Assembly (NCBI RefSeq): GCF_003367315.1
Contig: NZ_CP031415.1
Span: forward strand, 1,238,001 to 1,302,000
Direction: 5' to 3'
Source: Saccharospirillum mangrovi
GTDB lineage: Bacteria; Pseudomonadota; Gammaproteobacteria; Pseudomonadales; Natronospirillaceae
DNA: 64,000 bases
A model generated the notes under the pieces. It was not told the DNA's origin, did no database searches, and was given only the letters and a program-made list of their open reading frames with translations. Shown here piece after piece: positions 1-64,000 of the stretch (the stretch's first letter is position 1; every line of letters starts with the position of its first letter). The translations under genes and the position numbers were made by a program.

Positions 1-101
1 CGGCTGAGGATGGCTTCCAGTCGCTGCGGCGATTCCGGATGACCTTCGCCCATGTCATGCAGTTGGCAAACCGGATGATGGATGAGCGCTGTTCGAGTCA
101 T
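1..101 (-). CDS. Histone-deacetylase family protein (AcuC/HdaH-like), 5' end only
   Basis: Only the first 33 codons lie in the window; the gene runs off the left edge. The reverse strand starts with ATG at 101 and reads MTRTALIHHPVCQLHDMG followed by EGHPESPQRLEAILS. The H-x2-G-x-GHPE-x-P-x-R-L pattern is the N-terminal signature of bacterial zinc-dependent HDAC-like amidohydrolases. These remove acetyl groups from lysines, polyamines or other small substrates. It is divergent from the lysine acetyltransferase at 175 with only 73 bases between the two start codons, so the pair may share regulation and act oppositely. Substrate cannot be judged from this fragment. Confidence 0.8.
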   Translation of the reverse strand, partial: MTRTALIHHPVCQLHDMGEGHPESPQRLEAILS

Positions 102-174
102 GCGGACGGTCCATTGAAAGGCAAGGCAGTATAAGGCTAGTCTTGTCGCGATTCATCCCGACTTTGGTGGTACC

Positions 175-2844
175 GTGCCCGACCTCAGTGCCTTTTTCCA
201 GCCCAAAAGTGTTGCGGTTTTGGGTGCCTCAGAACGACCCGGCAGCATGGGCGCAGTGGTCACCACCAACTTGAAAGACGCCGGTTTTGAAGGCCGCATT
301 TATGGCGTCAATCTCAAAGACTACGACCGCGTTTTCGGCTTTCCCTGTTACCGCTATGTGCGGCAAATTCCCGATCCGGTCGATCTGGCGCTGATTTGCC
401 TGCCGCCGGAAACCATTTTGCGTGTGCTGCCGCAACTCGGTCGCAAAGGCATTAAGGCGGCCATCATTCTGACCGGCGGTCTGTCGCGGCGTCTGGCGGT
501 GGAGCAAAAACGGCGTAACCAACGCATTGAGGAGTTGGCGCGCGAGCTGAACATCCGCATCCTGGGGCCGCATTGCTTGGGCGTTTTGGTGCCGGACGCC
601 AAACTCAACGCCAGTTTTGCGCATTTGAACGCCGAACCGGGCCGGTCGGCCTACGTCGGGCATTCGGCGGCCCTGGGTTCGGCCTTGCTGGATTGGGCCG
701 GCGCGCGCGGCATTGGCTTCTCACACTTTCTGACCGCCGGTTCCAGCGCTGATCTGCGCATCTCCGACATCGTCGACCATCTGTCCACCGACCGCCGCGT
801 GCGCGCCATCCTGATTCACCTGGAACACATTCGCGACGCCAACCGTTTGTTGATCGCCATGCGTGCGGCCGCCCGCTCGAAAAAAGTGCTGGCGATCCGC
901 ACTCAGGTGCAGGACAAACTGCCGCCGGGCCTGATTGACCGGCGCGCCGTCGATGACGAATTTTTCGCCCGTGCCGGGGTGTTGCAGGTTGATAGCGTCG
1001 ATGGCTTGTTCAGCGGTCTGGAAGTGCTGTCGCGGGCGCGGCCACTGCATCGGCCCAATCTGGCGATTGTCAGCAACGGACTCGGCCCGGCGATGCTGGC
1101 GCGCCAGCAGTTGCAGACGCTGGGCGGTGAATTGGCACCAGTCGGCACCGCCAGCGAGCGGTTGACGGATCTTTGGTACGCCGATGAAACCGGCTACAAC
1201 CCGGCCATTCTGCCCGCCAACGCCAGTGGCGACGATTACGTGCGGGTGCTGAGTGAATTGGAAAAGGAACACGCCATCGGCGGCATTCTGGTGGTGCATG
1301 GCCCGAACCGACGTTCCGACCCGACCGAAGTCGCCAAGAAACTACTGCCTTGGGTAAAGCGCAGCCGGCGCCTGGTGCTGACCTGTTTCCTCGGCGGCGT
1401 CAGCATTGGTAAGGCGCGGCAGGCGTTTGATGCGGCGGGTCTGCTGAATTTCGATTCGCCCAACGACGCCGTCGAGGCGTTTTTCACGCTGGCCAAACAC
1501 GAAATGGCGCAAGAGCGGCTGCGTGAAACGCCAACCTCCATGGCGCTCGGTTTCCAGCCGGATCGCGATCAGGCGTTGCAATTGTTCCGTCAGGCCGAAG
1601 AGCAAAAGCGCCGCTATTTCACCTGGGCTGAAGCGCGCATGTTGATGCGGCTTTATGGGTTCCAGATGGTCGATTCAACCTTTGGGGTCGACTTCGATCG
1701 GGTGCTGGAACGATTGACGCATCGCTATTTCCCGGCGTCGTTGCGCCTGGTGCACGAGGCCTACTGTTATCCGTTTGCCTACAACGAAACACCAGCGGAG
1801 CGTTGGCGCGGCGTGCGCATCGAACTGAATTCGCCGGAGGAACTGCGTCAGGCACGCGACGAACTGGAAGCCGAGAAAGCCGAGCGTTTCCCCAACAGCC
1901 GCACCCTTGGCTGGGGTGTGCAGCCGATGCGACGCAAGATCGATCACCTGCAATTCAGCTTGGGCATGACGCGCGATGAATCCTACGGGCCGTTGATTCT
2001 GTTTGGCGAAGGCGGTTCCCGCGCCGATATGCTGGCTGATCGTCAGGTAGCGCTGCCGCCGCTGAACGCCAGCCTGGCGCGCCAGATGATTTTGCGTTCG
2101 CACGGCTATCAGGTATTGGCGGAACGTTCAGACCATCTGGAGAAAGATTTAGCACGGCTGACCCGAGCCTTGAAACGGCTGTCGCAAATGGTGATCGATC
2201 TGCCCGAACTGGCCGGTCTGGAAGTCAATATTCTGCTGCAACCGGGCGAGGAATTGCTGGTGTTGGGCGTCGCGGCCTGCCGTGGGCCGGCGCAACGCCC
2301 GGCGTTGAATCCGTACCCGAGCGAACTGGTCGAGCGCATCAAACTGAAAGATGAACGTTCCATTCTGATCCGGCCAATTCGCGGCGAAGACGAACCTCAG
2401 CTCAAGGCGTTTTATGGCGGCTTTGACGCCGACGCCTTGCGCTTGCGCTTTTTCGGCAGCCGGCTGAATTTCGAACACCGGGAACTCGCGACGTTATGCC
2501 AGATCGATTACCGCCGCGAAATGGTGTTTGTGGCGCTGTCAGAAGGCGCAATCGTTGGTGAAATGCGGCTCTGGACCGATGTGAACACCAACGAACTGGA
2601 ATTCGCCATCATGGTTTTGCCGGCGTTTCAGGGCACAGGCCTGGCCGGTCAACTGATGCGCAAGACGCTGGAATATGGCCGTGCTCAAGGCGTCGATCAA
2701 ATCGTGGCTGACGTCCTGGCGGAGAACCAGCCGATGCTCGGACTGGGCAAACGTTTCGGATTTCGCGTCGAACCGGACGAAGAGGGCGTGGTTCGGTTAC
2801 GCTTGTCGCTCCAATCGGTTAAGGAACCTGTCCGTGCTGTATGA
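175..2844 (+). CDS. pat: Protein lysine acetyltransferase, Pat/PatZ type (NDP-forming acyl-CoA synthetase-like + GNAT)
   Basis: An 889-residue protein matching the two-part architecture of PatZ (YfiQ/Pka). Residues about 1-700 resemble ADP-forming acetyl-CoA synthetase, with a CoA-binding Rossmann start (SVAVLGASERPGSMG), a succinyl-CoA-ligase-like middle and an ATP-grasp-like region. Residues about 725-875 form a GNAT domain with the acetyl-CoA loop QGTGLAG. In characterised relatives the GNAT part acetylates lysines on acetyl-CoA synthetase and other enzymes, and the large domain is regulatory. The start is GTG at 175 with a weak GGTGG upstream. It is divergent from an HDAC-like gene and overlaps nudC by 11 bases, suggesting translational coupling. 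Confidence 0.85.
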   Translation: MPDLSAFFQPKSVAVLGASERPGSMGAVVTTNLKDAGFEGRIYGVNLKDYDRVFGFPCYRYVRQIPDPVDLALICLPPETILRVLPQLGRKGIKAAIILTGGLSRRLAVEQKRRNQRIEELARELNIRILGPHCLGVLVPDAKLNASFAHLNAEPGRSAYVGHSAALGSALLDWAGARGIGFSHFLTAGSSADLRISDIVDHLSTDRRVRAILIHLEHIRDANRLLIAMRAAARSKKVLAIRTQVQDKLPPGLIDRRAVDDEFFARAGVLQVDSVDGLFSGLEVLSRARPLHRPNLAIVSNGLGPAMLARQQLQTLGGELAPVGTASERLTDLWYADETGYNPAILPANASGDDYVRVLSELEKEHAIGGILVVHGPNRRSDPTEVAKKLLPWVKRSRRLVLTCFLGGVSIGKARQAFDAAGLLNFDSPNDAVEAFFTLAKHEMAQERLRETPTSMALGFQPDRDQALQLFRQAEEQKRRYFTWAEARMLMRLYGFQMVDSTFGVDFDRVLERLTHRYFPASLRLVHEAYCYPFAYNETPAERWRGVRIELNSPEELRQARDELEAEKAERFPNSRTLGWGVQPMRRKIDHLQFSLGMTRDESYGPLILFGEGGSRADMLADRQVALPPLNASLARQMILRSHGYQVLAERSDHLEKDLARLTRALKRLSQMVIDLPELAGLEVNILLQPGEELLVLGVAACRGPAQRPALNPYPSELVERIKLKDERSILIRPIRGEDEPQLKAFYGGFDADALRLRFFGSRLNFEHRELATLCQIDYRREMVFVALSEGAIVGEMRLWTDVNTNELEFAIMVLPAFQGTGLAGQLMRKTLEYGRAQGVDQIVADVLAENQPMLGLGKRFGFRVEPDEEGVVRLRLSLQSVKEPVRAV

Positions 2845-3646
2845 ACTTGGCAACCATCGCATTGAATTACCGGGCCAGGCGCCGAAATCGACCCCCGACG
2901 ATCGCCTGTTGCTGTGGCAGGACGGCGAATTGGTCAGCCCGGATGACGACTGGGTGCAACGCCGTTCCGATTGGTCCAGCGATGCGTTAGTGGACGAGGA
3001 ATTCATCGGCCTGCTCGACGGCCATGCCTATTACACCGCCCAACTGAACGGCGCCCAAGACTTTCCCCGACTGGGTTTGCGAGACATCGGTCTGCGCAGC
3101 GAAACCGCTTTTATGTTGGCAGCGCGCGCCCGTGGTTTGCTCGACTGGCGGCGTCAGCATCGGTTTTGCGGCCAATGCGGCCAGCCGACGCAGGCGATGA
3201 CCGGTGAATCGGCCATGGTTTGCGAACCCTGCCAATTGCGGTTTTATCCGCGCGTCAGCCCCTGTGTGATTGTGTTAATCACCCGCGGGCCGGAAGTGTT
3301 GCTGGCGCAGGGCACGCGCCATCGCAGTGCGAATTGGTACAGCACGCTGGCGGGGTTTGTGGAAACCGGCGAATCGTTGGAGCAGGCGGTGCACCGCGAA
3401 ATCCGCGAGGAAGTTGGGGTGGAAGTGACCAATCTGCGCTACCAAGGCAGCCAGACCTGGCCGTTTCCGCATCAATTAATGCTGGGCTTTTGGGCCGACT
3501 ACGCTGGCGGCGACATTCGCCCGGAGCCGGGTGAAATCGCCGATGCGCGCTGGTTCCATCTCGATGAACTGCCCGAGTTCCCGCCCAGCTTCTCCATTGC
3601 CGGCTATATGATCGATTCTTACCGACGGTTCTGGGCGTCCGCCTGA
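2834..3646 (+). CDS. nudC: NAD(+) diphosphatase / RNA deNADding hydrolase
   Basis: A 270-residue NudC. The zinc ribbon is CGQCG...CEPC (residues about 111-130). It is followed by the Nudix box GFVETGESLEQAVHREIREE and then SQTWPFPHQLM, the NudC-specific motif normally SQPWPFP, here with one Pro to Thr change. NudC hydrolyses NADH to NMNH and AMP and removes NAD caps from RNA. I chose the GTG at 2834 because it gives the usual family length (E. coli 257 residues) and an N-terminus beginning LYELGNHRIELPG. It overlaps the pat stop codon, so the two are probably co-translated. The 3' end overlaps a small minus-strand ORF. Confidence 0.93.
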   Translation: MLYELGNHRIELPGQAPKSTPDDRLLLWQDGELVSPDDDWVQRRSDWSSDALVDEEFIGLLDGHAYYTAQLNGAQDFPRLGLRDIGLRSETAFMLAARARGLLDWRRQHRFCGQCGQPTQAMTGESAMVCEPCQLRFYPRVSPCVIVLITRGPEVLLAQGTRHRSANWYSTLAGFVETGESLEQAVHREIREEVGVEVTNLRYQGSQTWPFPHQLMLGFWADYAGGDIRPEPGEIADARWFHLDELPEFPPSFSIAGYMIDSYRRFWASA

Positions 3647-3762
3647 GCGTTTTGCGGATGCGCGTGAATGTCCTGGCGGACAAACCAGGCGATGCCGCCA
3701 AAAAACGCGAAGATCAAACCGACAGTGAGCAGACCGGCGATAACAACAGTGTCGAAATACAT
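3619..3762 (-). CDS. Small single-pass membrane protein (47 aa), predicted FNR-controlled
   Basis: A short reading frame of 48 codons. It encodes MYFDTVVIAGLLTVGLIFAF followed by FGGIAWFVRQDIHAHPQNAQ and a polar tail, i.e. one transmembrane helix (about residues 6-29) and a short charged C-terminus. AGGGG lies about 11 bases before the ATG. The upstream region holds two FNR boxes and a -10 element in activating geometry (listed separately), and the regulator gene anr lies directly behind them. This resembles small subunits or assembly factors of terminal oxidases in size, but it is not CcoQ or CcoS, which are elsewhere in the window. I do not recognise a family. It overlaps the nudC 3' end by 28 bases on the opposite strand. 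Confidence 0.65.
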   Translation of the reverse strand: MYFDTVVIAGLLTVGLIFAFFGGIAWFVRQDIHAHPQNAQADAQNRR

Positions 3763-3795
3763 GGTTGGTAACCCCTTGGACTGGAGGATGCGTTC

Positions 3796-3836
3796 AGTCT
3801 AGGGGCGGGGCGGGATTCGGATTTGACCTGGATCAA
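3796..3836 (-). promoter_or_regulatory. FNR/ANR-dependent promoter of the small membrane ORF
   Basis: TTGACCTGGATCAA at 3823-3836 matches the FNR consensus TTGAY-N4-ATCAA. On the minus strand a -10-like TAGACT lies at 3796-3801, its centre 31 bases from the box centre. That is the class II spacing (box centred near -41.5). Predicted transcription start is near 3789, about 27 bases before the ATG at 3762. Confidence 0.7.
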
Positions 3837-3854
3837 GGCAGTAAGGTCTGCCGA

Positions 3855-3868
3855 TTGATCCAGATCAA
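3855..3868. promoter_or_regulatory. Second, perfect FNR/ANR box
   Basis: TTGATCCAGATCAA is a perfect match to TTGAT-N4-ATCAA and is fully symmetric in its half-sites. Its centre is 32 bases from that of the first box, about three helical turns. It begins right after the anr stop codon. It may strengthen activation of the small ORF or limit it at high active-Anr levels. Confidence 0.75.
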
Positions 3869-3869
3869 T

Positions 3870-4610
3870 TCAGGCGCTGATGCCGAGTTCGAGGCGTTCG
3901 CAATCGGCCAGGGACGCCATCTGGGTCAGGGCGGTTAAATCGACGATTTCGATGTCGCGCGCGCTGTTGCTGTCGGCCAGAATGCCCTGGCGCTGGAAGC
4001 GGGTGAACACGCGGCTCACAGTCTCTACCGCCATGCCCAGATAGTTGGCGATGTCCGAACGCGCCATGGTCAGGCGGAACTGGGTGCCCGAATAACCACG
4101 CCGGCGGAAACGCGCCGCCAGGTTCAACAGGAAAGAGGCGATGCGCTCTTCCGCGCTTTTCTTGCTCAGCAGCAACATCATTTGCTGATCTTCACGCAGT
4201 TCACGGCCCATCAACCTCAGCAACTGACGCCGCAGTTCAGGCAACTGGCCCGACAGGGCATCAAGTCGATCCACCGGAATTTCGCACACGTTGGTGGTTT
4301 CCAGCGCCCGTGCAGAGGCGGGGTAGACGGGAGAGTCATAGGCGTCCAGACCGACCAGTTCGCTGGCCAGATGGAAGCCCGTGATCTGCTCGTCGCCGTC
4401 CTGAGTCAGGGTGTAGGTTTTCACCGTGCCGGTGCGCACGGCAAAGACGGAATCGAAGGGTTCGCCCTGGGCGAACAGGAGTTCCCCTTTTTTGATCGGC
4501 CGACCGCGCCGGATGATGGCATCCAGCTTGTCCATTTCACTGGTATCCAGTGACAACGGCAGGCACAAAGGGTGCAAACTGCAATTGCTGCAGTGAGTGG
4601 TCAACGACAT
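3870..4610 (-). CDS. anr: Oxygen-sensing Crp/FNR-family regulator (Anr/FNR)
   Basis: A 246-residue FNR orthologue. N-terminal cysteines C-x2-C-x5-C (HCSNCSLHPLC) plus a later cysteine in TTNVCEIPVDRL are the ligands of the oxygen-labile 4Fe-4S cluster. A cyclic-nucleotide-binding-like beta-roll follows. The C-terminal winged helix has the recognition sequence ETVSRVFTRFQ, whose E-x2-SR reads TTGAT half-sites. The longer frame begins at 4670, but ATG at 4610 is preceded by GGAG and gives the normal length. It probably activates ccoN and the small ORF downstream of it, both of which carry FNR boxes. It lies 113 bases behind ttcA. Confidence 0.95.
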   Translation of the reverse strand: MSLTTHCSNCSLHPLCLPLSLDTSEMDKLDAIIRRGRPIKKGELLFAQGEPFDSVFAVRTGTVKTYTLTQDGDEQITGFHLASELVGLDAYDSPVYPASARALETTNVCEIPVDRLDALSGQLPELRRQLLRLMGRELREDQQMMLLLSKKSAEERIASFLLNLAARFRRRGYSGTQFRLTMARSDIANYLGMAVETVSRVFTRFQRQGILADSNSARDIEIVDLTALTQMASLADCERLELGISA

Positions 4611-4723
4611 CACGAATCTCCCGTCCAAGGGCTGGCAGCCAGCGTTCTCCAACCACGGTAAAACGCCCACTGTTCTGTGTTCGCCATCTTAGCCGAATCG
4701 ACCGGTCTGTACAGGCTTGGGGT

Positions 4724-5632
4724 CTATTCGTCGGTCAGTTCGTCGGTGTCCGGTACCCAGGTATTGACGCGGGTTTGTGCCATCGGACTGAACTCGCCGC
4801 CGTCGCTGACTGGCGCCAACGGGATGCCGATGGCCTGCATTGACAGGAAATCGAATTGTTGACGGTCCGCCAGTTGGGACGGTGCGATGTTCTGGATGGA
4901 CCGGAAGATGTTTTCAACGCGGCCCGGATGCTGTTTTTCCCAGTCGCGCAACATGCCTTTAATCGCCTGGCGTTGCAGGTTGTCCTGCGAGCCGCACAGG
5001 TTGCACGGGATGATCGGGAATTCGCGCGCCTGGGCGTATTGCTCGATGTCGTCTTCGCGGCAATAGGCCAACGGCCGGATCAGAATGTTGGTGCCGCTGT
5101 CGGACAACAACTTAGGCGGCATGGCTTTGAGTTTGCCGCCGTAAAACATGTTCAAAAACAGCGTTTCCAGAATGTCGTCGCGATGATGGCCGAGCGCGAC
5201 CTTGGTCGCGCCGATCTGGTCGGCAAAGGCGTAAAGCGTGCCGCGACGCAGCCGTGAGCAGATACCGCAGGTGGTTTTGCCCTCGGGCACCATGTCCTGA
5301 ACGATGCTGTAAGTGTCGCGCTCCAGGATGTGGTACGGCACGCCCAGGTTTTTCAGGTAATTGGGCAGAATGTCTTCCGGGAAGCCGGGTTGTTTCTGGT
5401 CCAGATTGACCGCCACCAGTTTGAAATCGACCGGCGCGCTGCGTTGCAAATTCATCAGGATGTCGAGCAGGGTGTAGGAATCTTTGCCGCCAGAGAGGCA
5501 CACCATGACGGTGTCGCCTTCTTCGATCATGTTGAAATCGGCAATGGCGCGACCGGTTTCGCGGCGCAGCCGTTTTTGCAGTTTGTTGAATTCGGTACGC
5601 GATTTCTTTTCGGCAATGCTCTGGACAGTCAT
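4724..5632 (-). CDS. ttcA: tRNA 2-thiocytidine(32) synthetase TtcA
   Basis: A 302-residue TtcA, which thiolates cytidine 32 of certain tRNAs using ATP and an Fe-S cluster. Visible are the PP-loop SGGKDS (about residues 46-51), the C-x2-C pair in [12 protein letters not shown] and the later CNLCGSQ. The start is ATG at 5632, giving [19 protein letters not shown]. The C-terminus carries about 25 acidic residues after the core. It sits upstream of anr on the same strand, a ttcA-fnr neighbourhood also found in enterobacteria. Confidence 0.95.
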
Positions 5633-5705
5633 GGTGTTCTGGACGGCTGGGGGTCGGGCGCGTGTTCTACCACCTCAGCCGCCGAACAACAAGCCCCGGC
5701 CGGTG

Positions 5706-6173
5706 TCAGGCCGCTAGGCGCGAGGGTTGCGGGTGGTAGGCGCGACGGAAAACGGCGTCGTCGACGCGATGGCCGCGGTGACAGGCTTGCTGCCACAAAG
5801 CGACCGCCTCGTCGCTGTTCAGCAATGGCAACGGGCCGTCGGCGTGAAAACGCGCATTAAGCGCAGCCAGCGCCGTTGCATAGCCCCAGTTCAGGCTCAG
5901 CTCGCGATGTGGATCGGCCAGAAAACAGCGTTGGCTGGCGAGACCGCGAATGCGGCAGGCCAGATCCGGCCATTGGGCAATGTAGTCGTCCCAGACGTGT
6001 TGATGTTGGCGGGCCGTCATACCGAACGGGCCGAAGCGGTTGTCGCTGCGGCGCGGTCGTTCCGCCTGCGCCACGGCATCCAACCAGGCGGGCAGGCCGG
6101 CATCCGGCAATTGTGCGCATTGCAATGCAGGCTCAATAACGGCTTGTTTCAGATCGAGACAATACGGATTCAT
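5706..6173 (-). CDS. Hypothetical protein, about 155 aa
   Basis: A soluble protein without signal peptide or membrane helix that I cannot assign to a family. It has a central aromatic and arginine-rich block: FGPFGMTARQHQHVWDDYIA, then RIRGLASQRC and a NWGYATALAAL helix. The C-terminal part is short and basic. A GTG at 6182 is possible, but AGAGAGG lies about 7 bases before the ATG at 6173, so I prefer the ATG. It stands between ttcA and a ChaC-like gene, all on the minus strand; codon use is like its neighbours. Confidence 0.55.
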   Translation of the reverse strand: MNPYCLDLKQAVIEPALQCAQLPDAGLPAWLDAVAQAERPRRSDNRFGPFGMTARQHQHVWDDYIAQWPDLACRIRGLASQRCFLADPHRELSLNWGYATALAALNARFHADGPLPLLNSDEAVALWQQACHRGHRVDDAVFRRAYHPQPSRLAA

Positions 6174-6287
6174 AACGGACACCTCTCTAGCTCGAGCTCA
6201 GCCTGATACGGTTGGACTGAACTCGGCCTGAATCATCTCCGGCGCACCTATCTGGGTTAGCGGCCGCCATTTTCAAGGCTGTAGCGA

Positions 6288-6884
6288 TTAATCGACAGGC
6301 AGTGACTGCCGCTGGGTCAGGAGGTGTGGCAGTTCGTCTGTCAGCAAGGCATCGACCTGAATCGCCAGGCGGGGTTCGTTCATCGCACGCGGATAGAGCG
6401 GCGCTGAACGGTCATCGCACAGATGTTGCCAGGGGCCGGTGGTGTGCAGAAAACGCCGTGCGAAGGCGTCGCCGTAACTCAGACAACCGTTGAGGATGAC
6501 GTCGAGATAGCTTTGCAGAATGGGGGCCTCGGGCTGTGGTGTGGCGCTGGAATCGCCGACGTAGGACCACAGGGGTAATTCGATGGGCAACGGCTGGCTG
6601 TCGAGCGAGCGTACGGCGGACCAGTCGATGCGGTGTCGGTCGTAGCCGCGTTCGCGTTCATCAAAGCGGGCCAGATTGGCGTCGTCGACCACAAAAACCA
6701 CGCCGTTGCAGTGGCTGTTGGGGTTCAGATGCGCGCCGACAGCGGTGCCGCGATAGTCCGGCACCTGCACTGACCAGCGCCGCTCGATGCCGGCGATTTC
6801 TACCGCCAGCGCCGGCCCACCCACGCCGGTGCGGCGTCGGCTGTCGGCGCAAATCAGGCTGCCGTAACCAAAGATCGCCTGCAT
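6288..6884 (-). CDS. Gamma-glutamylcyclotransferase-like (ChaC/GGCT fold) protein
   Basis: A 198-residue protein with the GGCT-fold start FGYGSLI, which binds the gamma-glutamyl substrate. An acidic stretch DERERGYDRHRI supplies the likely catalytic glutamate in this superfamily. Relatives release 5-oxoproline from gamma-glutamyl compounds, and ChaC proteins degrade glutathione. The middle segment (SHCNGVVFVVDDANLARFDE) fits the family. It follows the UreH-like gene by 3 bases on the same strand, so it is probably the last gene of the cco accessory operon. The exact substrate is not predictable. Confidence 0.7.
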   Translation of the reverse strand: MQAIFGYGSLICADSRRRTGVGGPALAVEIAGIERRWSVQVPDYRGTAVGAHLNPNSHCNGVVFVVDDANLARFDERERGYDRHRIDWSAVRSLDSQPLPIELPLWSYVGDSSATPQPEAPILQSYLDVILNGCLSYGDAFARRFLHTTGPWQHLCDDRSAPLYPRAMNEPRLAIQVDALLTDELPHLLTQRQSLPVD

Positions 6885-6887
6885 CGG

Positions 6888-7529
6888 TTACAGCATTCGA
6901 CTGGCGTTGACGATCAGCCAGACCGCGAACAGCAACAACAAAGCGCCGATCACGGCTCGGGTTGCCGGGCGTCGCAACCAGCCGTTCAACTGTTGGCTGA
7001 AGGCGCCGGTCGCCAGCATGGCGGGCAACGTGCCAACGCCAAAGGCGAGCATCAGCGCGCCGCTGCGAACCGCATCGGCTTGCGTCGCTGCGTAACCGAG
7101 TGCGGTATAGACCAGCCCGCACGGCAATAAACCCCACACCAGCCCGACCGGATACGCCTGTAACGGGTGCCGCAGCGGCAGCCAGCGCCGGGCCAGTGGC
7201 TGCAACCGTCGCCACAGCGGCAGGGCGAGTTTTTCCAGTTGGGTGATCCAGGGTTTGATGTTCAGGTAGTAGAGCGCGATCAGTACCAGCACCACCGCCG
7301 CCAGCAAGCGCAGCACCGGCGTGGCGCCGGGTGGCAGCCAATGCAGGCCGGCGCCGATCAGCAAACCTAAGAACCCGTAAGTGGAAATGCGGCCCAGGTT
7401 GTAGATCAGTAAGGTGCCGACACCGCGGCTGTGCAAACCCAGCGCGAGGGTGACACCGCCGCACATGCCCAGGCAGTGGCCGGCCGAGATCAAACCGATC
7501 AGCGCCGCTGAGAGCAGATCAGCGGTCAC
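6888..7529 (-). CDS. UreH/TauE-SafE-like membrane protein of the cbb3 assembly cluster
   Basis: A 213-residue protein with about six hydrophobic helices. Its N-terminal motif SAGHCLGMCGGVTLALG (H-C-x2-MC-GG) is typical of the DsbD/UreH-type transmembrane family often placed after ccoS. These are annotated as sulfite exporter or heavy-metal transport-like proteins and are suspected to act in copper or thiol handling for the oxidase. Its start overlaps the ccoS 3' end by 11 bases, arguing for co-expression with ccoGHIS. The cysteine pair in the first helix is the key visible feature; the transported species is unknown. Confidence 0.75.
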   Translation of the reverse strand: MTADLLSAALIGLISAGHCLGMCGGVTLALGLHSRGVGTLLIYNLGRISTYGFLGLLIGAGLHWLPPGATPVLRLLAAVVLVLIALYYLNIKPWITQLEKLALPLWRRLQPLARRWLPLRHPLQAYPVGLVWGLLPCGLVYTALGYAATQADAVRSGALMLAFGVGTLPAMLATGAFSQQLNGWLRRPATRAVIGALLLLFAVWLIVNASRML

Positions 7530-7701
7530 GTTTGGATTTGTGGTCGTTGGGAATCATGTCGTCATCGTCATCAAAGAGGATGCGATGAGCCGGGCTGTCC
7601 AGGTCGTCGTATTGACCGGAGCGGACGGTCCACCAGAACAGGCCGCCGCCGATCAACAACAGCAGGGCCGATACGGGCAGTAATAAACGCAGAATATCCA
7701 T
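7519..7701 (-). CDS. ccoS: cbb3-type oxidase assembly protein CcoS
   Basis: A 60-residue protein with one N-terminal helix (LLLPVSALLLLIGGGLFWWT) followed by the CcoS signature SGQYDDLDSPAHRILFDDD. CcoS is needed for cofactor (haem and copper) insertion into CcoN. Length is usual for the family. It follows ccoI by 3 bases and overlaps the next gene, so the gene order ccoG-H-I-S is kept. Confidence 0.92.
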   Translation of the reverse strand: MDILRLLLPVSALLLLIGGGLFWWTVRSGQYDDLDSPAHRILFDDDDDMIPNDHKSKRDR

Positions 7702-7704
7702 GGT

Positions 7705-10110
7705 TCAGTTCAAACGTCTCAGTCGCAAAGCATTAAGCACAACCAGCAGCGAACTGGCTGACATACCGATGGCCGCTTGCCAGGGCGTTACCCAGCCCAG
7801 CGCCGCCAGCGGCAAAGCGACGCCATTGTACACCAGCGCCCACCACAGATTCTGGCGAATGACGCGCCGCGTTTTGCGGGCGGCGCGAATGGCCGAGGCC
7901 AGCACGGTCAGTTGATCGTTGAGCAGCAGCGCATCGGACGCCTGTTTGGCGAGGTCGGTGCCGGACGCCAGCGCGATCGACACCGGCGCGCCCGCAAGCA
8001 CCGGGGCGTCGTTGATGCCGTCGCCGACCATGGCGATGTGGCGGCCATGCGCCTGCTGTTCGTGCAGCCAATTCAGTTTGTCGGCGGCGCTCAAATTGGC
8101 GTGGTAGTCGCCGTTCAGCGCCAGGGCCGTCAGGCGGGTATCGGTCTGAGGGTTCGGATCGCCGGTCAAGACGTGGCAGCGCAAGCCCAGTGCCGACAGC
8201 TGTTGCAGCGCCGTTGCGGCGGTTGAGCGTATTTCATCGGCCAGTTGAAACCGCGCCAGCGCCACACCATCGCGGCTGAGCCAGAGCGTACCGGGTTGTT
8301 GTGCGTCCGCTGGTGATTCGGTCAGCGCAAATTGAGCGGTGCCAAGGCGATAGGCACTTTGCGCATCGCGACCGGACACGCCTGCTGACGGGTGTAAGGT
8401 TCGGTCGTCAATCGCAGGCAACGGCAGGCCTTGAGCGGCATCGCGGAAGGCGCGTGCCAACGGATGATCGCTGTCCGCTTCCAGCGCGGCGGCCAGACGC
8501 AGAGCGCTGTCGTTGGTCAACCCGGTGTCTTGGGCAGTACGGGTTAATTCGGTTTCGATCAATCGGAACCGGCCTTCGGTCAGGGTGCCGGTTTTGTCGA
8601 AGGCGATGTCGGTGATATCGGCCAGCCGTTCTAGCGTGTGGCCGCGCGTCACGATCAAACCTTCTTTAGCCAGGCTTTGTGTGGCTTGCGCCAAAACCGT
8701 CGGCGTCGCCAGACTCAAGGCACAGGGGCAGGTGACGACCAGAACGCTGATGACAATCCAGAACGCGCGGTCGGGTTCGATCCACAACCAGGCAAGGCCG
8801 ATCAAGGCGGTGATCAGCAAGGTCGATAAGACAAAATGGCGCGCGCCACGGTCGGCCAATTCCGCCAGCCGAGGTTTCTCGCTGGACGCCCGTTCCAGCA
8901 GTTGCGTCAGTGCCGAGGCGGAGCTGTCGGCGCCGAGCCGTTCGACTTCAATATCCACCGCCTGGCTCAAATTAGTGGTGCCAGCCAGTACGTTGCCGCC
9001 GGGAGCTTTCGGCTGCGGCGCGACTTCGCCGGTCAGTCGCGATTCATCAAATTCGCTGGCGCCGTGCACCAGGCGACCGTCGACCGGGCAGAGTTCGCCG
9101 GCGCGCACCTGAATCACATCGCCAACGACCAGATCGCGCACGGGTCGTTGTTGGTAGTCGTCGCCGACGCGCACCCGGCAGGTCGGCGGCAACTGGCGTG
9201 CCAGAGCATTGCTGGAGGCGTGCACCGAGGTACGGGCGCGGAATTCCAAAAAGCGGCCCAGCACCAGGAAAAAGGTGAACATCGACACCGATTCGAAATA
9301 GACCTCGCCCTGGCGCGTGACCGTAGCCCAGACGCTGGCGGCAAAGGCACCGCCAATCGCCAGCGACACCGACACATCCATGCTCAGACTGCGCGATTTC
9401 AGCGCTCGCCAGGCAGCGGTGAAATACGGGCCGGCGCCGATAATGACGACGGGCAGCGTGATGAACAGCGAAGTCCAGCGCAGCCAATGCACGTAGGTTG
9501 CTTCAATGCTGCCGCTGTACAGCGCCACGGCGTTCATCATCGCCTGCATCATGCCGATGCCCGCAACGCCCAGACGCAGCAGATAGCGGCGGCCGGTTTT
9601 TTGCCGCAGCGCTTCTTCGGCGTCGGCCTGATAGGGCTGGGCGCGATAACCGAGTGAGTGCAGCGCCACGAACAAGGTCGATAACGCGGCGTCGCCTGGC
9701 TTCCAGCGCAATAACAGGCGGTGCGTGGTCTGGTTGAAACGGGCTTCGGCGACGCCGGCTTGCTGATACAGCCGTTTCTCGATCAGCCAACTGCAGGCGG
9801 CGCAACTAACGCCATCGATCATCAGTGTTGCCTGACAGTCGCCGGAATCGAGCCGTTGTACGAATTCGGACTGAACGTCGTCGCGGTCGTAGAGCGCCAG
9901 TTGTTCGCGGTCGCGGTCGCTGACCGGGGGCGCGGCGGGGGTTTGGTCGGGGTCGTGAAAGCGGTAGTACTCGCCCAGGCCGGCGTCGAGAATGGTCTGG
10001 GCGGCAGCCAGGCAGCCGACGCAGCAGAAGACTTTTGCGTCGCCGCCGACTTCAAGCTGAAAGCGCTCGTCAAACGCCGGCAGGCCGCAATGAAAGCAGG
10101 GTTGCGTCAT
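7705..10110 (-). CDS. ccoI: Copper-exporting P1B-type ATPase CcoI
   Basis: An 801-residue ATPase supplying copper for the cbb3 active site. From the N-terminus there is a cysteine-rich binding region (CFHCG...CCVGC), a heavy-metal-associated domain with GVSCAACSW, and paired helices. These are followed by the CPC copper channel (TCPCALSLATP), the phosphorylation site DKTGT, and the hinge GDGINDAP. The frame extends upstream to 10176, but ATG at 10110 shares its first base with the ccoH stop (TAATG) and gives the expected MTQPCFHCGLP start. It lies between ccoH and ccoS in the standard order. Confidence 0.95.
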   Translation of the reverse strand: MTQPCFHCGLPAFDERFQLEVGGDAKVFCCVGCLAAAQTILDAGLGEYYRFHDPDQTPAAPPVSDRDREQLALYDRDDVQSEFVQRLDSGDCQATLMIDGVSCAACSWLIEKRLYQQAGVAEARFNQTTHRLLLRWKPGDAALSTLFVALHSLGYRAQPYQADAEEALRQKTGRRYLLRLGVAGIGMMQAMMNAVALYSGSIEATYVHWLRWTSLFITLPVVIIGAGPYFTAAWRALKSRSLSMDVSVSLAIGGAFAASVWATVTRQGEVYFESVSMFTFFLVLGRFLEFRARTSVHASSNALARQLPPTCRVRVGDDYQQRPVRDLVVGDVIQVRAGELCPVDGRLVHGASEFDESRLTGEVAPQPKAPGGNVLAGTTNLSQAVDIEVERLGADSSASALTQLLERASSEKPRLAELADRGARHFVLSTLLITALIGLAWLWIEPDRAFWIVISVLVVTCPCALSLATPTVLAQATQSLAKEGLIVTRGHTLERLADITDIAFDKTGTLTEGRFRLIETELTRTAQDTGLTNDSALRLAAALEADSDHPLARAFRDAAQGLPLPAIDDRTLHPSAGVSGRDAQSAYRLGTAQFALTESPADAQQPGTLWLSRDGVALARFQLADEIRSTAATALQQLSALGLRCHVLTGDPNPQTDTRLTALALNGDYHANLSAADKLNWLHEQQAHGRHIAMVGDGINDAPVLAGAPVSIALASGTDLAKQASDALLLNDQLTVLASAIRAARKTRRVIRQNLWWALVYNGVALPLAALGWVTPWQAAIGMSASSLLVVLNALRLRRLN

Positions 10111-10613
10111 TACAGACGCGGTTGAAGCCTGATGATGCTGCGATCCGGCAGAACCGCTTCGCCGTGCAGACGCCACGGTTCGGCGACACCGACCGGCTCC
10201 AGAATCAACTGACGACGCTCGCTGACGGCCTCGGACAACGTGCCCAGATAACGGCCGTCGGGCTGACGCGTCAGTTCAACGCTGACGTCCCAGCTGGCGC
10301 GAGTCGGGAAGGCGTAGGTCAGCTTTAAGGTGTCCGGTCGTTCCTTCAATTGACCATCCAGACGCAACTGAACGCGCTCGCCCAAGGTTTGCAGCTGGGC
10401 ACTCAGATGCTGCTCGGCCGCCCATTGTGATTGGGTGTTGCGCTCGATGACCGACAGGCCGTCTTCGTAATAATTGTCGAGGATGGCGCCGTCGTTGGTC
10501 CGAATGGCCACGGGAATAAACCAGGCCCAGGCGGCGACCACGGCGATCAGTGGCGCCAACATGAACCAAACCCAGAATTCCTGAAACCAGCGTTTACCAG
10601 TCTGTTTTGCCAT
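10110..10613 (-). CDS. ccoH: CcoH/FixH family cbb3 oxidase assembly protein
   Basis: A 167-residue protein with a cytoplasmic start, one transmembrane helix (WVWFMLAPLIAVVAAWAWF) and a periplasmic domain containing NYYEDGLSVIERN, the usual FixH pattern. CcoH is a stable partner of the oxidase during assembly. The stop codon overlaps the ccoI ATG by one base, which suggests translational coupling. The start is 20 bases after ccoG. Confidence 0.9.
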   Translation of the reverse strand: MAKQTGKRWFQEFWVWFMLAPLIAVVAAWAWFIPVAIRTNDGAILDNYYEDGLSVIERNTQSQWAAEQHLSAQLQTLGERVQLRLDGQLKERPDTLKLTYAFPTRASWDVSVELTRQPDGRYLGTLSEAVSERRQLILEPVGVAEPWRLHGEAVLPDRSIIRLQPRL

Positions 10614-10633
10614 AAATACTCCTGAACCGCCGG

Positions 10634-12043
10634 TTAGAATCGCGCCGGGCCGAAGAAGCGGCTCTCGGCGCTGACTCGTTGCGACGGATCTTCAACCGCT
10701 TCGGCGGTGAAATGAATTTCGTTGTTCGGCAACTGCAACTCGTTCGGGTTGATCAGCAGACGCACCGGGAATTCGGCGACGCCGCCGGCTTCGACTTCAA
10801 CCATCGGCGGTGCAATCAGTTCCAGATCGTCCAGACCATCGACGCTCAAACGGTAGCGATGATCGCGCTCAGACATGTTCATCAAACTGATCTGATAAGA
10901 GTTTTCCACCAACCCTTCGGACGTGATGCGGTGCAACTCGCCGCGGCCCCGTTCAATCGACAGATCGAGTGGAACGCGCGTCGCAATCACCCAACTGAAC
11001 AGGCCGATCATCACCGCCAGCGCCAGGCCGTAACCGATCAGTCGCGGACGCAGAATGCGGCTCGGTTTGCCTTCGAGACTGTTTTCGGTGGTGTAGCGGA
11101 TCAGGCCGGGTTCGTAGCCCATTTTGTCCATCACTGAATCGCAGGCATCGATGCAGGCGGCGCAACCGATGCATTCGTATTGCAGGCCGTCGCGGATGTC
11201 GATGCCGGTCGGGCAGACCTGGACGCAGAGTTCGCAATCGATGCAGTCACCCAGGCCGACTTCACTCGGTTCGATGCCGCGTTTGCGCGCACCGCGCGGC
11301 TCGCCCCGGGCTTCGTCGTAACTGACGATCAGGGTGTCCTGATCGAACATCACCGCCTGGAAACGGGCGTAGGGGCACATGTAGATGCACACCTGTTCGC
11401 GCAGCCAGCCGGCGTTGCCGTAGGTCGCCAGCGTGAAAAAGGCGATCCAGAAGATGGCCCAGCCACCGACCTGAAACGTCACCAACTGCGGCAGCAGGGT
11501 TTTGATCGGCACGAAATAGCCGACGAAGGTCAGCGCGGTCGCTAACGCCACCGCCAGCCACAGCAAATGCTTGGCGGCTTTACGGGCGAATTTTTCCAGC
11601 GTCATGGGTTGATCATCGAGCTTGATGCGGGCGTTGCGTTTGCCCTCGGTTTTTTCCTCGATGAACATGAAAATCCAGGTCCAGGCGCTCTGCGGGCAGG
11701 TGTAACCACACCAGACGCGACCGGCCAGAACCGTCACCAGAAACAGCGCGAACGCACAGATGATCAACGCCCAGGACAACAGCATGAAATCCTGCGGCCA
11801 GAAGGTGATGCCAAGAATGTGAAACTGGCGGGCGGGCAGGTCGAACAGAACTGCCTGGCGGCCGTTCCAGTCGAGCCAAAGGGTGCCGAAGTAAAGCGCA
11901 AACAAGGCCGCACCACCGTAAACACGGAGATTGCGGTAGAAACCCTTGATCCGGCGGACGTAGATCTTTTCCCTTTCTTGGTAGAGGTCGACGGTCTTGA
12001 CGGCGTCGTCCGTGACGTCTTTGACCTGAATTTTATCGGTCAT
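10634..12043 (-). CDS. ccoG: cbb3 oxidase accessory polyferredoxin CcoG (FixG/RdxA)
   Basis: A 469-residue membrane iron-sulfur protein. Several helices and a CPQSAW-type segment precede two ferredoxin motifs, CIDCELCVQVCPTGIDIR and CIGCAACIDACD. A C-terminal periplasmic immunoglobulin-like part (about residues 345-469) closes the protein. CcoG is a cupric reductase that provides Cu(I) for oxidase assembly. The start is ATG at 12043. It is separated from ccoP by 95 bases that include a strong GC hairpin, so expression may differ from that of the structural genes. Confidence 0.95.
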   Translation of the reverse strand: MTDKIQVKDVTDDAVKTVDLYQEREKIYVRRIKGFYRNLRVYGGAALFALYFGTLWLDWNGRQAVLFDLPARQFHILGITFWPQDFMLLSWALIICAFALFLVTVLAGRVWCGYTCPQSAWTWIFMFIEEKTEGKRNARIKLDDQPMTLEKFARKAAKHLLWLAVALATALTFVGYFVPIKTLLPQLVTFQVGGWAIFWIAFFTLATYGNAGWLREQVCIYMCPYARFQAVMFDQDTLIVSYDEARGEPRGARKRGIEPSEVGLGDCIDCELCVQVCPTGIDIRDGLQYECIGCAACIDACDSVMDKMGYEPGLIRYTTENSLEGKPSRILRPRLIGYGLALAVMIGLFSWVIATRVPLDLSIERGRGELHRITSEGLVENSYQISLMNMSERDHRYRLSVDGLDDLELIAPPMVEVEAGGVAEFPVRLLINPNELQLPNNEIHFTAEAVEDPSQRVSAESRFFGPARF

Positions 12044-12106
12044 GGCATGTGAAGGTCAGGAATGGTTTGGGAAGGGCAGGCGCGCCCGTCCTTTCCAAGC
12101 CAGTCC

Positions 12107-12128
12107 GGGGCGCGCTGGCACGCGCCCC
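12107..12128. repeat. GC-rich hairpin between ccoP and ccoG
   Basis: GGGGCGCG, loop CTGGCA, CGCGCCCC forms a perfect 8-bp stem just after the ccoP stop. There is no clear T-run on the minus-strand side, so it is more likely an mRNA-stabilising or attenuating element than a full terminator. Confidence 0.5.
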
Positions 12129-12138
12129 GTGAGTCGGC

Positions 12139-13035
12139 TTAAAGCTGACTCAGACTGTAGATGTAACCGGCGACGATGTGCACGCGCTCTTCGCCCAACA
12201 CATCGGCCCAGGCCGGCATGCGTCCGGAGCGACCGTGTTCGACGGTGTACTGCACAGAATCGCGCAACGATTCACCCGGAATGCGGTACAGCCAGGTGTT
12301 GTCGGTCAGGTTAGGTGCACCCAACGCATGGTTGCCGGTGCCATCCTGGCCGTGACAGGCCACACAACTGGCGTTGAACAGGGTCTGGCCCTGACGTGCC
12401 AGGCTGGCGTTGACGTCGTCCTGGCCGGACAACTGCATGACGTACTCAGCTACTGCCCGCACACCAGCGGCACCCAAGGCATCACCCCAGGCCGGCATCT
12501 GACCATTGCGACCGCCCAGAACGGTGGTCTTGATGGTGTCGCCAGCGCCGCCGTAGAGCCAGTCGTTGTCAGTCAGGTTGGGGAAGCCGTAGCCGCCCGT
12601 TGCGGCCTGGCCGTGACACAGCGCGCAGTTGTCTTCGAACAGACGCTGACCCACGCGCATGGCTTGCGGGTTATCTTTCAGGTCTTCGACCGGTACCGAC
12701 GCCAGGCGCTGATAGATCTCACCATAGCGACGTTCGTGTTCGATCTGATCGTTGGTTAACTGGCCACTGGAGCTCCAGTTCAACAAACCTTTCCAGTTAC
12801 CCACCGGCATGGCAATCAGATAACCCACCGCAAAGATGATGGTCGCCCAGAACAGGTTGAGCCACCACTTGGGCATGGGGTTATTGAACTCTTCAATGCC
12901 ATCGAACTGATGGCCGGTGGTTTCGCCAACACCCTCGGAGTCAGGCATGCGTCGGGTAAAGTGAATCAACGCGACGATGCCCACCAGGAAAATGGTGGTG
13001 ATACCGATAATGTAGAAACTCCAAAAGCTACTCAT
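12139..13035 (-). CDS. ccoP: cbb3 oxidase subunit III, dihaem cytochrome c CcoP
   Basis: A 298-residue protein with an N-terminal helix (IIGITTIFLVGIVALIHFT), a second helix, and two c-type haem sites, CALCHGQ and CVACHGQ, each in a cytochrome c domain. CcoP passes electrons from soluble cytochromes to CcoO and CcoN. Its start overlaps the ccoQ stop region by 4 bases. Length and domain order are standard. A GC hairpin follows the stop codon. Confidence 0.96.
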   Translation of the reverse strand: MSSFWSFYIIGITTIFLVGIVALIHFTRRMPDSEGVGETTGHQFDGIEEFNNPMPKWWLNLFWATIIFAVGYLIAMPVGNWKGLLNWSSSGQLTNDQIEHERRYGEIYQRLASVPVEDLKDNPQAMRVGQRLFEDNCALCHGQAATGGYGFPNLTDNDWLYGGAGDTIKTTVLGGRNGQMPAWGDALGAAGVRAVAEYVMQLSGQDDVNASLARQGQTLFNASCVACHGQDGTGNHALGAPNLTDNTWLYRIPGESLRDSVQYTVEHGRSGRMPAWADVLGEERVHIVAGYIYSLSQL

Positions 13036-13214
13036 CGTCTTTCCTCTTTCTTGTCCGAGGCAGCATCCATTTTTTCGTCGAGCTCGGCGAACGGCAGGTT
13101 GGCGGCGTCGTCAAAACGCGCCTTGCGCTTGCTGGAATAGGCCCAGTACACCACGCCGAAAAAGGCGATCATGGTAAAGACGGTGGCTAAACCGCGCAGC
13201 GTATTGATGTCCAT
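13032..13214 (-). CDS. ccoQ: cbb3 oxidase small subunit CcoQ
   Basis: A 60-residue single-helix protein (about residues 8-27) with the CcoQ-typical segment FFGVVYWAYSSKRKARFDDA and a charged tail rich in K, E and D. CcoQ stabilises the assembled oxidase. It lies between ccoO and ccoP as usual and overlaps ccoP by 4 bases. Confidence 0.92.
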   Translation of the reverse strand: MDINTLRGLATVFTMIAFFGVVYWAYSSKRKARFDDAANLPFAELDEKMDAASDKKEERR

Positions 13215-13225
13215 GGTGAAACCCC

Positions 13226-13831
13226 TCAGCGACCGGTCACAACAGTGCCGAGATGTTGCAGATAAGCCACCAACGCATCGATCTCGGTGGTTCCGGCAAC
13301 GGCTTCCTGAGCACCGGCGATCTGCTCGTCGGTGTACGGAACGCCAACCCGACGCAGCGCCGTCATCTTGGCAGCGGTGTGCTCACCATCCAGCGTCCGT
13401 TCGAACAACCACGGGAATGCCGGCATGTTGGATTCCGGAACGACTGAGCGCGGGTTGTACAGGTGCGCTTTGTGCCATTCGTTGCTGTAACGGCCACCGA
13501 CACGCGCCAGGTCTGGACCGGTGCGCTTGGAGCCCCACAGGAACGGATGCTCGTAGATCATTTCGCCGGCCTGTGAGTAAGGTCCGTAGCGTTCCACTTC
13601 AGCACGCAGCGGCCGCACCATCTGGGTGTGGCAGACGTGGCAGCCTTCGCGGATATAGATGTCGCGACCTTCCAATTGAACCGCGGTGTAAGGCTCCAGG
13701 CCCTCCACCGGTTTGGTTGTGTCATCGATGCGAAACAGCGGCACGATTTCAACCAGACCGCCAAAGCTGATGGCAATGACGACCAGAAAGGCCATCAAGC
13801 CAACGTTCTTTTCAATCTTTTCGTGTTGCAT
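13226..13831 (-). CDS. ccoO: cbb3 oxidase subunit II, monohaem cytochrome c CcoO
   Basis: A 201-residue membrane-anchored cytochrome c. One N-terminal helix ([20 protein letters not shown]) precedes the haem site [15 protein letters not shown] methionine-containing region further on ([11 protein letters not shown]) supplies the axial ligand. The start is ATG at 13831. It is the second gene of the ccoNOQP operon, 15 bases after ccoN and 11 before ccoQ. Confidence 0.96.
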
Positions 13832-13846
13832 CTTGAATCCTACCTA

Positions 13847-15283
13847 TCAAGCGGCCTGAGGCGCGGTTTCAGCCTGAGTGGCCTGGTCGTTGCGCACAGT
13901 GCGCCAGACGTTGTAGGCCATCAGCAGCATGCCGCTCAAGAAGGTGATACCGCCAATCAGGCGCACCACATAACCCGGCCAACTGACTTCGACACCCTGG
14001 ACGAAGCTGTACATCAGCGAACCGTCGGTGTTGACCGCACGCCACATCAAACCCTGGGCAATGCCGTTAACCCACATAGCGGCGATGTACAGAACGGTAC
14101 CGATGGTGGCTAACCAGAAATGCACGTTGATCAAGGCAACGCTGTACATCTGGGTCTGGCCGAACAGGCGTGGAATGGTGTGATAGAGCGCGCCGATGGA
14201 AATCATCGCCACCCAGCCCAACGCGCCGGAGTGAACGTGGCCGATGGTCCAGTCGGTGTTGTGCGACAGGGCGTTAACCGTCTTGATCGCCATCATCGGG
14301 CCTTCAAACGTTGCCATGCCGTAGAACGACAAAGACACCACCAGGAAACGCAGAATCGGATCGGTGCGCAGTTTGTGCCAGGCGCCGCTCATGGTCATCA
14401 TGCCGTTGATCATGCCGCCCCAGGACGGAACCAGCAGAATCACCGACATCACCATGCCCAGGTTCTGAGCCCAGTCAGGCAGCGCAGAGAAATGCAGATG
14501 GTGACCGCCGGCCCACATATAGATGGCGATCAAAGCCCAGAAGTGGACGATGGACAACCGATAGGAATACACCGGACGTTCCGCCTGCTTGGGCACGTAG
14601 TAGTACATCATGCCGAGGAAGCCGGCAGTCAGGAAAAAGCCCACCGCGTTGTGGCCGTACCACCACTGAACCATGGCGTCCATGGTGCCGGGGTACACCG
14701 AATAAGACTTAAACCAGCTCACCGGAATGGCAATGTTGTTCACCACGTGCAGCACCGCGACGGTCATAATGAACGCCAGATAAAACCAGTTGCCGACGTA
14801 AATGTGCGAGGTGCGGCGACGGTGGATGGTGCCGACGAAGACCGCCAGATACGACAACCAGACAACGGCGATCAGGATATCAATCGGCCATTCCAGTTCG
14901 GCGTACTCTTTTGTAGAGGTCAGACCCAGCGGCAGGGTAATAACGGCAGAAACAATAACCGCCTGCCATCCCCAAAAGGTGAATTTTGCCAGCCCCTCAA
15001 AGGCCAGACGGGCCTGAGTGGTGCGCTGAACGACGTAATAAGACGTTGCGAACAAAGCACAGCCGCCGAACGCAAAAATAACCGCGTTGGTGTGCAGCGG
15101 ACGCAAGCGACCAAAATGAAAATAAGGACCGAAATTTAACTCTGGAAAGGCCAGCTGAGCAGCGATAATGACACCGACCAACATACCGACAATTCCCCAG
15201 ACGACGGTCATGATGGCGAATTGACGAACAACGGTATAGTTGTACGTTTCATTCACCTCAGTAGCGGGGCTAGGATGGCTCAT
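13847..15283 (-). CDS. ccoN: cbb3-type cytochrome c oxidase subunit I CcoN
   Basis: A 478-residue haem-copper oxidase core with about twelve helices. Visible metal-ligand histidines include [31 protein letters not shown] and [12 protein letters not shown]. The enzyme reduces oxygen at low concentration and pumps protons. It heads the operon ccoN-O-Q-P. Upstream, a near-consensus FNR box lies 33 bases before a -10 element, consistent with activation by the Anr encoded 9 kb away. Confidence 0.97.
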
Positions 15284-15330
15284 GAATCAGCTTCCGAAGG
15301 GGCTAGGGGTTAGGAAATAAAGGCGGCGCA

Positions 15331-15373
15331 AGTATGCTCAGCCCGTCAAGGTTTTGCAAATGACCCAAGTCAA
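15331..15373 (-). promoter_or_regulatory. FNR/ANR-dependent promoter of ccoNOQP
   Basis: On the minus strand TTGACTTGGGTCAT (15360-15373) differs from the FNR consensus at its last base only. CATACT at 15331-15336 is a suitable -10, with its centre 33 bases from the box centre, which is class II geometry. Predicted start is near 15325, giving a leader of about 42 bases to ccoN. Confidence 0.7.
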
Positions 15374-15522
15374 TTTAGCTGTCAAAGTTGTCCGTCCGAC
15401 GTGGCCTGGCGTCGTGTTTTGCCAGAGCCTAGCAAAGGTTTTCGGAGTCTGCCGATTTCCTCAGAAGTGTTAACGAATGTTGCAAATAGCGACGGAAAAC
15501 ACCGATAAATTCCCCTCAATAA

Positions 15523-15541
15523 AATGATAATAATTATCATT
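15523..15541. promoter_or_regulatory. Perfect Fur-type palindrome
   Basis: AATGATAATAATTATCATT is a perfect 9-1-9 inverted repeat. It contains the 7-1-7 core TGATAAT-N-ATTATCA, the classic Fur operator. It lies in the 342-base gap between ccoN (start 15283) and the acylphosphatase gene (start 15626). Its target is unclear: it is about 240 bases from ccoN and 85 bases before the acylphosphatase ATG. The rest of the gap holds the cco promoter and one possible plus-strand promoter (TTGATT near 15564 with TAGACT 16 bases further). Confidence 0.8.
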
Positions 15542-15625
15542 AGATAAAATTCGCAGCGACGCTTGATTGGTCCGAGCGCCTCGTTAGACTGACGCCGCGA
15601 CCAAAACGGCAAAGAGGGAATGTCG

Positions 15626-15901
15626 ATGCAGTGCATGAAGGCTTGGGTGTATGGCAAGGTTCAGGGCGTTGGATATCGCCTGTTTTGTCGTCGTCGTGCG
15701 CGCGAGCTAGGCGTTACCGGCCACGCCATTAACCTGCCGGACGGCCGGGTCGAAGTATTGCTGTGCGGCACCGAAGATGCGCTGTCCAGTATGATTGATG
15801 CGCTGCATCAGGGGCCGCACTTCGCGCAGGTTGCCGGAGTTGACGTAGAGCGCATCGCGCTGGGTGGCGCTGAAGTCCCAACTGACTTTGTGACCGGCTG
15901 A
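15626..15901 (+). CDS. acyP: Acylphosphatase
   Basis: A 91-residue acylphosphatase, which hydrolyses acyl-phosphate bonds. The family motif GKVQGVGYR carries the catalytic arginine, and INLPDGRVEV carries the catalytic asparagine. The frame opens at 15620, but AGAGGGA ends only one base before that codon. The ATG at 15626 has a 6-base spacing and is preferred; another ATG at 15635 is possible. The perfect Fur palindrome upstream is noteworthy because acylphosphatase is not a usual Fur target. Confidence 0.9.
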   Translation: MQCMKAWVYGKVQGVGYRLFCRRRARELGVTGHAINLPDGRVEVLLCGTEDALSSMIDALHQGPHFAQVAGVDVERIALGGAEVPTDFVTG

Positions 15902-16080
15902 TCACGGCCGCCCAATAACCACCGAACAGCACCGAGCTGCCGGTAGTTAAACCGCCGACAGCCGGGTATAATGCCGGCCCTTTGTGACAACCCTTTAGTA
16001 AGTATTTGTCAGTACACGACGACACGTCGGTACATGACTTGTGCAATAAGACAATTCAAGCACCCGATTCAGGAACTCCT

Positions 16081-17853
16081 ATGCGAAGCCATTACTGCGG
16101 GGAACTCAACGCTTCCCTGATTGACGAGACCGTGACCATCAGCGGCTGGGTTCACCGCCGCCGCGATCATGGCGGTGTGATCTTCCTCGACGTCCGCGAC
16201 CGTGCCGGCATTACTCAGGTCGTGTTCGATCCCGATGCACCGGAAAGCTTCAATATTGCGGACCGGGTGCGGTCTGAATACGTCATCGAAGTGACTGGTC
16301 GGGTTCGGGCGCGTCCCGAAGGTACCGTCAATGCCAATATGGCGACGGGCGAGATCGAAGTGCTGGGCAAGGAAATCACCGTACTGAACGCCGCCAAAAC
16401 GCCGCCGTTCCCGCTGGATGAATATTCCGATGTCGGCGAAGACGTGCGTTTGCGTTATCGCTTCATGGATCTGCGTCGTCCGGAAATGCAGCAAAAGCTG
16501 GTGTTGCGTTCGCGCATTACGTCCAGCATTCGTCGCCATCTGGAAGAGCAGGGTTTTCTTGATATCGAAACCCCGATTCTGACGCGTGCTACTCCCGAAG
16601 GCGCACGTGATTATCTGGTACCGAGCCGTACTCACCCGGGCGAATTTTTCGCATTGCCGCAATCGCCGCAGCTGTTTAAACAGTTGCTGATGGTGTCTGG
16701 CTTTGATCGCTATTACCAAATCGCCAAATGTTTCCGCGACGAAGATTTGCGCGCCGACCGTCAGCCGGAATTCACCCAGATTGACATTGAAACCTCGTTC
16801 ACCGACGAAGACGGCATCATGTCGCTGACCGAAACCATGATCCGTAATCTGTTCAGTGATGTACTCAAGGTTGATTTCGGCGACTTCCCGCGCATGCCGT
16901 ATTCCGAAGCCATGGAAAAGTACGGCAGCGACAAGCCGGATCTGCGAATTCCGCTGGAGCTGGTCACTGTCAGCGATCTGATGACTGACGTCGATTTCAA
17001 AGTTTTCTCCGGCCCGGCAACGGACCCCAAAGGTCGCGTAGCCGCCCTGAAAGTGCCCGGCGGCAGCGAACTGACCCGTAAGCAGATCGACGACTACACC
17101 AAGTTCGTCGGCATCTACGGCGCTAAAGGTCTGGCCTACATCAAGGTCAACGACAAGACCAACCTGCCGGACGGCCTGCAGTCGCCGATTGTCAAGTTCA
17201 TGCCGGAAACCGTACTGGCGCAATTGATGGAACGGCTGGACGCCAACAACGGCGATCTGATTTTCTTCGGTGCCGACAAAGCCAGTGTCGTCAACGATGC
17301 GCTGGGTGCGTTGCGCTGCAAAATCGGCGAAGACCTGGACCTCTACACGCGCGACTGGGCGCCGCTGTGGGTGGTCGACTTCCCGATGTTCGAAGAAACC
17401 GGCGAAGGTCGCTTGGCCGCGTTGCACCATCCATTTACCGCACCGTCGTGCAGCCCGGATGAACTGAAAGCCAGCCCGGCAACCGCTTTGTCGCGCGCCT
17501 ACGACATGGTTTTGAATGGCGTCGAACTGGGTGGCGGTTCCATTCGTATTCACAACGAAGACATGCAGCACTCTGTCTTCGAAGTGCTGGGCATCAGCGC
17601 TGAGGAACAGGAAGAGAAGTTCGGCTTCCTGTTGTCGGCTCTGCGCTATGGCGCGCCGCCGCACGGTGGTTTGGCGTTCGGTCTGGATCGTCTGGTTATG
17701 TTGATGACCGGCGCCGACTCCATTCGTGAAGTCATCGCCTTCCCGAAAACCCAGACAGCAGCCGATTTGCTGACCCAAGCACCGAGCGAAGTCAGCCAGG
17801 AACAGCTACGCGAACTGAACCTTCGCATTCGTAAGCCGGCGACCGACGCCTGA
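16081..17853 (+). CDS. aspS: Aspartyl-tRNA synthetase
   Basis: A 590-residue bacterial-type class IIb synthetase, the same length as E. coli AspRS. An N-terminal OB-fold ([20 protein letters not shown]) precedes the catalytic core. Motif 2 is visible in [19 protein letters not shown], the bacterial GAD insertion lies in between, and motif 3 is [12 protein letters not shown]. The frame is open from 16006, but ATG at 16081 has AGGA upstream and matches the family start [10 protein letters not shown]. It begins a co-directional block with yebC, ruvCAB and tol-pal. Confidence 0.97.
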
Positions 17854-17891
17854 TTCGGTCGCCCAGGAAAGAGCACGAGGAAACTTAAGCT

Positions 17892-18626
17892 ATGGCAGGT
17901 CATAGTAAGTGGGCCAACATCAAACACCGCAAGGCCGCGCAAGACGCCAAGCGGGGTAAGGTCTTCACTAAAATTATTCGTGAGTTGGTGGTCGCTGCCA
18001 AAAACGGCGGTCCCAGCCCGGAAGATAACCCGACGTTGCGTTCGGTCATGGACAAAGCCCTGACCGCCAACATGAAAAAAGACACCATCGAAAAAGCCAT
18101 TGCCCGCGGTGCCGGCAGCGCCGAGGGTGACGACTACGAAGCCATGACCTACGAAGGCTACGGCGCCAGCGGTGTAGCGGTGTACGTCAAGTGTCTGTCC
18201 GACAACCGCAACCGGACGGTTTCGGAAGTGCGCCATGCCTTCACCAAGTGCGGCGGCAATTTGGGTACCGATGGTTCGGTGGCCTATTTGTTCAGCAACG
18301 CCGGTCAGTTGTTCATCGAAAGCGGTGATGAAGACGCCATTATGGAAGTGGCGTTGGAAGCCGGTGCCGAAGACGTCATCAGCCTTGACGATGGCAGCTT
18401 CGAAATTCGCACCGCGCCGGAAGATTTCCTCGACGTGAAAAATGCGCTGGTTGCGGCCGGTCATGAAGTCGAAGGCGAAGTCACTATGATCCCGTCGACC
18501 GAAACCGAACTGGATGTCGAAACGGCCGAGAAAGTGCAGCGCCTGATCGACATGCTGGAAGATCTGGACGACGTCCAGGCGGTGTACACCAACGCCGCCT
18601 TCCCTGAGGAAGCGGAAGCTTCCTGA
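17892..18626 (+). CDS. yebC: YebC/PmpR family protein
   Basis: A 244-residue YebC (TACO1-like) protein beginning with the family hallmark [20 protein letters not shown]. Homologues have been described as transcriptional regulators and, more recently, as factors relieving ribosome stalling. The sequence shows a conserved N-terminal basic domain and an acidic C-terminal domain ([18 protein letters not shown]). It lies 38 bases after aspS and 13 before ruvC, the common aspS-yebC-ruvC order. Confidence 0.96.
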
Positions 18627-18639
18627 TGACGACGCGCCC

Positions 18640-19164
18640 ATGGCATTGATCCTTGGTATCGACCCCGGTTCGCGCAAGACCGGGTTTGGCATCATCAATG
18701 TCGTGGGTAGCCGCCAGGAGTACGTGACCTCTGGCGTGATTCGTCTGGAATCCTTCGAGACCTTTGCCGAGCGGCTCGATAACCTGTTTCGTTTTCTCAC
18801 CGAAGTGATTGAGCAATATTCGCCCGGCGAAGCCGCTATTGAACAAGTCTTTATGGGTCGCAGTGCCGATTCAGCGTTGAAGCTGGGTCAGGCGCGCGGT
18901 GTTGCCATTCTGGCGGCGACTCAGACGGGTTTAGCCGTCAGTGAATACGCCGCACGAAAAGTCAAACAGGCCGTGGTCGGAAACGGCAACGCCGACAAAG
19001 TACAGGTGCAGCACATGGTGCAGCGCATCCTCAAATTGCCGGGTTTGCCGCAAGAAGACGCCGCCGATGCATTGGCCATCGCGCTGTGCCACGCCCACAC
19101 CAGCGCAGGCCTGGTGCGCGTCGCCGGCAGCCGCCATTCGCGCCGCGGCCGCTGGCTGGATTAA
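18640..19164 (+). CDS. ruvC: Holliday junction resolvase RuvC
   Basis: A 174-residue RuvC with the expected acidic active site: the aspartate in [13 protein letters not shown], the glutamate in AAIEQVFMG and the aspartates in [15 protein letters not shown]. It cleaves four-way junctions made by RecA and moved by RuvAB. Length is normal. It lies directly after yebC and before ruvA, so all three ruv genes are probably co-transcribed. Confidence 0.97.
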
Positions 19165-19200
19165 CACGCGTTCCATCGACGCTATATAAGGAAGCAAGAC

Positions 19201-19806
19201 ATGATCGGTCGTCTGCAAGGCACACTGCTGGAAAATCGCGCACCGGATCTGTTGGTGGATGTCGGTGGCGTTGGTTACGACGTTCAAGCGCCCTTGTCGA
19301 CCGCGTTCAAGTTGCCGCCGGTCGGCGAAACCGTGGTTCTGCACACCCATCTTGCCATTCGTGAAGACGCCCACCTGTTGTTCGGTTTTGGTACCCGCGA
19401 GGAGCGCAGCCTGTTCCGCGCGCTGATCAAAACCAGCGGTGTCGGGCCGAAGCTGGCACTGGCGATTCTCAGTGGCATGGAGCCGGAGCAGTTTGTCCGT
19501 TCCGTGCAGCAAAAAGACGCCACCATGCTGGTGAAAGTGCCGGGTGTTGGTAAGAAAACGGCCGAACGGCTGATCGTCGAAATGCACGATCGCATTGTCG
19601 ATCTGGGCGGTGCCGAGCGTTTGCTGGCAATGCCGATGGCGCCGCAAGCCACTCCGCGTCCGGCCAGCGCCGAAGAGGACGCCGAAAGTGCGTTGATTGC
19701 CTTGGGTTACAAGCCGCAACAGGCGTCGCGTGCCATCGCACAAGTGGCCGAGCCTGGCATGGATTCCGAGGCCTTGATCCGTGCTGCCCTCAAGCAGATG
19801 ATGTAA
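19201..19806 (+). CDS. ruvA: Holliday junction helicase subunit RuvA
   Basis: A 201-residue Ruv[21 protein letters not shown] is the typical OB-fold start. Helix-hairpin-helix motifs are seen in [17 protein letters not shown] and [16 protein letters not shown], and a C-terminal three-helix domain (residues about 155-201) contacts RuvB. Two RuvA tetramers clamp the junction for branch migration. A GGAAG lies before the ATG at 19201. Confidence 0.97.
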
Positions 19807-19834
19807 CCCACTTGCCGACCGAACCGACCGTCTC

Positions 19835-20842
19835 ATGATCGAAACCGACCGCTTTATCGCGCCCGAACCGCAAGACGCCCGCGAAGAACAATTCGACCGG
19901 GCGATCCGGCCGTTGTCGTTGGCCGAGTACATTGGTCAGGCGGTGGTGCGCGAGAAAATGGAAATTTTCATCAGCGCTGCGCGCATGCGCGAAGAGCCAC
20001 TCGATCATACCTTGGTATTCGGGCCTCCCGGTCTGGGTAAAACCACTTTGGCGAACATCATCGCCAACGAAATGGGCGTGAACATTAAGACGACGTCCGG
20101 CCCGGTCTTGGAAAAAGCCGGTGATCTCGCCGCCATGCTGACCAATCTCGAATCCGGCGATGTGCTGTTTATTGACGAGATTCACCGCCTGTCACCGCAG
20201 GTGGAAGAAGTGCTGTATCCGGCGATGGAAGACTACCAGTTGGACATCATGATCGGTGAAGGTCCGGCGGCACGATCCATCAAGCTCGATCTGCCGCCTT
20301 TCACCTTGGTCGGCGCGACCACGCGCGCTGGTTTGCTGACGTCGCCACTGCGGGATCGCTTCGGCATCGTCGAACGGCTGGAGTTTTATTCGGTTGCTGA
20401 ATTGACGGAAATCGTACTGCGCTCAGCAGGTAAGCTGGGTGTGGAAATCGATCGCGAAGGCGCTGGCGAAATCGCGCATCGCTCACGCGGTACACCGCGC
20501 ATCGCTAACCGCCTGTTGCGTCGGGTACGCGACTACGCCGACGTCAAACATCAGGGCCGCGTCGACCAGCAAATTGCCGACGGTGCGCTCAACCTGCTTA
20601 ACGTTGATAAAGCCGGTTTCGATCATCTCGACCGACGCATGTTGATCACGCTGATCGAGAAATTTGGCGGCGGTCCGGTTGGCGTGGAAAGCCTGGCGGC
20701 GGCCTTGAGTGAAGAGCGTGATACGTTGGAAGATGTGGTCGAACCCTATTTGATTCAGCAGGGTTTCTTAACCCGTACACCGCGTGGCCGGATGGTCACC
20801 GACCTGGCATACCGTCACTTCGAATTACCCCGCCCGGAATAG
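19835..20842 (+). CDS. ruvB: Holliday junction ATP-dependent helicase RuvB
   Basis: A 335-residue AAA+ motor. Walker A is GPPGLGKTT (about residues 64-72) and Walker B is LFIDEIHRL. The sensor region GATTRAGLL and the arginine finger in SPLRDRFGI are present, and a winged-helix C-terminal domain ends the protein. It pumps DNA through RuvA during branch migration. No strong ribosome-binding site precedes the ATG, so coupling to ruvA is likely. In pseudomonads ybgC normally follows; here tolQ follows after 119 bases. Confidence 0.97.
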
Positions 20843-20961
20843 TCCGTTCAACGCCGCGTATTGCCCTGTGCAAAGGGATTGAAAACCCATTTGGGCAAAT
20901 AGACGCCGTCTAGTATTTGCCAAAAAACTTCTTTAGTCTGGCCCGCTGAAAGTCTCCGAGG

Positions 20962-21681
20962 ATGATGGTAGTGGGCAGTCAAGTTTCAATTTGGGAATTG
21001 GTCAGCGAAGCCACCTTGCTGGTGCAGTTTGTGATGCTGATGTTGTTGGCGGCCTCGGTCGCTACCTGGGTATTTATCTTTGAGCGCCGCAAAGTGCTCA
21101 CCACCGCTTACCATCGTTTTGCCAATTTTGAAGAGCGCTTCTGGTCCGGTATGGACCTGTCGCAACTGTATCGTCAGATCAACGCCAATCCGGACCCGGA
21201 CAACGGCGGTGAACACATCTTCCGCGCCGGTTTCAAAGAATTCAGTCGGCTGCGCCAGCAGCAGGTCACCGACGCCGATGCCATCATGGCCGGCTGCCAG
21301 CGTGCCATGCGCGTTGCCGTCAGCAAGGAAATGGAAAAGCTCGATCAGCACTTGCCGTTTTTGGCGACTGTGGGTTCGACCAGCCCTTATGTCGGCTTGT
21401 TCGGTACCGTCTGGGGCATCATGAATTCCTTCCGTGGTTTGGCTTCGGTCAGTCAGGTAACGTTATCGACGGTTGCACCCGGCATTTCCGAAGCCCTGAT
21501 CGCGACTGCCATGGGTCTGTTTGCTGCCATCCCGGCGGTTATTGCATACAACCGTTTCTCGGCCCGATCCGATAAGTTAGTGGCGAACTACGAAACCTTT
21601 GCTGAAGAGTTTGCGGCCATTCTGCATCGCCAAACGCATTTGCTGGCCGGCCAGGGCCGCAAGCAGGAAATTGCTGAATGA
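20962..21681 (+). CDS. tolQ: Tol-Pal system proton channel subunit TolQ
   Basis: A 239-residue MotA/ExbB-family protein with one N-terminal helix (LVQFVMLMLLAASVATWVFI), a cytoplasmic loop and two further helices including the GLFGTVWGIMNSF signature. With TolR it uses the proton gradient to energise TolA. Two adjacent ATGs (20962, 20965) and a GTG at 20971 compete. GAGG at 20957 spaces best with 20965 or the GTG, so the true start is uncertain by three codons. It overlaps tolR by 4 bases. Confidence 0.95.
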   Translation: MMVVGSQVSIWELVSEATLLVQFVMLMLLAASVATWVFIFERRKVLTTAYHRFANFEERFWSGMDLSQLYRQINANPDPDNGGEHIFRAGFKEFSRLRQQQVTDADAIMAGCQRAMRVAVSKEMEKLDQHLPFLATVGSTSPYVGLFGTVWGIMNSFRGLASVSQVTLSTVAPGISEALIATAMGLFAAIPAVIAYNRFSARSDKLVANYETFAEEFAAILHRQTHLLAGQGRKQEIAE

Positions 21682-22112
21682 GTAGCCTGGTCCGCAAACG
21701 GCGCAAGCCCATGTCCGAGATCAACGTGGTGCCTTATATCGACGTCATGTTGGTATTGCTGATCATCTTTATGGTCACGGCGCCGATGATGATGCAAGGC
21801 GTGGAAGTGGATGTGCCCCAGGTTGAGTCCGGCCCGTTGGAGCGTGATGAAAATCAGGAGTACCTGATTGTTGCCATCGACGCCCAGGGCCAGGTTTATG
21901 TTGAACGCGGCGAAGAAGCGCCCGAAGTTGTTGAGCCGTCGGGCGTTGGACAGTATGTCTCCAGAGTGTTGGGCCAACAGCCCAGCTTGCAGGTGTACAT
22001 TCGTGGCGACACCAACATTACCTACGGTCGTGTAATGCAGGTCATGTCGAATTTGCAGGCGGCCGGCGTCGAGTCGGTCGGGCTGATTACCGAGGCGCCG
22101 GATGAGCAATAA
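21678..22112 (+). CDS. tolR: Tol-Pal system protein TolR
   Basis: A 144-residue ExbD-family protein. A short basic cytoplasmic start (KRRKPMSEINVVPYIDVMLV) leads into a single helix carrying the proton-path aspartate (PYIDVML). A periplasmic domain ends in a beta-strand that dimerises and binds peptidoglycan. The start overlaps the tolQ stop (ATGA) and the end overlaps tolA by 11 bases, so the three are translationally coupled. Confidence 0.95.
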   Translation: MSSLVRKRRKPMSEINVVPYIDVMLVLLIIFMVTAPMMMQGVEVDVPQVESGPLERDENQEYLIVAIDAQGQVYVERGEEAPEVVEPSGVGQYVSRVLGQQPSLQVYIRGDTNITYGRVMQVMSNLQAAGVESVGLITEAPDEQ

Positions 22113-22941
22113 GTGGCGCTTGAGTCGAGCCCATTTGGCACTACCAGCGGTTCAGGCCGTTGGCCTGCATCTGTTATTGGCGTCGCTGGTGTTGGTTGGA
22201 TTCAGTGTGACTCATCCAGCACCGGAGCGGTTTGAACTGCCGCCGACGCTGACCGCCAATTTGACGATGGAACCCAAGCCGCAGCCCGTCCGTGAAGAAC
22301 GGCCGGTGCCGCGTGCGCAACAACCTGCGCCAGCGCAGCCTAAACCACAGCCAAGACCTGAGCCGCAACCTCAGCCCGCGCCGCAACCAAAACCGGCACC
22401 AACACCACAACCAACGCCGCAGCCACAACCCGCTGCACCGGTCGCGCAGCCCAAACCTCAACCGGCTCCGACACCGGCGCCGCAACCAACTACGCCAGCT
22501 CCGGCTCAGCAGCAACCGATCAATACGGCAGATGTATTCGATGACATGCTGGCGGGTTTGGACGACGAGGATTCACAACTGGAACGTCAGCAGGAAGAGT
22601 TGGCGGCGGCACAGGCGCAGATTGAAAAAGACGCGCAAGTAACGGCAACTTATTCTGATTTGATTTCACAACAAATAATGCGGGCCTGGAACCGGCCAAT
22701 GGAATTACAACTGATGGATCTGACTGGCCGTGAAACGGTCGTTCAGGTTTCACTGTTGCCGACGGGCGAGTTGCTGTCCGCGGAGATTCTTTCCAGCAGT
22801 GGTATTGCTGCGTTGGATCAGTCTGCCATTCGAGCGGTGCAGCGTGTTCGTCGATACCAGGTTCCGGAAGATTCCATTTTGTTTAATCGGAATTTTCGAT
22901 CCTTCCGCTTTCGCTTTAAACCAGAGGACTTGATGAAGTGA
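22102..22941 (+). CDS. tolA: Tol-Pal system protein TolA with proline-rich linker
   Basis: A 279-residue TolA. One N-terminal helix (about residues 14-36) has the S/H-containing pattern that contacts TolQR. A linker of about 90 residues follows, dominated by P-Q-P and P-A-P-Q repeats. Then a short helical stretch rich in Q and E (about residues 150-180) leads to the globular C-terminal domain beginning near VTATYSDLISQQIMRAW. In E. coli the linker is a long Ala/Lys/Glu helix; here it looks like the TonB linker. The C-terminal domain binds TolB, Pal and outer-membrane partners. Confidence 0.9.
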   Translation: MSNKWRLSRAHLALPAVQAVGLHLLLASLVLVGFSVTHPAPERFELPPTLTANLTMEPKPQPVREERPVPRAQQPAPAQPKPQPRPEPQPQPAPQPKPAPTPQPTPQPQPAAPVAQPKPQPAPTPAPQPTTPAPAQQQPINTADVFDDMLAGLDDEDSQLERQQEELAAAQAQIEKDAQVTATYSDLISQQIMRAWNRPMELQLMDLTGRETVVQVSLLPTGELLSAEILSSSGIAALDQSAIRAVQRVRRYQVPEDSILFNRNFRSFRFRFKPEDLMK

Positions 22942-24248
22942 GAATTCAACGCCGCCTTGCCATCTTGGTACTGGCTCTGGTGACCTTGTTGTCCGCCGTT
23001 CTGGTTCAGGCTGAAGATCTTGAAATTGTAGTTACCCGTGGCTACGACGCTCGGACGAAAGTTGCCGTCGTACCGTTTTTTTGGGGCGGCTCTGAAGCCT
23101 TGCCGGAAGATGTGGACGCCATCATTCGGGCGAATTTAAGTCGAACCGGACGCTTTGAACTGCTGCCAGCCCGTGAAATGCTCAGTCAGCCCACTTCGCA
23201 AGAGGGCGTGTTCTACCGGGACTGGCGTTTGCTGGAACAGGAATACCTGGTCATTGGTCGGCTGGAGCCGGCTGGGGGCGGACAAATACGCGTCAGTTTC
23301 TCGCTATTCGATATCGTTCAGGGTCGCCGTTTGGTTGGCGGCAACCAAACGGTCGCTGTTTCTCAGCTAAGGGATTTGGCACATTCCATTTCGGACCTGA
23401 TTCATGAACGCATTACCGGCATTAAAGGTATCTTTTCAACCAAGATCGCGTTTGTAACTCGACTGCCAACCAGCAATGGAAACTTTGAATACCGATTGCA
23501 GGTGGCTGATGCCGACGGCCAGCGTGCCCGTACGGTTTATCGCTCTGATGAACCGATTATTTCTCCTGCCTGGTCGCGTGACGGTCGTCGAATCGCCTTT
23601 GCGAATAAAGTGGGCGATCGTTGGAAAGTATTTGTACAAGAATTGTCGTCGGGTCAATCCGATACATTATCCGGTCGAAGCGGTTATACCAGTTCTCCAG
23701 CGTTTTCACCGGATGGGCGTTATTTGGCTTATGTTTCCAGTACGGAGGGTAATCCGGAAATATATCTTTATGATTTTTCCACTGGCCGCAGTACACGTTT
23801 AACACGTAATACCTATATTGATACTGAACCGAGTTTTGCACCCGATTCTCGGTCTTTGATCTATACCTCTGAAAGAGGAGGCAGACCACAAATTTATCAA
23901 ATGGACCTTGCCACTAAGCGCATTGAGCGCTTAACCTTTGAGGGTAGTCAAAACCTGAAAGCCCAATACAGCAGCGACGGGCAATACCTAGTCTTTATTC
24001 ATCAATTGGAAGGCAGGTTTCACGTTGCAGCAATGGATCTGGCATCACGAAATATTCGAGTGCTGACAGAAACCAACCTGGATGAGTCTCCCAGTATTGC
24101 GCCTAACGGCACTATGCTGGTCTATGCGACGAAGAGAGGGGGTGAGGGGGTTTTGGCCTGGGTGTCCCTGGATGGGCAGGTCACAAGCCAGATGCCATCG
24201 ATATACGGCGACGTTATCGAGCCGGCCTGGTCTCCCTACTTGAACTAG
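22938..24248 (+). CDS. tolB: Periplasmic protein TolB
   Basis: A 436-residue periplasmic protein. The signal peptide IQRRLAILVLALVTLLSAVL-VQA is followed by an alpha/beta N-terminal domain that meets TolA. A six-bladed propeller is visible from repeats such as SPAWSRDGRRIAF, SPAFSPDGRYLAY and EPSFAPDSRSLIY; it binds Pal. The start is GTG at 22938 overlapping the tolA stop (GTGA). The composition becomes somewhat more AT-rich in the second half, continuing into pal. Confidence 0.95.
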   Translation: MRIQRRLAILVLALVTLLSAVLVQAEDLEIVVTRGYDARTKVAVVPFFWGGSEALPEDVDAIIRANLSRTGRFELLPAREMLSQPTSQEGVFYRDWRLLEQEYLVIGRLEPAGGGQIRVSFSLFDIVQGRRLVGGNQTVAVSQLRDLAHSISDLIHERITGIKGIFSTKIAFVTRLPTSNGNFEYRLQVADADGQRARTVYRSDEPIISPAWSRDGRRIAFANKVGDRWKVFVQELSSGQSDTLSGRSGYTSSPAFSPDGRYLAYVSSTEGNPEIYLYDFSTGRSTRLTRNTYIDTEPSFAPDSRSLIYTSERGGRPQIYQMDLATKRIERLTFEGSQNLKAQYSSDGQYLVFIHQLEGRFHVAAMDLASRNIRVLTETNLDESPSIAPNGTMLVYATKRGGEGVLAWVSLDGQVTSQMPSIYGDVIEPAWSPYLN

Positions 24249-24335
24249 GGTCATTTGCAGGGCAATATGCCAATAAGGGCAAATTGGTCTGTAAATAACC
24301 AATAAAACGACATATAACCGATGGGATAAAGGAAA

Positions 24336-24863
24336 ATGGCTAAATCCAAACTGATTCAAGCTGCTGCTATTACTTTCGCTGTATTCCTGGCGGGCTGTGC
24401 CTCTACTTCAGAGACAGGGTCTGCAGGTGAAGCCTCTTCTACCACTGGAACCGGAACTGTAGCGCAGGACGAAGAACTGACACTCGACACAACTGAGTCC
24501 ACACAAAGTGTTACTAGCGAGTTCCAAGCGCTGTTGGATCAGACCATTGTCTACTTCGATTTTGACAAGTCAGAAATCCGCACTGAATTCCGCACCGTTC
24601 TCAACGCTCATGCGATGAACCTGGTTGCTAACCCGAACATGTCTGTCGTTCTGGAAGGCCACGCTGATGAACGCGGTACTCGTGAATACAACTTGGCTCT
24701 GGGTGAGCGTCGTGCGCAAGCCGTTGCTGATTATCTGATGCTGAAAGGCGCTGCGGCCAGCCAGATCGATACTGTTAGCTATGGTGAAGAACGTCCGGTT
24801 GCACTGGGCAGCACTGAAGCTGACTACGCTGAAAACCGTCGTGTAGAGATTGTTTACCAGTAA
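24336..24863 (+). CDS. pal: Peptidoglycan-associated lipoprotein Pal
   Basis: A 175-residue lipoprotein. The signal peptide ends in the lipobox LAGC (cysteine about 21). A Ser/Thr/Glu-rich linker leads to an OmpA-like domain that binds peptidoglycan, with YFDFDKSEI and the ligand-loop region GHADERGTREYNLALGERRA. It anchors the outer membrane to the wall and is recycled by TolB/TolQRA. AAAGGA lies before the ATG at 24336. An 87-base gap follows tolB and may carry an internal promoter. Confidence 0.96.
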   Translation: MAKSKLIQAAAITFAVFLAGCASTSETGSAGEASSTTGTGTVAQDEELTLDTTESTQSVTSEFQALLDQTIVYFDFDKSEIRTEFRTVLNAHAMNLVANPNMSVVLEGHADERGTREYNLALGERRAQAVADYLMLKGAAASQIDTVSYGEERPVALGSTEADYAENRRVEIVYQ

Positions 24864-24867
24864 TTCC

Positions 24868-25662
24868 ATGCTGAAAAAACAAGCGTTAATTTACAGTGCT
24901 GCCCTCTTGGGCAGCACTTTTGTTTTTATAGGATCACTTTCGGCCGAGCCTGCCATTGTTGAGTCGCAACCAGATGGGGCGACAGGCAATACACGGCTGG
25001 GGACATTGAGTGGCCCTGATTCCTCATCCAGATCAACCGGAGCCGGACCATCGGCGGCTTTTGTTGAGAACTTGATGTTTCAAGTACAGGATTTGCAGCA
25101 GCAGGTGGCTGAACAAAGAGGCTTGATCGAAGAGTTAAGCTATCAGCTAGATGTGATGCGCGAACAACAACGCGAGCGCTATATCGATTTGGATCAGCGC
25201 ATTCTGACGTTGCAGCAAACGCCCAGTTCGGGCGCGGCCACTGTAGAAGCCGACCCTGTTGAATCTCTTGGCCCGGATGCGGTGAGCGATGAAGACATTC
25301 TGGCGGAATATAATGCTGCCCGAGATCACATACGGGCACGTGAGTTCCCGCAAGCCATCGCTGCATTACGGGCTTTTGCGGAAAATCACCCCGACCATTC
25401 CCTGACACCGAATGCCTGGTATTGGTTAGGCGAAGTACAGCTAGCCAGTCGCCAGATTGATGAAGCTCGTATGGCCTTCCAGAGAGTTGTTGAGCAATTC
25501 CCCGACAACGCCAAAGTGCCAGATTCGCTCTACAAGTTGGGTATCATTGCTCAACAAACCGGGAATACCGATCAGGCACGTCAGTTGTTTGAGCGAGTGA
25601 TTCTGGACTATCCCGATAGCCAAAGTGCTCAACTCGCCCAGGCCCGGCTAAACTCCAATTAG
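24868..25662 (+). CDS. cpoB: Cell division coordinator CpoB (YbgF)
   Basis: A 264-residue periplasmic protein. The signal peptide runs [20 protein letters not shown] to SLSA. A coiled-coil with heptads around [20 protein letters not shown] (residues about 65-110) trimerises the protein. Three TPR units near the C-terminus bind TolA. CpoB links wall synthesis to outer-membrane constriction. The open frame starts at a TTG inside pal, but ATG at 24868, just after the pal stop, gives a proper signal peptide. Next gene is queC, with queE missing from the order seen in pseudomonads. Confidence 0.92.
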
Positions 25663-25709
25663 GTCAGTGTCCGCTCCGGTCATACTTCAATTTATCCAGA
25701 GATTTGCCC

Positions 25710-26384
25710 ATGACGAAAAAAGCCGTGGTACTCCTGTCCGGTGGCCTCGACTCAACCACCGTTTTAGCGCATGCCAAAGCGGAAGGGTATGACACCTACG
25801 CACTTAGCTTCAATTATGGCCAGCGCCATGACGCTGAGTTGGATGCTGCCAAGCGGATTGCCTCGGCGATGGGTGTTATTGAGCACAAAGTTGTGCCGAT
25901 CGACCTGGCCAGCTTGGGTGGTTCGGCATTAACGGACCATAGTATTGACGTGCCAACTGAAGCCAGCGAAGGCATTCCGGTCACCTATGTCCCGGCGCGG
26001 AATACGGTGTTTCTATCGATTGCCCTGGGTTGGGCCGAGGTGCTCGAAGCGCAGAACATCTTTATTGGTGTCAGTGCCGTCGATTATTCGGGATATCCAG
26101 ATTGTCGCCCGGAATACATTGAGGCCTATGAGCGCCTTGCCAACTTGGCTACCCGTATGGGCGTTGAAGGGCGGACGATTAAAATTCACACCCCGCTCAT
26201 CGAACTCAGCAAGGCTGAAACGGTCCAGCTGGGCAGTCGTTTGGGTGTGGACTACAGTCTGACGGTCAGTTGTTATCAGGCAAATGAGGCGGGTGAGGCC
26301 TGTGGCCGATGTGACTCCTGTCGCTTGCGACAGAAAGGGTTCGCTGAGGCGGGTTTGGCTGACCCTACGCGATACCAGGGTTGA
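25710..26384 (+). CDS. queC: 7-cyano-7-deazaguanine synthase QueC
   Basis: A 224-residue enzyme of queuosine synthesis that turns carboxy-deazaguanine into preQ0 with ATP and ammonia. The PP-loop is [12 protein letters not shown], and the zinc site is formed by cysteines in [23 protein letters not shown] at 25710 (AGAGA upstream) is preferred over the in-frame TTG at 25704. It is the last protein gene before the tRNA-Lys pair. queD and queE are not in the window. Confidence 0.96.
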
Positions 26385-26455
26385 ACCGCGTTCGGGGCTT
26401 GAGGCAAAGCCCTTTTAGATCAAAGGCTTGGCCGCAAAAAAAGACAGTGCCGGGG

Positions 26456-26483
26456 TTGCGTCTCCACTAAAAATACATATTAT
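26456..26483 (+). promoter_or_regulatory. Sigma70-type promoter of the tRNA-Lys genes
   Basis: TTGCGT at 26456-26461 and TATTAT at 26478-26483 with a 16-base spacer, followed by a GC-rich discriminator (GCGCC) typical of stable-RNA promoters. The first tRNA begins 14 bases downstream. Confidence 0.65.
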
Positions 26484-26496
26484 ATGCGCCTCGTTT

Positions 26497-26572
26497 GGGT
26501 CGTTAGCTCAGTTGGTAGAGCAGTTGGCTTTTAACCAATTGGTCGCAGGTTCGAATCCTGCACGACCCACCA
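26497..26572 (+). tRNA. tRNA-Lys (UUU), copy 1
   Basis: A 76-base cloverleaf. The acceptor stem GGGTCGT pairs with ACGACCC. The D-arm is GCTC-AGTTGGTA-GAGC, the anticodon loop CTTTTAA gives anticodon TTT, the T-arm is GCAGG-TTCGAAT-CCTGC, and CCA is encoded. It decodes AAA and AAG. Confidence 0.98.
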
Positions 26573-26646
26573 CCTTGTTTCGCATACGGTCCTGAGGCGA
26601 AACAGTGAGCATTAGCTCAAGGGTATGTAATCGGGCCAGCTACCAA

Positions 26647-26722
26647 GGGTCGTTAGCTCAGTTGGTAGAGCAGTTGGCTTTTAACCAATTGGTCGCAGGT
26701 TCGAATCCTGCACGACCCACCA
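26647..26722 (+). tRNA. tRNA-Lys (UUU), copy 2
   Basis: Identical over all 76 bases to the copy 74 bases upstream, with encoded CCA. The two are probably co-transcribed, and a rho-independent terminator follows 10 bases later. Confidence 0.98.
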
Positions 26723-26732
26723 TATTTTAGAA

Positions 26733-26757
26733 AAGGAGAGCCCGGCTCTCCTTTTTT
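26733..26757 (+). terminator. Rho-independent terminator after tRNA-Lys pair
   Basis: AAGGAGAGC, loop CCG, GCTCTCCTT forms a 9-bp stem followed by a run of T. It ends the tRNA transcript just before the nadA region. Confidence 0.9.
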
Positions 26758-26873
26758 TATGCATGCCTGTCACCCATTGTGCTGCTGATCAATCACCCCC
26801 ATCTTGCGGACAACTGGGGCTCCGTTGCCATGCGGAGTACAATGGGGCTGTACAAGAGGCCATCGACTGTACC

Positions 26874-27923
26874 ATGACCGATTCTGCTGTTTTGTCTGAC
26901 TTAACCATTAACTTTGAGATCCCCATTGCTGAACGGCAAAGTGCGCTCAGTACGGGCGAAGTTCGGGCGTTGAACAGCGACATCATTGAGTTAATGCGTG
27001 CCAATAAAGCGGTGTTGGTGGCGCATTATTACACCGACCCTTTGGTTCAGGCATTGGCAGAAGAATCCGGCGGTTTCATTGGTGATTCCCTGGAGATGGC
27101 ACGTTATGGTCGCGATGTGGATGCCGATACGGTGATCGTAGCGGGTGTCCGTTTTATGGGTGAGACCGCCAAGATTTTGAGCCCGAACAAGCGGGTATTG
27201 ATGCCAACGTTGGAAGCTACCTGCTCACTTGATTTGGGCTGTCCGCCAGACGAATTTTCGGCGTTTTGTGATCAGCACCCTGATCGCACGGTTGTGGTTT
27301 ATGCCAATACATCGGCGGCTGTCAAAGCACGGGCGGACTGGGTGGTAACGTCGAGCATTGCGCTGGACGTTGTCGATTATCTGGATCGTCAAGGTGAAAA
27401 AATTCTTTGGGCGCCAGACCAGCACCTGGGCCGGTACATTCAGCGCGAAACCGGTGCCGATATGTTGCTGTGGAACGGCTCATGTATTGTTCATGAAGAA
27501 TTCCGCGCCAAAGGTCTGCAGGACTTAAAGGCGTTGTATCCCGAAGCCGCCATTCTGGTTCATCCTGAATCGCCTGAAGCCGTTGTTGAAATGGCGGATG
27601 TTGTGGGGTCAACAACCCAGCTGTTGAATGCCTCAGAAAAACTGCCTAACCAGCAGTTTATCGTTGCAACGGACCGCGGCATTTTTTACAAAATGCAGCA
27701 ACGTTCGCCACAGAAAACGTTTATTGAAGCGCCCACGGCAGGTCAGGGTGGCAACTGCCGGTCCTGTGCGCATTGTCCTTGGATGGCAATGAACGATCTG
27801 GAGCGCATTAAATCGGTGTTGCTTAATCCAACTGAAGAAATCGAGGTCGCTGCCAACTTGATTGACCGCGCCCGTTTGCCGTTGGATCGCATGTTGAATT
27901 TCGCCGCACAACGCACGGCCTGA
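26874..27923 (+). CDS. nadA: Quinolinate synthase NadA
   Basis: A 349-residue 4Fe-4S enzyme that condenses iminoaspartate with dihydroxyacetone phosphate in NAD synthesis. Cluster cysteines are visible in [22 protein letters not shown] and [14 protein letters not shown]. The substrate-binding start is [14 protein letters not shown]. The open frame reaches back to 26763, but that extension (37 residues, cysteine-rich, no family match) overlaps the tRNA terminator region. ATG at 26874 gives the normal length, although its ribosome-binding site is weak. Confidence 0.94.
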
Positions 27924-27925
27924 AG

Positions 27926-29302
27926 TCAGCTCGGTAACAGATTGCGTTGACGTTCGAACATTGTCAGCTGTTGCCGTAAACGGGCCAACTGGCTGGTGTT
28001 GGCCGGCTGTTCGATGGCCTGGCGCAACAGATTGATCGCCGCACTTTCTTCGCCGCTGTACCACAGCCAGGCCGCTCGGGCTTCGGTTTCCCGTTCTGGT
28101 TGGCACCGCGCGGCCAGTTGTTGAGACAGCTCCAACACCTCTAAATAGACATCTTCCACGTTATCCAGATAAGCGCGTGCTTGCCGGCACGCGCCGGTAT
28201 CTTCTTGCTTGCTCATCCACTGCGCTTGCCAAAACCAACCCGGATCAAAATCGGGGAATAACTGGGTCAAGTTGGCCAGTTGCGCCGAAACCTGAGTGGG
28301 GTTGAACTGGTCTTTCTGATGCAGAATCCAGCCCAACATCAAATCCGGATCGGCCTGTTGCAGCAGTTCATCCGGTAGCACCGATCCGTTGGGTTTCGCC
28401 AATAACAACGCTCGATAGCGTGCCGGCCAGGGAGCAAAATTGTCGTTGGGTCGATGGGCGCGATTCAGGTGCCAGCGCACAACGTCATAGTTATGGTCCG
28501 GTTGGTCAGCTGGATTGGTGTTTTCGTCCAGATCGTCGAGACGTGCGACCCGGCTGGCAGGTAGTGGGTGTGATTGCCAGTAATCGGAGGCAGACGTCTG
28601 GTAGGCAATCTGCTGTTGCATGCGGCGGAAAACCTGAGCGCCGGCGTGAGCGTCGTAACCGATTTCTGCCAGGGTCCGGCTCGACAGATCGTCGGCTTCA
28701 GATTCCATGGTCCGGCTAAACGCCAAACTTTGTTGGATAGCACTGGCTTGTGCCCCCGTGAAAGTTGCTGCACCCAGTTCCGAATTGCTGGTCATCAAAG
28801 CGATGCCCAGCAAAGCGCCGCTGATGGCTAACCAGCTTTGTTGACGGCTGGCATCTTGCAGTCGGCTGAAATGACGCAATTTGAGGTGCGCCAATTCGTG
28901 GCCCATCACCGAAACGAATTCAGCTTCTGTTTCAGCGGTTCGCCAAAGCCCCAGGTTGAAGCCCATGACGTTGCCGGGCAGCGCAAAGGCGTTGAAGCGA
29001 CTGTCGTCGATGGTGAGCGTGGTTAATTCATAGAGTGGAATGTTGGAAGCCTGGCGTAAACGCTCGGCGCGCTCATGCAGCCAGTACTCGACCCAGACAT
29101 CATTGATGACCAGTCCCTGGCGCTGTAATCTTCGCTGCAAATAACCCGCAACAGCCGCTTCTTGATCGCGAGTCCAGCCCAGTGATTGATCGCCAAAGGT
29201 TTCGGCGTTAAGCGAGCTCGTACTGGTACTGGCCAGGGTCAACGCCAAACCGGTAATAATGGCGGAACAACGATGTATCAATTGGCCTTTGCAAAATCGC
29301 AC
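27926..29302 (-). CDS. bepA: M48-family periplasmic metalloprotease/chaperone, BepA-like
   Basis: A 458-residue exported protein. The N-terminal signal (about residues 1-33, ending SSLNA) precedes an M48 zinc protease domain with VMGHELAHLKLRHFS, where the HExxH histidines bind zinc, and a downstream ESEADDLSSRTLA that supplies the third ligand. A helical TPR-like C-terminal half follows. BepA (YfgC) assists assembly or degradation of outer-membrane proteins such as LptD. The gene is convergent with nadA, with only 2 bases between stops. Confidence 0.88.
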   Translation of the reverse strand: MRFCKGQLIHRCSAIITGLALTLASTSTSSLNAETFGDQSLGWTRDQEAAVAGYLQRRLQRQGLVINDVWVEYWLHERAERLRQASNIPLYELTTLTIDDSRFNAFALPGNVMGFNLGLWRTAETEAEFVSVMGHELAHLKLRHFSRLQDASRQQSWLAISGALLGIALMTSNSELGAATFTGAQASAIQQSLAFSRTMESEADDLSSRTLAEIGYDAHAGAQVFRRMQQQIAYQTSASDYWQSHPLPASRVARLDDLDENTNPADQPDHNYDVVRWHLNRAHRPNDNFAPWPARYRALLLAKPNGSVLPDELLQQADPDLMLGWILHQKDQFNPTQVSAQLANLTQLFPDFDPGWFWQAQWMSKQEDTGACRQARAYLDNVEDVYLEVLELSQQLAARCQPERETEARAAWLWYSGEESAAINLLRQAIEQPANTSQLARLRQQLTMFERQRNLLPS

Positions 29303-29376
29303 AGCGACTCCATAGAGCGACGTTGAGTGCGCCTATCATAAGGGCGTAACCTGCAGCTGGCACCAGGAGGGTGTAA

Positions 29377-29625
29377 TTGAGTTGTAAAACCAAAGCGACA
29401 TACTGCCTGGATGTGCGAGGTTTGCGCTGCCCTTTGCCGCTGCTGCGAACCAAGCAACAATTATTGAAAATGGATCCGGGTGCTGTGTTGGAAGTCTGGG
29501 CAACAGACGCCGGTTCCTGGCGTGACATTCCGGCTTATCTGGCCATCAGTGAGCATCGTTTGCTGGAGCAGCACGAGACCGTTGACGGCGAATACCATTA
29601 TTGCATCGAACGAGGAGTCGACTGA
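29377..29625 (+). CDS. TusA/SirA-family sulfur carrier (CPLP variant)
   Basis: An 82-residue protein of the TusA family with the active-site motif LRCPLPLL in the usual N-terminal position (about residue 18). Family members carry persulfide on this cysteine for tRNA thiolation or other sulfur transfer. Translation begins at TTG 29377, supported by AGGAGG ending 6 bases upstream. The next gene, a permease, starts one base after its stop. A second family member (CPEP motif) lies at 45203 and is the better candidate for tusA itself. Confidence 0.85.
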   Translation: MSCKTKATYCLDVRGLRCPLPLLRTKQQLLKMDPGAVLEVWATDAGSWRDIPAYLAISEHRLLEQHETVDGEYHYCIERGVD

Positions 29626-29626
29626 C

Positions 29627-30736
29627 TTGAAGCTGTATCGGGTTATACAAGGATTTTTCCAGCGTTATTTCTCCGACGAAGAAGCGGTCATTCTCTTCAT
29701 TCTTTTGGTGTTATTCGGGCTGGTGGTGTATGCCTTGGGGCAAGTACTGGCACCGGTTTTTACCGCCGTCATTCTGGCATATTTGCTGTCGCCTATTGTC
29801 GATCGTCTCAACAACATGCGCGTGCCGCATATTTTATCGGTCAGTCTGGTTTGCCTGTTGTTTTTCGGTTTATTGGTCCTTGCGATGTTGATCATCGTGC
29901 CGTCGCTGGTCCGACAGGTCACCAGTTTAGTAACCGAGTTGCCGTCAATGCTGCGCTTGTTTCAGGATCAGATTCAATCTTTGCCGGAGCGTTTTCCAGA
30001 ACTGATTTCCAGCGAGCTGGCGCAGCAATGGTTGCGTGGGCTCGACCTCAGAGGCTTTAGCCAGCAATTGTCGACCTGGTTGCCTCGAGTGTTGACGATT
30101 TCTCTGAATACATTACCCAATGTGGTGGGTGTTCTGATCTATTTGGTTGTAGTTCCCTTGATGGTGTTTTTCATGCTCAAGGACCGTACGACTTTGTGGA
30201 ACGGCGTTAAGTCTCGACTGCCAGCCCGGCGTGGATTGATAAACCAGATTGCGTTGGAAATGAATCAACAGATTGCCAACTACCTGCGTGGCAAAGCCAT
30301 CGAAATTTTAATCGTTGGTTTGGTGGCGTTCGTGACGTTTGAATTGTTTGGCCTGCAATATTCAGCGCTGTTGGGAACCCTGGTTGGTTTGTCGGTCCTG
30401 ATTCCATACATAGGCGCGACGGTTGTCACCTTGCCGGTTTTTCTAATCGGTGCATTTCAGTGGGGCTTTACCAACGAATTGTATTACGTGATGTTGGCGT
30501 ATCTGATCATTCAGATGCTTGATGGCAACGTGTTAGTACCGCTACTGTTTTCTGAGGCGGTTAACCTGAACCCGGTTTCCATCATTATTGCCGTCTTGCT
30601 ATTTGGCGGATTGTGGGGCTTCTGGGGTGTCTTTTTCGCCATACCACTGGCGACTTTCGTCAAGGCGATATTTAACGCCTGGCCGCAACACCCCACTGGC
30701 CCCGAGCCAGAGACGGAATCCTCCACGGAATCTTAA
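29627..30736 (+). CDS. AI-2E/PerM-family membrane permease
   Basis: A 369-residue protein with about eight helices in the pattern of the AI-2E transporter family (PF01594-type; PerM, YdiK, TqsA). There are paired N-terminal helices, a periplasmic or cytosolic amphipathic domain (about residues 90-150), and a conserved helix pair containing GLSVLIPYIGATVVTLPVF. Start is TTG at 29627 with GAGGAG 9 bases upstream. The frame is open further 5' within the TusA-like gene, but that part lacks the family start. Substrate unknown. It is convergent with bcp, overlapping by 4 bases. Confidence 0.85.
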   Translation: MKLYRVIQGFFQRYFSDEEAVILFILLVLFGLVVYALGQVLAPVFTAVILAYLLSPIVDRLNNMRVPHILSVSLVCLLFFGLLVLAMLIIVPSLVRQVTSLVTELPSMLRLFQDQIQSLPERFPELISSELAQQWLRGLDLRGFSQQLSTWLPRVLTISLNTLPNVVGVLIYLVVVPLMVFFMLKDRTTLWNGVKSRLPARRGLINQIALEMNQQIANYLRGKAIEILIVGLVAFVTFELFGLQYSALLGTLVGLSVLIPYIGATVVTLPVFLIGAFQWGFTNELYYVMLAYLIIQMLDGNVLVPLLFSEAVNLNPVSIIIAVLLFGGLWGFWGVFFAIPLATFVKAIFNAWPQHPTGPEPETESSTES

Positions 30737-31218
30737 CCGGTGCGGCGTGAGTCCTGACCTGTGTTCAGTTCGTCCAACAGACGATGCACGTGTTCACGGG
30801 CGTCGACATCACGCCAGGCCCGGATCAATTGCCCGTCTTCGTCGATCAGGAAAGTGGATCGAACCAGGCTGTGAATCTGCCGGCCGAACATTTCCTTTTC
30901 GCGCAGAACGCCAAACATTCGACACAGCGCTTCGTTGCTGTCGGAGATCAATTCAAAGGGCAGGCTTTGCGCCCGTTTGAATTCTTCCTGGCTTTCCAAG
31001 TCATCGCGGCTGACTCCAAACACCAGAATGCCCTGACGGCGGAAACGCTGATAATTGGCACCAAAGTTTTGAGTTTCGATGGTGCAGGCGGGGGTGTGGT
31101 TCTTGGGGTAGAAATACAGCAACACCTTATAACCGCGTAAGGCGCGCAAATGGACGTTCTTGTTGTTTGTCGCAGGTACGACAAAATCGGGCACGACGTG
31201 TCCCACTTCGAGCTTCAT
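30733..31218 (-). CDS. bcp: Thioredoxin-dependent peroxiredoxin, Bcp/PrxQ type
   Basis: A 161-residue peroxiredoxin. The peroxidatic cysteine is in YPKNHTPACTIET, where Bcp usually has TPGCT. The cysteine five residues later that E. coli Bcp has is absent (TIETQ). A different cysteine in NEALCRMFGVL may be the resolving one, as described for some PrxQ proteins. It reduces peroxides using thioredoxin. GGAGG precedes the ATG at 31218. It is divergent from dapA; gcvR, often between them, is absent. Confidence 0.92.
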   Translation of the reverse strand: MKLEVGHVVPDFVVPATNNKNVHLRALRGYKVLLYFYPKNHTPACTIETQNFGANYQRFRRQGILVFGVSRDDLESQEEFKRAQSLPFELISDSNEALCRMFGVLREKEMFGRQIHSLVRSTFLIDEDGQLIRAWRDVDAREHVHRLLDELNTGQDSRRTG

Positions 31219-31426
31219 GGTATTACCTCCCTGAATCCCTCCAGAGTTGAATGGTTCAGTATGGTCGATATTTGACCAAACGCCAGTGGCCCAGCCTTGT
31301 GTCCAGACAAGGCGGCCAGTACCATTGCCGCGACAACCAGCTCGCCCGTCGGGCGTCCTATTTCGACGATTTCATCGTTCCGAACCACCCATCCTATCCA
31401 GGGAACAGCGGGGAGACGCGTAATTC

Positions 31427-32302
31427 ATGATCACTGGCAGTATTGTGGCCTTGGTGACACCCATGCAGGCAGACGGTTCCGTCTCCTGGGAGCATCTTGA
31501 GCAGCTGATCGAGTTCCATATTGACAATGGCACAGCGGCCATCGTTGCCGTTGGCACGACTGGCGAATCCTCGACGCTGGACATGAAGGAACACGAGGAA
31601 GTGATCCGTTTTACCGTTGATAAATGCGCCGGCCGTATTCCCGTCATTGCCGGCACCGGTGGTAATTCGACCCGTGAAGCCATGCACTTGACGCGTGTTG
31701 CTCAGGCTGCTGGTGTCGACGCCTGTTTGCTGGTGACTCCTTATTACAACAAACCGACTCAGGAAGGTCTGTATCAGCATTACCGGACCATCGCGGAAAA
31801 CGTCGATGTGCCACAGATTCTCTATAACGTTCCCGGCCGCACCGCTTGCGACATGCAACCGGAAACGACGCTGCGACTGGCTGAAATCCGCAACATCATT
31901 GGCATCAAAGAAGCGACCGGGAATCTGGATCGTGCCCGTTTTTTGATTGAAAACGCGCCCAAAGATTTCGCCATTTACAGCGGCGATGACGTCACCGCTA
32001 TGGAACTGATGTTGCTCGGTGGTCACGGCGATATTTCCGTGACGGCCAACGTCTCCCCCAAAGCTATGTCCAGCTTGTGTGCCGCCGCCATGGCGGGTGA
32101 TCGCGAATTGGCGACGCGCCTGAACGATCTGCTGATGCCGTTGCATACCCAGTTGTTTGTTGAATCCAATCCCATCCCGGTTAAGTGGGCACTGCACACC
32201 ATGGGGCTGATCCCCGAAGGCATGCGTTTGCCGCTGACCTGGCTGTCACAAGCGCATCATGAAACCGTTCGCCAAGCGTTGATGGAAGCAGGTGTTATTT
32301 AA
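31427..32302 (+). CDS. dapA: 4-hydroxy-tetrahydrodipicolinate synthase DapA
   Basis: A 291-residue aldolase-fold enzyme of lysine and diaminopimelate synthesis. Visible features are the start [22 protein letters not shown], the tyrosine region [17 protein letters not shown] and the Schiff-base lysine in [11 protein letters not shown]. It joins pyruvate and aspartate semialdehyde. It overlaps bamC by 11 bases if the first GTG of that gene is used, so the two are coupled, as in E. coli dapA-bamC. Confidence 0.97.
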
Positions 32303-32888
32303 GGTGTCTAAGTACTCTTTTATTTTTGTCGCGGTGTTGGTGCTGGCAGGTTGTGGTAGCCGTACGGTCAACGTCAGTTATCAACCTCCAGGTAACGCCA
32401 TGCCCGGTGACTGGTTTCCGGTACCAACAGAGACAGAACGCACGGTGACCGATGGTGAGCGCACCGTGGAACGTCCGCCGCTGGTATTGGCGGATTCCAA
32501 AACCATCAACGACAGTGAATCGCCATTAAGCGTGACCGAAACCACCGACAGCTTCGGCAACGTCAGCCTGGCGGTGAATCGCGGCGCCAGCTTGACCTGG
32601 GAATTGCTCGATAGCAGCGTAACCCGTCTGGGCTGGCCGGTGTCCGATCGCAACCGTTCGGAATATCGGCTGCAATTACGCGATGCCGATGTCGCCGCGT
32701 CCAACGGTATTTTTGCCCGCATGGGTCGCCTGTTTGATGACGAGCACCAGCCGGTACATCTGATCCTGGTGCCGCGTATCGATCAGACCACCATTTCCGC
32801 TGAATTCGAAGATGGCACAGTGCTGCCGCAGGAAGACAACCAGCGGTTAATGGCGCAGCTTCGGGAACAGATGCGCCAAGGAGGCTGA
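32292..32888 (+). CDS. bamC: Outer-membrane assembly lipoprotein BamC (short form)
   Basis: A 198-residue lipoprotein with signal peptide ending in the lipobox LAGC. An extended region ([20 protein letters not shown]) is followed by a single helix-grip-like domain ([20 protein letters not shown] onward). E. coli BamC has 344 residues and two such domains, so the second is missing. Identity rests on position between dapA and purC as well as sequence. GTG at 32292 or GTG at 32304 are both possible starts; neither has a clear ribosome-binding site advantage. Confidence 0.75.
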
Positions 32889-32889
32889 G

Positions 32890-33654
32890 GTGCGCTTCAC
32901 CTCCCTGGGCAGTGGCAGCAAGGGCAATGCAACACTGATTGAGTCGGGCGAAACGCGCCTGTTGATCGATTGCGGTTTTGGCCTGCGCGATGTCGAAGAA
33001 CGACTGCATCGTCGCGGCGTCGCACCGGAATCACTGACGGCCATACTGGTGACTCACGAGCATGGCGATCACCTCAAAGGCGCGCCCATGTTGGCGAATC
33101 GCTATCGTCTGCCGCTTTACACCACACCGGGTACGGCGCGTTCATTCAAAACGCCGGTGCCGACTTATCAAGCCATCAATGTTCATCAGTCGTTTCGTTT
33201 GGGCGACATCGACGTCGAGCCGGTAACGGTGCCTCACGATGCGCGTGAACCCAGTCAGTTTGTATTTCAGGCCGGCAACTATCGTCTGGGTTTGTTGACT
33301 GACCTGGGCAGCGTTACATCGCTGGTGCGAGAACGTTATCGGCAGTGCCAGGCGTTATTGTTGGAGTGCAATCACGATCCGCGCATGCTGGCCGAAGGGC
33401 CGTACCCGCCCAGTTTGAAACGACGTGTTGGCGGCGATTGGGGCCATCTGAGCAATCAACAGGCCGCCGATTTGCTGGCCAGTCTTGATTTGTCGGTGTT
33501 GCGACATTTGATGATTTCGCACATCAGTGAAAAAAATAACCATCCGGATCTGGCTCGGGCAGCGCTCGATCCAGTCCTGGCTGGCGCCACAGCCGTCGTC
33601 CAAACGCTCAGCCAGGACGATGGTTGTGACTGGATCAATCTGGAAACCGTTTAA
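32890..33654 (+). CDS. Metallo-beta-lactamase-fold hydrolase (YycJ/WalJ-like)
   Basis: A 254-residue MBL-fold protein. [19 protein letters not shown] is the family start, and [10 protein letters not shown] holds the zinc-binding HxHxDH. Further histidines ([20 protein letters not shown]) complete the site. Relatives such as YycJ have 5'-3' exonuclease activity on DNA ends. Start GTG at 32890 lies one base after the bamC stop, so it is part of a dapA-bamC-MBL-purC operon. Confidence 0.85.
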
Positions 33655-33670
33655 CCACGAGGCCAAACCC

Positions 33671-34384
33671 ATGAACAAAACGGGTGTGTTGTACGCCGGC
33701 AAGGCGAAAACTGTCCATACCACTGAAGACCCGGAATTGCTGGTACTGGAATTCCGTAACGACACCTCGGCGTTTGACGGTGAAAAAATCGAACAGCTGG
33801 AACGCAAAGGCCAGGTCAATAATGAATTCAACGCCTTCATCATGCAGGCGCTGCAACAGGCGGGCATCAACACCCACTTTGTAAAAGCGTTGTCGCCGAC
33901 TGAATCGCTGGTCCGAAACATGAAAATGATTCCGGTGGAATGCGTGGTGCGTAACCGAGCTGCCGGCAGTCTGGTGCGTCGTTTGGGCGTAGCCGAAGGT
34001 GAAATTCTGGACCCACCGGTGTTTGAATTTTTCCTCAAAGACGATGCTCGCCACGACCCCATGATCAACGAATCGCACATCGCCACCTTTGGTTGGGCGA
34101 CCGCAGCGGAAGTGACGCGGATGAAAGAGTTGACCCTGGCAGTGAATGCCGTACTGAAAAAACTGTTCGCAGACGGCGGTTTATTGTTGGTCGATTACAA
34201 ATTGGAATTCGGTCGGTTCAACGGCGAAATTTTGTTGGGCGATGAGTTTTCGCCTGACGGTTGCCGTCTGTGGGATGCGCAAACGCTGGAGAAAATGGAT
34301 AAGGATCGTTTTCGCCAGGACCTGGGTCACGTTATTGAAAGCTACGAGGAAGTTGGCCGTCGCATTGGCGTGCAATTCAGCTAA
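33671..34384 (+). CDS. purC: SAICAR synthase PurC
   Basis: A 237-residue enzyme, the same length as in E. coli, which adds aspartate to CAIR in purine synthesis. Typical segments are [12 protein letters not shown] (phosphate binding), [20 protein letters not shown], and [10 protein letters not shown] with the metal-binding region [18 protein letters not shown]. The frame is open well upstream within the MBL gene, but ATG at 33671 gives the family start. It ends the dapA-bamC-purC block. Confidence 0.97.
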
Positions 34385-34439
34385 CAGACTCTACACTTAA
34401 GCGACTGAATTTCTACAGCCGTAACAAAGGGGACGTTCT

Positions 34440-35258
34440 ATGAAAATCTGGATAGCCGCCGCTACCGCTACCTTGGCAGCACCCATGGCATGGTCAGCAC
34501 CGCTGATCGATCTGACTGGCAGTGTCGGGTACAGCTTTAACAGCTTAAACGAAGGCACTTTGGCGAATAATTCGATTGATCTGAAAGGCAGTAACGCGAC
34601 AACTGAACCTGTTGGTCTTAAACAGGAAGCGGAAAACGGTCTGTATGCCTATGCAAAAATCGGTTTGCCTGTACTGCCAGACATCGGTTTGAAATACGAA
34701 AGTTTGGTGAGCTCGGGTACTAACGAGTTGCTAACTACCATATCGTATGGTGGTGAATCGGAAACGTTCAGTGACGATGTGGATTCCGAACTGGATATGA
34801 GCTATCTGGATATCTCGTTGACTTATGGCTTTCCGTTGCCTTTGTCCACGGTAGATTTTGGTTTGAACTTTCGGTCAATGATTGGTGGCTTTACCGCCGA
34901 AGCACAAAATGCCGATCAATCTATCGACGCCCCCTTTGAAATTGAAGGCGCTCCGTTGATCGTGCCGATGCTGTATCTGAGCGGTTCTTTTGCCCCGCCG
35001 ATTCCTTCAGCTGACGTTCTGCTTAGTGGCGAACTGAAAACACTTCCGCTGGGCGACACTGGCATTACCGATTGGAATCTGAAAGCAACCTACTTTGCGC
35101 CGCTGCCGACCAACGCCTTGGGTAAACTGGGTGTTGAAGGTGGTTACCGCAATTACAGCCTGAAGATTGGCGATTCCACTTTGGGTGCGGACACCGAAGA
35201 TTTCGTCTCCGACGTGAGTTATTCCGGTTTCTTCCTGGGCGCGACTGTTCAGTTCTAA
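34440..35258 (+). CDS. Outer-membrane beta-barrel protein (TIGR04219-like)
   Basis: A 272-residue exported protein with signal peptide MKIWIAAATATLAAPMAWSA. Alternating hydrophobic strands follow and the C-terminus ends in phenylalanine (FLGATVQF), the mark of outer-membrane barrels. It resembles the TIGR04219 family by its short glycine-rich strands and the P-L-P-D-I-G region (KIGLPVLPDIGLKYESL). Function is unknown. It has its own rho-independent terminator and is separated from purC by 55 bases. Confidence 0.75.
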   Translation: MKIWIAAATATLAAPMAWSAPLIDLTGSVGYSFNSLNEGTLANNSIDLKGSNATTEPVGLKQEAENGLYAYAKIGLPVLPDIGLKYESLVSSGTNELLTTISYGGESETFSDDVDSELDMSYLDISLTYGFPLPLSTVDFGLNFRSMIGGFTAEAQNADQSIDAPFEIEGAPLIVPMLYLSGSFAPPIPSADVLLSGELKTLPLGDTGITDWNLKATYFAPLPTNALGKLGVEGGYRNYSLKIGDSTLGADTEDFVSDVSYSGFFLGATVQF

Positions 35259-35274
35259 TCCGTGAATCAGACCT

Positions 35275-35301
35275 AAAAAGCCTCCATCGGGAGGCTTTTT
35301 T
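35275..35301 (+). terminator. Rho-independent terminator after outer-membrane protein gene
   Basis: AAAAAGCCTCC, loop ATCG, GGAGGCTTTTTT: a perfect stem with an A-run and T-run, 17 bases after the stop. Confidence 0.93.
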
Positions 35302-35401
35302 ATTTCAGGCGCATCCAATTGCAGATTAAGCGTCGTCTTATTCATTGATCGCGCAAGAGCAACTGCAATCGGTTGCGCGGGATTCCCATCAGTATCGAAT
35401 G

Positions 35402-35432
35402 GCCGCCCAGCTTGCTGAGGCGGCATTTTTTT
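35402..35432 (+). terminator. Second plus-strand terminator
   Basis: GCCGCC-CAGC-TT-GCTG-A-GGCGGC forms a 10-bp stem with one bulged A, followed by seven T (35426-35432). It lies about 100 bases after the first terminator, with another hairpin between them (GCGCAA at 35351 with TTGCGC near 35373). It may be a back-up terminator or the end of a small RNA. Confidence 0.75.
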
Positions 35433-35458
35433 GTCCGATATAAACAACGGACGCCGGT

Positions 35459-36082
35459 TTACGGTTGATCCGGCCAGAGTCTTTGAAAACTCCATCGCAA
35501 TTCGTCCGCGAACGACAGCCGCAAGGCGGAAAATTCAGCGCGGTCGGCGTGGTCCGCCAACACGGGCGGCCATTGCAGCAACTGCCACAAACCAAGCATG
35601 GCGGCATAGGCGTGCAATAAGCCACGGCTGCCGTCGCCGGTCTTTAGGCCATAGGTGTTATCCAACCAGGTACCGGTGCTGACCAGAGCATCGGCCAGTT
35701 CCCGTTTGAAGTGCATCAAAGTTGGTTGATCCAGATTTTGCTGCAAGGTGGCGTGTAATTGCGCGGAAAGCGGCATGAAACTGGGTTCGGCCTCGATGTA
35801 GCTCAGGGCGTGGTGGCACAACAACTCCGCCAGTGAGTCGGGTGCAGCGCTCTGCCGCAACTGAGTCAGCAAGCGGTTGAGGTGCTCGCCCAGCAAACCC
35901 AGGAAGATCGCTTCCTTGCTGTCGAAATACAGATAGACCGTGCCTTTAGCGACACCGGCGGCTTCGGCCACCTGGGCTGTTGCCGGCATTTGATAGCCGT
36001 TGTCGACAAAACAATGCGCCGCGGCGTTGAGCAGCGCTTGTCGTCGGGCGGCTTTTTGTTCAGGGGCGCGGGCGCGTTTCAT
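35459..36082 (-). CDS. TetR-family transcriptional regulator
   Basis: A 207-residue regulator. The N-terminal helix-turn-helix is ALLNAAAHCFVDNGYQMPAT followed by VAEAAGVAKGTVYLYFDSKE, a very typical TetR DNA-binding domain. The rest is a helical ligand domain (residues about 65-207) with no recognisable ligand signature. The adjacent nnr gene is divergent. No efflux pump sits next to it, so its target may be itself or a distant operon. Confidence 0.9.
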   Translation of the reverse strand: MKRARAPEQKAARRQALLNAAAHCFVDNGYQMPATAQVAEAAGVAKGTVYLYFDSKEAIFLGLLGEHLNRLLTQLRQSAAPDSLAELLCHHALSYIEAEPSFMPLSAQLHATLQQNLDQPTLMHFKRELADALVSTGTWLDNTYGLKTGDGSRGLLHAYAAMLGLWQLLQWPPVLADHADRAEFSALRLSFADELRWSFQRLWPDQP

Positions 36083-36201
36083 GGGCGGCTCAATGCAGAT
36101 CCGTTTGCATTGTGCCGCAAATGTTTGCGCTTCTCATCCGTCGTGGCGTTTCGGGTTGTCGCTGCGCTAGGCTTGATGCGATTAAACGTCGAGGGTTCGA
36201 G

Positions 36202-37626
36202 ATGCAGGCGGTAATGACGGTCGAAGCGATCAAGGCTGCGGAGCAGCATTGGGCGCAGCGCCAGGGTGGCGAGACCTGGTCGCTGATGTTGAAAGCGGGC
36301 CAGGCGGTGGCGCGTCATGCCCGTCGCCATTGGCCGTCGGCACATCGGGTACTGATATTGGCTGGGCGCGGCAATAACGGAGGCGATGGTTATGTGGCTG
36401 CGACCGAATTGTTGTCAGCCGGGCTTGCCGTAGACGTGCTAGCCCCGGCGGGCGAACCACGGTCGGGCAGCGACGCCCAACGTGCACAACAACGGTTTCA
36501 ACAACGCAATGGCACCCTGGTTGATCGATTTGATGCCCAACAGCCCTGGGATTTGATCATTGATGCGGGCTTGGGAACCGGCCATCAGGGCGTGCTGAAA
36601 GCCCCCTGGCCGGCTTTGTTTGAGCAAGTGAGGGCGTTGCAAGTACCGGTCTTGGCGGTCGATGTGCCGTCCGGGCTGGACGCCTCAACCGGCCAGGCCG
36701 ATGGCGCAGCGTTGCCGGCCACGCGCACGCTCAGTTTTATCGCTTGTAAGCCGGGCCTTTTGACCGGCGACGGCCCAGGTCTGGTAGGGCTGTTATTGTT
36801 GGATTCGCTGGGTGTGGAGGCCGACGCGGAACCGTTCGGGCACTTTCTGGATGATGCTCCTGCCTGGCCACCGAGGCCGGCGAATGGTCACAAAGGCCGT
36901 TTTGGTCAGGTAGCGGTATTGGGCGGAGCGCCGGGTTTTACAGGAGCGGGCTTGCTAGCAGCGCGCGCAGCCTTGGCCGCCGGAGCGGGTAGGGTGGTGT
37001 GGCACACCGATGGCAGCGGCGTTCAGGCCGCCTTGGCGACCCAACCGGAATTGATGACGGCCGCGCCAGACGCATCGGCACAAGGTACCTTGGTGCTTGG
37101 TCCCGGCCTGGGTTTGGGCTCCGCTGCGGATTCCCTGTACCAGCGCTATCTCAACCCGGAAACCCAGGGCGTGTTGGATGCCGATGGCCTGACCTGGCTA
37201 TCGCAACAAACCCAGATTCCCGTTATGCCCCACTGGGTGTTGACGCCACATCCTGGCGAAGCCGGCCGGTTACTCGGGTGCGACAGCGCGGCGATTCAAG
37301 CCGACCGGTGTCGGGCTGCGTTGGCCTTGGCGGAGCGGTATCAAAGCGTCGTGGTGTTAAAGGGGGCGGGCAGTGTGGTGGCCTGGAATGGCGAACTGCG
37401 ATTTGTGCATCCAGGTACCGCAGCCATGGCAACGCCGGGCATGGGTGACACCTTGGCTGGCTTGATTGCAGCCTTGATGGCGCAAGGCCAATCGCCCGAT
37501 CAAGCGGCTCAGACCGGTGCCTGGTGGCACGCCTATCTGGCCTGGCAATTGGCGCAGCATCAACGCGTGGTGCTGGCGACCGATGTTATCGCCGCGATTG
37601 CGCGCGCTGATCAGTATTCCGGCTGA
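36202..37626 (+). CDS. nnr: Bifunctional NAD(P)H-hydrate epimerase/dehydratase Nnr
   Basis: A 474-residue fusion of two repair activities for damaged NAD(P)H hydrate. The N-terminal epimerase domain (residues about 1-210) has LAGRGNNGGDGYVAATEL and VDVPSGLDASTG. The C-terminal ADP-dependent dehydratase domain (about 225-470) has KGRFGQVAVLGGAPGFTGAG, LTPHPGEAGRLLG and the GMGDTLAGLIAA motif. The frame extends to 36112, but ATG at 36202 has GAGGG six bases upstream. In E. coli the gene lies beside tsaE; that neighbour is absent here. Confidence 0.95.
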   Translation: MQAVMTVEAIKAAEQHWAQRQGGETWSLMLKAGQAVARHARRHWPSAHRVLILAGRGNNGGDGYVAATELLSAGLAVDVLAPAGEPRSGSDAQRAQQRFQQRNGTLVDRFDAQQPWDLIIDAGLGTGHQGVLKAPWPALFEQVRALQVPVLAVDVPSGLDASTGQADGAALPATRTLSFIACKPGLLTGDGPGLVGLLLLDSLGVEADAEPFGHFLDDAPAWPPRPANGHKGRFGQVAVLGGAPGFTGAGLLAARAALAAGAGRVVWHTDGSGVQAALATQPELMTAAPDASAQGTLVLGPGLGLGSAADSLYQRYLNPETQGVLDADGLTWLSQQTQIPVMPHWVLTPHPGEAGRLLGCDSAAIQADRCRAALALAERYQSVVVLKGAGSVVAWNGELRFVHPGTAAMATPGMGDTLAGLIAALMAQGQSPDQAAQTGAWWHAYLAWQLAQHQRVVLATDVIAAIARADQYSG

Positions 37627-39002
37627 TTGGTCCAGCGTTTGCCCGCGGCGGTGCAGGCATCGGACAGCCGAGTGCGCTGAATGTCGAAGGATTCGCCGCT
37701 GTTTTTCAACGGATTGATGTAATAGAAAACGCGCAGTTCGATATCCAGCTCGGTACAAACGCCCAATAGCGCGCCGCCGTTTTGTTCGACGCTGGAGCAG
37801 CGGGCCGGTGACGTTATGGTTTTGGTCGCCCCGGTCAGCGCCGGAACGCAACTGCCGTAAATACCGCCGTCCAGCGGTTCTTCACACAGATTGATGGAGT
37901 TTTGATCGATCTTGCCCGGATCGGTCGGGCAACTGCCGGCCGCGCCAAAACTGGGGTCCGCCAGAGGGTCCAGGCTGCTCACCTGCAGAATCAGACCCAG
38001 GGTGTTGCGGTTGCCCAGATCGTCGGTCACGGTAACAACCCAGCTGTGTGGTCCGGGCCGCGACACCGGCGCGGTCAAATTGTTTTCATTAAAGCGTTGT
38101 ACGCTGCCGTCCGGTGCCACCAATTCCTGTAGAAAGGTCAACGAACTGCCTGCGGTTGAGTAAGTATCGGAAGCGTCCAGGCGGATCGATCTGGGGGCGC
38201 TGAAGCGGGCGCCAGGGCTGACGTCCAGATGCATTACGATCAAATTGGTGCCACCGGGTTTGGGCACGTTTACGCCCAGAGCATCGTCGGTGACGGCTTT
38301 ACTCAGTGGCGTCGGATAGCCGTTGCCAAACAGATCGACGTAGTTGACGCTGCCGACTGCATTGCCTACGGCGTCACTGACGTCCAAGGTCGCGGCGGTG
38401 GCGGCATAGTGAAAGTGGTCGTGCAGGTTGTCGAGCCAATCGATTGCGGGGTCCGCCAGGTACAAATCGTTGAACGGATCGCGATTCGCTTTCCAGGCTC
38501 CGGCCAGAAAATGGCCCAGGCGTTCACTGGCGACCGCTTGGATATTGGCGCTGAAACTGCTGATTAAGGCCGGCTCGCAGGTCGTGCTTTGGAGGCAGTT
38601 GTCCAATGTCTGGCCAAGATTGAACCGGGACCAGGCATCGAGCAGCGCGGTGGTGGTTGGGTTCAGATTCAGAATGACGTCACTGGTGTTGGTCGAGTGC
38701 CGATACAGGCTGGTCAGCCAGGTGAGCTTGCCATCTTTTTCCGGCACCGCTGCCCGCACCAGTTGAGATTGCGTCAGCGGTAACGTCAGGCGGTAGTTGC
38801 CAACGTTGTTGGCGCGGGTGCAATCGTCGTTGATGCAGACATTGGCCCATTGGCCGGGTCGGCCCAGAGCGACAGTTCCGGCCAGATGATAGAGCTGTAC
38901 CTGGCTGTCACTGCTGCCATTGCCGTCTTCGCTGCACGCACTCAACGCGGCAGCCAGAGCGACCAGAATGGCCGAACGCAGCAAGTGGGAGACAGTAGCC
39001 AT
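37611..39002 (-). CDS. Unknown secreted lipoprotein, about 463 aa
   Basis: A lipoprotein with signal peptide MATVSHLLRSAILVALAAAL and lipobox LSAC, then a Gly/Ser/Asp-rich start. Residues about 40-110 could be a carboxypeptidase-regulatory or Big-like beta domain (LAGTVALGRPGQWANVCIND). Residues about 270-350 have a PKD-like pattern (SIRLDASDTYSTAGSSLTFL, then SWVVTVTDDLGNRNTLGL). Several cysteine pairs occur in the C-terminal 100 residues (CEEPLDGGIYGSC, CSSVEQNGGALLGVC). GAGG stands before the ATG at 39002. Its end overlaps nnr by 16 bases. I do not recognise a named family. Confidence 0.65.
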   Translation of the reverse strand: MATVSHLLRSAILVALAAALSACSEDGNGSSDSQVQLYHLAGTVALGRPGQWANVCINDDCTRANNVGNYRLTLPLTQSQLVRAAVPEKDGKLTWLTSLYRHSTNTSDVILNLNPTTTALLDAWSRFNLGQTLDNCLQSTTCEPALISSFSANIQAVASERLGHFLAGAWKANRDPFNDLYLADPAIDWLDNLHDHFHYAATAATLDVSDAVGNAVGSVNYVDLFGNGYPTPLSKAVTDDALGVNVPKPGGTNLIVMHLDVSPGARFSAPRSIRLDASDTYSTAGSSLTFLQELVAPDGSVQRFNENNLTAPVSRPGPHSWVVTVTDDLGNRNTLGLILQVSSLDPLADPSFGAAGSCPTDPGKIDQNSINLCEEPLDGGIYGSCVPALTGATKTITSPARCSSVEQNGGALLGVCTELDIELRVFYYINPLKNSGESFDIQRTRLSDACTAAGKRWTNQPEY

Positions 39003-39152
39003 GATCAACCTCAACAGCGGTTGCTCTATAGATCGGTCTGTCGGCGCCGAACTTGAGTTGTGCGTCGCACCGGGCACCGCTTTTCGGCTACACTGTGACG
39101 CGGCCCGGCCCTGGCTGGAATCGGGCTCCAGCTGTTCCCGAAGAGGTCCCTT

Positions 39153-40607
39153 GTGAACTGGATGATCATACCCGACGCGCCCCTGTGGTCGGCGCTGGTG
39201 ATATTGTTACTGGCTTTGGTGCTGCTCTATGCGGCGCGCCTGCCTGTGCACCGTTTGGTGCAGCGGCTGTCCCGGCTGGTGACGTCGTTATTGCGTCTGT
39301 ACGGCCGTTCGCTGGCAGCGCTGGCCGATCAGGTTCGGTTGCGCAATCGTGAAGTCCTGCTGGAACTCGGTCGCAGCCGCGAAGAACGCCGTTTGGAGCG
39401 TCATTTTCATCAGGTGAAACGTCTGGTCGAGCGCGATCTGGCGCGTTTCCCCGATCTGCAACAAGCCATCAGCCGCCACATCGCGCAATTGGAAGACGAT
39501 TACTACCGCACCGCCGAAACGCCACCACCGGCACCAGACTGGCTGGACGCCATCGACAAGGTGGTGCATCTGCGTGAAATTCAGTCCGGCAACCCGGTGG
39601 TGTCCAAAGTTCTGGCGGACCTGGAATCCAAACTGCACCGGCAGCACGAACAATCACTTGAAGATTTTCGCCGTGGCATGCAGCAGCGCCACCGGCTGTT
39701 GCATTCGATGATGCCGCACTGGCGCAAACTCAATCACGAAGTCGAAGACGTCGGTCGCGGTATGCGCGGCCTGCTCAATCAGGCGGCGCACATCGACCAG
39801 CACTATCGGCAATACCGCGCGTTGCGCAGCCATTCCGACCGCATTGAAAAATTGCAGCGTGTTTCCGTGTTTGGTCAGTTCATGCTGGCCAGCTTGCTGT
39901 TGTCCGCCTGGGCCTTAGTGGGCTGGCTGAACGTCCGGTTGATTCGCCCGGCGTTTGAATCGACCGCCATCGCCGAGCCCATTTTGGGGTCGATCACCTG
40001 GGCCGATTTGTCCGCCTGGGCGCTGGTGTTGGTGATCGCCATGCTCGGCACCTTGTTGCTTGAAGCGCTGCAAATTACGCGCATCTTCACCAGTTTTTCC
40101 TTTCTTGATGACCGTCGCCGACGTTGGGTGTTTTGGTCCGTGGTCACCGCGCTGGTGGTATTGGCGTTGAGTCAGGCTGGTCTGGTATTTCTGCACGAGC
40201 GCATGCAAACCGTCCCGGAACTGTACCATCGCCTTATCGCATACCCGGTGGTGGTTTATGAGGCTCCGTTGATTGATCAAGGCGTGCCATTACTGGCGCG
40301 CATGCTGCTCGGACCTGTGCTGACCTTCCTGCTGATGTTCGCCATCGTGCCGCTGGAGCGATGGGTCGAAAACGGCCGCATTTTGCTTGGCGATGTACTG
40401 GTGGCGGGGCTGCGTTTTATGTCGCTCGTGGTAAGGCTGCTGGCGTCGTTGATTCGCAACAGCCTGGCGCTGCTACTGGCCGCTTATGATGTGCTGATCA
40501 GCTTGCCGCTGTGGCTGGAAAATCTCTGGCTGCAAGTGCGCAAACAGCGTCACCTGAACAAGGACATGTCGCCGGAAAGCACACAAGTAGGAGTCAATTC
40601 GCGGTAA
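39153..40607 (+). CDS. Unknown membrane protein with long cytosolic coiled coil
   Basis: A 484-residue protein. One N-terminal helix (SALVILLLALVLLYAARL) is followed by about 200 residues of charged helix (residues about 45-235), rich in R, E, H and Q and likely coiled. Then come four to five helices: FGQFMLASLLLSAWALVGWL, ADLSAWALVLVIAMLGTLLL, WVFWSVVTALVVLALSQAGL and LGPVLTFLLMFAIVPLE, plus a last hydrophobic stretch. The layout recalls mechanosensitive-channel-like or envelope-stress proteins, but I see no diagnostic motif. Neighbours do not point to a role. Confidence 0.6.
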   Translation: MNWMIIPDAPLWSALVILLLALVLLYAARLPVHRLVQRLSRLVTSLLRLYGRSLAALADQVRLRNREVLLELGRSREERRLERHFHQVKRLVERDLARFPDLQQAISRHIAQLEDDYYRTAETPPPAPDWLDAIDKVVHLREIQSGNPVVSKVLADLESKLHRQHEQSLEDFRRGMQQRHRLLHSMMPHWRKLNHEVEDVGRGMRGLLNQAAHIDQHYRQYRALRSHSDRIEKLQRVSVFGQFMLASLLLSAWALVGWLNVRLIRPAFESTAIAEPILGSITWADLSAWALVLVIAMLGTLLLEALQITRIFTSFSFLDDRRRRWVFWSVVTALVVLALSQAGLVFLHERMQTVPELYHRLIAYPVVVYEAPLIDQGVPLLARMLLGPVLTFLLMFAIVPLERWVENGRILLGDVLVAGLRFMSLVVRLLASLIRNSLALLLAAYDVLISLPLWLENLWLQVRKQRHLNKDMSPESTQVGVNSR

Positions 40608-40789
40608 ACGCGGTGGAGTTGACGACTTTCATCAGGTTACACTGGCGCGCGCTTTTGCTGGGCGGCGTTTTTTTTTATGGCCCAAAAAAAGTGAACGCCG
40701 AGGGTGACATTGCCCTTCTCAATACTGGAAGACGGATGTGTGGCTTGTATTGGTATTGGTCGCTCCGCTTCCCTCGACTGGATGTTTTT

Positions 40790-41101
40790 ATGTCTCTGAC
40801 AAGCCTGAAACACGCCGTATTTGCTGCCGCAGCCACCTTAGTTCTGGCGACTCCGGTCATGGCCGACGACCTGGACACCGATGAAGCGGTTGCCTCTTAC
40901 GGCATCGGTTACGGTTTCGCCAACAGCCTGCTGCAGCAAACCGAGGGCGTGACCCTGGATGCCGACGCCATGGAAGCTGGCCTGCGTGCCGCCATGGCAG
41001 GTGAAGAAAGTGAATTGAGCAATGCCGACATCAACGCTGCCATCCAAGCATTGCAGCAACAACTGCAAGCGCAGCAATCGGCGCCGGAAGAAGGAAACTA
41101 A
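40790..41101 (+). CDS. Stand-alone FKBP N-terminal (dimerisation) domain protein, no isomerase domain
   Basis: A 103-residue exported protein with signal peptide MSLTSLKHAVFAAAATLVLA-TPVMA, then DLDTDEAVASYGIGYGFA and a helical Q-rich tail. The mature part is the N-terminal domain of FkpA/FklB/Mip-type isomerases. It matches the next gene closely: the first 18 mature residues are identical in both. The C-terminal FK506-binding domain is wholly absent and the gene ends with its own stop one base before the next ATG. The open frame continues 5' to 40511, but ATG at 40790 gives the signal peptide. It may form heterodimers with the downstream enzyme. Confidence 0.8.
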   Translation: MSLTSLKHAVFAAAATLVLATPVMADDLDTDEAVASYGIGYGFANSLLQQTEGVTLDADAMEAGLRAAMAGEESELSNADINAAIQALQQQLQAQQSAPEEGN

Positions 41102-41102
41102 G

Positions 41103-41825
41103 ATGCAATTGATGGTTGTACGCAAACGCATGATCGCAGGCGCGGCTGTGCTGGCGCTCACTGGCTCCGTTTTGGCAGCCGATCTGGATACCGATGAAGC
41201 CGTGGCGTCTTATGGCATTGGTTACGGTTTTGCCAGCAATCTGCTGCAACAGACGCAAGGTCTGGAATTGGATGTCGATGCGTTGGTTGCCGGCGTTCGT
41301 GCGGCGATGGACGGTGAAGTCAGCGAGTTAACTGACGATCAGATCGACACCGCTGTCCAGGCGTTGCAGCAGAAGCAGCAGGCGGCCATGGCCGAACAGC
41401 AGGCTGAGCGTCAGGCGGTGATCGAAGCCACCAAAGCCGAAGGCGCCGAATTCCTCGCCAGAAACGCAGAGCGCGATGGCGTCGTTGTGACCGATTCCGG
41501 CCTGCAATACGAAATTCTGAACCAGACTGACGAAGGCGCGTCGCCGACCGCTGAAGACACCGTTCGGGTTCATTACCACGGTACCCTGATGGACGGCACC
41601 GTCTTTGACAGCTCGGTCGATCGCGGCGAGCCGATTGAGTTCCCGCTCAGTGGCGTGATCTCCGGCTGGACCGAAGGCGTTCAGCTAATGTCCGAAGGCG
41701 ACAAGTTCAAGTTCTACATCCCGTCCGACCTGGCTTACGGCGATCGCAGCCCAAGCCGCTCAATCCCGGCCGGTTCCATGTTGATCTTTGAAGTGGAATT
41801 GCTGAACGTAGTCAGCGCTAACTGA
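41103..41825 (+). CDS. FKBP-type peptidyl-prolyl isomerase (FklB/FkpA/Mip-like), exported
   Basis: A 240-residue periplasmic isomerase and chaperone. The signal peptide MQLMVVRKRMIAGAAVLALT ends near SVLA. An N-terminal dimerisation helix domain (DLDTDEAVASYGIGYGFA to about residue 105, ending in a Q/A-rich helix) precedes the FKBP domain. That domain contains VRVHYHGTLMDGTVFDSS, GVISGWTEGVQLM and YIPSDLAYGDR. AAGGA precedes the ATG at 41103. It is co-directional and nearly contiguous with its domain-only paralogue, and is followed by a strong bidirectional terminator. Confidence 0.93.
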   Translation: MQLMVVRKRMIAGAAVLALTGSVLAADLDTDEAVASYGIGYGFASNLLQQTQGLELDVDALVAGVRAAMDGEVSELTDDQIDTAVQALQQKQQAAMAEQQAERQAVIEATKAEGAEFLARNAERDGVVVTDSGLQYEILNQTDEGASPTAEDTVRVHYHGTLMDGTVFDSSVDRGEPIEFPLSGVISGWTEGVQLMSEGDKFKFYIPSDLAYGDRSPSRSIPAGSMLIFEVELLNVVSAN

Positions 41826-41894
41826 TTGCCGTCCCTGCATTGCCCGGTTCGCCAGGCCATGCAGGGCGGTCGTTCGAATCCAAAATTCGGACAC

Positions 41895-41928
41895 AAAAAA
41901 GGGCGTTCCATCGGAACGCCCTTTTTTT
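41895..41928. terminator. Bidirectional rho-independent terminator
   Basis: AAAAAAGGGCGTTCC, loop ATC, GGAACGCCCTTTTTTT: a perfect stem with A and T tracts on the two sides. It serves the FKBP genes on the plus strand and the tRNA-Asn pair on the minus strand. Confidence 0.92.
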
Positions 41929-41967
41929 ATCAATGCGCTGACTGACTTCAACACACCGACGGGAATT

Positions 41968-42043
41968 TGGCTCCTCGAGCAGGACTCGAACCTGCGACCA
42001 ATAGATTAACAGTCTACTGCTCTACCAACTGAGCTATCGAGGA
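41968..42043 (-). tRNA. tRNA-Asn (GUU), copy 1
   Basis: A 76-base cloverleaf on the minus strand. The acceptor TCCTCGA pairs with TCGAGGA, discriminator G and encoded CCA follow. The anticodon loop CTGTTAA gives GTT. The D- and T-arms match those of the tRNA-Lys genes in this window almost exactly. Confidence 0.98.
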
Positions 42044-42052
42044 AGATAGCGT

Positions 42053-42128
42053 TGGCTCCCCGAGCAGGACTCGAACCTGCGACCAATAGATTAACAGTCT
42101 ACTGCTCTACCAACTGAGCTATCAGGGA
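42053..42128 (-). tRNA. tRNA-Asn (GUU), copy 2, altered acceptor stem
   Basis: Same body as copy 1, but the acceptor stem is TCCCTGA with TCGGGGA, so one pair (5-68) is a T-G wobble. CCA is encoded. It is the promoter-proximal copy of the pair. Confidence 0.96.
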
Positions 42129-42140
42129 ACAACGGCGCGT

Positions 42141-42168
42141 ATTCTAGAGGAAGATGCCCGGGTGTCAA
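42141..42168 (-). promoter_or_regulatory. Strong sigma70 promoter of the tRNA-Asn genes
   Basis: On the minus strand TTGACA (42163-42168), a 16-base spacer and TAGAAT (42141-42146). The -10 ends 13 bases before the 5' end of tRNA-Asn copy 2. Confidence 0.8.
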
Positions 42169-42356
42169 GCGTTAGGCCTTTGTTTTTTTTAGGGTTTTTG
42201 GCTTTGTGGCAGCAATGGTTTTCGCCGGTTTTGCTCAGGCATAACGGGCCTGAAACGGCGATCGGCGCCATCTTTAAGCGCTGAATCAAAATGGGCACGA
42301 AAACTGCTCAAGGAGAGGGCTAGGCTGAAAAGCGTCAAAAAACTAACGAGGAAACC

Positions 42357-42887
42357 ATGATTACGCTGGAAATGATCGATACCGGTGTCAAAATCGCCGG
42401 CGGTGTGCTGGTCAGCGCGCTGATATTTTGGCTCTACCTGCGTCGCCATCGCACCCTGGACCAGAAGATTGTCGAAGACGTGCGCAAGCGCCGCGAGTTG
42501 CTTGAGCGCGTTGCCGCCAACGTCGGTCGCGTGCATCACGTCTATCAGCAGTATCTGGGTTTGGCCACGGAATTCACCCGCTATGGCCAGCAGTGGCCGC
42601 GCACCCGGCGCGAGGAAATGTCGCGCGTCGGGCAGGAACTGGCCGATGTGTTCCGCGAACTGACCGAAGCCGAAAGCACGCTGTTGCTGCTGGGCGAGAA
42701 AAAACTCGAACGCACGCTGCGCATCTACGGTTCGAAGATTGTGAATCTGCGCCGTCAGGTTCACGCTGAAAAGCAGCAGTTCAGCGGCGAAGAAATGCAT
42801 GTTATCGACGAAGTCAAAAAGGAGATTTCTCAGTTGCGCGAAAGCTTTTTTGACAACCTGTCCAGCCGTTACATGCCGCGTGCCTGA
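42357..42887 (+). CDS. Unknown membrane-anchored coiled-coil protein
   Basis: A 176-residue protein with one N-terminal helix (VKIAGGVLVSALIFWLYLR) and then about 140 residues of charged helix with a high R/E/L content, probably coiled (KRRELLERVAANVGRVHHVY and GEKKLERTLRIYGSKIVNLR). No enzymatic motif is visible. ATG at 42357 is preceded by GAGGA. Its stop overlaps the start of a 35-residue membrane ORF (TGATG), so the two are translationally coupled and may work together. Confidence 0.65.
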   Translation: MITLEMIDTGVKIAGGVLVSALIFWLYLRRHRTLDQKIVEDVRKRRELLERVAANVGRVHHVYQQYLGLATEFTRYGQQWPRTRREEMSRVGQELADVFRELTEAESTLLLLGEKKLERTLRIYGSKIVNLRRQVHAEKQQFSGEEMHVIDEVKKEISQLRESFFDNLSSRYMPRA

Positions 42888-42994
42888 TGGCTAAGAAACC
42901 CTGTCGTCGTTGCCAGCAGATTCGTTACACCGGCTTTGTGCTGGCGGCGTTGATGTTGCTCGGCTATGGATTGTTGCGCGCCCTCGGCGGTTGA
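42887..42994 (+). CDS. 35-residue membrane microprotein with CxxC
   Basis: A 36-codon frame starting in the overlap TGATG with the previous gene. MAKKPCRRCQQIRYTGFVLA followed by ALMLLGYGLLRALGG: a basic start with C-x2-C, then one hydrophobic helix, then the stop. A C-R-R-C pair just before a membrane helix suggests metal or thiol binding, but nothing proves it. I know no named family. The coupling to the upstream gene is the main evidence that it is real. Confidence 0.55.
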   Translation: MAKKPCRRCQQIRYTGFVLAALMLLGYGLLRALGG

Positions 42995-43155
42995 GTGGCG
43001 CCCGGCAATCGCTTTGCGTAGAATGCCCGGCCTCACGCCGTCCGGGCCATTGTGATTGGCTGCGCATGTCATGCCAGCCGTGGGTGTTTTTTTCATTGAA
43101 TTGTCATTGAACTGACACCCAGCAAAAGGCTCCGGACGCTTTCGGCACAGGTGTC

Positions 43156-44139
43156 TTGGCAGTGACGCACGACGATCTCGAATACTCTCCCTATGTGGCC
43201 GGACTGGGGCTGTCCAACGGTCATTTGCAGTCCATTCTGCCTTCGCTGGCGCGTCGCATCAGCGTGCCGTTTGAACGCCAGCGTCTGGAACTCGACGATG
43301 GCGATTTCCTGCTGGTCGATGAACTCGCTGTCGAAACCCCCGACGCGCCGCTGGTGATCATCAGTCACGGCCTGGAAGGCAATAGCCATCGCGCTTACGT
43401 GCAGGGCATGGCGCGCCATTTTCACGACGCCGGCTGGCACGTCTACGCCTGGAACTTCCGCAGTTGCGGCGGCGAAATGAACCGGCTGCCAAGGTTTTAT
43501 CACAGCGGCGCGATTGACGATTTACGCGCCGTCATTCGCTCAGGTATTGAGCGCGGCTTCAAGCACATCTTTCTGGTCGGGTTCAGCATGGGCGGCAACC
43601 AGACGGTACTGACGCTGGCCGAGCCGGATCTGGAAGCGGAAGTCATCGGTGGTGTCGGTTTCAGCGTGCCGCTGGATTTGGCCGCTTGCGCCGACCAATT
43701 AGCCAAGCCTGCGCAGTCCATCTACATGCGACGTTTCCTCAACGATTTGCGCGTCAAGATTGCCGACAAGGCCGAACGCTTCCCGAACCTGATCAGCCTG
43801 GACGGCTACGACCAGATACGCACCTTTCGTCAATTCGATGATCGCTACACCGCGCCGCTGCACGGTTTTCGCGACGCTCAGGATTACTGGCAGCGCTGTT
43901 CCTCGCGCGCGGTGCTCAACCGCTTGCAACGTCCGACACTGGTGGTCAACGCGCTTAACGATCCATTTTTGGCCGATGCCTGTTTTCAGCGGCCGTCCGA
44001 CGCTTCGGCTCATTTCCTGCTCGAAACCCCGCCGCGCGGCGGCCATTGCGGTTTTATCCGCTGGCGCCTGAACCAACCGCTGTGGTCGGAAAAACGCGCA
44101 CGCGCCTTTGCTCAGGCGCTGTTGAGCGATCGGGTCTGA
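43156..44139 (+). CDS. yheT: YheT-family alpha/beta hydrolase
   Basis: A 327-residue hydrolase with the early signature GLSNGHLQSILPSLARR and VIISHGLEGNSHRAYVQGMA (oxyanion region). The nucleophile elbow is VGFSMGGNQT. Late aspartate (NALNDPFLADACF) and histidine (RGGHCGFI) complete a catalytic triad. The family (YheT, ABHD1/3-like) hydrolyses esters or lipids, with natural substrate unknown in bacteria. TTG at 43156 or GTG at 43162 may start it. It is followed after 2 bases by rlmM. Confidence 0.88.
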   Translation: MAVTHDDLEYSPYVAGLGLSNGHLQSILPSLARRISVPFERQRLELDDGDFLLVDELAVETPDAPLVIISHGLEGNSHRAYVQGMARHFHDAGWHVYAWNFRSCGGEMNRLPRFYHSGAIDDLRAVIRSGIERGFKHIFLVGFSMGGNQTVLTLAEPDLEAEVIGGVGFSVPLDLAACADQLAKPAQSIYMRRFLNDLRVKIADKAERFPNLISLDGYDQIRTFRQFDDRYTAPLHGFRDAQDYWQRCSSRAVLNRLQRPTLVVNALNDPFLADACFQRPSDASAHFLLETPPRGGHCGFIRWRLNQPLWSEKRARAFAQALLSDRV

Positions 44140-44141
44140 CC

Positions 44142-45206
44142 GTGTCGCCTGCGTTGTTGCTGTTGTGCCGGCCCGGTTTTGAAAAAGAGTGCCTGGCGGA
44201 AATCACCGCCGTGGCCGCAGAACTTGGGCACAGCGGTTGGGCGCGGTTGGAAGCAGACTCGGGATTTATCCGCTTTGAATGCGCCAGTGCGCTGGCGCTC
44301 TACGACGCCCTCGCACCTTTGGTGTTCGCGCGCGATGTCTGGCCGTTGCTGGCGGAGATCGACAATTTGCCCGCCGCCGATCGCATTGCCCCCATCCTCG
44401 CCGCCTTAACAACGACACTCGGCACCGAGGCTCCGGCCTTTGGTCAACTGTTCTGCGATACCGCCGAAGGCGACGCTTATCGCGCTACCGCACGCTTTGC
44501 TGGCAAGTTCGTCCATCCACTGCGACAGGCGTTGCGCAGCGATGGCCGGCTGCTGGCAAAAGACGACGCCAAACGCCCCGCACTGCACGCCTTCTTCCCG
44601 GATTCCAGCCGTGTCTGGCTGGGCGTTGATCGGCCGACATTGCGACCGGCCTGGCCGATGGGCGTGGCGAGATTGAAATTCCCCGCCAGCGCGCCGAGCC
44701 GATCCACGCTCAAATTGGAAGAAGCCTTTCAGGTGTTTCTCGGCCCGGCCTGGCGCGAGCGCTTGAGCGACGACCGCACCGCCGTCGATCTCGGTGCCGC
44801 CCCCGGCGGCTGGACCTGGCAATTGGTCAAACGCGGTTTGCACGTTGATGCCGTCGATAATGGCCCCATGAATGACGAGCTGATGGCGACCGGCCAGGTC
44901 AGCCATCACCGCGCCGACGGCTTTCGCTGGCAGCCGGAGCACCCCGTTGATTGGCTGGTGTGCGACATGGTGGAACAGCCGGCGCGCGTGGCGGAGCGGA
45001 TGCTCGATTGGCTGGAAGCCGGTTGGGCGCGGCAGGCGGTTTTCAATTTGAAATTGCCGATGAAACAGCGCTGGGCGTGCTGGCGTGACATCCGTGAACG
45101 CATCGCTGAACGTCTGGCGGGTCGGCAGTACGAGCTGCAAGCCCGCCAGCTCTATTTCGACCGCGAAGAAATTACCCTTTATCTGGCGTTGGAGGATCGG
45201 CCATGA
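44142..45206 (+). CDS. rlmM: 23S rRNA C2498 2'-O-methyltransferase RlmM
   Basis: A 354-residue enzyme (E. coli 366). The N-terminal THUMP-like part starts SPALLLLCRPGFEKECLAEI. The Rossmann methyltransferase domain has DLGAAPGGWTWQLVKRG for S-adenosylmethionine and VDWLVCDMVEQPARVAERM with the catalytic residues; a lysine in FNLKLPMKQRW closes the tetrad. The start is GTG at 44142, giving VSPALLLLC; the longer frame overlaps yheT and is unlikely. tusA follows with a 4-base overlap. Confidence 0.95.
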   Translation: MSPALLLLCRPGFEKECLAEITAVAAELGHSGWARLEADSGFIRFECASALALYDALAPLVFARDVWPLLAEIDNLPAADRIAPILAALTTTLGTEAPAFGQLFCDTAEGDAYRATARFAGKFVHPLRQALRSDGRLLAKDDAKRPALHAFFPDSSRVWLGVDRPTLRPAWPMGVARLKFPASAPSRSTLKLEEAFQVFLGPAWRERLSDDRTAVDLGAAPGGWTWQLVKRGLHVDAVDNGPMNDELMATGQVSHHRADGFRWQPEHPVDWLVCDMVEQPARVAERMLDWLEAGWARQAVFNLKLPMKQRWACWRDIRERIAERLAGRQYELQARQLYFDREEITLYLALEDRP

Positions 45207-45457
45207 GCGCGCCGCACATTGAACAGGGTCACGATCACGAACTCGATACCCGCGGGCTGCGTTGCCCCGAACCGGTGATGATGCTGCACCGGCAGATTCG
45301 CACCATGGCCGCCGGTGAAACGGTGTTGATTCAAGCCACCGATCCAGCCACCCAGCGCGACATTCCGCAGTTCTGCGAATTCCTCGGCCATCAATTGCTG
45401 GAGCAAGACAGCCAGGGCGACGACTACCGTTACTGGGTGCGCAAGAAAGCCGACTGA
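45203..45457 (+). CDS. tusA: Sulfur carrier protein TusA
   Basis: An 84-residue TusA with the canonical LRCPEPVMMLHRQIR motif; the cysteine near residue 21 accepts persulfide from IscS for tRNA 2-thiouridine synthesis. The ATG at 45203 overlaps the rlmM stop (ATGA), so the genes are coupled. Its end overlaps the convergent MATE gene by 28 bases. It is closer to classical TusA than the CPLP protein at 29377. Confidence 0.93.
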   Translation: MSAPHIEQGHDHELDTRGLRCPEPVMMLHRQIRTMAAGETVLIQATDPATQRDIPQFCEFLGHQLLEQDSQGDDYRYWVRKKAD

Positions 45458-46851
45458 GCCGAGCCGGACGAAGGCCGGCTGAACCAGAACAGTCGCGTCA
45501 GCAGCAACACACCCGCAGTACTCAATCCCACCGTCAAGCCAACCCAGAAACCGGCCGCACCCAAGGCCGGCACCAGCCAATCGGTGAACGTCAACGCATA
45601 ACCGAGCGGCAGGCAGAAACCCCAGAAACTCAACACCATGATGTACATCGGCAGGCGGGTATCGCGATAGCCGCGCAAGGCGCTGATGCAAGTGACTTGC
45701 AAGACATCGGCAATCTGGAACAAAGCGGCGAAAGACAGCAGGCGAATGGTCACCGCCTGAACTTCAGCTACGCCGGTATAGAGGGTGGCTACCCACGGCG
45801 CGCCAACAAACAGGCCGGCGGCGTAGAGCAGGGCAATCGCCAACGCCAGTATCAGTGACGATCGGGCAACCAGATGGGCGGTGTTGAGCTGACGGGCGCC
45901 GATTAAAAAGCTGATGCGCAGTGTCAGCGCCATACCGATGCTCAGCGGAACCATAAAAATCAGCGATATCACGTTCAGCGCTATTTGATGGCCGGCGACA
46001 ACATTGGGGCCTAACGGCACCAAAAACAAAGCGATAACCGCAAACATGCTGACTTCGACAAAGATGGTAAAGCCGATGGGAATGCCCAGTTTCAGCAGGT
46101 ATTTCAGATCGGTCAGGTTTGGTGCGGCCCAATCCTGAACCAGATGGAAATCGCGATAGGTTTGACTGCGCTGCAAATACACCAGCAAGGCAGTAAAGGC
46201 CAACCAGTTGGAGATTGCCGTCGCCCAACCACAGCCCACACCACCGAAAGCCGGCAACCCCAGCTTGCCGTAAATAAAGATGTAGTTCAGCGGCAGGTTA
46301 ATGGCCGCGCTGAGCAGCGAAAACGCCATGATGACTTTGGTGTGGCCCAGACCATCGGTCAGTCCGCGCAAGGCGACCATCGCCATCATCGCCGGTACGC
46401 CCCAGACAAAGGCGCCGAGATAGCCCAGCGTAACACCCGAGGTGACCGGCTCCAGTTGGCGCCAATCGAGAAACGGCTGCACCTGGCCCAGTACCAATAC
46501 CATGATGACGCTGGCGGCAATCGCCACGTACAACCCTTGCCAGGTGATCGGCATGATGCGTTCAACCGTGGCGCTGCCACGATGGCCGGAAATAATCGGT
46601 TGCAACGCACTCAGAGTGCCGCCGAAGAACAGAAACAGCGGCGTCCACAAACTCGCACCAATGCCGACGCCCGCTAAATCTTCCGCACTGGCGTGGCCGG
46701 CCATCACTGTATCGATGACACCGTTGGCCATCATGGCCAACTGGGCGATCAGAATCGGACCGCCGAGAATGGCCAGAGTTTTCCACTCCGTCAGTGTGGT
46801 ATGGATCAGGCCAGCCCGGGTATCTGGCGAGGGTTGATGATCCTGATCCAC
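45430..46851 (-). CDS. MATE-family multidrug efflux pump (NorM-like)
   Basis: A 473-residue protein with about twelve helices. The N-terminal family segment is LGGPILIAQLAMMANGVIDT followed by VMAGHASAEDLAGVGIGAS, the second half repeats the fold (LKLGIPIGFTIFVEVSMFAV), and the last helices are glycine-rich. MATE pumps export cationic drugs and dyes by Na+ or H+ antiport; the aspartate in GVIDTVM is likely involved in coupling. Substrate cannot be read from the sequence. It is convergent with tusA. Confidence 0.92.
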   Translation of the reverse strand: MDQDHQPSPDTRAGLIHTTLTEWKTLAILGGPILIAQLAMMANGVIDTVMAGHASAEDLAGVGIGASLWTPLFLFFGGTLSALQPIISGHRGSATVERIMPITWQGLYVAIAASVIMVLVLGQVQPFLDWRQLEPVTSGVTLGYLGAFVWGVPAMMAMVALRGLTDGLGHTKVIMAFSLLSAAINLPLNYIFIYGKLGLPAFGGVGCGWATAISNWLAFTALLVYLQRSQTYRDFHLVQDWAAPNLTDLKYLLKLGIPIGFTIFVEVSMFAVIALFLVPLGPNVVAGHQIALNVISLIFMVPLSIGMALTLRISFLIGARQLNTAHLVARSSLILALAIALLYAAGLFVGAPWVATLYTGVAEVQAVTIRLLSFAALFQIADVLQVTCISALRGYRDTRLPMYIMVLSFWGFCLPLGYALTFTDWLVPALGAAGFWVGLTVGLSTAGVLLLTRLFWFSRPSSGSAQSAFLRTQ

Positions 46852-46999
46852 AGCGGCCTCCGGGCTCGAATTGAAAGGTTGGCTATTGTGCCTTTTTTTG
46901 GTGCGTTGGCAATGTACCTGCGGTCAACCACGGTTGGCCTCTTGTCAGCGACGTCCAGACCGGTAGACTGCCGCCGCCAAACCCATCCGATGATTGTGT

Positions 47000-47557
47000 A
47001 TGTCACCGTTAGCCCGCGAATTCTGGGAAGCCGATGTCGACCGTCTGCTGGCGACGCTGAACCCCTGGCTGGAACGCCAGTGGGGCGCTTGTCTGTGGGC
47101 GGGTGCGGGCGAGCCGGTGTATTTGCCGGCAACTGCGGGGCAGCCGCTGCATCGCATCGTCTTCGCACACGGCTACTTCAACTCGGCGCTGCACGAACTG
47201 GCACATTGGTGTCTGGCCGGCGCACAGCGGCGTCTGCTGGAAGATTACGGCTACTGGTATTGCCCGGACGGTCGCAGCGCAGAACAGCAGGCGGCGTTCG
47301 AGCAGGTGGAAGTCAAACCTCAGGCGTTGGAGTGGTGGCTGGCGGCGGCCTGCGGTCGGCGTTTTCGCACCAGTCGCGATAACCTCGGCGGCGAAGCGAC
47401 CGACGACCGGCCATTTCGATTTGCGGTGCAGCAACAGGCGCAGCGGTATTTCAAGGATGGTTTGCCGGAACGGGCAGCGCAGGCGGTTGAGCGGTTAACG
47501 CAAGGTTTCGATCAGCCCTGGCCGGACGCGGCTCACTTCGAACAGCCGCCGGCGTAA
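47000..47557 (+). CDS. epmC: Elongation factor P hydroxylase EpmC
   Basis: A 185-residue protein matching EpmC (YfcM; E. coli 182). The metal-binding motif LHELAHWCLAGAQRRL and the downstream VEVKPQALEWWLAAACGRRF are diagnostic. EpmC hydroxylates the lysylated lysine of EF-P. ATG at 47000 (SPLAREFWEADVDRLLATLN) is preferred over the in-frame TTG at 46994. EF-P, EpmA and EpmB are not in this window. Confidence 0.93.
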   Translation: MSPLAREFWEADVDRLLATLNPWLERQWGACLWAGAGEPVYLPATAGQPLHRIVFAHGYFNSALHELAHWCLAGAQRRLLEDYGYWYCPDGRSAEQQAAFEQVEVKPQALEWWLAAACGRRFRTSRDNLGGEATDDRPFRFAVQQQAQRYFKDGLPERAAQAVERLTQGFDQPWPDAAHFEQPPA

Positions 47558-47561
47558 CGGC

Positions 47562-50171
47562 TCAGCGACTGTCCTGCCCCGCAGCCGGGAGAATGGACGG
47601 ATCGGCCAGCTCAGTCAGCCAGTTTTGCAAGGCCTCAAGCGGCATCGGTTTGGCTAACCAATAACCCTGAATGGCGCCGCAGCCGAGGCGTTGCAGGTGT
47701 TGCACGGTAACTTCGTTTTCCACGCCTTCGGCAACCAGATCCAACCCCAGGGCTTTGCCCAATTGCACAATGGAACGCACCAGCACCTCGGCCGACGCGC
47801 TGCTTTGCAGTTGCTGCACAAATTGTTGATCGACCTTCAAACAATCGATCGGCAGTGCGTGCAAATACGACAACGACGAATAGCCGGTGCCGAAATCGTC
47901 GAGCGACACCCGCACCCCGGCCTGACGCAATTGTTCCAGGTTTGACACCGTCGGCGCCCAGTCGTCGATCAACATGGATTCAGTGATTTCCACCGCCAGC
48001 GAACCGGGCGCCAGCCGGTGTTCCGCCAAGGTATTGATCAACCGGGCGGGCAGGTTGGGGCGGGTTAAATCGCCAGCGCACAAATTGATCGACACGCACA
48101 TCGGCCAGCCGGCGGCGCTGAGTTGTGCGCTGGCGCGGCAGGCGGCTTGAATCACCCAATCGGTCAGCGCCGGCATCAAACCCGTGCGTTCGGCGATGGG
48201 GATGAATTCGCCCGGCGGAATCCACGCACCATCGGCCTGTGGCCAACGCACCAGAGCTTCGACGCCGTAGACGTGGTTGTCGGTCAGACGGCGTTGCGGT
48301 TGGTAGTGCAGCTCCAGTTCGTTGCGTGCAATGGCTTGTTTCAAGCGATACGCCAGGCGCAATCGTTCGGGCTGATACGGATCGGTGTCGGCGCGGTATT
48401 CCATAAACAGGCGGTTCTGGTTGATCGCCTGATCGACCGCCACCTGCGCTTTGCGAATCAAAGTACCCAAGGTGCGGCCATCTTCGGGCAGACGTGATGA
48501 ACCCAGGCGGCATTGCACGGCGATGTCGAGGCCGGGCAGGGCGATGGCGTCGTTCAGCGCCGCGTCGGCTGCCTTAGCCAATTCCGCCAGCGGGTGGCCG
48601 TCCGGGCCGTTGTCGAGAATCATCAGGAAGTTGCGGCCTTCCACCTGAGCGATGCGGCGCGGATGCGGTTCGCCCGGGTTCAACACCTGGGCACCGTATT
48701 GATGCAGCGGCAGCGATTCAATGCGTTGAGCGGCGCTGCGGGTCAGTTGATCGACGTTGGATTCACCCAGGGTATTGAGCAATTCGCGCAAATTATCGGG
48801 CCGGAAAATCACCAGTCGCAGCGGCGCGTCGGATTTGATGTGGTCGATGAATTGCGCAATTTGCGCCTTGTTCGGCAAGCCGGTTATGGGGTCGCGCAGC
48901 GCCTGACGCGTGGTTTCTTCCTGGTTACGTGCCAGGGCCCGCAACGCCCGGCGTTCACGATCGAGCGCATCGCGCGCCGAGGTTTCGGCCTGTTTCAGGC
49001 TGTCGGCAATCACCAGCGACAGCAGCGCCACCGCCATCACCAAACCCGCCGGCAAGGCGTATTGGGTGATCGGCGATACCGGCAGCCAACCCACGTTGCG
49101 CGTCATAAACAGCATGGCTGCGATCAAAAACGGCAGCCAGGAGGTTAAATAGAACACCGCCACCCGGCGCTGTCGGCGCAACGACAAGGCGCCAGTGGTC
49201 AGACTCAAACCCAATAGCCAGATCAAATCGGCCAAGACGAACATACTGATCCAGCGATAACTGATCCAAGGGCTGACCAGCACTGGCACCACGTTGACCA
49301 GCAACGAAATATTGAGCAGCCGGTTCATCAGCCCTAACTGACGCGTGCGCAACACGCCTTGGGTAAACAGAATCAGACCGATAAAGCCCAAAATGCCGAA
49401 TTCCGGTGCCCAGTTGACCAGATGCACGGAAATGGTCTGGCCCAGCAGCAGCCGGCTGTGGCCGTTGAGCAGCGCCACGCAAATCGACATGCTGAACACA
49501 AACAGCAGGTAGGGCGGGTAAATGGCGCGGCGGGTACTGACCCAGAGAAACAGGTTGAACACCAATACAAAGATAATGGCGCCGTAAAAAGTGCCCCAGA
49601 TGAAATTCTGCGCCGGCAGTTCGCGGTAGAACCGGCTTGCTTCCCACAGCGTCATCGGTGCTTGCACCGAACCCTGGCTGCGCAATTTCGACAACAGGAT
49701 GTAGCTGCCATCGTTGTAGTCGAAATTCATCGCCAGATGCGGGCGGAAGGTGGCTTCGTTCTGGCTGGGATGGGGTTGGCGGTCGCCTTCCTGAAATTGC
49801 TCAATCACCCGGCCGTCTTTCAACAGCCAGGCGTCGATCCAGTCGATGGTCGGGTAATCGAACGAAACCACTGAATCGAAGCTGAGGGGTTGTGAATCCT
49901 GGTGTCTGGCCGCAATCGGAACGGCAACCCAAAGGCTGCTACTGGTATAGCCGATGTTGGCCGGCTGACCATCGGGCGATTGAAAACCGCCCGACAGGAA
50001 GCGCTGATAGGCGTGCTGCCAGTCGGTATCCGCGGCTGGATCAATCCAGGTGTGGCTGTAATCAGCCAAATTGACTTGCTCGGTATCCGGCTGGAGGACC
50101 AATAAAGGCTCTGCCGCCCGGACCGATGCAATCACCAGGATCATCCAGATAGGGATGAACCAGTACTTCAC
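47562..50171 (-). CDS. Membrane-bound c-di-GMP phosphodiesterase: 7TMR-DISM sensor, degenerate GGDEF, EAL
   Basis: An 869-residue signalling protein. Signal peptide (ending ASVRAA), then a periplasmic 7TMR-DISMED2-like carbohydrate-binding domain (residues about 30-175) and seven helices (about 185-390). A GGDEF-like domain (about 420-590) has VEGRNF where GGDEF should be, so it is not a cyclase. The EAL domain (about 605-855) keeps VEALVRWP, SINLCAGDL, VEITESML, SLDDFGTGYSSLSYL, CLKVDQQFV and VAEGVEN, so it should hydrolyse c-di-GMP. Start GTG at 50171 with AAGGAG nine bases before. Its leader contains two hairpins. Confidence 0.9.
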   Translation of the reverse strand: MKYWFIPIWMILVIASVRAAEPLLVLQPDTEQVNLADYSHTWIDPAADTDWQHAYQRFLSGGFQSPDGQPANIGYTSSSLWVAVPIAARHQDSQPLSFDSVVSFDYPTIDWIDAWLLKDGRVIEQFQEGDRQPHPSQNEATFRPHLAMNFDYNDGSYILLSKLRSQGSVQAPMTLWEASRFYRELPAQNFIWGTFYGAIIFVLVFNLFLWVSTRRAIYPPYLLFVFSMSICVALLNGHSRLLLGQTISVHLVNWAPEFGILGFIGLILFTQGVLRTRQLGLMNRLLNISLLVNVVPVLVSPWISYRWISMFVLADLIWLLGLSLTTGALSLRRQRRVAVFYLTSWLPFLIAAMLFMTRNVGWLPVSPITQYALPAGLVMAVALLSLVIADSLKQAETSARDALDRERRALRALARNQEETTRQALRDPITGLPNKAQIAQFIDHIKSDAPLRLVIFRPDNLRELLNTLGESNVDQLTRSAAQRIESLPLHQYGAQVLNPGEPHPRRIAQVEGRNFLMILDNGPDGHPLAELAKAADAALNDAIALPGLDIAVQCRLGSSRLPEDGRTLGTLIRKAQVAVDQAINQNRLFMEYRADTDPYQPERLRLAYRLKQAIARNELELHYQPQRRLTDNHVYGVEALVRWPQADGAWIPPGEFIPIAERTGLMPALTDWVIQAACRASAQLSAAGWPMCVSINLCAGDLTRPNLPARLINTLAEHRLAPGSLAVEITESMLIDDWAPTVSNLEQLRQAGVRVSLDDFGTGYSSLSYLHALPIDCLKVDQQFVQQLQSSASAEVLVRSIVQLGKALGLDLVAEGVENEVTVQHLQRLGCGAIQGYWLAKPMPLEALQNWLTELADPSILPAAGQDSR

Positions 50172-50189
50172 AATTGCAGTCTCCTTGGC

Positions 50190-50235
50190 GGGAACCTCCG
50201 GCTCCCTAAGTGAGCCTGGCGGATCCGGCCAGGCT
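50190..50235 (-). promoter_or_regulatory. Two tandem hairpins in the leader of the EAL gene
   Basis: Just 5' of the ribosome-binding site (50181-50186) of the EAL gene are two stems. GGGAGCC-GGA-GGTTCCC (50190-50206, one G-T pair) and AGCCTGGC-CGGATCC-GCCAGGCT (50213-50235, 8 bp). They could regulate translation. They do not resemble the c-di-GMP-I riboswitch (no conserved GGCAAACC-type loop seen). Confidence 0.5.
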
Positions 50236-50389
50236 TATTCCCTACGGTCGGTACACGCAGTCCCAGCCGAAACCTTAGACTAGCGGCAGGCTGGCCGTGC
50301 AGCAAGGCTGGAAGTTAAAGTGATTTATTAAGTTCATTAAAAAATACGGTGCCTGGCGCTTTCCATAAGCCCGACAGCGGCACAGAAAT

Positions 50390-50681
50390 TCGAGACTGGC
50401 CGAAAAATGCGCTACAATCGCCGCCCCCGAGCACAGGCTCCATGCCACAAGGCACAGAGCCCGGTTGCTGGGTGGATCGAACGCCCAATAGGGTGATCGC
50501 GTTCTTTAATGGCTCTGTTGAGCCAAGCAATATCCGTCCGTTATCCGGCTGCCTCAGTGCGCCGAGTTCGGGCATAGGCAGGCCGCCCATATTGCCGGTT
50601 AATCCGGTCGGGACGGTCATTTAAGCAATCACGCCCCAGCCGTTGAATCGCTGACGGGCGCAAGCAATTAAGTGTGACTCT
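50390..50681 (+). promoter_or_regulatory. Promoter and long structured leader of the RhlB-like gene
   Basis: TCGAGA (50390-50395), 17-base spacer and TACAAT (50413-50418) form a promoter, with a start near 50425 and so a leader of about 255 bases. Hairpins inside include GGCTC-CA-TGCC-ACAA-GGCA-CA-GAGCC (50436-50461), GAACGC...GCGTTC (50479-50504) and GGCTC-TGTT-GAGCC (50511-50524). The GGCTC/GAGCC arms of two hairpins can exchange partners. The rest of the 510-base gap between the EAL and RhlB genes shows no coding potential I trust. Confidence 0.55.
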
Positions 50682-52148
50682 GTGACCAATCAATCTCGCA
50701 AACCCCGTAAACCCCGCTGGCATATCTCTCAGTTCAAAGTTCCCGAAGCTCCAGGCAAAGTCCGATTCCACGACCTCTTCCTTCCCATTGCTCTGATGCG
50801 CGCCATCCATGAGCTGGGTTATGAATATTGCAGCCCGATCCAGGGCATGACGCTGCCGTACACCCTGGCCGGCCACGACTGCATCGGCAAAGCTCAGACC
50901 GGTACCGGCAAAACCGCCGCCTTCCTGATCACCGTCATCACCGATCTGATGGAACACCGTCTGCCGGAACAATACGCCGGCGAGCCGCGCGCCCTGATTC
51001 TGGCGCCGACGCGTGAACTGGCACTGCAAATCGCCGAAGACGCCAAACTGCTGACCAAACACAGCCGCCTGAAAGTGGCCGCTCTGGTCGGTGGAATGGA
51101 CATGGATAAACAGCGCAAGCAATTGCAGGAAAGCCGTCTCGACATTCTGGTCGCCACGCCGGGCCGCCTGCTCGACTTCATGAACCGTAAGGAAGTCTTC
51201 CTCGATCAGGTCGAAACCCTGGTCATCGACGAAGCCGACCGCATGCTCGACATGGGCTTTATCCCGGACATCAAATCCATCGTTCGCGCCACGCCGCGCA
51301 ATGAAGAACGTCAGACGTTGATGTTCAGCGCCACCTTCTCTTACGACATCCTCAACCTGGCCGAACGCTGGACTCAGGACGCCGTGCGTGTGGAAGTCGA
51401 ACCCAAGGTGAAAACCGCCGAGCAGGTCGAGCAACACGTCTTCCTGGTCACCGCCGACGAAAAGTACAACCTCCTGCGTCACGTCCTGAAACAGCCGGGT
51501 GCTGATAAAGTTATGGTGTTCGCCAACCGCCGCGACATCGTGCGCGATCTGAGCGACCGCCTGCGCAAAGACGGCATCCAGAACCAGGTGTTGTCCGGCG
51601 AAGTGCCGCAAGCCAAGCGCGTTAAAACGCTCGACAACTTCAAAGAAGGCAAGGTGCAAGTACTGGTCGCGACCGACGTCGCCGGCCGTGGCATTCACGT
51701 TGACGGCGTATCTCACGTAGTCAACTACACCCTGCCGGAAGACCCGGAAGATTACGTGCACCGCATTGGTCGTACCGGCCGCGCCGGCGCCAAAGGCCAG
51801 TCGATCAGCTTCGCCTGCGAAGACGACTCCTTCCAGATTCCTGCGATCGAAGACTACATTAAGCGCAAGATCGATCTGGAACAGCCGCCGGAAGACTGGC
51901 TGCAGGATCTGCAAGCCGCCGATGTGGCAGGCGCAGCTGACCGGGCAGACGCTGAAGCTGCTGCGTTGCGCGCAAACGACCACTACGATGACGCTGATGA
52001 TGGTGAAGACGACAACATCGGCAACCGCGCCGATGATCACAGCGACACCTATGTCGATTTGTCAGAAGTGGACGCGAACTCAGACGAGGAAGACGACACC
52101 GACGACGAGTCTGAAACCGACGTCGAACGCCGGGAAGGTTCTGTCTGA
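50682..52148 (+). CDS. rhlB: DEAD-box RNA helicase, RhlB-like, with acidic C-terminal tail
   Basis: A 488-residue DEAD-box helicase. Q-motif [15 protein letters not shown], Walker [10 protein letters not shown], motif [18 protein letters not shown] as MFSATFS, and motif [17 protein letters not shown] are all present. The N-terminal block [20 protein letters not shown] fits RhlB, a degradosome helicase in enterobacteria. Start is GTG at 50682. The last 70 residues are highly acidic (D and E runs, e.g. [11 protein letters not shown]-like), whereas E. coli RhlB ends in a basic tail. A long structured leader precedes it. Confidence 0.88.
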
Positions 52149-52151
52149 TCC

Positions 52152-53291
52152 ATGGCCACCGGCCTGCGCATCGTCGCCGATGAAAACATGCCCCACGTCG
52201 AACCCTGGTTCGACGCGGTGGCAGCGTCCATCACCCGTGTCGCCGGCCGCAGCCTGACCCACGCCGACCTGAAAGACGCCGATGTCCTGCTGGTCCGCTC
52301 GGTCACCAAAGTGAATAAAGATTTACTGGCGGGCACCCCGGTCCGCTTCGTCGGCAGTGCCACCATCGGCACCGACCATGTCGATACCGCCTGGCTCGCC
52401 GAACAAAACATCCCGTTTCACCACGCCCCCGGCTGTAACGCTCAATCCGTTGTTGATTGGGTGCTGTCCGTCTTTGCCCGTCTGCATTTGGATGCCGACC
52501 TGAACTGGTGGCAAAAAACCATCGGCGTTGTTGGCGCCGGCAATGTCGGCGGTCTGTTGGTGAAACGCTTAAACGCTTTGGGCGTGCGCACCCTGGTGTG
52601 CGACCCGCCCCGCGCTGAACGCGAAGGCCACGCCGGCTTCACCGACCTCGATACCTTATTGAGCGCCGCCGACATCGTTTGCCTGCACGCGCCCCTGGTG
52701 CGTGACGGCAATCACCCAACCCTCGGCATGATCGGCGCTGAACAACTCGCCAAACTCAAGCCCGGCGCCTGGTTGCTCAACGCCGGTCGCGGCTCGGTGA
52801 TTCAGGAAGCGCCGTTGCAACAGGTGCTGGACGCCGGCCACATTCAAGCGGTGTTGGACGTCTGGCCCGACGAGCCACGCGTCAGCGAGCGCTTACTGAA
52901 CTCAGTCGTCCACGCCAGTCCGCACGTGGCCGGTTACAGCCAGGAAGGCAAATGGACCGGCACCCGCATGCTCGCCGAAGCCCTATACGCCTGGGCAGGC
53001 GAACCTTTACCCCAAGGCCCCGACCTTCCCGAAGGCCCCAGCCTCGACGCGGCCTTCTTCAATACCGACACCCCGGAACGCCTGGGCAGCGAACTGATCC
53101 AGGCGCTGCACGATCCGGCGCGCGACAGTGTCGCCATGCATCAAAGTGTGACTGACGGTGCTATCCAACCGGCTGACTTTGATTTGCTGCGCAAGCAATA
53201 TCCGCAGCGCCGTGAAATCGGCGCCGCCCGACTGGCGAATGTGCCAGAGCGCGCGCGAGATTGGTTTTGTGCTTTAGGGTTCAAGCCCTAG
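52152..53291 (+). CDS. pdxB: Erythronate-4-phosphate dehydrogenase PdxB
   Basis: A 379-residue 2-hydroxyacid dehydrogenase of vitamin B6 synthesis. DENMPHVEPWFDAVAASIT is the PdxB start, then VGSATIGTDHVD. The NAD site is GVVGAGNVGGLLVKRLNALG, the catalytic region includes LNAGRGSVIQEAPLQ and HASPHVAGYSQEGKWTGTR, and a PdxB-specific C-terminal dimerisation domain ends the protein. It begins 3 bases after the rhlB stop, so it may be co-transcribed. Confidence 0.96.
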   Translation: MATGLRIVADENMPHVEPWFDAVAASITRVAGRSLTHADLKDADVLLVRSVTKVNKDLLAGTPVRFVGSATIGTDHVDTAWLAEQNIPFHHAPGCNAQSVVDWVLSVFARLHLDADLNWWQKTIGVVGAGNVGGLLVKRLNALGVRTLVCDPPRAEREGHAGFTDLDTLLSAADIVCLHAPLVRDGNHPTLGMIGAEQLAKLKPGAWLLNAGRGSVIQEAPLQQVLDAGHIQAVLDVWPDEPRVSERLLNSVVHASPHVAGYSQEGKWTGTRMLAEALYAWAGEPLPQGPDLPEGPSLDAAFFNTDTPERLGSELIQALHDPARDSVAMHQSVTDGAIQPADFDLLRKQYPQRREIGAARLANVPERARDWFCALGFKP

Positions 53292-53424
53292 CAATCGACC
53301 CACGGTCGTCTTCAATACCCCGCCTCGAACATTGCCAATTTCACTCAGGCACACCAAAGTAAGCGCTCCGTTACCGGCGTCGTCATTTCCGGCTGCGCCT
53401 TAATACACTGAGTGTCGCCAACCC

Positions 53425-53862
53425 ATGTTGCATACCGCTTTGCTTATTAAGCTGGCCGATGCCAAATCGATGCTGGCGCAGATGGCTGAGTCGTCGTTGA
53501 GCGTTGAGCAGGTAGCCGACGCCATTGGGATGTCGCCGTATTATTTTATCCGGCTGTTTAAAACGGTCTTTGGTGTTACTCCGAATCAGTACCAGATTCA
53601 GGAGCGACTGAAGGTCGCCAAACAACGCCTGATGGAGACTGACCATTCCGTGACGGATATTTGTCTGGACGTCGGCTATTCCAGCCTCGGCACCTTCAGC
53701 GATTTGTTCGCGCGTCGATTCGGGATGACACCCACGGAATATCGTCAAACCTACCGGCCACTGGTTAAAGCATCCGGCGAGGTGCCCAAACAATGGGTGC
53801 CGAGTTGTTTCGCGTTGATGTGCGGGCAACCAAAGCAACAACGCAATTTTGAAGAAGCCTGA
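53425..53862 (+). CDS. AraC-type DNA-binding domain protein without sensor domain
   Basis: A 145-residue protein consisting almost only of the two helix-turn-helix motifs of AraC regulators: SVEQVADAIGMSPYYFIRLF and SVTDICLDVGYSSLGTFSDL, ending with FGMTPTEYRQTYRP. About 30 residues at each end complete it. The effector-binding domain is missing. No start of a longer frame is visible upstream, so it is either a natural short regulator or a remnant of a longer one. It precedes a VOC protein by 66 bases on the same strand and may control it. Confidence 0.8.
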   Translation: MLHTALLIKLADAKSMLAQMAESSLSVEQVADAIGMSPYYFIRLFKTVFGVTPNQYQIQERLKVAKQRLMETDHSVTDICLDVGYSSLGTFSDLFARRFGMTPTEYRQTYRPLVKASGEVPKQWVPSCFALMCGQPKQQRNFEEA

Positions 53863-53928
53863 GTCATTGGACTGTCGTTACACTCCATCTCCGGTTGATC
53901 CCACATCCGGCCGCACAAAGGAGGCAAC

Positions 53929-54312
53929 ATGAAGATCAAACTGAACAGTATTTTTGTCGATGACCAGGACAAAGCACTGACGTTCTATACGGAAATTCTG
54001 GACTTTCAAAAAAGCAAAGACATTCCCGCAGGTGAATTCAAATGGCTGACGGTGGTCTCTCCCCAGGATCCGACAGGCACCGAATTGGTATTGGAGCCTA
54101 ACCACAATCCGGCGGCGAAAACCTTTCAGGAAGCGCTGTTCAAACAGGGCATTCCGATGACCGCTTTTGAAGTGGACGACATTCAGACGGTGTGTGACCG
54201 GCTGAAAGAAAAAGGCGTGGTGTTTTCCATGCCGCCTACCCAGGCTGGCGATGTCACCATCGCAATTTTTGCCGACACCTGTGGGAATCTGATTCAGGTG
54301 TACCAGTTGTAA
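53929..54312 (+). CDS. VOC-family (glyoxalase/bleomycin-resistance-fold) protein
   Basis: A 127-residue protein with two beta-alpha-beta-beta-beta modules. The first begins KLNSIFVDDQDKALTFYTEI and the second contains TAFEVDDIQTVCDRLKEKGV, with the closing FADTCGNLIQVYQL. Such proteins are metal-dependent glyoxalases, dioxygenases or antibiotic-binding proteins; this subgroup is usually just called VOC protein. AAAGGAGG precedes the ATG. It follows the AraC-like gene, a frequent pairing. Confidence 0.85.
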   Translation: MKIKLNSIFVDDQDKALTFYTEILDFQKSKDIPAGEFKWLTVVSPQDPTGTELVLEPNHNPAAKTFQEALFKQGIPMTAFEVDDIQTVCDRLKEKGVVFSMPPTQAGDVTIAIFADTCGNLIQVYQL

Positions 54313-54421
54313 CTGCAGCGACACAGCCATCGGGGGTCGAAAAAACCGATCGGTCGTGTCGAATCAGCAATGCTTGGAACGACTACTCAAGGAATGCTCA
54401 TCAACGAGAATGTGAGGTCGT

Positions 54422-54802
54422 ATGAAAAAAACAGGTTGGGTTATGACGGCGTTATTTGCACTCTTTATGTTGGTCGCTTCCGTTGCGCCTAAATTGGTGG
54501 GCGCGCAGGTGGCGGTGGATTCAATGATTCAACTCGGCTGGACGTCCGATTATTTGCTGCTGATCGGTATCATTGAGTTGTCCTGCACCCTGTTGTTCCT
54601 GATTCCAAGAACGGCCTTGTTAGGGGCCATTTTGTTTACCGGATTGTTGGGCGGCGCGCTGGCCAGTAATTTGAATGCCGGCAGTCCGTTGTTCAGCCAC
54701 ACGCTGTTTAGCGTTTATCTGGGCATATTTATGTGGCTGGCGTTGTGGCTCAGAGACAATGCCGTTCGGCGGGTATTTCCCATTCATCAACTCACGGACT
54801 GA
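54422..54802 (+). CDS. DoxX-like four-helix membrane protein
   Basis: A 126-residue membrane protein with four hydrophobic helices. The first is VMTALFALFMLVASVAPKLV, and the central segment DYLLLIGIIELSCTLLFLIP with GAILFTGLLGGALASNL matches the DoxX-like family. Such proteins are poorly understood and are linked to redox stress in some bacteria. GAGG lies about 6 bases before the ATG. It is followed after 3 bases by another membrane protein gene, so both form a pair. Confidence 0.75.
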   Translation: MKKTGWVMTALFALFMLVASVAPKLVGAQVAVDSMIQLGWTSDYLLLIGIIELSCTLLFLIPRTALLGAILFTGLLGGALASNLNAGSPLFSHTLFSVYLGIFMWLALWLRDNAVRRVFPIHQLTD

Positions 54803-54805
54803 TCA

Positions 54806-55207
54806 GTGATAAAACAACTTCGTTTTAGTTTGGCTGCCAACATTCTTTTAACGATGTTGTTGTGTCTGGTGGTGTTCCATCTGTTGCTACTGGTGGGTGT
54901 TGTTCCGTTCGATCAGGTCTGGGGTGGGCGATTGAACAACACCGTCCAAGTGCGAGTATTTGAAACAATATCCCTGGTGGTCACGGTTTTGGTCATGGCC
55001 GTTGTCGCAATGAAAGTCGGCTACCTGCGCCCGGTGCTTGTACCTTGGTTGATCAACGCTGTCTTGTGGGTTCTGGTGGGGTTGTTTTTGCTGAACGCCC
55101 TGGGCAATTTGGCATCCACCCAGGCAGTTGAGACCTTCGTATTTACCCCGGTTACGATGATCGCTGCCTTGTTGTGTTATCGGCTGGTGATTGAACCAAA
55201 CGCCTAG
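54806..55207 (+). CDS. Unknown four-helix membrane protein
   Basis: A 133-residue protein with four helices: LRFSLAANILLTMLLCLVVF, then ISLVVTVLVMAVVAMKVGYL, LVPWLINAVLWVLVGLFLLN and VFTPVTMIAALLCYRLVI. The start is GTG at 54806. The sequence shows no charged motif or catalytic residue. It is directly behind the DoxX-like gene and probably co-transcribed with it. I do not recognise a family beyond its general membrane topology. Confidence 0.6.
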   Translation: MIKQLRFSLAANILLTMLLCLVVFHLLLLVGVVPFDQVWGGRLNNTVQVRVFETISLVVTVLVMAVVAMKVGYLRPVLVPWLINAVLWVLVGLFLLNALGNLASTQAVETFVFTPVTMIAALLCYRLVIEPNA

Positions 55208-55247
55208 CCAGTGTGGTTTACCGGATGGACACCGAGAGCCCTTCAAT

Positions 55248-55823
55248 ATGCCGGCCATAACATTCCAATCACCCAACCCGTTGCTGATGATCATCGATTT
55301 GCAAAACGCCATTGATCATCCCAGATGGGGCGTCCGCAACAACCCGGACGCCGAAGCACAGATCAGTCGGTTATTGAACGCCTGGCGTGAACGCCAACTG
55401 CCTATTTTGCACGTCAAACACATGTCCACCGTGCCGGGTTCGACCTATCAGATCGGCACGCCCGGCAACGATTTTAAAACCGTCGCGATGCCGCTGCCGG
55501 GCGAGCCCATTCTCGAAAAAGATACCAACAGCGCGTTTATCCGAACCGATCTCGATGCCAGGCTGCGCAGCCAGGGCATTACCGACATCGTCATCGTCGG
55601 CGTCATCACCAATAACTCGGTTGAAGCCACGGCGCGGATGTCGGGAAATTTGGGTTACCGAACCTTTGTGGTATCGGACGCTACCTTCACCTTTAACAAA
55701 GTCGACTTTGGCGGCCACGAGCGTTCGGCCGAGGAAGTTCACCTGATGTCACTGGCAAACATGGACGGTGAATACGCTACGGTGTTGGACACAGCTGCCG
55801 TTATGCAACGGCTTGCCGGTTAG
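55248..55823 (+). CDS. Isochorismatase-like hydrolase family protein with Ser in place of the catalytic Cys
   Basis: A 191-residue protein of the cysteine hydrolase fold. The catalytic aspartate is in LLMIIDLQNAI (about residue 17) and the lysine in LEKDTNSAF (about 91). Where members normally have cysteine (GxxTNxCVxxTAR) the sequence reads GVITNNSVEATARMSG, with serine at about 124. It could be a catalytically different or inactive member; subgroups with NNSVEATAR exist in databases as far as I recall. ATG at 55248 is preferred over the open frame from 55191. Confidence 0.8.
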   Translation: MPAITFQSPNPLLMIIDLQNAIDHPRWGVRNNPDAEAQISRLLNAWRERQLPILHVKHMSTVPGSTYQIGTPGNDFKTVAMPLPGEPILEKDTNSAFIRTDLDARLRSQGITDIVIVGVITNNSVEATARMSGNLGYRTFVVSDATFTFNKVDFGGHERSAEEVHLMSLANMDGEYATVLDTAAVMQRLAG

Positions 55824-55918
55824 TTATCGATTGTTTTCTTGATGGTGTCGAAATTCGATTATCCGGTTCGACTGAGTGCAGAAGGCCAATCCATGGCCTT
55901 TAACCGTCGGAGTTCATC

Positions 55919-56335
55919 ATGGCTAAAGAAGTGTTTATCAGTTTACCGGTCGCCGATCTTGCCAAAGCCAAAGCCTTCTATCAGGCCATCGGTTTAGAAA
56001 ATAACCCGCAACTGAGCGACGACACCGGCGCCTGCATGGTGTGGAGCGAAGCGGTGAGCATCATGCTGATCACCCACGCCAAATGGCGTGAATTTACCGA
56101 CCGTCCGATTGCCCCATCGAACACCAGCGAAATGGCCATTAATCTGTCGTGCGACAGCCGCGAGGCCGTAGACGTTATGAATCAGGCGGCGGCCAAACAC
56201 GGTGGTCAGGCGGATGTGAATCCGATCCAGGATCACAGCTTTATGTACGGTCGCGATTTTTGTGATCCCGACGGCCATATCTGGGGTGCCATGTGGATGG
56301 ACATGGCAGCGGCCACTGAAGAATCGGCAAGCTAA
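55919..56335 (+). CDS. VOC-family protein (glyoxalase-like)
   Basis: A 138-residue two-module VOC protein. EVFISLPVADLAKAKAFYQA is the first strand-helix, and SFMYGRDFCDPDGHIWGAMW the closing part, with acidic and histidine residues in metal-site positions. Function is not predictable beyond a small-molecule-binding or glyoxalase-like role. Another VOC protein lies at 53929; the two are not close in sequence. A DHFR-like gene follows after 25 bases in the same direction. Confidence 0.85.
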   Translation: MAKEVFISLPVADLAKAKAFYQAIGLENNPQLSDDTGACMVWSEAVSIMLITHAKWREFTDRPIAPSNTSEMAINLSCDSREAVDVMNQAAAKHGGQADVNPIQDHSFMYGRDFCDPDGHIWGAMWMDMAAATEESAS

Positions 56336-56360
56336 CAACATTGCATAGGTGTAATTTTTT

Positions 56361-56999
56361 ATGACCAAAGTATTCGTCAATATCGGTTTGTCACTCGATG
56401 GGTATATGGCGCCGGAAGGCATGTCGATGGAGCATTGGCAGACGCCCGAATATAAAGATTGGGCGGCAAAGTGGGGCTCGCTGATGGGCTGGGTGCTAAA
56501 GCTTGAGTCTTTTCGCAACAACCTGAAGTTTGGTCCCGGCGGAGAAACCGGCCCCGTAAACGACATGTTTCGCGCCACGACAGAACGCATCGGCGTCAAC
56601 ATTTTAGGCAAACGCATGTTTGAAGGCGGCGAAGTTTCCTGGCCGGAAGAAGCGCCATTTCATACCCCGGTGTTTGTGCTGACGCATGAAAAACGTGAAC
56701 CCTGGGTTCGCCCCGGTGGCACCACTTTTTATTTTGTAAACGAAGGTCCGGAACACGCCTTGGAGCAAGCGCGGAAAGTCGCCGGAGGGAAAGACATCCG
56801 GATTTCCGGCGGCGCCGATGTTATTCAGCAATATTTAAACCTGGGCGTGGTTGATGAACTGGAAATTGCATTGGTGCCTATTCTGTTTGGCGGTGGCCGG
56901 CGGTTGTTTGAAAACCTGGCCGAACCCACACCGCAATTCCGAGTGGATTCTGTTTTGAATACACCCGATGCCACCCATTTGCGGTACGTGCGCGCCTGA
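56361..56999 (+). CDS. Dihydrofolate reductase-like (RibD C-terminal) family protein
   Basis: A 212-residue protein of the RibD-C/DHFR fold. FVNIGLSLDGYMAPEGMSME is the family start; GVNILGKRMFEGGEVSW and ISGGADVIQQYLNLGVVDEL mark the nucleotide-binding core, and LVPILFGGGRRLFENLAEP is the usual closing motif. These are NADPH-dependent reductases, mostly of unknown substrate. It is co-directional with the VOC gene upstream. A 9-bp inverted repeat follows the stop. Confidence 0.88.
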   Translation: MTKVFVNIGLSLDGYMAPEGMSMEHWQTPEYKDWAAKWGSLMGWVLKLESFRNNLKFGPGGETGPVNDMFRATTERIGVNILGKRMFEGGEVSWPEEAPFHTPVFVLTHEKREPWVRPGGTTFYFVNEGPEHALEQARKVAGGKDIRISGGADVIQQYLNLGVVDELEIALVPILFGGGRRLFENLAEPTPQFRVDSVLNTPDATHLRYVRA

Positions 57000-57008
57000 A
57001 CCGAAACG

Positions 57009-57035
57009 GGCGGTCCAACGCATGAGTGGACCGCC
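57009..57035. repeat. 9-bp inverted repeat after the DHFR-like gene
   Basis: GGCGGTCCA, loop of nine bases, TGGACCGCC. It begins 10 bases after the stop codon. No T-run follows, so it is a stem-loop that may protect the mRNA end rather than a canonical terminator. Confidence 0.5.
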
Positions 57036-57140
57036 AGACTCTCCTTAGGAACAAAGCAACGAAAGCTTCGCCATGGTTGAAAGCTTCGATGTAATCGAAT
57101 ATGAAGTTGACCACTAAAACGTCAACGAAAGGTCGGCTCC

Positions 57141-57641
57141 ATGAACAAGCGGAAGTCAGTTGTAGCGATATTACTCACGGCGGCATTTCTGAATGGCTGT
57201 GCTGGATTGGAAACGCGATACCAGGCGGATATGGACCAGATCAGAATTCAGCATTTGGATACCATTTTTAATCTGCTGGTCGAATACCAAAATAAATCCG
57301 GCCAGTTACCGCTGCAAGGCGATGTCCTGTCGCGCGATATCGAAGTCTTTATCACACACCGTAAATTGCCCGACTGGCTGATCACTCAAGCTGCGCAAGC
57401 CCCGTTGGACATTTACCCGAATGAAGCGTTGGAAGCCGAATTTGAGCGTGTTCTGGGCCGCGAAATCGAACTGCCATCCGACCCGCAAAACGTCGCAACC
57501 TATGCGCCCAATGTCTATGTCTATCACGTGAATCCTGGTTGGGCCTGTGTGGCTGCACATTTATATAGCCCGGCACCGGGAACCAAAAACGTTCAAAACC
57601 AATATTACAAATATGAGAAGTGCGTTCAGTCGAGCATCTGA
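57141..57641 (+). CDS. Unknown lipoprotein, 166 aa
   Basis: A lipoprotein with signal peptide MNKRKSVVAILLTAAFLNGC and lipobox LNGC. The mature part is mixed alpha-beta, with a helical first half (RIQHLDTIFNLLVEYQNKSG), an RDIEVFITHRKLPDWLI segment and two cysteines near the end (GWACVAA, YEKC) that could form a disulfide. No family recognised. It faces the next gene across a strong bidirectional terminator. Confidence 0.65.
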   Translation: MNKRKSVVAILLTAAFLNGCAGLETRYQADMDQIRIQHLDTIFNLLVEYQNKSGQLPLQGDVLSRDIEVFITHRKLPDWLITQAAQAPLDIYPNEALEAEFERVLGREIELPSDPQNVATYAPNVYVYHVNPGWACVAAHLYSPAPGTKNVQNQYYKYEKCVQSSI

Positions 57642-57692
57642 TGCCGTCTCAACCTAAGCGCTTACTGGGAAGAGTAAGCTGAGCTGCTTCCG

Positions 57693-57724
57693 GATTAAAA
57701 AGGGGGTAGCTCCCCTTTTTAATC
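57693..57724. terminator. Bidirectional terminator between convergent genes
   Basis: GATTAAAAAGGGG, loop GTAGCT, CCCCTTTTTAATC: a perfect 13-bp stem with A and T tracts built in. Confidence 0.92.
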
Positions 57725-57746
57725 TTCACTCCGGAGCTGATTGAAT

Positions 57747-58340
57747 TCAGTTCAATGTGGTGTCCGATGTTGAGTGGTCTTCTTGAAACAGCCGTTCTAC
57801 CTGCGCGATTTTAGTATCCGATTCCTCTTGGGTTAGCGCCCCTTCCTTGACTAACCAGCGAAATTTATTGATCTCCATTTCCAGACTGTTGTTTGGATCG
57901 ATGTCCGCATAGTGTTTCAACAGTTGCTCCTTTTTTCGTTCTTTCAGAGTCTGAACAATCTGATCGTGGTGCTTGTCCTGAATCACATGGACATTCCAGC
58001 GGTCGACGTGAAAGACCGTAAATTTCACCCGTGAGAAATATTCGATGGCAAGGCAAGCCACACCGAGCAGAATCCAGACGCCTCTGCCAGCCAGTGACAT
58101 CTGTGCGTAGGCAGCAATACCCAGCTGAATGCCGCCAACGATCAACCAGATGTAGCCGACATTCCTGAGCCAGTCATTGCGCTCAATTTGCACGAAGGGT
58201 TTCTCCGCAACGTCCATATAGTCCAGATCCAATTCTCCTGAACCATGTTTCGATTGGTAGGCAAACGTGAACGTATCCTCGTGAAAGGTAAAAATGTGTT
58301 TGTGCGATTTCTTCTTTTGTACGATTTTCAAAGCATTCAT
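57747..58340 (-). CDS. Unknown membrane protein with C-terminal SHOCT-like segment
   Basis: A 197-residue protein. An N-terminal cytosolic beta-rich region (residues about 1-65) precedes two helices (YIWLIVGGIQLGIAAYAQMS and GVWILLGVACLAIEYFSRVK). A cytosolic domain follows, and a closing stretch FRWLVKEGALTQEESDTKIA resembles the short C-terminal SHOCT helix found in many membrane proteins. ATG at 58340 is preferred over TTG at 58352. Function unknown; the 289 bases upstream to nudK hold no gene I can support. Confidence 0.6.
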   Translation of the reverse strand: MNALKIVQKKKSHKHIFTFHEDTFTFAYQSKHGSGELDLDYMDVAEKPFVQIERNDWLRNVGYIWLIVGGIQLGIAAYAQMSLAGRGVWILLGVACLAIEYFSRVKFTVFHVDRWNVHVIQDKHHDQIVQTLKERKKEQLLKHYADIDPNNSLEMEINKFRWLVKEGALTQEESDTKIAQVERLFQEDHSTSDTTLN

Positions 58341-58629
58341 CCTGTTCGCCAAAGATTCCGTCCGATCAAACGGGGTGACTCGGATAGGACCAGGGATTAC
58401 CGAGGCTGGGGGTTAGAAACACCGACCTGTTTATATAAGCGCTAACTTTGACTTACCGATTATGGGACAACAAGCATCAATGGCGCATTTGTGTCCGCCT
58501 AATGTGAAAAATTGGCGGCACGGGACTTAGCTGTGATGTAACCGCCATGTCGTGGCCCCAAATACTTGGCGACTGTAAGGGAATATGAGAGCTTAAGCGG
58601 CCATACAATTCAGGCTCAGGTGGCCGACC

Positions 58630-59208
58630 ATGAATAACAAGGTTCGAAACCTCGATAAGACCCTGCTGTCCGACAATTGGTACCACCTCTACAAGTACCG
58701 TTTTGACTATCAACGCGCCGATGGTCAGTGGGAAACGCAGGAGCGTGAAGCCTATGACCGCGGCAATGGCGCGACCATTCTGTTGTTCAATCGCGACCAG
58801 CAAAGCGTCATCCTCACTCGCCAGTTCCGCCTGCCTACCTACATCAACGGCAACACCGATGGCATGTTGATCGAAACCTGCGCCGGCCTGCTCGATCAAG
58901 ACAACCCGGAAGACTGCATTCGACGCGAAGCCGAAGAGGAAACCGGCTATCGGGTGTCCGATGTGCAGAAAGTCTTCGAAGCCTATATGTCGCCAGGGTC
59001 GGTTACTGAACTGGTCCACTTTTTCATCGCTGAATATCACGATTCGATGAAGGTGTCCGACGGTGGCGGTCTGGTCCATGAGCAGGAAAACATTGAGGTG
59101 CTGGAGATGCCGTTCACCGAGGCGTTGGCGCGCATTGACAGCGGTGACATCAAAGACGGTAAAACCATCATGCTGTTGCACTATTTAAAATTGAAAGGAA
59201 TGGGGTGA
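58630..59208 (+). CDS. nudK: GDP-mannose pyrophosphatase NudK
   Basis: A 192-residue Nudix hydrolase very like E. coli NudK (191). [40 protein letters not shown] and [12 protein letters not shown] are shared landmarks. The Nudix box runs from [20 protein letters not shown], and [13 protein letters not shown] follows. It hydrolyses GDP-mannose and related sugar nucleotides. ATG at 58630 directly gives the family start. A YdeI-like gene follows 4 bases later. Confidence 0.93.
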
Positions 59209-59212
59209 GACG

Positions 59213-59794
59213 ATGTCGCTTGCCAGTGTCGATGCCTTCGTGAATAACGCCAAACAGTGGCCTGAAGAGTTCAAGCTGCTGCGCGCCATTGTGGTGGCAT
59301 CGCCACTTACTGAAACTTATAAATGGGGCAAACCCTGTTACACCTTTGACGACAACAATGTGCTGATCATTCAAGGGTTCAAACAGTTTTGTGCTTTGCT
59401 GTTTCCCAAAGGCGCTTTGCTGAATGATCCAGACGGCTTGTTGCAGTGGCCGGGAAAGCATACCCAATCGGCCAAGCGCCTGTGTTTCACCGATGCCAGC
59501 ACCATTCGCCAACAAACAGCCGCTATACAGGCGCTGATTGCCGAAGCCATCGCGGTTGAAAAGTCCGGTTTGAAAGTTGAGTTTAAAGCGACCGACGAGT
59601 TTGAAATACCGGAAGAACTGCAAAGCCGTCTGGATGAATCGCCGGCCTTCCGCGATGCCTTTCAGGCATTAACGCCCGGTCGTCAACGTGGCTATTTATT
59701 GCATTTCTCCAGCGCCAAACAATCGAAGACCCGAGCGGCCCGAGTAGAGAAACACCGCGAACGCATCATGGACGGTTTGGGGCTGCACGATTAA
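59213..59794 (+). CDS. YdeI/OmdA-family protein (DUF1801-type)
   Basis: A 193-residue protein. The N-terminal part (residues about 1-115) has the DUF1801-like ETYKWGKPCYTFDDNNVLII and GFKQFCALLFPKGALLNDP. The C-terminal part is the YdeI/OmpD-associated helix region (FQALTPGRQRGYLLHFSSAK, TRAARVEKHRERIMDGLGL). Proteins of this family are linked to polymyxin or stress resistance in some reports, without a defined activity. It follows nudK closely. Just after its stop the frame continues into an Asn/Tyr-rich low-complexity run. Confidence 0.82.
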   Translation: MSLASVDAFVNNAKQWPEEFKLLRAIVVASPLTETYKWGKPCYTFDDNNVLIIQGFKQFCALLFPKGALLNDPDGLLQWPGKHTQSAKRLCFTDASTIRQQTAAIQALIAEAIAVEKSGLKVEFKATDEFEIPEELQSRLDESPAFRDAFQALTPGRQRGYLLHFSSAKQSKTRAARVEKHRERIMDGLGLHD

Positions 59795-59818
59795 TTCCGG
59801 TCAACGACTAACGACGGT

Positions 59819-59860
59819 AATAATTACAACAACAATAATTACAATAATAACTACAACAAC
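59819..59860 (+). repeat. AAT/TAC/AAC low-complexity repeat
   Basis: A 42-base stretch built from AAT, TAC and AAC triplets, close to two and a half copies of a 15-base unit. In the frame of the preceding gene it reads NNYNNNNYNNNYNN. It lies between the stop of that gene and the ribosome-binding site of the next (AAAGGA at 59871). Its purpose is unknown. Confidence 0.7.
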
Positions 59861-59883
59861 AGTAAAACCTAAAGGATGTGAAA

Positions 59884-60288
59884 ATGAGTCAGCCCATGCG
59901 ACCGAACTCAATGTTAGATCCGGTAGCGAATTATGAAAAAACCTGGATCATCGCCATGTATATTCTGTGTGTGGCGATACCGCTAACCATGATGGTGGGG
60001 CCATTTATCGGAGCAGTTATTGCGTGGATCATGCGCAAAAATGCCGAAACAGAATTCGCCAAAAATCATGCGCGTTATCAGCTTGGTGTCTTGGGTAAGA
60101 GCGTTGTATTTGCTGTCATCGGGCTGGCTCTGATGTTCGTGTATTTCGTTGTTCTGTTCCGGGCAGACCATGACGAAGTGTGGTTGGTGTTGATCGGCAT
60201 TACCCCAGTAATTTTTGTTGCTGGCTGGTACGGGGTTAAAACCCTGATCGGCATGTGGGCGGCTTTTCAAAATCGAACGCTGCCTTAG
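59884..60288 (+). CDS. Small membrane protein, DUF4870-like
   Basis: A 134-residue protein with three helices (IIAMYILCVAIPLTMMVGPF, LGKSVVFAVIGLALMFVYFV, LVLIGITPVIFVAGWYGVKT). The central segment AWIMRKNAETEFAKNHARYQ resembles the DUF4870-type family (helix, then E-F-A-x-x-H-A-R-Y/F-Q). Function unknown. AAAGGA is 7 bases before ATG 59884, better than the in-frame GTG at 59878. Confidence 0.7.
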   Translation: MSQPMRPNSMLDPVANYEKTWIIAMYILCVAIPLTMMVGPFIGAVIAWIMRKNAETEFAKNHARYQLGVLGKSVVFAVIGLALMFVYFVVLFRADHDEVWLVLIGITPVIFVAGWYGVKTLIGMWAAFQNRTLP

Positions 60289-60319
60289 TTGCAGTCGTTG
60301 TACTTAAGGAATGTATTGA

Positions 60320-60922
60320 ATGCACAAGCTCTACGGTGATCACCAGTCCGGGAATTGTTACAAAGTCGAATTATCAGGCAGCTTGTTGAACATTCCTCTG
60401 GCGTGGGTCGACGTTAATATCCTGAATAATGAAACTGCCGCGCCTGGCTTTCGCGCCAAAAACCCGAATGGCAAAATTCCATTGCTGGAATTGGACGACG
60501 GTCGTTGTTTATGGGAATCCAATGCCATCATCAATTTTCTGGCCGCCGGTTCCAGCTTTTTACCCACCGATGCGTTCACCTTAGCCAAGGTGCAGCAATT
60601 GCAATTCTTCGAGCAATACAGCCACGAACCCTATATTGCGGTAGCCCGGTTTATTGCCAAATATCTGGGCTTGCCGGACGATCGAAAAGCCGACTACGAC
60701 GCCAAACAGCAAGGCGGGCATAAAGCGCTGAAAGTGATGGAAACCCAGTTGGCACAAACGCCGTTTCTGGTGGGCGATCAAGCCACCACAGCCGACATCA
60801 GTTTGTATGCCTATACGCACGTTGCACACGAAGGCGGGTTTGACTTAGCGGAATATCCGGCAATTCAAGCCTGGCTGACGCGTCTGGAAGCGTTGCCAGG
60901 TTATCGTGCCATGGGCGCATAA
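60320..60922 (+). CDS. Glutathione S-transferase family protein
   Basis: A 200-residue GST. The thioredoxin-fold N-terminus is HKLYGDHQSGNCYKVELSGS, with the glutathione-binding NPNGKIPLLELDDGRCLWES and AIINFLA. The helical C-terminal domain contains FLVGDQATTADISLYAYTHV with the conserved N-capping box. A serine or cysteine in the SGNCYK loop would be the thiol-activating residue. Likely a detoxifying enzyme. GGAA lies before the ATG; a DUF2784 gene follows after 8 bases. Confidence 0.9.
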   Translation: MHKLYGDHQSGNCYKVELSGSLLNIPLAWVDVNILNNETAAPGFRAKNPNGKIPLLELDDGRCLWESNAIINFLAAGSSFLPTDAFTLAKVQQLQFFEQYSHEPYIAVARFIAKYLGLPDDRKADYDAKQQGGHKALKVMETQLAQTPFLVGDQATTADISLYAYTHVAHEGGFDLAEYPAIQAWLTRLEALPGYRAMGA

Positions 60923-60930
60923 AGGCCGTA

Positions 60931-61317
60931 ATGAATACGATATTGGTTTGGCTGGCGAACGTCGTTTTGTTGCTGCACGTATCGTTCGTCGCGTTCGTTG
61001 TTGTTGGTCTGGCGCTGGTCTATGTCGGCTATTTTTTCGATTGGCATTGGGTGCGCAGCCGGGTGTTTCGTCTGGTGCATCTGGCGGCGATTGGTTATGT
61101 GGTGGTGCAGTCATGGCTGGGTGTGATTTGTCCGCTGACGGTGTTGGAAATGAAGTTGCGTGCCAGTGCCGGATTGGATACCTACAACGGTTCCTTTATT
61201 CAGCACTGGCTGCAAAGCCTGTTGTATTACAGCGCACCGGACTGGGTGTTTATTCTGGTCTACAGTCTGTTTGGTGCGCTGGTGGCGTTCAGTTGGTGGT
61301 TGGTTCGGCCGCGTTGA
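60931..61317 (+). CDS. DUF2784 membrane protein
   Basis: A 128-residue protein with four helices. VWLANVVLLLHVSFVAFVVV is the first, LVHLAAIGYVVVQSWLGVIC with CPLTVLEMKLR is the family signature, and QHWLQSLLYYSAPDWVFILV follows. No function is known for the family. It overlaps the convergent DUF4386 gene by 29 bases and lies directly behind the GST gene. Confidence 0.8.
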   Translation: MNTILVWLANVVLLLHVSFVAFVVVGLALVYVGYFFDWHWVRSRVFRLVHLAAIGYVVVQSWLGVICPLTVLEMKLRASAGLDTYNGSFIQHWLQSLLYYSAPDWVFILVYSLFGALVAFSWWLVRPR

Positions 61318-61987
61318 TGCCCGGCCGTAACGCTCGATACAGCAACGACAGCGGCAACAGAACTTCTCCGATAAAGGTGTATTGAGCGATAAAGAATCGA
61401 TCGGTACCCAGTGCGAACCAGGTGACGGTGTCGAGGAAATAACCAATGCCGCCAATGATCAACAGCCAACCAACAATCGACGGCAGGAAGCGGGCTTTAG
61501 CCACCAGCCAACCCATCGGCATCAACCACAACCCCCAGAAAATATGAGCGATCATGATGCCGTCGGCGTGCAACTGAAACGCGAACAAGATGGCAGCGTC
61601 GAGTTGGTCGCGGCTGAACACAGCGCTCATGCCTTCGGAATCCAACAGCATTAATCCGGCAACACGACACAGTTCGTTGAGCATCGCAATCGGCATGGTC
61701 GCCAGCGTGAACAACACCATAAATGCCGCCACGGTGTTGCCAAATTGGCGCAGTAAATAATAGAGCGCGACAACCAGAAACAGCTGCGTAATCTGGATGG
61801 CAAAGGCCGTTAAAATGCTCCAGCGAATGGCGGTGGTGTTGGCTTCAATATTGGCTAAGGTTGCTAGGCTGTCGCCTTCCACCCAGATAAATTCCGGCAC
61901 ATAGAGAATGCCGAATACACCCAGCGGAATCAGCAGCAGATAGAGCGCCGCGGCAATGCGGGCAAGACGTTGTTCGGATTGAGTCAT
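61289..61987 (-). CDS. DUF4386 membrane protein
   Basis: A 232-residue protein with about six helices. RLARIAAALYLLLIPLGVFG is the family start, then ILTAFAIQITQLFLVVALYY, a conserved HADGIMIAHIFWGLWLMPMG near the middle and IVGWLLIIGGIGYFLDTVTW late. The family is predicted membrane-bound and has no assigned role. ATG at 61987 is chosen over the longer frame from 62077. It follows the NAD(P)-binding gene by about 41 bases on the same strand. Confidence 0.82.
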   Translation of the reverse strand: MTQSEQRLARIAAALYLLLIPLGVFGILYVPEFIWVEGDSLATLANIEANTTAIRWSILTAFAIQITQLFLVVALYYLLRQFGNTVAAFMVLFTLATMPIAMLNELCRVAGLMLLDSEGMSAVFSRDQLDAAILFAFQLHADGIMIAHIFWGLWLMPMGWLVAKARFLPSIVGWLLIIGGIGYFLDTVTWFALGTDRFFIAQYTFIGEVLLPLSLLYRALRPGINAAEPTTN

Positions 61988-62028
61988 GGTTGTGATCCCG
62001 TTATTGAATAGGAATGAGGTTGTGGTTG

Positions 62029-62724
62029 TCAGTGCGATGGGGCGAAAGCCAGGGCCGATTCGCTTTGGCAACTGCAAATGGCCGGCGCTTGTTGAATCAG
62101 TTCGTCGTCGCTGACGGCGTGAACCATAAAGAGCGCAAAGTCGGTGCGTCGGGTGCGATTGCTGGACAGGGCGGCGTCACCAACGTGTTGCGACCAGATC
62201 GGCAAACCTTCGCTGGGGCCTTCATCCAGATCGCTGCCACGGACAACAGTCCAGCGGCGGTCGCTGTTGAAAATCAAATTGGTGGCGCGAACCTGATCGT
62301 CCAGCTCGGCTACCCGCAACCAGCGCGCTACCCTACCGAACACCGCAACGATGGCTTTCAGTTTCCAGCTGTAGCGATCTTGCCCATCCCGGCTGATGTG
62401 CCAGCCGCACGAAAAAATCAGTCGCGCGTCGCGGGGTGCCTGTTCCAAAACCGCTGTTGCGGTTCCTGAGGCGTAACGTTCCATGCCCCAGGGCACCAGA
62501 ACGGTTAATACGGCATCGCAGCCAGCGCTGGCGCGGCGAATGGTGTCGGCGTCGTCGGTCGGTGCGCCATGCAATTGAATGCGACCAACAAAGCGCGCCA
62601 GCTTGGGCAGGCTTTGTTCGCGGCAAACGGCGGAGACGTCGTAGCCGGCTGCCAGGGCGTGTTCGATCATGTATTGGCCGAGCTTTCCTGAAGCGCCAAC
62701 AATGCAGATTTTTTTAGGTTTCAT
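62029..62724 (-). CDS. NAD(P)-binding protein, NmrA/atypical SDR type
   Basis: A 231-residue Rossmann-fold protein. The nucleotide site is ICIVGASGKLGQYMIEHALA (GxxGxxG), followed by AGCDAVLTVLVPWG. A DRRWTVVRGSDLDEG segment is typical of NmrA-like atypical short-chain dehydrogenases. The catalytic Tyr-x3-Lys pair of classical SDRs is not obvious, so it may be a redox sensor or an epimerase-like enzyme. It is divergent from the LysR gene that likely controls it. Confidence 0.82.
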   Translation of the reverse strand: MKPKKICIVGASGKLGQYMIEHALAAGYDVSAVCREQSLPKLARFVGRIQLHGAPTDDADTIRRASAGCDAVLTVLVPWGMERYASGTATAVLEQAPRDARLIFSCGWHISRDGQDRYSWKLKAIVAVFGRVARWLRVAELDDQVRATNLIFNSDRRWTVVRGSDLDEGPSEGLPIWSQHVGDAALSSNRTRRTDFALFMVHAVSDDELIQQAPAICSCQSESALAFAPSH

Positions 62725-62808
62725 GGGTCAATAGCTCCGATAAGTAAGGTTGAAATCAGTGTACGGGGCATTGGTGAGGCGTTACATTGCCCAAATCGGC
62801 CTGGCATC

Positions 62809-62824
62809 TATGCAAATATGCATA
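62809..62824. promoter_or_regulatory. Candidate LysR operator in the divergent gap
   Basis: TATGCAAATATGCATA is a near-perfect palindrome around ATGCA-AATA-TGCAT and fits the T-N11-A form of LysR sites. It ends just before the ribosome-binding site of the LysR gene and about 85 bases upstream of the divergent gene. Confidence 0.55.
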
Positions 62825-62840
62825 CCTTAAGGAGTCTGTT

Positions 62841-63758
62841 TTGGATTGGACCGCCATCAATTTCGATTGGAATCGGGCGCGCGCTTTTCTGGTGACCGCA
62901 GAAGAAGGTTCGTTTTCCGCCGGCGCCCGTGCCTTGGGGCTGGCGCAGCCAACGTTGGGGCGTCAGGTGTCGGCATTGGAGATGGAGTTGGGCGTTACGT
63001 TGTTTGAGCGTGTCGGGCAGGGGTTGGTGCTGACCGCCGCCGGCCGCCAATTGAAACAACACGTGCAGATGATGGCCGAAGCGGCCGGCCGTTTTTCGTT
63101 GTCGGCGACCGGGCAGGCCACTCAGTTGGATGGCACCGTGACCATCGCCGCCAGTGAACTGGAAGCGGTGTTTTTGTTGCCCTCGGTGATCAGCCGCATT
63201 CGCCAGCGTTGGCCGGGTATCCATCTGGATGTGCAGGTATCGCATTCGGTGGCCGATCTGAAACGCCGCGAAGCCGACATTGCGCTGCGTTCGTTTCGTC
63301 CCACCGAGCCCGATCTCATTGCCCGAAAGCTCTACGAAGAGCCCATCTGGCTATACGGAACGCCGCAATATTTATCGACGTTCGGTCAGTTGGAACGGCT
63401 GGAGGATTTGCGCGATGTCCAGGTGATTGGGTTTGAACAAAGCAACCAATTGGAAGAATTTCTCAAGCCCCGAGGCTGGCCCATCGGTCAGGACAACGTT
63501 CGCATTACATCGCTATCGCAAATGCTGCATTGGCAACTGGTGCGACTGCACCAGGGACTTGGTTTTTTTCCGCAGCGCATTGGCGATACTGAGCCGGCGT
63601 TTCAACGCGCCTTTGAGCATCTGGGGCCACCATTACAGTTGCCATTGTGGTTGGTGAGCCATCGTGAATTGCGCACCAGCCAACGGGTAAGGGTGGTGTA
63701 TGATGCCCTGGCAGAAGCCCTCGCCGACACCGGTGAAGTGTCATCGGCGCATTGGTAA
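62841..63758 (+). CDS. LysR-family transcriptional regulator
   Basis: A 305-residue LysR regulator. The helix-turn-helix is FLVTAEEGSFSAGARALGLA followed by QPTLGRQVSALEMELGVTLF. The effector domain (residues about 90-300) has the two periplasmic-binding-like lobes. TTG at 62841 has AAGGAG six bases upstream, better than the earlier in-frame ATG at 62787. It probably controls the divergent NAD(P)-binding and DUF4386 genes. Confidence 0.9.
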   Translation: MDWTAINFDWNRARAFLVTAEEGSFSAGARALGLAQPTLGRQVSALEMELGVTLFERVGQGLVLTAAGRQLKQHVQMMAEAAGRFSLSATGQATQLDGTVTIAASELEAVFLLPSVISRIRQRWPGIHLDVQVSHSVADLKRREADIALRSFRPTEPDLIARKLYEEPIWLYGTPQYLSTFGQLERLEDLRDVQVIGFEQSNQLEEFLKPRGWPIGQDNVRITSLSQMLHWQLVRLHQGLGFFPQRIGDTEPAFQRAFEHLGPPLQLPLWLVSHRELRTSQRVRVVYDALAEALADTGEVSSAHW

Positions 63759-63809
63759 GCTGAGCTGGAATAGGCGCCTGGGCAAGTCTATCCACACAGG
63801 GAGATAAGT

Positions 63810-64000
63810 ATGAATGTTGTCGCGTTAAGCAAAGACGATCAGCATCGTTTTTCCAAAGTGCCAGCCGAGCAACTGACGTTTCGGGCCGGCTATGGCATTG
63901 AAGGCGATACGCACGCTGGTACCACTGTGCAGCACCGCTCTCGGGTCAAGGTCGATCCGACTCAACCTAACTTGCGGCAAGTGCATTTGATCGCCGCAGA
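63810..64000 (+). CDS. MOSC-domain protein, 5' end only
   Basis: The gene starts at ATG 63810 with AGGGAGA upstream and runs off the right edge after 63 codons. MNVVALSKDDQHRFSKV is followed by GYGIEGDTHAGTTVQHRSRV and LRQVHLIAAE. G-x-GIEGD-x-HAG and the following R-Q-V-H-L-I are the hallmarks of MOSC domains, which handle sulfur or molybdenum cofactor substrates. Nothing more can be said from the fragment. Confidence 0.8.
   Translation, partial: MNVVALSKDDQHRFSKVPAEQLTFRAGYGIEGDTHAGTTVQHRSRVKVDPTQPNLRQVHLIAA

Follow-up and report, generated by a model that had tools for sequence, protein, structure and literature searches.

The small minus-strand frame at 3619-3762 of the window, the 64,000-nucleotide stretch of Saccharospirillum mangrovi DNA analysed here, is, judged by its sequence, a real gene for CcoM, an already known subunit of cbb3 cytochrome c oxidase. 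We are highly confident that the locus as a whole is best explained as ccoM under an Anr-driven promoter of its own, separate from ccoNOQP. The first-pass annotation had suggested a micro-subunit or assembly factor for low-oxygen conditions, perhaps of the cbb3 oxidase encoded nearby, and the matches of the product to NCBIfam NF041600 and to PDB 5djq chain N support that proposal. A small frame is thereby named as a known oxidase subunit. The features discussed below are collected in Table 1.

Table 1. Features of the ccoM locus and of the oxidase operon in the window (positions in the 64,000-nucleotide stretch)
Feature	Position	Strand	Basis
ccoM, 47 aa, predicted single-helix cbb3 oxidase subunit	3619..3762	-	NF041600 and 5djq_N matches
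Likely ribosome-binding site AAGGGG, 9 nt 5' of the ccoM ATG	3772..3777	-	Read from sequence
Putative -10 element TAGACT (3801-3796), beginning 21 nt past the near box	3796..3801	-	Sequence; TANNNT placement kept across ccoM loci
Near FNR/Anr box, class II position, about -41.5	3823..3836	-	Motif match
Far FNR/Anr box, perfect, 32 bp upstream of the near box, about -73.5	3855..3868	-	Motif match
anr/fnr, regulator expected to bind the boxes	3870..4610	-	NF008365 Fnr, 308.8 bits (cut-off 228)
ccoNO(Q)P oxidase operon	12139..15283	-	ccoN, ccoO and ccoP above cut-offs; ccoQ read from frame
Single weaker Anr-like box TTGACTTGGGTCAT, upstream of ccoN	15360..15373	-	One mismatch to TTGAYNNNNRTCAA

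Identity and distribution of CcoM

The frame comprises 47 codons from an ATG, and its product scores 63.6 bits against NF041600, the named NCBIfam equivalog model for CcoM, a whole-protein score that exceeds the curated cut-off of 40 by 23.6 bits. The best PDB sequence match is 5djq chain N, the 36-residue CcoM of Pseudomonas stutzeri (E 1.5e-6), which aligns without gaps over residues 1-34. The two proteins share the single helix, and the window protein differs in its greater length and longer polar tail. Hydropathy supports one membrane helix, the best 19-residue stretch being residues 6-24 with a mean of 2.48. The start M-Y/F-x-D is near-invariant among 108 CcoM sequences, with D4 present in 106 and D31 in 94, and the window gene keeps both the start and D31. 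Over the first 33 codons, the window ccoM and that of genome G017, from the window's genus, differ by 13 silent changes and 6 residue changes, which is the pattern of a coding gene. By orthology, we infer that the protein is a subunit of the Saccharospirillum oxidase as well.

Short helices hold little information, and another single-helix protein might merely resemble CcoM. The CcoM model in fact gives a second, weak match (22.6 bits) in the same genome, at window positions 13143-13199 inside the likely CcoQ frame, a match also seen in G017. For the 3619-3762 product we consider such a mere resemblance extremely improbable in view of its margin over the curated cut-off, its retained start and D31, and the way in which CcoM presence tracks ccoN across genomes. 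The match at 13143-13199 was itself put down to short-helix similarity, perhaps just shared helix composition, and set aside.

Conservation in relatives had been set beforehand as a test of the frame, and it was found in 17 of 22 family genomes, 16 of which have anr within the same 2- to 3-kb locus. In the wider samples, CcoM was matched in 49 of 194 genomes of the order and in 100 of 390 in a larger order sample, and the two genomes above the CcoM cut-off in a class sample of 274 both lie within the order. One weak match outside the order (G427, 22.6 bits) was set aside.

The partnership with ccoN is close. Over three sets, 99 of 100 CcoM-positive genomes (15 + 43 + 41) have ccoN above cut-off, with E 1.6e-206 or better throughout the set of 43; the hundredth is G621, an assembly of 54% completeness in which a fragment of ccoN lies at the edge of a contig. 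CcoM was matched in none of the 42 genomes of the 194-genome sample that have no ccoN over cut-off (hypergeometric 8e-7, taking the genomes as unrelated). In genus g35, seven sampled species have neither gene, and the two with CcoM also have ccoN, a pattern that suggests joint gain or retention. In these two (L197 and L200), ccoN and ccoM lie on separate contigs. CcoM was not found in 103 of the 152 ccoN-bearing genomes of the order sample and is thus dispensable for some cbb3 oxidases. Two family members with ccoN, G001 and G014, gave no CcoM in the 16-kb stretches around ccoN and anr (best E 0.093). Genomes of family f28 (L154, L155, L206, L208 and L210) carry a second CcoM-like gene that is divergent, scores below cut-off and lacks the class II box layout; it is a possible paralogue.

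CydX/CydH-type subunits of cytochrome bd are also tiny, single-helix proteins of a low-oxygen terminal oxidase; unlike CcoM, they belong to another oxidase family, and the two are likened by description only. Work by Kohlstaedt and colleagues (mBio, 2016) on the P. stutzeri cbb3 oxidase reportedly assigns CcoM a role in assembly or stability. In the accessible portion of PMC10433244, CcoM is a 36-residue cbb3 subunit with an essential role in low-oxygen adaptation in P. stutzeri, and in that of PMC12350097 CydX is named alongside CcoM.

A predicted class II promoter at ccoM

On the gene strand, the far box is followed by the near box, TAGACT, AAGGGG and the ATG. The near box reads TTGATCCAGGTCAA on this strand, agreeing at 9 of 10 positions with TTGATNNNNATCAA and exactly with TTGAYNNNNRTCAA. 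The distance of 21 nt from the near box to TAGACT places this box at about -41.5 relative to a predicted start near 3789, so that the window ccoM shows class II geometry, with the box and the -10 element at matching distances. The first-pass annotation had described these elements, a second perfect FNR box 32 bases further and a regulator gene ending next to the boxes, and each was recovered on re-examination, the anr frame ending one base from the far box. From this layout we infer transcription from near 3789 and anaerobic induction of the window ccoM.

The same layout recurs across ccoM loci. In a first set, 46 of 61 loci have a box of at least 8/10 centred 55-90 nt before the ATG, against a mean of 1.6 and a maximum of 7 in 200 shuffles. 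Of these 46 loci, 23 have a TANNNT word that starts 21 nt past the box and 22 have it at 22 nt; each other distance between 5 and 44 nt accounts for 0 to 3. In the full set, a box of at least 7 with TANNNT at 21-22 nt was found in 94 of 107 ccoM loci (shuffles: mean 4.15, maximum 8). The 13 loci without this combination comprise 10 whose matches fall short of the family cut-off, including some second copies, and three strong matches (L171, L196 and L200). All promoter counts leave out the weak off-target matches L002, L020 and L165 and the second copy L019 in G010, and the first 61-locus set additionally leaves out L017. The survey shows that the predicted oxygen switch accompanies ccoM whatever its neighbourhood.

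Linkage to anr and to the oxidase operon

The neighbours of ccoM carry the NCBIfam names NAD diphosphatase, Fnr (Anr), TtcA, ccoN, ccoO, ccoP, ccoG and ccoS. The window ccoN scores 760.6 bits against a cut-off of 583.15, and with ccoO, ccoP, ccoG and ccoS also present, the genome encodes a cbb3 oxidase. As judged from the sequence, CcoM should belong to the product of the ccoNO(Q)P operon, 10 kb away. The separation of ccoM from ccoNOQP is shared with P. stutzeri.

The adjacency to anr leaves room for another reading of the promoter, in which anr itself is the target of the boxes and transcription of ccoM is read-through from anr. In 15 of the 16 anr-linked family genomes, ccoM indeed follows anr on the same strand, and the far box in the window abuts the anr stop codon. 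In the remaining one, the Saccharospirillum genome G016, both boxes are inverted along with ccoM between nudC and anr (locus L012), and this joint inversion indicates that the promoter belongs to ccoM. Boxes at the same position also precede ccoM in genera that have anr elsewhere. Against this evidence, read-through from anr appears very improbable, and the reading in which ccoM owns the promoter is retained.

The linkage itself is narrow. Among 80 loci found with an Anr profile, ccoM lies beside anr only in L058-L061 (two Saccharospirillum and two Reinekea); it was absent from the fetched flanks of the other 76, mostly Pseudomonas, from which the window differs in this respect. A general ccoM-anr link was rejected on this count, and the neighbourhood is a trait of the window's family, seen only there. 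The one CcoM-positive family genome without the linkage, G004, gave no Anr match. In G010, the anr-ccoM-nudC region occurs twice, 0.7 Mb apart and with the same CcoM (L017 and L019; G010:C1, about 2.81 and 3.50 Mb), which represents a duplication or an assembly error.

Upstream of ccoN, the window has the single weaker box of Table 1. No pair of boxes of at least 8 at 32 or 49-52 bp was found in 41 ccoN upstream stretches (the window and 40 others, mostly from genomes with tandem ccoM boxes), in a survey that paired boxes of 7 only with a -10 word and that weak pairs could therefore escape. Since ccoM adjoins anr only in the window's family and has its own promoter, it would be switched apart from ccoNOQP, yet in step with it.

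Spacing of the tandem boxes and the possible role of the far box

A second box (at least 8, at most 100 bp upstream) occurs in 41 of the 94 loci, compared with a mean of 5.0 and a maximum of 11 in 200 shuffles. A spacing of 32 bp is found in seven loci, namely all six Saccharospirillum examined and L028 of another family, and one of 49-52 bp in 30 loci from 16 genera and five families, all other than the window's. The remaining loci have spacings of 61-62 bp (three) or 87 bp (one). Shuffles fell within the two main classes with a mean of 0.3 and a maximum of 3, a comparison to be read with the classes named after the first loci had been seen and with related loci not independent. The window is thus of the 32-bp type, the rarer of the two, whereas Pseudomonas-family ccoM loci with a second box have it at 49-51 bp.

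Anr, like other FNR-family proteins, binds its boxes at low oxygen. In the proposed working of the promoter, a fall in oxygen would lead Anr dimers to bind both boxes. The near box, at about -41.5, would then provide ordinary class II activation of RNA polymerase, for which the geometry is in place. The far box, 32 bp upstream, a distance of about three helical turns that puts it on the same face of the DNA, may offer a second Anr contact, probably strengthening or sharpening activation. The single helix of the CcoM so produced would pack against the cbb3 oxidase encoded 10 kb away and stabilise it.

Tandem FNR sites can also repress. In the part of PMC11264516 available, an FNR site at -93.5 lowers expression of Escherichia coli yfiD, and at melR a second FNR site allowed induction at many positions and strong repression at -85 to -95. 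The window ccoM resembles yfiD, as that part describes it, in having two FNR-type sites of which the near one is class II, and differs from it in how far upstream the far site lies (about 53 bp in yfiD, 32 bp here); the window thus lacks the yfiD-type arrangement, in which about 50-53 bp separate the second site from the class II site downstream of it. The 49-52 bp class of other genera is closer to yfiD than the window is. Given a near box at about -41.5, the far site would fall at about -91 to -94 in the 49-52 bp class, inside the repressing zone, and near -73.5 in the 32-bp class, outside it. These positions predict anaerobic damping in most tandem genera and plain or stronger activation in Saccharospirillum.

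By analogy with yfiD, two Anr dimers might limit ccoM in full anaerobiosis, with a peak at low but non-zero oxygen. The repression reported for yfiD and melR and the 49-52 bp spacing of 30 of the 41 tandem ccoM promoters speak for such damping by the far box; the 32-bp spacing of the window, which puts the far site beyond the melR repressing zone, speaks against it, and we regard this role as rather unlikely. A broader proposal, offered tentatively and with somewhat less than an even chance, is that across the order a helically phased pair of Anr boxes drives ccoM but not its oxidase operon, and that the distance between the two boxes determines the oxygen window, with yfiD-like anaerobic damping at 49-52 bp and co-activation from the far site at the 32 bp of Saccharospirillum.

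If this reading of the spacing is true, oxygen would tune how much CcoM is supplied independently of the oxidase core, amounting to a regulated stoichiometry of a small subunit. If spacing matters, the ccoM promoters would also form a natural series relating the distance between FNR-family sites to the oxygen response, and the ratio of CcoM to oxidase core would appear to be regulated. The induction of cbb3 parts at low oxygen is not straightforward, as indicated by P. stutzeri proteomics in the accessible portion of PMC10433244, where aerobic cells contain more CcoN, CcoP and CcoQ than oxygen-limited (denitrifying) ones, and Anr is up.

CcoM itself is a known protein, and the tandem-box spacing of its promoters is apparently undescribed. 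A search of the open-licence literature, which gives weak evidence of absence, found no paper on a ccoM promoter with Anr or FNR. As far as the available part of PMC6588701 goes, the Anr regulon of five Pseudomonas species has 11 common boxes, none of them at ccoM.

Within the 3.69-Mb genome, ccoM is the one place where two exact TTGAYNNNNRTCAA boxes lie 16-46 bp from each other, and a control pattern gave no such place. Such places are present in 5 of the 22 family genomes, some of them away from ccoM, as at L163 (1-end; G016:C10:57239-57301), L160 and L161 (genomes G016, G007 and G012).
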